DNA from: Amoeboaphelidium occidentale
Lineage: Eukaryota > Aphelidiomycota > Aphelidea
Assembly: GCA_023515795.1 (NCBI GenBank)
Contig: JALGPX010000162.1
Coordinates: forward strand, 1 to 20,945
Direction: 5' to 3'
Length of the DNA stretch: 20,945 bases
Below the pieces are notes generated by a model. The model was not told where the DNA came from and did not search any database. It saw nothing but the letters and a program-made list of their open reading frames with translations. A program made the position numbers and the translations under genes. Positions 1 to 20,945 of the stretch are shown one piece after another. The first letter of the stretch is position 1; every line of letters begins with the position of its first letter.

Positions 1-153
1 ATTCTTGGAGAAAGTTTTCTCAGTCAACATTTTCATTCTTTCTAACCTTCATAGCTCAACATTCATGTTTTTGCTTACCAGCTGAAACAACAGTTCCGTA
101 ACTGATTGGCAAATAAATCCTGTGATACGAAGACAAAATTCATCTTTTTGCAA

Positions 154-2097
154 ATGACTCTAGACGAAAGAAAAAGTAAACCAGCACCAATTTATGAATT
201 TCCAACACATTTGTTACCTCTGGACAAACATGTAGTTGAACGTAGAATGTCTCGAAATTGCGTCACCATTTGCGGAGAATCTTCGAGGGGTCTGTTACGG
301 AAGGCATTTGAAAGAATTTCTGGTGATAAAAATTTGGATAGCAATTCATCCTTGCCCCATAACGTTGAAACGGCGTCTAAAATTCCGCCTATTCCGTGGA
401 ATTGTGAAACATTCAGTTCGACCATGAGTTATTATCAAATTGATGATCAAATTAATAATGATCCTATTGAATTGTTGGCAGCACATACCGTTTCACGAAG
501 AAGAGAGTTTGAAAGCAGTGTTCAATCTTTAAAAGTTAAGATAGCCGAGGGAAGATCAGGGATAGTACAGGCCAATGGTCAATTCTCAGACCCGACAATG
601 CGAAGTCTAAACGAATTGAATGAGAAAATTAAGATTTGGATTAACAAAGAGTGTTTTAAAGGGAAAGTGTCTCGTGGCGAAGTCGATGAAGACCCGGAAC
701 GTGTTCTTGGTGCTCAAAATATCACCGACGATTCTTCGCATAGACTATTAGTAGAAGATGAAGAATCTGATGTTTTGAATAGGCTTCATGTTTTCAGTTC
801 AACTACTCATCATATCTTATCTAGAAAACGATGGTATCAACATGGATCGGTACGACATGGGATTCAAGTTGCTCTTTCAGTAATGCTGGCCTTAATTCTG
901 ATCATTACATCTCCATTTATATTTCCAGAACCTCTTGTCAAACTGTTTGGTTCCAACACTGCATGGACATTAATTACCGTGATCATGATTTACGAACCTT
1001 TGCATGGATCTTTGATTAAGAAATCGTTTCATCGTATCTTGGGAACTATTTGTGGGGCTCTTATTGGACTGCTTGTGCTTCTTTCCGTATCCTTTGTTCC
1101 ACCGTTTACCTGTATTTCATGCGAATACAAATTATACCTTTTGGTCGTTAGCCTTGTTCTAATTTCTTTCGGGTTATCTTTTTTCAAAATTATATATCCT
1201 GCATACGCATATTGCTTTGTAATTGCTCTGCTTACAAGTGGTATCGTTATCGAAGGAATTCTGCCAAAATTTGGTGCTGATTCTGATGGTCCTAGTCCAT
1301 TAGAAGAAACAACATATCAGAAAGCATTGTCAAGAGTGATAATGGTTACACTAGGTATTGTCGTTTCTATGGTGATATCTTCGTTTGTTTTTCCTGAAAA
1401 GGCTTCAACAAAATTCCCTCTAATGTTTGGCGATATTTTCGGGAAGCTATCCTCGTTCCTACTCCTTGTTAATCGTTCATATCTAACAGCTGATTTTGAT
1501 CCTGTTAACTTTCGGACTGAAGCCTATTTTTATGTGGATACACTTTCCAAGGATTTGGAACAGCTGAGATTCTTGTTGGAACAAACAAAGCCGGAACAGT
1601 TTCCTCTTATACCGTCACCTTCTTTATTTAAATTTAGTATTATGAAGAAAGAAAGGGCTGTTATACTCCATGGAACTGAATGTTTGGTATTAACGAAAAG
1701 AATGTTCTATTTGATTGTCTCAATGGTCTATGCTAGAATATTTACCCAGAAACGATCATCCTTAAGTGTGCACAAAGAGCTCGAAGAGTACCTTCATCCA
1801 TTATTTGAAACGTTTTATAATTCGATGCGTGCATATTCTGTATTGCTAATGCTAAGTTCCATCGAGAACAAGAAAGAGTTTTTCGATATGAAGCTATTAC
1901 GTGTGTTGAAAGATGCAAATAGTCTATCAATGTACATTTTTAAAGAGGAACATAAGAGGATATACAAATCTGATTTGATTATGGTTGCGCATGGAGAAAG
2001 TGAAGTGACAACTTGGAATCATTTTGCTTTATCTTTCCTACAAATCATGGTCAATTATGATTTGGTGCTGGAATCTGCCTTAAATACCATTGAATAA
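154..2097 (+). CDS. FUSC/ALMT-like multi-pass membrane transporter
   Basis: A single open exon of about 647 residues ending in TAA. The frame is open a little further upstream, but the first in-frame ATG is at 154 (MTLDERK...), so I start there. The N-terminal ~230 residues are hydrophilic. Six hydrophobic segments follow, at roughly 238-258, 266-283, 292-312, 322-345, 346-363 and 392-415. Between the second and third lies a W-(S/T)-L-I-T-V-I-x-x-Y-E-P-x-x-G block followed by K-x-x-x-R-x-x-G-T, the signature of the FUSC/aromatic-acid exporter and ALMT anion-channel superfamily. The C-terminal ~230 residues are cytosolic-looking and helical. In that superfamily the proteins move organic or inorganic anions across the plasma or vacuolar membrane; the substrate here cannot be told. 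No disabling mutation is seen. It is the only intact plus-strand gene and borders the decayed island. Confidence 0.85.
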   Translation: MTLDERKSKPAPIYEFPTHLLPLDKHVVERRMSRNCVTICGESSRGLLRKAFERISGDKNLDSNSSLPHNVETASKIPPIPWNCETFSSTMSYYQIDDQINNDPIELLAAHTVSRRREFESSVQSLKVKIAEGRSGIVQANGQFSDPTMRSLNELNEKIKIWINKECFKGKVSRGEVDEDPERVLGAQNITDDSSHRLLVEDEESDVLNRLHVFSSTTHHILSRKRWYQHGSVRHGIQVALSVMLALILIITSPFIFPEPLVKLFGSNTAWTLITVIMIYEPLHGSLIKKSFHRILGTICGALIGLLVLLSVSFVPPFTCISCEYKLYLLVVSLVLISFGLSFFKIIYPAYAYCFVIALLTSGIVIEGILPKFGADSDGPSPLEETTYQKALSRVIMVTLGIVVSMVISSFVFPEKASTKFPLMFGDIFGKLSSFLLLVNRSYLTADFDPVNFRTEAYFYVDTLSKDLEQLRFLLEQTKPEQFPLIPSPSLFKFSIMKKERAVILHGTECLVLTKRMFYLIVSMVYARIFTQKRSSLSVHKELEEYLHPLFETFYNSMRAYSVLLMLSSIENKKEFFDMKLLRVLKDANSLSMYIFKEEHKRIYKSDLIMVAHGESEVTTWNHFALSFLQIMVNYDLVLESALNTIE

Positions 2098-2637
2098 TCA
2101 CTTTAAAATATTAAATATTTATTCTAGTCTCCGAGCCCTAGTGTCGACAAGGTATGCACGGTTTTGGTTAAGTTTCAAGAATATTCTCCCAGATAATTTT
2201 CTTAAATTTATATTCGAGCTGTTTGTCCATTTTTTTCTAAGAAACATCCGAAAACCGTCCCTACCATGTTTACCCTGCTCTAAGTTTTGATTAGCGGTTA
2301 GACATGGTTTTAAATACTGGTTCAAACACTGGGTATACGTGGTTATAGACAGTGTCAGTAAACAAGGTAGATATGGTTGTATGAAACTATTACACTAGGA
2401 TTACAATTCTTGATCCACTTGTATAAATCCGTTTTTTGTTCTTGAAATGACTTTGAACGAAAAGTTTACGTCTGATTCAATGCGGCAGCCAACAAAATGA
2501 CGGATTTTATTCCGTTTCAGTGCTATGGGCACCGCAGAGACAAAGAAAAGATATTGGCACCTACCAAACTGATGGGTTAATCTATGCAGTGAGTTGCCCA
2601 AGCATTGTAAGTTTGCTAATGCTGATGGCAAGTTTGA
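2098..2637. other. intergenic, no gene supported
   Basis: About 540 bases after the transporter stop. Only short open frames broken by stops in all six frames are present. Some short plus-strand patches near 2500-2630 read like protein in alternating frames and may be the decayed upstream end of the polymerase fossil that follows, but I could not align them to anything. Confidence 0.5.
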
Positions 2638-3645
2638 AATGAAATACTTCGCGTTTATTGCTACGACGGAGGCGAATTTAAGGATTGTTGTGTTTCATAT
2701 ATTACAAACAGGGTTGCGTCTGAAGATGTTTTTGCGAGGAAAGACTGGGTGTTGTCTGATATTGAGCTGGATCCAACGATTACAATTGATCAGTTGACTG
2801 TATGGATATTACAGGACAGTCATGCATATTATTTGATTCATTCTATAGGAGGATTTATGAGTAAAACAAAGGGAAAACAGGTTAGAATATTTTGTCCCTT
2901 GTGCTTTGGATGGGAACGTGGTAGATTTGAGTTTCATCCTTGTTCTGATTTTCGAGTTCTAGTATGACTGTGACACTACACAGTTTCCACATTACAATGC
3001 TTTTGAAACACGCCGTGGTCAAACGACTTATGGCACTAGTCACTGTGATAAGCGTGGAAGATCGATGGCTTCTGGTGATTGTTATGAACGTCAAATGATT
3101 TGATATAAATCAAGAAAACTACAGTTTATAATTTGCACTGAATGTAATGTTTCGTACAATGCCAAGTAGGTACACCACTGCGGAATGTCATTTTTTTAAG
3201 AATTGTCAGATAGTGTGTCTGATGGACATCGTTGTTTTCTGAGAAGGATGAAGCATATCTACTGAAAGACAAGGACGACGCTGAAAATACCAACAGTACT
3301 AGTAATGAGGATGTTGATTTGGATGCTGAAGACAATATAGTAAGTACAAGACCATATCACTATGAATATCACATTGAATGCAAATTAAATCCATCCGCAT
3401 ATGGTGATAATGATACAGGAAGGGCTGATCGTATGGTATTTCTTGTCATGGTAGCTCCTTTTATTGTTCACAATTTTGAAGTAGTAAAGTTTTATAAGCT
3501 GAAAGACTTCTTCATGTGGGCACTCAAGAAAAAACGTGGAAAATCGGTAAAGAATAAAGCCGTATTCATCACGGATAAAATTAACCTTTCAAGACTGATT
3601 CTTTTTCGACCAACCGTTTTATTCGAAGTGACATACAGTCTGTGA
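2638..3645 (+). pseudogene. fossil Polinton/Maverick-type protein-primed DNA polymerase B (N-terminal zinc/exonuclease region)
   Basis: Three plus-strand stretches read in succession. Frame 1, 2638-2967, contains a HxYYLIHSIGGF motif and then FCPLC...H.C. Frame 2, 2963-3261, contains SHCDKRGR...CYE, then CTEC, then HHCG, then DGHRCFL, with three internal stops. Frame 1 again, about 3262-3645, has an acidic linker and an (F)xxFxxWxxxKK block. The order H-Y-x-x-I-x-S-(I/L)-x-G-F, C-x2-C...H-x-C, C-D...CYE, C-x2-C, H-x-C-G and H-(R/L)-C-(F/Y) is, from my knowledge of the family, the layout of the N-terminal region of Polinton/Maverick DNA_pol_B_2 polymerases. The palm domain is absent and no terminal repeats or integrase were seen, so this is an old fragment. 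The stops and frame changes make function very unlikely. It could instead be a related linear-plasmid or virophage-type polymerase. Confidence 0.55.
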
Positions 3646-4376
3646 AATTTAAAGCAAGGGAAAGAATTTCTTCTGCGAATCTTATTCTGTTTAACGTTTG
3701 GTTGCTATAAAATAGTCGGCATTAGTTCATAGTAAAGTGACATTGCGTTTTCTATTATTCTTTTTAGCAATACCCATTATCTTAGAACACCACAAACATG
3801 TATAATTATCGACTGATCAAATGAAATCACACTGTATGCACCGTTACCACGTACACGGTCCGACGCGTAACGCGTAGATCTTCCCCGTATCTTCATATAT
3901 TTTTGCCTTAAAATCTCATACAACAGAACCCCCCCCCCTTAGAACGGAAAGAAAAGATGAGAGTGGGAACAGCGAAATGCGCCACATGTTCAGTTGTTAG
4001 ATTCTTGTTTCAGGATCCAATTATTTTGAACGTGAAATTAGGCTTGGTTATTTTCAAACTCAAAGATGTAAGCGGGAAAGATTTTGTGTTCAGATAGAAA
4101 TCCAGAGAGTCTATCGGATGAGAAGGTCCAATACGACATACGTAAATGTAAAGAAAAGCCGAGACACGAAGTAAGAGACATTGTGTATTCGCTTTCCCTC
4201 TTAGTTATCGGGTTCCGTAGAAGTCAATTTTTCCGCGAATTAAATGTACTCAAAACAAGTACCGCATGTCACTGATCTTGATCAAATTGGTTTTTAATTT
4301 CAATAGCGCTTGCTTGCTAATATTCTACGGTGCTACCTAAGCAAAATTATTCGAGATTATCGCGCGAAAGGAAAAA
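3646..4376. other. intergenic, no gene supported; short poly-C run
   Basis: About 730 bases without a convincing gene. It contains a run of ten C at 3929-3938. A plus-strand open stretch of about 63 codons at 4084-4275 has no ATG at its start and no recognisable domain. A shorter protein-like patch lies just upstream at about 4014-4098 in another frame. These might be decayed exons, but nothing supports a model. Confidence 0.45.
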
Positions 4377-4646
4377 TTAATCATTTGAAACAAACCGCTG
4401 AATCGTCAATAACTTTCTTAAAAGATCATTCTGTTGCTCCATAAGTCTGAGTTCCTCTTCCCAAAAGCGGGTGCGCCCAGCATTGGCCAAGGTCGAAAAT
4501 GCTATTGCTATTTGAATTTCGCTTTTTCCTACTGCCTTATTCATTTTCTCCTCAGGTCTCTCAACCTTTTTCTTTGATAGAGTAAGCTTCGGCTGAATAT
4601 CAGCTATCTCTGCCTTAACTCTTTCGTACAGCCGCCGAGTGCTCAT
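4377..4646 (-). CDS. small charged helical/coiled-coil protein, unknown
   Basis: An ATG-initiated frame of 89 codons plus TAA. The product is rich in K, E, R, L and Q with a coiled-coil-like pattern in both halves (e.g. EEELRLMEQQNDLLRKLL near the C-terminus). No signal peptide or membrane segment is present. I do not recognise a family. It lies about 320 bases downstream of the broken Crinkler-like gene on the same strand, so it could be an independent small gene, a last exon, or a leftover of the same locus. A CTATAG-like acceptor sits just before the ATG, so the start is uncertain. Confidence 0.35.
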   Translation of the reverse strand: MSTRRLYERVKAEIADIQPKLTLSKKKVERPEEKMNKAVGKSEIQIAIAFSTLANAGRTRFWEEELRLMEQQNDLLRKLLTIQRFVSND

Positions 4647-4968
4647 TGCTATAGTGTAGAAAAGAATTTCGAAGTTTGGATTTTCGCGGTATTATTACAG
4701 ATCATAATCTTGCCTATCTTCCCTCACAGACCGTAAAGTATCAACAGTGGTAGAAATCAATGTACAGTTAAATCTTTAAGGACGTAAAAATCAGCATCTT
4801 TCTGGTGGCTGAGTGTGGTCATGTTGCTTTGGCATCATTTGATAACGGCTGAAACAAGACGACACCTTATAGAGACACTAGCACACAAGTGTCCCTGTCG
4901 GCGATCAATTATCTCTTGTGCGAGGCAACTGGTCTAATAGTCGACAAAGAAGTTTTTTATTGGCAATT
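4647..4968. other. intergenic, nothing recognised
   Basis: About 320 bases between two minus-strand features, with stops in all frames and no RNA-gene or repeat structure that I can see. Confidence 0.5.
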
Positions 4969-6726
4969 TCAAGTGTCTAATAATTGATCAGGATCCAAAC
5001 TCAGACACGTTGGACATTGATAACCGTAACCAGGATTGTCTCGAATAAGCTGCTTTATCAAGTGAATACCAACATCAACGGGTTCATCTTCACCGTCTTG
5101 ACATTCAGTGGACGTTAAGGAAATTTCTTCGTTAGTTACTGCCTTGAATGTTGGGCGGCTTTTTTGTGCCTTCTTGTCGACTTCTTTATAATCCGAATCA
5201 AGCTCGAAGTTCACACTATCTTATTCCTTTTCATACACCATAAAAAACGCTTTAAGATGATAACGCAGAAACCCTACTGCAACACCGCCTGTAACGTTTG
5301 TGGGCATTAAATTATTCCTTTGAGTTTTAACACTGCTCGTAGATTTTTCAAGCCATGCGATAATCCAGAAGTCATTTAAGTCAGTCAAGACACCGACTAC
5401 GGGATTGTTTGAAAGGCTTTGAGCTGCCAATAATTCCAGTTCAATTTGTTTTGTATCCTTTTCGGAGGATTTTTTCTTTAGTTAAAATGTGACTTGTACT
5501 TCTCTTTGAATTGAGTCGTCGATTGTGTTAGAAATTCCAAAATCTGTTGTTCCAATGACTTGACTGTCGCTAAGATAAGCATGGAAGAAATGTTTATCAT
5601 TTGAAACATTATAAGCACGAAAATGGGGAAACTTATGTTATTCAAGAGCATCTTGAATATACGCAAGATAGTTATCGCGATCATCTTTGCTGTTGTCCTC
5701 AACAGCTCGGACCCACGCGAAAGCTGGATACTCAACATAATGCGATAACTTCATGCTTCAACTCATTAATCGACTTCTCCAACTTCTCTAATTTTTCTAG
5801 AATTTGCTAAAATTGAGTATTATGGCGATTAACTCTTCTTTGGTAAATCCTTTCAGTATCCCAAAGAAAGACTTTCCTGGTTGATGCTCCGTCAATTCGA
5901 ATTAAGAAACTATAACGCCGGACGCGTCACTAATCTGTTTGTGCTTACGAATAGAAATCTTCATGGGGAATTCAATATAAAACTCAGATCATTGGCTTTT
6001 CAGATGGCTTGTGTATTATCGGCTCAGCATTTTTCGAAGAATTTTCGTTTTATTCAGGTTCGCGTATCTGTATACCTTCTGGGTTCTCATTGGAATACAA
6101 CTGAGCATTTTTAAAGCCATCATCAAAGTTTACAACAAATAGATTTTTATACAGCGCCAATATTCCTGAAATTTGGTCCCGCGTCTTCTTGAACGTAAAA
6201 ATCAGTAAACAATATTCAGTCATAATCACCATCAACGGCGCAGAAACACTATTGGTCTTAAACCTCAAAATATGCTCATTGATCCTGTCTTATTCTATCG
6301 ATAACTCGAGGCCCTACCATAATTTTCTCTCGCTGCCGTGAACAGTAATATCGATTAGACCATTTGAATGAAACATGCCTCCAACATCCGCTAATAAAGT
6401 CCAGTCAGAGGATGAAGCACTTAATGCAGCGCTGTCAAACTCCAATTGCAAGGATCTTTCTAACAGAATCGGATTCACATTTGTTTTCCCAAAATATTTC
6501 TGGATTGGTTCATAGTGGATACTTTTCAAAACTTATCCTAAAAAGTCGCTTAAGCTAGTAGGAGGTTGAGCTGCACGCTTAGTATTTCCAAAATGCATCT
6601 CCATGAATGATTTTTCAATAAGAGGATTAGCAAACCATAAACAGTCTACAGAATCATCATCAATAACACCTTTCTGAATACAAGAAAGTTGATGTATTGT
6701 GTCTAGAAGTGATACAGGTCCGATTA
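4969..6726 (-). pseudogene. decayed Crinkler/RHS-like effector-type gene with probable PD-(D/E)XK nuclease domain
   Basis: Protein-like minus-strand sequence continues through several frames from about 6726 down to a TGA at 4969. Breaks seen include stops near 6567 and 6555, frame changes around 6240-6320, a TAA near 6048, frame changes around 5750-6000, and in-frame TAA codons at 5638-5640, 5482-5484 and 5221-5223. The middle part has an 'IDxxV...RVIDRI...EHxxRFK' pattern and then hydrophobic strands, resembling the central part of fungal Crinkler/RHS-like proteins. A short L/E/K coiled coil follows at about 5765-5800. The downstream part has TDFGIS, then L-K-K-K, then a Q-x-E-x-E-LLAAQ helix and GVLTDLNDFW. 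This fits a restriction-endonuclease-fold core (D ... ExK ... Q), with the 5482 stop falling where the acidic residue of ExK would be expected. No N-terminal LFLAK-type targeting motif was seen. The family name is inference; the pseudogene state is directly visible. Confidence 0.45.
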
Positions 6727-6957
6727 ATACATCTTCGCAAAAGCCTTTTCTTTATCGTGTTGAGATTAATTGTTCTGATTTATTAAATGATGTTGATTGT
6801 CTTATCTAATAAACCTGTGTAATTGGCACAGTTTAAGATAGATGAATGCTATTGGTAGACACTGTGGTACAGTCTATATAATGTTTAATAATGGAGATGG
6901 CGTCATGGTAATTGTGTATCAATCACTTCAACAATGAGAATATAGCATCACCTGGAA
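6727..6957. other. intergenic, breakpoint of the truncated WD40 copy
   Basis: About 230 AT-rich bases. Homology to the full-length WD40-kinase gene stops at the right edge, exactly at the third-exon position. No gene, repeat or RNA structure was recognised. Confidence 0.5.
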
Positions 6958-6992
6958 CTGCGCAATTAAGTTGAAGCTTTTTATAATCTTAC

Positions 6993-8215
6993 CTTTTATA
7001 ATTCTAACCAAAGTTAACCTGGCGAGACTAATTACTTTGACGTCTCCAAAATTATCTCCGGAATACAAGCAGTCCTCAAACAAATAAACATTTATCCTGG
7101 CAAAATTATTATCAATGAGGGAAAAAGGTTCGATGCTATCACTTGAGGTGTCCCACAGGCGGCTTTCTGCATCTTCTCCTCCGCTAATAATAAAATTCTT
7201 CCAAGACACGGCGCTTCTTAGTTAAGAATTATTTCCGGTATAACGAAATAGAGCTTCCCCAGAGAGAGAGAGCGTCCCATTGAATGACTGTTTTATCCAT
7301 AGAGCCAGTGAATAAAGCCTGTGATTTGTAGGCTAAATTATGAATGTTATTCTGATGAACAGCATCAAATTTTTTTGTTAACTGACCAGTACTAGTATTC
7401 CATTTGAATAATTCCGTTTTTGAGCCAGAAGAGTAAAGTTCTTGGTCGAAAACAGCGACTGAGAATACATCAGCAGAATGTCCTACATAGACCCGAATTA
7501 TTTCACCATTCACAGAATTCCAACAAATTATCGTTCTATCGGCAGAGCCTGAGAAAAGTAAATTATTCCACACGAATAATGAATAAACAGCGACTGTGTG
7601 CCCATTAAGCCTTAGAATAGTAGCCCCGCTTTCGATGTTCAATTTTACCACGTAAGGAGGCACATTTTTTGCTACAAAAAGAGAATCTGAACCAGCAGTG
7701 ACATAGTAAACTTGTCCACTAAGAGCTATAAAGTCATTAATTCATCATAGATGGTTACATATGGTCTTGACGACTCTTCCAGAAAATAAGTCAACTTGTC
7801 TGACTCTCTCATCATAGCCACCTGCAAAGACCTGGTCATCTTGAAATATTATGCTTCGTACAAAAGTGTCAGACGACCTGAGCCGAATTCTCTTCAGTAT
7901 TGAACCTGTCTCAAGATCCCAAACAATGATCATGTCATCATAAGCAGAACTGATCATTCTTGAGTCTTCAGTGACCACGAAAGAGTATATTGTATTCATA
8001 TGGGCCCTGAATGTTCTTTTAATAGCGCCAGTCCGAATATTCTTCTGTACAATATCGTTTGAGACTGTCATCAACAATGATTCTTGATAGACCGCAATGG
8101 ACTGGACAAGTGAAGCCCCATCTTGCAACAAGAAACTCTTCTCATGTTCTAATGCTGAGACTATGAGGGCGGCCATGGCAGTGAAAAGGCACTTGAGAAT
8201 ATCTTGAAGTTTCAT
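6993..8215 (-). pseudogene. truncated, frameshifted paralogue of the WD40-kinase receptor (signal peptide plus WD40 blades)
   Basis: Begins at ATG 8215 (MKLQDILKCLF...) with a signal peptide ending near 'SALEHEK', the same 'HEKSFL' junction as the full-length gene. Exon 1 is 8215-7759. A 33-base GT...AG intron (7726-7758) sits at the same place and phase as intron 1 of the paralogue. Exon 2, 7725-6993, encodes WD40 blades of the 'LFSGSxDxTxxxW' type and ends at a donor matching intron 2 of the paralogue (candidate 35-base intron 6958-6992). Beyond it homology ends, so the remaining blades, membrane span and kinase are missing. Two lesions are visible: the (AG)6 tract at 7261-7272 puts the reading out of frame, and a TAA near 7219-7221 falls where the paralogue has a glutamine. 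It might still make a short secreted WD40 protein, but pseudogene is likelier. Confidence 0.75.
7261..7272. repeat. (AG)6 dinucleotide tract at a frameshift
   Basis: Read on the minus strand as (CT)6 inside the truncated WD40 gene. The reading frame that matches the paralogue ('SGE...YTG') is out of phase across this tract, so slippage here is the simplest cause of the frameshift. Confidence 0.8.
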
Positions 8216-8502
8216 TGAAAGTTGTTGTTGAAACAAGAACATGCACAGCTGTGTGTTGAAAACATTACGAAGTTCTTCAAAAAGTAAAAATGAAGCAGAT
8301 TATGGTAGTTCTAGACTATGCTAAGGTTTTTTATTAGCTGATATTCGTAGAACACAAGCAGACATCTTCGTAAGCGGTTTTCAACTTTGATCAAACAAAC
8401 AGCCTTCTCGGCTAAAGCTGAAACCAAAGCGTTCGTTTCAGGCAGAGTTCATGAAACTCAGAGAGACTGTTATACTTGTATCTTTGCCCTCCTTACACAT
8501 GC
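8216..8502. other. intergenic between F-box-like and WD40 genes
   Basis: About 290 bases holding the putative promoter and 5' leader of the truncated WD40 gene. The leader ends in TTTCAA-rich sequence before the ATG, as in the paralogue, but no specific promoter element could be defined. The long plus-strand open frame across 8387-8635 is the antisense of the F-box-like gene's last part and is not called. Confidence 0.4.
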
Positions 8503-9722
8503 TTATCTTGATCCTATCACATCTTCATTGTGCCCATCGAGGTTTTCGTTACCAACCAAGTACCTTTCGCAAGCCATTAGAAAACTGGCAAAGCAGTTAC
8601 GTTTCAGCGTGAACTCTGTAGTCCCAAAATCATAATCATTTAGAACTAATACATCAGGATAAAATATTTCTCTAATTTCATCGTCGACAATGCATCATAT
8701 CCAAGTGTAGGGGTTTGGATTATTGATACTTTCATTTCCATTCGGTACGAAGAATCGCCACTCAGGGCAAGATTTCAATAGAGACATAAAAGCTCGGGGG
8801 TTATCTCTGGTGTCCACAACTTCATACAATACACAGGTCGTTTCACGCACACAACCTTCAAAAACGAGGCATATTTAGCCTACACTTTCCTATGATCTCT
8901 TCTAACAGGACTTAGTATAAATAAGCCAGTGTAAGGAGTCGCTTTAATTTTAGGACGGCACACAGAATACGCAGACGGAAAGTAATCCAGTTTCTGAACT
9001 AAATTCGGAAGATGTTCTAAACCTTTTTTAAAATCCAAACGGTTTCGGGCAACGTTGAAAAAAAAGATGCCTTCAATAATGTACAATGCAACTTCATGCT
9101 GAAGATTTCTGTAGTTCTTCTCCTCGGCAAAATTGAACCTATAAATCAAAATATCGAACTGTTCTGGATTTTGTATCTTTGTTCCAAATTCTCTTTTCCT
9201 AACAGCAAAATTATAATCCGTGTAGAACTGATCCTAAAAGAAATTCCACTGCTCTGCTCCCACCAAGTCGGAGTTTTCCTCTGATAGCTCACAAACAATT
9301 TTATACATAATATTCGTCACATTCTCCGAGTACAGGAATTCATCCGAAGCTCCGGCGAAAACGTCCTCAGTTTCAATACCAAGCCGTTCAAGTTAATTTC
9401 ATATTAGTGGTGATATCCACATTTCTGAAGACTCGAGTTTGTGAATCGAATTGTTGTAGAAGTACATCGCGACCTTATCGTTGTTGAACGTAAATCTCTC
9501 CACAACCTTTTTCCAATTCGGTATCTTGTCACGATATAAGCGAATTATTGGAATGGCCTTCTTTGGAATCTGTTGTTTTAAATAGCGGCAATAAAACGAC
9601 ACGTCAGAAGTAGCTGCGAGAATATTTGGGCTAACTGTTTGAAACTGGCCAAGATCGTCCAATTCAAGATAAATCGAGATCATCCGCAACATCTCTGGCG
9701 GGAGGTTTAAAATAGACTTTTT
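8503..9722 (-). pseudogene. F-box protein gene, copy C (N-terminus lost at an N, several lesions)
   Basis: The left-to-right end is a TAA at 8503-8505. The right end runs into the N at 9723. The first readable residues are an F-box: LNLPPEMLRMISIYLELDDL followed by GQFQTVSPNIL. F-box proteins normally hand substrates to SCF ubiquitin ligases through Skp1. About 350 further residues with no recognised substrate-binding repeat follow. Interruptions are TGA at 9399-9401 and TAA at 9393-9395, a TAG at 9234-9236 that could lie in a 30-base GT...AG intron (9234-9263), a TAG at 8880-8882 followed by a frame change, and a TGA at 8695-8697. Protein-like reading continues after each, up to 8503. Unrecognised introns may explain some of these, but not the frame change. 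A pseudogene, or a poorly assembled gene, is most likely. Confidence 0.6.
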
Positions 9723-9723
9723 N
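9723..9723. other. single N: assembly gap within F-box copy C
   Basis: An N interrupts the sequence three codons before the SILNLPPEM F-box start. Bases to its right are unrelated to the 5' end of the other F-box copies, so the join is suspect. Confidence 0.9.
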
Positions 9724-10182
9724 TAAGCTTAAGTAAGAGTAGTTTACGGGGAGGTTTGTTTTCGCTACTATTCTTTCCCTTCACCCTCTATGATCCAAAT
9801 GATCGCGAAAGAGGTACCGTATCATACTACTACTCGATAGTCTTTTATTTCAGCTACTCAAAGAGTAAGATCTGTCTTTTTTTCTATCACCCTTATCCTA
9901 TTAAAAGGACGCGTTAGTGCACCACACAGTTGGGAGTGATTTTCCAATTTTACACTCTCCTCAAATCGAGGTTCCAATCTGTGTCTTCACAGTAGTCGCG
10001 CTGGACGGTTACTGAGGTGAAGCTGGAGATGTTTAACGGTTGTTACAAGAAGTTACTTTTACTCGGACAATTTAAGTTTTTTACTCCAGGCCCGATATAG
10101 TGACGATCAAACATCTGGTTTCTGTGTTCGCAGCTGTTGGAATTGTTACCTATGTACAAGCATATTTATTCAATAAACAACC
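9724..10182. other. no gene supported
   Basis: About 460 bases between an N and the end of F-box copy B. Stops occur in all frames. A short minus-strand open stretch around 9945-10005 might be a remnant of the F-box C-terminal part, but I could not establish it. It contains pyrimidine-rich stretches and nothing else recognisable. Confidence 0.5.
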
Positions 10183-10549
10183 TTACGCCCCTAAACCTAA
10201 CCCTTCTTGGTTCCCTTTTCTTAGGTCGTGAATTCTTTCATACACCGACTCAAATGTGTTAGAATTGGGAGTGTGACATAACTCATTTTCAAGTTTTACA
10301 AATAAGGCTCCCATTTTGTATCCTAATTGTTCAATTTCACATTACGTTATGGCCTCCTCATAAAGAATTTCATCGATGCCCTTGTTCAATTCGTTTTGTA
10401 GAAATAATGCGCAAATTCCAACGCGTCCTTGTGTAGTCGCATTAAAACACCTTTCCAATTCGATATCCTGTCACGATATAAGCGAATTTTTCGAATAGCC
10501 TTCTTTGGAATCTGTTGTTTTTAATAGCGGCAATANTTTTTCTTTCCAT
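10183..10549 (-). pseudogene. F-box protein gene, copy B (internally deleted or gapped, degenerate)
   Basis: ATG at 10549 begins MERK, matching the start of copy A (MERRTS). After the N at 10536 the sequence resumes about 45 residues further on, in the region matching copy C 'KQQIPKKAI...IRLYRD'. The F-box itself is therefore missing at the N. The reading continues with one TTA-to-TAA-type stop just after the N, a TGA after 'YFYKTN' and a TAA after 'EEAIT', and ends at a TAA at 10183-10185. Similarity to copy C is clear over the first ~50 readable residues and weaker afterwards. The lesions indicate a decayed copy. It lies 124 bases downstream of the partial kinase, as copy A lies downstream of the complete one. 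Confidence 0.6.
10536..10536. other. single N: assembly gap within F-box copy B
   Basis: Separates a start codon plus four codons of an F-box gene from sequence that belongs about 45 codons further downstream in the paralogue. This suggests missing sequence or a wrong join. Confidence 0.9.
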
Positions 10550-10673
10550 TTCTTTAGCGAATATGAAAGGCACTAATGCAAAGCAGATGAGTAACATAAT
10601 CGTTTGGAAAATTATAACAATGATTGACTGAGACAATGCTCGTTATAAATCGTTTTGCAATATATTCAATGCA

Positions 10674-11219
10674 TTATTTCCATGGCGCAGTTCTAGTGAG
10701 TGCTTCATATGTAACACAGCCCAAAGAGTAAATATCATATTTCTTGAAATCAACGCTATTGTAATTCTTGGACCTAAAATTTCCGAACGCTTCAGGTGAA
10801 GCGTAATTAGTTGAAAGACCTTTGAGATTGATCACATTGAATGCCTTGGTTGCAACTATTTTTTCAGACAGAATTTGTGTTATTCCAAAGTCTGTCAGAT
10901 AACAGGATGGAATACCATTCTCGACTTCAACCAAAACATTCTGAGTCTTGATATCACAATGAGCCAGAAAATTTGAATGCATCGTTTTTAACGCAAACGC
11001 AATTTCTTTCAACACTTTCACAGTGGATATTTTTAGTAAATTACGTGAGAACAAGAAACTGTGCAATGAACCGTCTGGATAATACTTGAGTATCATTGAA
11101 AGAGGATTCTCAGTGAATCCAATAATTTTACAGAAATGTGGAAAGGTATTCAACATGATCATTATTCCAACTTCTTGATAGAACGCCTCCTCTAGATTCT
11201 TGTTCTTGATAAAGATCAC
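10674..11219 (-). CDS. partial protein kinase domain: 3' end of a second WD40-kinase gene
   Basis: About 181 codons open from the N at 11220 to a TAA at 10674. It is nearly identical to the kinase end of the complete gene at 11460-15201, starting at the VIFIKNK strand just after the expected ATP-site lysine. It carries AHCDIKTQNV (catalytic loop, HCD in place of HRD), LTDFG (metal-binding DFG), SPEAFG (activation-segment end) and DIYSLG. It ends in TRTAPWK then stop, at the same place as its paralogue ends in TRTMPWN. The 5' part (WD40 blades, membrane span, glycine loop) is lost at the N, so it is a truncated copy or an assembly fragment. No lesion is seen inside the readable part. Confidence 0.8.
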   Translation of the reverse strand: MIFIKNKNLEEAFYQEVGIMIMLNTFPHFCKIIGFTENPLSMILKYYPDGSLHSFLFSRNLLKISTVKVLKEIAFALKTMHSNFLAHCDIKTQNVLVEVENGIPSCYLTDFGITQILSEKIVATKAFNVINLKGLSTNYASPEAFGNFRSKNYNSVDFKKYDIYSLGCVTYEALTRTAPWK

Positions 11220-11220
11220 N
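11220..11220. other. single N: assembly gap between kinase fragment and F-box copy A
   Basis: Joins the middle of a kinase domain (left) to the middle of an F-box gene start (right), both on the minus strand. Neither gene is whole across it, so sequence is missing. Confidence 0.9.
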
Positions 11221-11335
11221 CGAGAATATTTGGGCTAGCTGTTTGAAACTGGCCAAGATCGTCCAATTCAAGATAAATCGAGATCATCCGCAACATCTCT
11301 GGCGGGAGGTTTATAATAGATGTTCTTCTTTCCAT
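11221..11335 (-). CDS. F-box protein gene, copy A (N-terminal fragment)
   Basis: ATG at 11335 opens MERRTSIINLPPEMLRM, followed by the rest of an F-box (Skp1-binding helical motif), identical in most positions to copy C, and runs into the N at 11220 after 38 codons. It shows the true N-terminus of this family: the F-box begins within ten residues of the start. It lies 124 bases downstream of the WD40-kinase stop on the same strand, the same arrangement as copy B after the kinase fragment. No lesion is visible in the part present. Confidence 0.7.
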
Positions 11336-11459
11336 TTCTTTATTGAATATGAATGGTACTTATGCGAAACAGATGAGTCGCATAATCTTTTGGAAAATCA
11401 CAACAATGATTGACTGAGACAATGCTCATTATAAATCGTTTTGCAATCTATTCAATCCA

Positions 11460-14400
11460 TCAGTTCCATGGCATAGTTCTGGTAAGAACTTCATAAAAAA
11501 CACAGCCCAAAGAATAAATATCATATTTCTTGAAATCAACGCTACCGTATTTCTTGGACCTAAAATTTCCGAACGCTTCAGGTGAAGCGTATTGAGTTGA
11601 AAGACCTTTGAGATTGATCACATTAAAAGCCTTGGTTGCAATTACTTTTTCAGACAGAATTTGCGTTATTCCAAAGTCTGTAAGATAACAGGATGGAATA
11701 CCATTCTCGACTTCAACCAAAACATTCTGAGTCTTGATATCACAATGAGCCAGAAAACTTGAATGCATAGTACTCAACGCACGAGCAACTTCATTCATTA
11801 CTTTTACAATAGATCTTTGTCCTAATTTACGTGAGAACAAGAAACTGTGCAATGAACCGTCTGGATAATACTTGAGTATCATTGAAAGAGGATTCTCAGT
11901 GAAACCAATAATTTTACAGAAATGTGGAAAAGTACTCAACATGATCATTATTCCAACTTCTTGATAGAATACCTCCTCTAGATACTTGTTCTTAATAAAG
12001 ATAACTTTCTGCACAACGGTGTCACCAAATTGTTTGCTCATGGCTGAATCCATAATCTTGCACAAAAATATTTCTCCACCGCCACCTTTAGCTAAAGGTT
12101 TTATCTTCGCAATCAATGAACTATCGATGAGAAAGGTAGCGTGCTTTGAAATACCCATGACAGAATTAATGACCGTTTGTATGTCAGTAGTTGTTTCCGA
12201 CGTTGAAGCTGGGATTGTCTTTCCTATTGGTGTATGGCGGGAACCGACTCTTCTTCCAATGAATTTAAATCCGACTGCTCCAATAAATAGCAAGAAAAAG
12301 ACCGCAATCATAGCTCCATAAAGAAGAGCGTGAGTTGATTGCTCACCCGACGCTTTCACGTCTCCTTTTCTTATAACCTTGGCCACTTTCTTATTCCTAG
12401 ACGAGACTGTGCGTTCAATCATGGTTGATTGCTCACTTCCTCGAAGTTCAAAATCAGGGGAAAACAGAAGTACAGAGAAATCTTCACTTCCAGCAAACAC
12501 AGAGTTATTGTAGCAAAGAATAGTTGTGACTGATCTCGAGAATCCAAAGAATACATCTTGATGTTTGCCTGTTAAAGAATCCCACCTTCTGACTGACAAA
12601 TCTGAGCCAGCAGAGAATAGAACATTATTACAAAGAGATAGCGCGTTCACAGGTCCCACGTGACCAAGTGATCCAGGCAATTCTCTTTTGAGTTCCCGCT
12701 CGAGTATTCTCTCTGCCCACGACCACTTAACTATCGTCTTGTCGGTTGATGCGGAGTAAATATTTTGTCCATCAAGAAGTAATTCATTAATCTGAGACGC
12801 GTGCTTTTTTAACTCAAAAGAAAGCTGGAAACTGCTTGAATTAAAGACAGAGACTACCCCAAACTTTGTTCCAACAAATATGTACCATTCATTCACTGCA
12901 ATACAATTAGCGGGAACTGGTAGTACAAATGTCGTTGGCTTCTTCTCATCATCACTCAAATCAAGAAAATGGATCTCTATTTCTTCACCTAAGGTAACCA
13001 AACTATTAGAAAAAATAGTCATGATGTTAAGTCTCAGTGCTTCATTGCGAAAGACAGTAAGATCCATGAATTTTAAGTGCGTGGCTGACATTCTCATTAT
13101 CTTGCCATCCATCCCACAAGAGTAAATAAAATCGTTATCAGTAATTATGGAAGTGACTTCAGCCTGATGAATTATTAATGAACTTAAAACAGAGCCATTG
13201 CTTGTGTGAAATGTAGAAATAACTCCTCCCCTCGTCCCGACGAGAAGCAGATTTTCTGTTGCCGCAATGGCCGAAACGGAGCCATTGCTATTCTCAAATG
13301 AGTATGACACACTTCTGAATACCATATTCCACTTCTTAATACTTCCGTCATGACTTGCCGAATAAAGCACACCGGAACTATCAACTGCGAGAGATCTGAC
13401 AAAATCTCGATGCCCGTTGTAAGTTTCAAGTATTGTCAATGTGTTGATATCTCTGACTCTTATAGAAGAATCTGAATGGCCAGAAAATACTCGATTATTC
13501 GAAGAAATGATACAATAACAACCAAATACCTCTACACCTTAGCTGTGCAGTAACGTCAAAAATTACCTTTAACAGAAGCTCCGCGCTCTGCCGAAACTAC
13601 ACCATACTGTTCAAGACCGTAAGATCCAACAATAATGAAAATTCCATTGACGTAAATTGAGGTGATTTCTTCATCAACTAAAAATCACTTGCATCAAAGC
13701 GCAAATTACCAAAGTATGTTTGAATTGGCTGCGATATTGATACGCCCCATCTTTTAGCAAAAAAATCAAACGATCCTGAGTATAAAAAGTCTTCATGAAA
13801 TTCCACAGCTGAGATGTAAGTCGAGTGCGCCTTGAAGTACACAATGTTATTAAAAGATTGGAGACTCCATTGAAAGATGAATCCATTGCTATCAGCGGAA
13901 AAAAGATCTCTATCGTTTGCAGTAAGCGAGGTGACGGTGGATTCATGACCTAGATTTTAGACAAAAATGCTATTCACTTACCTGCTAGAATATTCAAAGC
14001 CGAGAATGTTGTCAAATTCCATTGCCTTATGAGTTTGTCAGAGTCTCCGGAAAACAACGAATCTTCATATACGAGGATTGAATTAACAGAGTCCTGATGT
14101 CCTACAATAACATATGTTGGTGAACTGGCATCTTTTTTTGAATCCCAAGCATTAATATTAGAATCTCCTCCTCCAGACAAAATATAGTTTTTCCACAAAA
14201 CTATGGAATTGAGTTGCTTATCGCGTCCAGAGTATTTTTTTAATTGTTCACCAGTGCTCGAATTCCACATTATGGCAGATGCGTCCTCTGCTCCGGAGAA
14301 CAGCACTGTATCCTTATGAGCGAAACACCTGATGTAGCCAGCGTGGTAATCAGGGAATGTTTTCAATATCAATCCGTTTTCAATGTTCCACTTTATGATG

Positions 14401-15201
14401 CTTCTATCGCGTCCTGCTGAGTAAAGCACATCATCCTGTACTGACAGCGAAAGAACCCCGTCTTTATGGCCGTCGTATATCATTAAGGCGAGGCCATTGT
14501 TTGCATTCCAGCAGATTACTGTCTTATCTAAAGACGCCGAAAATAGACGATTATTATCCAAAGCAAGGCCATAGACCAGCTCTGTGTGTAAACCCAAAAG
14601 CATCAAGACTCCTCGGGTAGAAATTCGAATCTTTGATATTTTGGTGCTAGAAAAAGTTGCAGCAAACAGGAAATTTTCATCAGCAGCCACAGTTGACAGT
14701 GGATAAACGAGGTCTAGAATTTGTAAGCATCAAGTACAAAACTTTACCGAATTCTTTCACTATGCTTCCAGTAGCCAAATTAATTTGTCGAACTTTGGAG
14801 TCCATACTGCCAACAACAGCATGAGTACTAAACAAAGACATACATGTAACTCTAACATCACCAGGACCTAGCCTTATCCTTCTTATGATCGATCCACTTT
14901 CTAGATCCCACAATATGACATACGAGTCTGAACCGGCTGTAACCATTTGAGAGTCATTATTAACAATAATCGAGAAGACTTGATTACTGTGTGCCCTAAA
15001 GGTTCTCTCAATAAGACCTGTTTCAATGTTCTTCTGAACAATATCAGCTGAGGATGTAAGCAACAAGGAATCCTGGTAAAGAGCTATCGCAAAAACGTTA
15101 GCAGTATCCTCCTGAATGAGGAAGCTCTTTTCATGATCAAGTGTAGTTGCCAGAGGGAAAAGTATTATTGCAAGCAGCAGGATCGAAAGCAGTCGCTTCA
15201 T
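11460..15201 (-). CDS. WD40-ectodomain receptor-like protein kinase (five exons)
   Basis: I join exons 15201-14748, 14713-13982, 13949-13710, 13677-13567 and 13537-11460. The GT...AG introns are 34, 32, 32 and 29 bases. The joined frame is open for 1204 residues and ends in TGA. Each splice removes stops or a frame change and rejoins a WD40 blade (e.g. LAG|HEST and VKG|VEV). A signal peptide (MKRLLSILLLAIILFPLATT) comes first. About 21 WD40-like blades follow, many ending in 'LFSGSxDxxxxxW', enough for three seven-bladed propellers, to about residue 890. One membrane span lies at about 916-940 with FIGRR on its cytosolic side. A kinase domain spans about 985-1204: glycine loop GGGGEI (~997), HCD catalytic loop (~1110), DFG (~1132), SPE and DIYSLG. 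The protein ends at MPWN, some 50 residues short of a normal C-lobe. The topology recalls luminal-sensor kinases such as IRE1/PERK, but no RNase domain is present. Ligand and substrates are unknown. Confidence 0.8.
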
Positions 15202-15332
15202 AATTGTTGAAAATGTTTTAGGGAGACTGAAACCGACTCAAGTTTGACACAGGAACCATAAAATACCGCTAGATAATGGGAATAAAGTTTAATGAACATT
15301 TTTTAAAAGGCCTCGCATCATAATAGTATAAC

Positions 15333-15653
15333 TTAGTATCTCCATTTAGGTCCACGGATCTCACGCGGTGGCATCTTCATTTCATCCAGGACACCTCCTC
15401 GTCTAAAAATATCAGATACAAAAACGCGCGTGCCTCGCAACTCACTTGTAATTGTTAATGCATCTGAGAATATACTTTCGAGATTTGACATCCAATCCAA
15501 GTTCCTTAAGCTTCATCGATGATGTGTTTATGAATTGATTAAAAGACAGCTTCTGTAGCTTGGGTAGTAGAGCATCTGCACTTCTTCCGATATTCGTTAG
15601 GAATTGTGACACTTTAAAAGGTAAGGCGCGAATTTTACGTGGTTACCATTCAT
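15333..15653 (-). CDS. FYV4: mitochondrial small-subunit ribosomal protein mS41 (IGR motif)
   Basis: I join exons 15653-15647 (ATGAATG), 15611-15446 and 15402-15333. The introns are 35 and 43 bases, GT...AG. The product is 80 residues: FLTNIGRSADALLPKL, then a SFNQFI...S..LKELGLDVKSRKYILR block, then a basic tail ending in GPKWRY and TAA. This is the IGR motif of the fungal Fyv4/Fmp41 family, now mS41 of the mitochondrial small ribosomal subunit. The family usually has a longer N-terminal targeting region; here the IGR motif starts almost at once, so an upstream exon may be missing. The 7-base coding first exon is the weakest part of the model. It lies between the WD40-kinase (131 bases downstream) and the Skn7-like gene (61 bases upstream), all on the minus strand. 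Confidence 0.75.
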
Positions 15654-15714
15654 CCTTTGATCAGCAAAAAGAAAGAGTCTATGGCGAAAAGATTCAAATA
15701 CTGTTGTCTATTTT

Positions 15715-17994
15715 CTAGCATTTTGATTTCTTTCGCGGAAATCCTGCTTCAGGTTTTCCTACTTCATTATCACCGATCGAATGGTTTGTTGTTTTTCCTG
15801 TTGTGACAGAATTGTCGTTAAATCTTCGCTTATTGGCATTATCTTGTTTTTCTTCTTCAGTAGAGAGTCCGTCTTCAAGCGAAGCCTTCGAAATTCCAAT
15901 ACCAAGGTTACTTAACACTGAAACGCTAGAAATCTGAGGCGTAAGATTCAATGATGAAGCGGCAGTTAAGCGCTTGGCAAGGTTCGAATCACTTTGAACA
16001 TGTTGAGGAAACGGAATGGATTGAAATGTTTTAGACAGGCTCTCCATAGAAGCGTTGCCATTAATTATGTTCAAAGAGGGATAAGTATACTCCAACTTAT
16101 CATCATTAGTAGTACTGTCTTTGTCCGCCATCAAATGCTTCAAGTATCTTTGCAGTAGATTCTGAACTTGAACCTTCGAAAACGGCTTGCCCAAAACATC
16201 GTTCATTCCAGTTGAAAGATAAACACTCAAGTCTTTCTCTGCAGTATTAGATGTCATGCTTATTATGGGAACTTTCTTATCAAGCCTTCTGATTTGATTA
16301 GTTGCTTCTACTCCATCTAGTAGAGGCATCACGATATCCATGAGGATTAAATCGTACTTTTGGCCTATTGATGACGGATTGTTCCTGTCGTAAGAAGCTG
16401 TTAACATGACTTTCTGGACAGCCTCTACGCCATTAGTTGCCAAATCAATCGAACAATTGAACAGCTGCAAGAGTTTTGACCCGAGCAACCTGCAGGTAGC
16501 ATCATCATCAACCAACAGAATACGAGGAGTTCTTTTCCATGGAATAAGACTATCATTTGCTCCTTGTTGTGCGCTCTCAGCTTCGCCTTGAAATTTCTCG
16601 AAGAATGGAGAGTTATTTCCTACCGACGGCGAAGCTGAACACGATTGAATGTTGTCCATGCTCGCTTTGAATGGCGTTACTTTGAAGTTGCGAAGCACAT
16701 AATCTTTGAATTCTTCATAATCTCTTGTCACATCTTCTAGTTTCTTTCCCAACTGCTGAATCAAATAAAAAGCATGTTGTAGGTTGGTAACAAGGGCATG
16801 AGTATCAATTGTAGGACCAGTATTGGCGATATTCTGAGTGGAGCCGTTGACGCTTGTTATAGACATATGTGACAATGTCCTCTGTTGCTGTTGACCTGTT
16901 TGGACTTCTTCATCAGCTTTCGCAGGCTTCTTGCGCTTAATCTGAACCATCAAATCTCTCCTACCTTTTCTAAAGAGATCATGCTGGAACTCCCATTCTG
17001 AAACCGTTGATGTCCCACCAGAAGATGAACCGACTTTAGTGTCATTTTTCTTAACTTTCCTAAATCCATACTTGTTCAACTGTCTGATGAAAGATGCGAA
17101 ATTATTATGCTTAAAGTAAACCGGTAGAACTATAGAATGAGAAGATTAGAATAGAAATATCTTACTGGTCCTTGCAAATTCGATCTGATCTACAACAACT
17201 ACACACAATAAGCTACTTTCTGTACTGATGGTCTTACCAAAAGATTCTCCATTCTCACTCCATCGTACCAACTTTTTATCAGTATCCTCCGCATTCAGGA
17301 AATTGAATATCTTTGATACAAACTCTGAACCTTGAACCTCTTTAGGCGATTCAGTCGAACTGGCGGAAATTGGTGTAGGTTCCATCACAACTGCTTGTTG
17401 AGGTACAGTATTAGCAGATGCAGATCCAAAGAACGGTGCCGGAATTGTAGAAGTAAGTACAGGAGCCGGTTTGGGAATGAGTGCTGCAGGCTTGTCCATA
17501 ATCAATGGCTGAAAGTTTGGAAAAAGCTGTCGATCCAGACCCAATGTAGAAACGCTTGATCGGCCGCGGTAAACGTTAGAAGTCTGCTGCGTCAAAGGCA
17601 AACTGTAAAGTTCCGGAATTATAGGAGGTGAAGGATACACAATTATATCATGAGGATTTTGTACTGGAAGCATTTTGTAAGGTCGCGTACCAATTGCTTG
17701 AACTTGATCTTTGCGCGAAGTTGAATACAACGGTCTTTCTTGAAATCCTGATGGATACGAACCTGCTGTAGTTAAATTATCGTTCATATTGTTCAAATGA
17801 GGCGCCGAAGTGTTCTTTGTAAAGTTGATCTTGCTGCTGTTGTTTTTCTCAAAGCTCTGATGTTCCAGAGGGCAAAACTCATTGATCATGACGTCTTGTT
17901 CAAAGAAAGGATTACGCTTCTCATCCAAAGAAGTTGGCGTCAGTGGGATCTCCCGCGGGTAGTTCAAATTATACCATTCGTCGTTGAAGTCCAT
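15715..17994 (-). CDS. SKN7: Skn7/Prr1-type transcription factor: HSF domain plus response-regulator receiver
   Basis: I join exons 17994-17238, 17198-17166 and 17129-15715. The introns are 39 and 36 bases; the second has a CTAAT branch-like site. The product is 734 residues. The first ~220 are low-complexity, rich in P, S and N. An HSF-type DNA-binding domain follows at ~222-320: FVSKIFNFL, then across the splices [26 protein letters not shown] and NKYGFRKV. The intron-1 acceptor at 17199 was chosen because it gives FVVVD; the next AG would lose it. A helical, coiled-coil-like stretch lies at ~371-408 and a receiver domain at ~465-590 with VDDD, the phospho-acceptor Asp in LMDIVMP (~526), SMTSN and GKPF. 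In fungi this protein takes phosphate from the Sln1-Ypd1 relay and controls oxidative, osmotic and cell-wall stress genes. The long N-terminal extension before the HSF domain is unusual compared with yeast Skn7. Confidence 0.88.
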
Positions 17995-18043
17995 AAATGT
18001 TTCAAGCGACCGAAAAAGTTGATCAAGACTTCAATTGAAATAT

Positions 18044-19261
18044 TTATTGAATCTCTTTAGTATTAATTGCGAAATCTTCGGTAGAGATGGTGTTTTTCAT
18101 TCCAATATCAGCATCACTGCTTTCGGATGCACTATCAGAAATCAATTCTGAACCACTAACGTCCAAATCCGGCAAACTGGAAGGACGAGGAACATTGAAA
18201 GTATCTTCAACGCAATACTTCGCTTTGTACCACTTGGACAATTCCCTTAAGCCCTTCTCTAAAGAAGTTTTTGGACTGTAACCCAACTCCTTGTGAGCCT
18301 TTCCAATATCAGCAAATGTCTTGTCGACATCACCTGGTTGGTCTGGCAATTGTTTAATCAATGCTTGTTTCCCTGTAACTTTCTCAACCAAAGCAATGAA
18401 TTCGTTCAATGAGACAGGTGATGAATTTCCCAAATTGTAAATACGATGATCACATTCTTCGAAACCCTGTTGGTATGGTCTCATCAAAGACTTGACAATA
18501 CCATCAACTATATCATCAATGTAAGTGTAATCTCTTGACGATAACCCAGTTCCGTACTTATCAATTGAAACACCGCGAATAATGCGATCAACAAACTTGA
18601 ATGGAGCCATATCAGGTCTTCCGCGTGGACCATAAACTGTAAAGAAACGCAAACCAGTAAAAGAGACTTGCTTGAAGAGTTTTGAGTAAACAGCGGCCAT
18701 GGTCTCTGTAGCCTTCTTTGTACCAGCATACGGAGAAACACAATTGTCAATACAATCAGTTTCTTTGAATGGAACTTTAACATTACTGCCGTAAACTGAG
18801 GAACTTGAAGCATAAACCACGTGTTTCAATTTAAATTTTCCGGCCAAATCGAAAATCACAGTTGAACCCAAAATATTCGAGTGAACATAAACATCAGGAT
18901 TCTCCAAAGAGTAGCGAACACCAGCACGCGCAGCCAAATGAACAATGCTTTCAACCTTGTGCTCTGATATTATTCTGGCCATTTCTTCTCTATCGCAAAT
19001 GTCTAGCTGATAGAATGTAAAGTTTGCAAATCGTTTCAAGCGTTCCAAATTCTCTTGCTTAATTGAAGGATCATAGTAGTCATTCAATTCATCGATACCA
19101 ATGACGTGATGACCTTGTTGTAAGAGTAGTTCTGAAGTTGCGCTTCCGATAAATCCCTACGTCAGATTAGTCATCATTTCTATATGTTGATAAATACTTA
19201 CAGCTGCGCCAGTAACTAAAACATTTAGGCGTAATGATGAAGTATTGAGTGGTGGTGACAT
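18044..19261 (-). CDS. UDP-glucuronate 4-epimerase-like NAD-dependent sugar epimerase
   Basis: I join exon 1, 19261-19202, and exon 2, 19156-18044, across a 45-base intron with GTAAGT donor and ACTAAT branch-like site. The product is 390 residues. The splice completes the NAD-binding loop VTGAA|GFIGS (residues 16-25), split exactly inside the motif. Later come HLAARAGVRYS, the catalytic SPYAGTKKA (Tyr ~163, Lys ~167) and RFFTVYGPRGRPDMA, all typical of extended short-chain dehydrogenases of the UDP-glucuronate 4-epimerase group, which make UDP-galacturonate. RDYTYIDDIVDGI follows. The last ~60 residues form a Ser/Asp/Glu-rich tail (SDSASESSDAD) beyond the usual end of the fold. It lies 49 bases upstream of the Skn7-like gene on the same strand. 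Substrate specificity between UDP-GlcA and UDP-Glc is inferred from motifs only. Confidence 0.88.
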
Positions 19262-19529
19262 GTTATTATCAATTGAAGAAAAGAATGCCAAGTGATGTCA
19301 CTTTTGTACAAACTCAAACACGAGACTGGCTTAGTAACAATTCTACCGTGATTGGATTGGTCGCTTACGTCAAAATATGGCGCCCCACAGTGATGTCACA
19401 ATCTCAGCAAAACCAACACTATAGTGAGCACTATGTGATATGATACTCTGTAGCAGGTGACCTATTCAATCTCCTTTAACAAAATTGCAGTAAAAGTTTA
19501 ATTTACTCTCTCTTGTTTTATTCTTTTTC
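19262..19529. promoter_or_regulatory. intergenic upstream of the epimerase with repeated CRE/bZIP-like sites
   Basis: 268 bases between the epimerase start and the stop of the RGG-type gene. Two copies of the near-palindrome GTGATGTCAC occur (19292-19301 and 19390-19399), with a related TTACGTCA at 19365-19372. These resemble ATF/CREB or AP-1-type bZIP sites (TGACGTCA) and lie 30-140 bases upstream of the epimerase ATG. No TATA box is clear. Regulation by a bZIP factor is inference. Confidence 0.4.
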
Positions 19530-19810
19530 TTAATTTCTTCTCTTCTTTCTTCCACCAGAATAATCATCATCATAACCATAATCTCCGCTCCTTCTAGTAG
19601 ATTGTTGTTGTTGTTGTTGTTGTTCCCTCCATTCATGTTCTTCCCTCAATCTACGAATCTTTCTTTCAGATTCTTCATATTCTTCCTTTGTATACCCACC
19701 ATGTTTCTCATTGATATCAGTCGTTATAACAACAACTCTTCTATCAGATTCTCTTTTACCAAAATCTTTTCTGTCACCTTCTCTATAATTGTGTTTATCC
19801 TGGTAACGAC

Positions 19811-19852
<42 letters not shown>

Positions 19853-20775
19853 CAACATGATGTTGTTGTTGTGAATGACTTCTTCCATTACTTTTATGTT
19901 GTTGTCCATCCAAACTGAAGATGCTACTATTACTTCTATGCTGCTGAGGATTGGAATAACTTCTATCATTACCACGACCATGATCTCTCTGATGATTATC
20001 TCTGTAATTATCTTTCGGGTAGTCCCTGTAATTATCTCTAGGATAATCCCTATGCTGTTGATCCCTAGGCGGACTCCTGTGTTTCTGATCTCTAGGATAA
20101 TCCCTTTGATCTCTTTCTCTAGGATAATCTCTCTGTTGATCTCTGTAACTATCTCTAGGATAATCCCTTTGATCCCTCTCTTTAGGATAATCCCTAGGCG
20201 GACTCCTATGATTCTGATTCCTAGAATAATCTCTTGGATAATCTTTATCGTTAGGATGATCCCGAGACTGATTCCTATCTCTTGTCTGTCTTTGAGGTGA
20301 ATTCCTTCTTTCCCTACTTCTATCCCTACTCCTTGGATAATTACTTCTATCTCTACTACTGTTCTGATAGTAACCCTTTTGTCTATCACCACCACCACCA
20401 CCACTACCACCACCACCATAATTATTATTATTATAACCACCACCACCATGTCCACCTGCTGATGAAACATATCTTCCTTTACCCTGACCCCAATNTCTAT
20501 CTCTACTACTGTTCTGATAGTAACCCTTTTGTCTATCACCACCACCACCACCACCACTACCACCACCATAATTATTATTATTATAACCACCACCACCACC
20601 ACTACCACCATAATTATTATTATTATAACCACCACCACCATGTCCACCTGCTGATGAAACATATCTTCCTTTACCCTGACCCCAATAATAATCCCTATCC
20701 CTATCCCTATCTCTGTCTCTGTTATAATCATCCCTCCTCTTCATAGAATCCCTTCCCCTAATATCATTCCTTCTC

Positions 20776-20807
<32 letters not shown>

Positions 20808-20942
20808 ATGTTGATGATGATGTTGCTGTGAATTATATGAACTCCTTCTAATATCCTTCTCAACCATCATATTCTTTTCTTCTGCTGCTTCTTCTTCTAC
20901 TTCATTCTTATTCATCTTTATAAGAATATCCTGTAATTCCAT
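19530..20942 (-). CDS. low-complexity RGG/Gly-Asn/RD-repeat, poly-Q protein, probably RNA-associated
   Basis: An open frame of about 470 codons from ATG 20942 to a stop at 19530, with one unknown codon at the N (20495). The order is an acidic N-terminus, poly-His and poly-Gln, an R-D repeat, Gly-rich blocks with NNNNY (two copies of WGQGKGRYVSSAGG), then many RDYPRD/YPRE repeats, a run of 13 Asn, and a final helical charged segment (YTKEEYEESERKIRRLREE) with poly-Gln and a basic end (GGRKKRRN). Such R/D/G/Y-rich composition is common in nuclear RNA-processing proteins, but no folded RNA-binding domain is visible, so the role is a guess. The gene may begin beyond the window because the ATG is four bases from the edge. 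Confidence 0.6.
19811..19852. repeat. (TTA/TAT)n triplet run encoding poly-Asn
   Basis: About 14 triplets, read as AAT codons on the minus strand (13 Asn). Likely length-variable. Confidence 0.9.
20346..20690. repeat. duplicated Gly/Asn-rich segment flanking an N
   Basis: The sequence starting TCTATCTCTACTACTG at 20346 recurs at 20496, and both copies continue through a CCACCA/TTATTA block to the WGQGKGR-coding sequence. The copies meet at the N (20495). The right copy has an extra Gly-rich/NNNNY unit. This is either a real tandem duplication or two contig ends placed side by side without merging. Confidence 0.75.
20495..20495. other. single N: assembly gap in the RGG-type gene
   Basis: One undetermined base between two near-identical segments of the low-complexity gene. 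Confidence 0.9.
20775..20798. repeat. (CTG)8 run, poly-Gln (CAG) on the minus strand
   Basis: Eight CTG triplets followed by ATG/ATGTTG triplets encoding a His/Gln stretch. A candidate length-variable microsatellite inside a coding region. Confidence 0.9.
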
Positions 20943-20945
20943 TCT

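Follow-up and report, generated by a model that had tools for sequence, protein, structure and literature searches.

A putative receptor-like kinase with a WD40-propeller ectodomain and a C-terminally shortened kinase domain in the aphelid Amoeboaphelidium occidentale

Introduction

IRE1 and PERK are type I membrane proteins in which a β-rich lumenal sensor is linked to a cytosolic kinase, and neither contains WD40 repeats. The plant receptor kinases CRINKLY4/ACR4 consist of an extracellular β-propeller, one membrane span and a TKL-type kinase. WD40 domains are usually cytosolic, and in PkwA the WD40 part follows its kinase. For the aphelids, Mikhailov et al. reportedly described in 2022 a conspicuous expansion of receptor-like kinases, in the same organisms as those that carry the gene analysed here. 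Because receptor kinases are said, in that work, to be uncharacteristic of fungi, host sensing by aphelids is informative on how fungi came to lose, or never acquired, such receptors.

Aphelids are single-celled parasites of algae. They kill these from within and form the sister group of Fungi, as is generally known and as stated in the abstract of PMC10608142. The same paper cites Mikhailov et al. (2022, Curr. Biol.) in saying that aphelids and fungi differ in their sets of receptor-like kinases. Associations of kinases with WD40 repeats are known in prokaryotes and are much less frequent in eukaryotes, according to an excerpt of PMC5587647; the crystallised WD40 part of PkwA from Thermomonospora curvata comprises residues 441–742 (PMC6113231, in excerpt). 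No description of the WD40-kinase layout or of a helix G–I truncation was found in the published literature searched, a scope that did not extend to the primary paper of Mikhailov et al. (2022). A term search of the main text of the Paraphelidium transcriptome paper (PMC6299283) gave no occurrence of kinase, receptor, WD40, Kelch or NHL.

We analysed a stretch of 20,945 nucleotides of A. occidentale (GenBank assembly GCA_023515795.1, contig JALGPX010000162.1), hereafter the window. We consider it probable that one gene in the window encodes a type I membrane receptor-like kinase, with a propeller ectodomain outside and a cytosolic TKL/tyrosine-kinase-like kinase without helices G–I. Receptor-like kinases were already known in aphelids; what would be new is the predicted three-propeller WD40 ectodomain on a receptor-like kinase that lacks helices G–I.

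Results and Discussion

Gene Structure

On the minus strand, positions 15201–11460 form one protein-coding gene of five exons after the removal of four introns (34, 32, 32 and 35 nt), each of the GT..TAG type and in phase 1. The features are listed in Table 1. A previous reading made from the sequence only had proposed that what look like several genes are one spliced gene, and this was confirmed, as the splice junctions are continuous with five intronless paralogs. Each of these paralogs encodes the same complete layout in one uninterrupted open frame of 1207–1248 codons, and 38 of the 62 genome matches of the window protein exceed 600 bits; the one-gene layout is therefore more than chance.

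The proposed length of 1204 residues had to be revised to 1202, with PWN as the last residues. The earlier acceptor of intron 4 introduced two additional residues at junction 4, which are absent from all five intronless paralogs and likewise from the NCBI relative P0001, which reads LKEPFGCYC at this junction. Since the paralogs lack the two residues, the acceptor was moved 6 nt downstream (TAG), giving an intron of 35 nt at 13566–13532.

Table 1. Positions of the annotated features in the window.
Feature	Position	Strand	Basis or remark
Start codon and predicted signal peptide, residues about 1–21	15139..15201	minus	Hydropathy only
Exon 1	14748..15201	minus	Junction continuous with five intronless paralogs
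Intron 1, 34 nt, GT..TAG, phase 1	14714..14747	minus	
Exon 2, WD40 blades	13982..14713	minus	
Intron 2, 32 nt, phase 1	13950..13981	minus	
Exon 3, WD40 blades	13710..13949	minus	
Intron 3, 32 nt, phase 1	13678..13709	minus	
Exon 4, WD40 blade	13567..13677	minus	
Intron 4, 35 nt, acceptor moved 6 nt downstream	13532..13566	minus	Paralogs without the two extra residues
Exon 5: remaining blades, stalk, span, kinase, stop	11460..13531	minus	
Predicted ectodomain, residues 22–913, three putative WD40 propellers, introns inside	12330..15138	minus	
Predicted transmembrane helix, residues 914–932	12273..12329	minus	Mean Kyte-Doolittle 2.53; AlphaFold2 helix
Juxtamembrane segment, conserved motif TDIQTVINSVMGISKHA	12120..12272	minus	47% mean pairwise identity vs stalk 14%
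Kinase domain, residues 984–1202, ends after helix F at PWN	11463..12119	minus	Pkinase 18–198 of 263; AlphaFold2
Stop codon TGA, one residue past conserved Trp	11460..11462	minus	
Second, partial kinase copy, also ends PWK-stop	10680..11225	minus	87% identical

Predicted WD40 Ectodomain

WD40 repeats were recognised in the window protein by Pfam (E 1.2e-42), and the AlphaFold2 model of the full-length relative P0009 indicates that they fold as propellers. Residues 313–581 of this model superpose on solved WD40 domains over 265–268 residues with an rmsd of 1.6–1.7, a comparison that barely reached the other parts of the model. Its ectodomain contains 84 strands, equal to 21 blades of four strands, and is followed by one membrane helix and the kinase; the first strand (24–27) lies in a low-confidence stretch. 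The about 21 WD40-like blades counted earlier are thus reproduced. As for the three propellers that had been expected from structure prediction, the fold and the number of blades were recovered, and we infer their grouping as 7+7+7. Two structural alignments spanning residues 20–869 of the model hint at a third propeller closed by the N-terminal strand, a closure that we do not claim because the segment concerned has a pLDDT below 50.

The mean pairwise identity among 13 full-length proteins was 32, 32 and 38% in the propellers, 14% in the stalk, 15% in the span, 47% in the juxtamembrane segment and 58% in the kinase. Variability was not concentrated on the usual ligand face of the propellers, the top loops being slightly less variable than the bottom loops (−0.21 bit, permutation p 0.047).

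Compared with the known propeller kinases, CRINKLY4/ACR4 differ in having a single propeller of another type, TNFR-like repeats and a complete kinase. PkwA-type proteins have an N-terminal kinase and a C-terminal WD40 part, whereas the order is reversed in the window protein, which has three predicted propellers and a short kinase. The metagenome protein P0049, unlike the window protein, has the kinase first, as in PkwA. No curated family with this layout was found, in agreement with the sequence-only reading, which had regarded it as an unusual sensor without a known standard family. The protein is not isolated, however, being a member of a large aphelid family (see below).

Predicted Membrane Topology

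The order of a hydrophobic N-terminus, originally read as a signal peptide, a WD40 array, one span and a kinase was borne out by hydropathy, Pfam and the AlphaFold2 model of the relative. The N-terminal hydrophobic stretch of the window protein (residues 4–22) has a mean Kyte-Doolittle value of 2.26. Such a stretch was observed by hydropathy, at a cut-off of 1.6, in seven of ten proteins including the window protein, and the cut-off was not reached in P0003, P0007 and P0011; several relatives carry a sequence of the LDHEKSF/LEHEKSF type after it. Between the ectodomain and the kinase lies a lone span, residues 914–932, with a mean value of 2.53. Hydropathy places a span-grade stretch (≥2.4) at the same position in all ten proteins, and both AlphaFold2 models show it as a helix (residues 403–427 in the model of exon 5), which upholds the single membrane span before the kinase. 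Weaker hydrophobic stretches (1.66–1.83) occur inside the propellers or the kinase in four of the ten. Summed over the ten proteins, Lys and Arg number 17 in the 15 residues before the span vs 37 in the 15 after it; the window protein alone has three before vs four after, a slight bias. The summed bias is only suggestive of a cytosolic kinase and a cell-surface location.

It was also considered that the gene might encode an intracellular WD40 protein, in which the N-terminal stretch is no signal peptide and the hydrophobic stretch no span. The usual cytosolic location of WD40 domains would fit such a protein, as would the three of ten relatives in which no signal was scored and the N-glycosylation sequons, which were not enriched over the reversed motif (7 vs 11). 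Against this, the span-grade stretch keeps its place in ten of ten proteins, even though its sequence is only 15% identical in a set of 13 proteins that largely overlaps with these ten, and all ten Kelch, NHL and distant WD40 members that were checked have a hydrophobic stretch (2.19–3.54) about 90–155 residues before the glycine loop. An intracellular protein is accordingly very improbable, and the type I membrane topology is the reading followed below.

Shortened Kinase Domain

Helices G–I of typical kinases take part in substrate docking and in the pairing of an Arg with the Glu of the APE motif. The kinase of the window protein begins at about residue 984, and its Pfam Pkinase match (E 3.2e-25) covers only profile positions 18–198 of 263. 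In the AlphaFold2 model of the exon 5 stretch 11463–13538 (mean pLDDT 80.6), the first two residues of which lie in intron 4 of the corrected gene model, the last helix spans residues 669–686 of 692. The last helix of both models was assigned as helix F. At the DNA level, the stop codon falls 1–8 residues past a conserved Trp in all 32 copies counted and exactly one residue past it in 21, with TGA, TAA and TAG all in use at that position. Helices G–I (subdomains X–XI) are therefore absent. The sequence-only reading had presented this region as a plain kinase domain and overlooked its C-terminal shortness after helix F.

Several rows were excluded before the 32 copies were counted. These were two rows repeating the window, one locus-edge place that appeared twice, L020 (frame-cut, residues 1–100 only), a copy beside L022 whose alignment ended at 212 (it ends SWS-stop), and a distant neighbour of L011 with 32% identity from query residue 66. 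The L011 neighbour has PY at its end, followed by a tail of about 23 residues that lacks the Trp.

Two ways in which the missing helices could be hidden were evaluated. Read-through or recoding of the stop codon was ruled out, given that three stop types occur at the same place and that there is no shared continuation downstream. The two window copies share downstream DNA and are recent duplicates. An extra intron concealing helices G–I is improbable: in 19 of the 32 copies no GT occurs from the final base of the Trp codon up to the stop codon, and no credible match lies downstream. The other 13 of the 32 do have a GT in this interval, and in these a splice site could precede the stop. A first helix G–I profile, derived from eight of this genome's kinases, had no match up to 1.5 kb downstream of the copies; it recovered all eight leave-one-out controls but only two of nine TKL-type or bacterial-type controls, and was therefore rebuilt from eight other tails. 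The resulting TKL-type profile recovered eight of eight controls at E 0.014 or better and gave only chance-level matches in the 600 nt downstream (lowest E 0.68 on the correct strand and 0.038 on the opposite one).

The same end was seen among the protein records, which do not display the stop codon: 53 of 71 aphelid-type proteins end at most eight residues past the Trp. Seven of the 18 others are A. occidentale models that are cut or end elsewhere (P0001, P0002, P0012, P0014, P0016, P0042 and P0043). P0046 extends 24 residues past the Trp, P0101, P0121 and P0122 18–30, and P0164 112; P0124 and P0163 lack the Trp but terminate close to its position, and another four records, from Paraphelidium, end before it. 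Eight other aphelid-type proteins match PF07714 up to position 224 of 258 at most, including P0164 despite its tail. Of the nine lower-identity kinases at the eight loci L039–L046, two are complete and the other seven terminate at most 17 residues from PW. L043 and L044, more distant kinases of the same genome that served as controls for the Pfam coverage, are complete (PF07714 3–257 and 3–258 of 258). Judging from their sequences, most of the examined members of the aphelid kinase family lack helices G, H and I.

Probable Catalytic Competence

A kinase without helices G–I could be unstable or inactive, and we examined the conservation of the active site. No variation was seen in the β3 Lys, the helix-C Glu, HCD, Asn or DFG among the 29 aligned WD40-receptor kinases. 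The two window kinases have a dN/dS of about 0.37–0.41 (0.072/0.196 and 0.074/0.180), and values of 0.12–0.27 were obtained for six of 406 pairs, namely those with dS between 0 and 1.5. The invariant active site and the low dN/dS therefore indicate a conserved function, most simply catalysis, and the reduced kinase is probably still catalytic. A profile comparison places EGFR, TYK2, B-Raf, BMX, EphA2 and JAK2 among the nearest solved kinases.

Alternatively, the domain might serve as a non-catalytic, ATP-binding scaffold, with the signal carried by a complete kinase that it recruits. The loss of helices G–I in every copy counted would suit this role, and DFG is replaced by DFR and DFS in two tandem relatives. 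Scaffold kinases usually lose some catalytic residues, however, whereas here the five active-site elements are retained throughout the aligned WD40 receptors and the measurable pairs are under purifying selection. A scaffold is thus unlikely, though it carries some weight, and we continue with a catalytic receptor kinase.

Proposed Mechanism

In the proposed mechanism, the signal peptide would direct three seven-bladed WD40 propellers to the outside, that is, the cell surface or the secretory lumen. One helix would cross the membrane, and the conserved juxtamembrane segment would lead to the cytosolic kinase. Binding of a ligand, which might stem from the algal host, prey or the environment, to the propeller ectodomain, or clustering of that ectodomain, would bring kinases together, and these might then phosphorylate each other as well as a protein downstream. 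A partner or the juxtamembrane segment, whose good conservation makes it one candidate cover, would shield the part of the C-lobe normally taken up by helices G–I. Gene structure, domain order, copy number, truncation and active-site conservation are read from the sequence itself, whereas surface location, catalysis, ligand and partner belong to the proposed model. If the missing surface is indeed completed by another element, partner binding itself could switch the kinase on.

Aphelid Kinase Family

With the window kinase as query, related kinases were found at 72 places on 38 contigs, with up to six per contig. All have E 3e-60 or better and at least 49% identity; 62 are near end-to-end and 10 partial, some of the 72 being partial or containing stops, and 13 shorter pieces were not counted. 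The genome searched comprises 11.3 Mb in 204 contigs, and these counts are lower bounds; the published assembly has 13.56 Mb in 951 scaffolds with an N50 of 73,507 (PMC10608142, in excerpt). In the 38 strongest matches, the WD40 part accompanies the kinase to a differing extent, often exon by exon. The best protein matches, among those listed, belong to A. occidentale itself (locus tags MP638_; top identity 83%), and none named A. protococcarum occurred among the matches listed, which are the best 120 of 229 in the main protein search and those of two further searches. Scanning the genome for a glycine pattern yielded no usable result.

The same short-type kinase was found behind Kelch and NHL propellers as well as WD40. 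In Paraphelidium (EukProt Partr_v1), ten transcript-derived proteins have related kinases, seven of them with recognised Kelch domains; six (P0125 and P0155–P0159) end one or two residues past the Trp, five of these with Kelch. The NHL-propeller metagenome proteins P0101, P0121–P0123 and P0164 share the kinase, with tails of 4–112 residues.

The size of the family bears on the likeness to IRE1 and PERK that had been suggested for the layout. The type I arrangement of a β-rich part, one span and a kinase is common to them, and would allow the protein to act as a stress sensor of the ER lumen. Beyond topology the likeness fails. IRE1 has an RNase domain and the window protein none, as had been noted: PF06479 is not among the best 25 of its 35 family matches, and the protein ends at the kinase. 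Contig C106 carries the genome's own IRE1-type gene, in which the one IRE1-type RNase domain found (PF06479, E 1.8e-40) lies next to a complete kinase. Dozens of copies are unlike a housekeeping unfolded-protein sensor; 72 related kinase places and the Kelch and NHL ectodomains argue for many ligands rather than one housekeeping role. There is, in our view, little chance that the protein is an ER stress sensor, and a surface receptor is preferred.

The window also contains broken pieces of other copies, at 7232–8299 and 10680–11225, the 5′ part of the latter being cut near an N at 11220 that may represent an assembly join. Such pieces, together with the partial or stop-containing places in the genome, would be expected if the copies were decaying and the short kinase were a shared gene remnant. 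Decay is hardly credible, however, in view of the intact frames, the invariant active site, a dN/dS well below 1 in the measured pairs, and the Paraphelidium transcripts, in which the kinase of a second genus ends at the same position. The family is better explained by functional receptor kinases. We tentatively suggest that a large class of receptor kinases that end at helix F and are still catalytically competent may have arisen in aphelids. WD40, Kelch and NHL propellers would be interchangeable in this class, and its missing C-lobe surface would be supplied by the juxtamembrane segment, by a dimer partner or by a protein acting in trans. A conserved kinase that lacks helices G–I, is present in dozens of copies and two genera, and retains an intact active site among the WD40 receptors would illustrate how small a part of the kinase fold suffices for signalling, and this idea is directly testable on a fragment of about 220–270 residues.

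A first tree with 13 complete kinases had grouped the short kinases alone (100/99); it was set aside, as the missing part might have survived its column cut-off and the nearest complete kinases were left out. In a later tree of 35 kinases, to which L043 and L044 were added and from which sparse columns were dropped, 27 short kinases and these two complete ones formed one group (100/99). Because L043 and L044 fall inside the short clade, a single origin of the shortening is not established, nor is it rejected (p-AU 0.36). The plasmid search returned 147 records, the five listed being at 28–29% identity.

F-box Gene Beside the Receptor Gene

The receptor gene is adjoined by an F-box gene on the same strand. 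A total of 28 F-box matches of the same kind were found in the genome, and 16 of these follow a WD40-receptor kinase piece on the same strand, at a downstream distance of under 2 kb. The F-box and the WD40-receptor kinase form a recurring gene pair, which could be a duplication unit or could reflect a functional link.

Receptor-gene and F-box-gene pieces were intermingled across positions 9400–11460, a stretch that may be misassembled. Lone N letters were observed at 9723, 10536, 11220 and 20495 and look like contig joins. No kinase frame of at least 100 residues was seen after the broken WD40 part of the other receptor copy (7232–8299). The response regulator gene, with its HSF-type domain, resembles fungal Skn7.

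Predicted features of the window
Feature	Position	Strand	Remarks
ALMT/FUSC-type membrane protein	106–2094	+	
WD40 part of another receptor copy, broken	7232–8299	-	Two frames, interrupted
F-box gene	9402–9710	-	PF00646, E 1.9e-4
F-box gene remnants	11213–11314; 10386–10544	-	
Response regulator with HSF-type DNA-binding domain	15718–17145	-	PF00072, PF00447
NAD-dependent nucleotide-sugar epimerase/dehydratase	18047–19156	-	PF16363, PF01370

Related Kinases Elsewhere in the Genome

A tandem pair of lower-identity relatives (locus L042, contig C188:11700-15500) carried DFR and DFS in place of DFG, and a Kelch-like ectodomain was visible in one of the two. Judged by these motifs, both are possible pseudokinases inside the same kinase family. 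For the related kinases at G000:C177:13416-14084 and C15:8932-9576, the open frames were put at 4694 and 3198 residues, respectively, far exceeding the WD40-receptor size.
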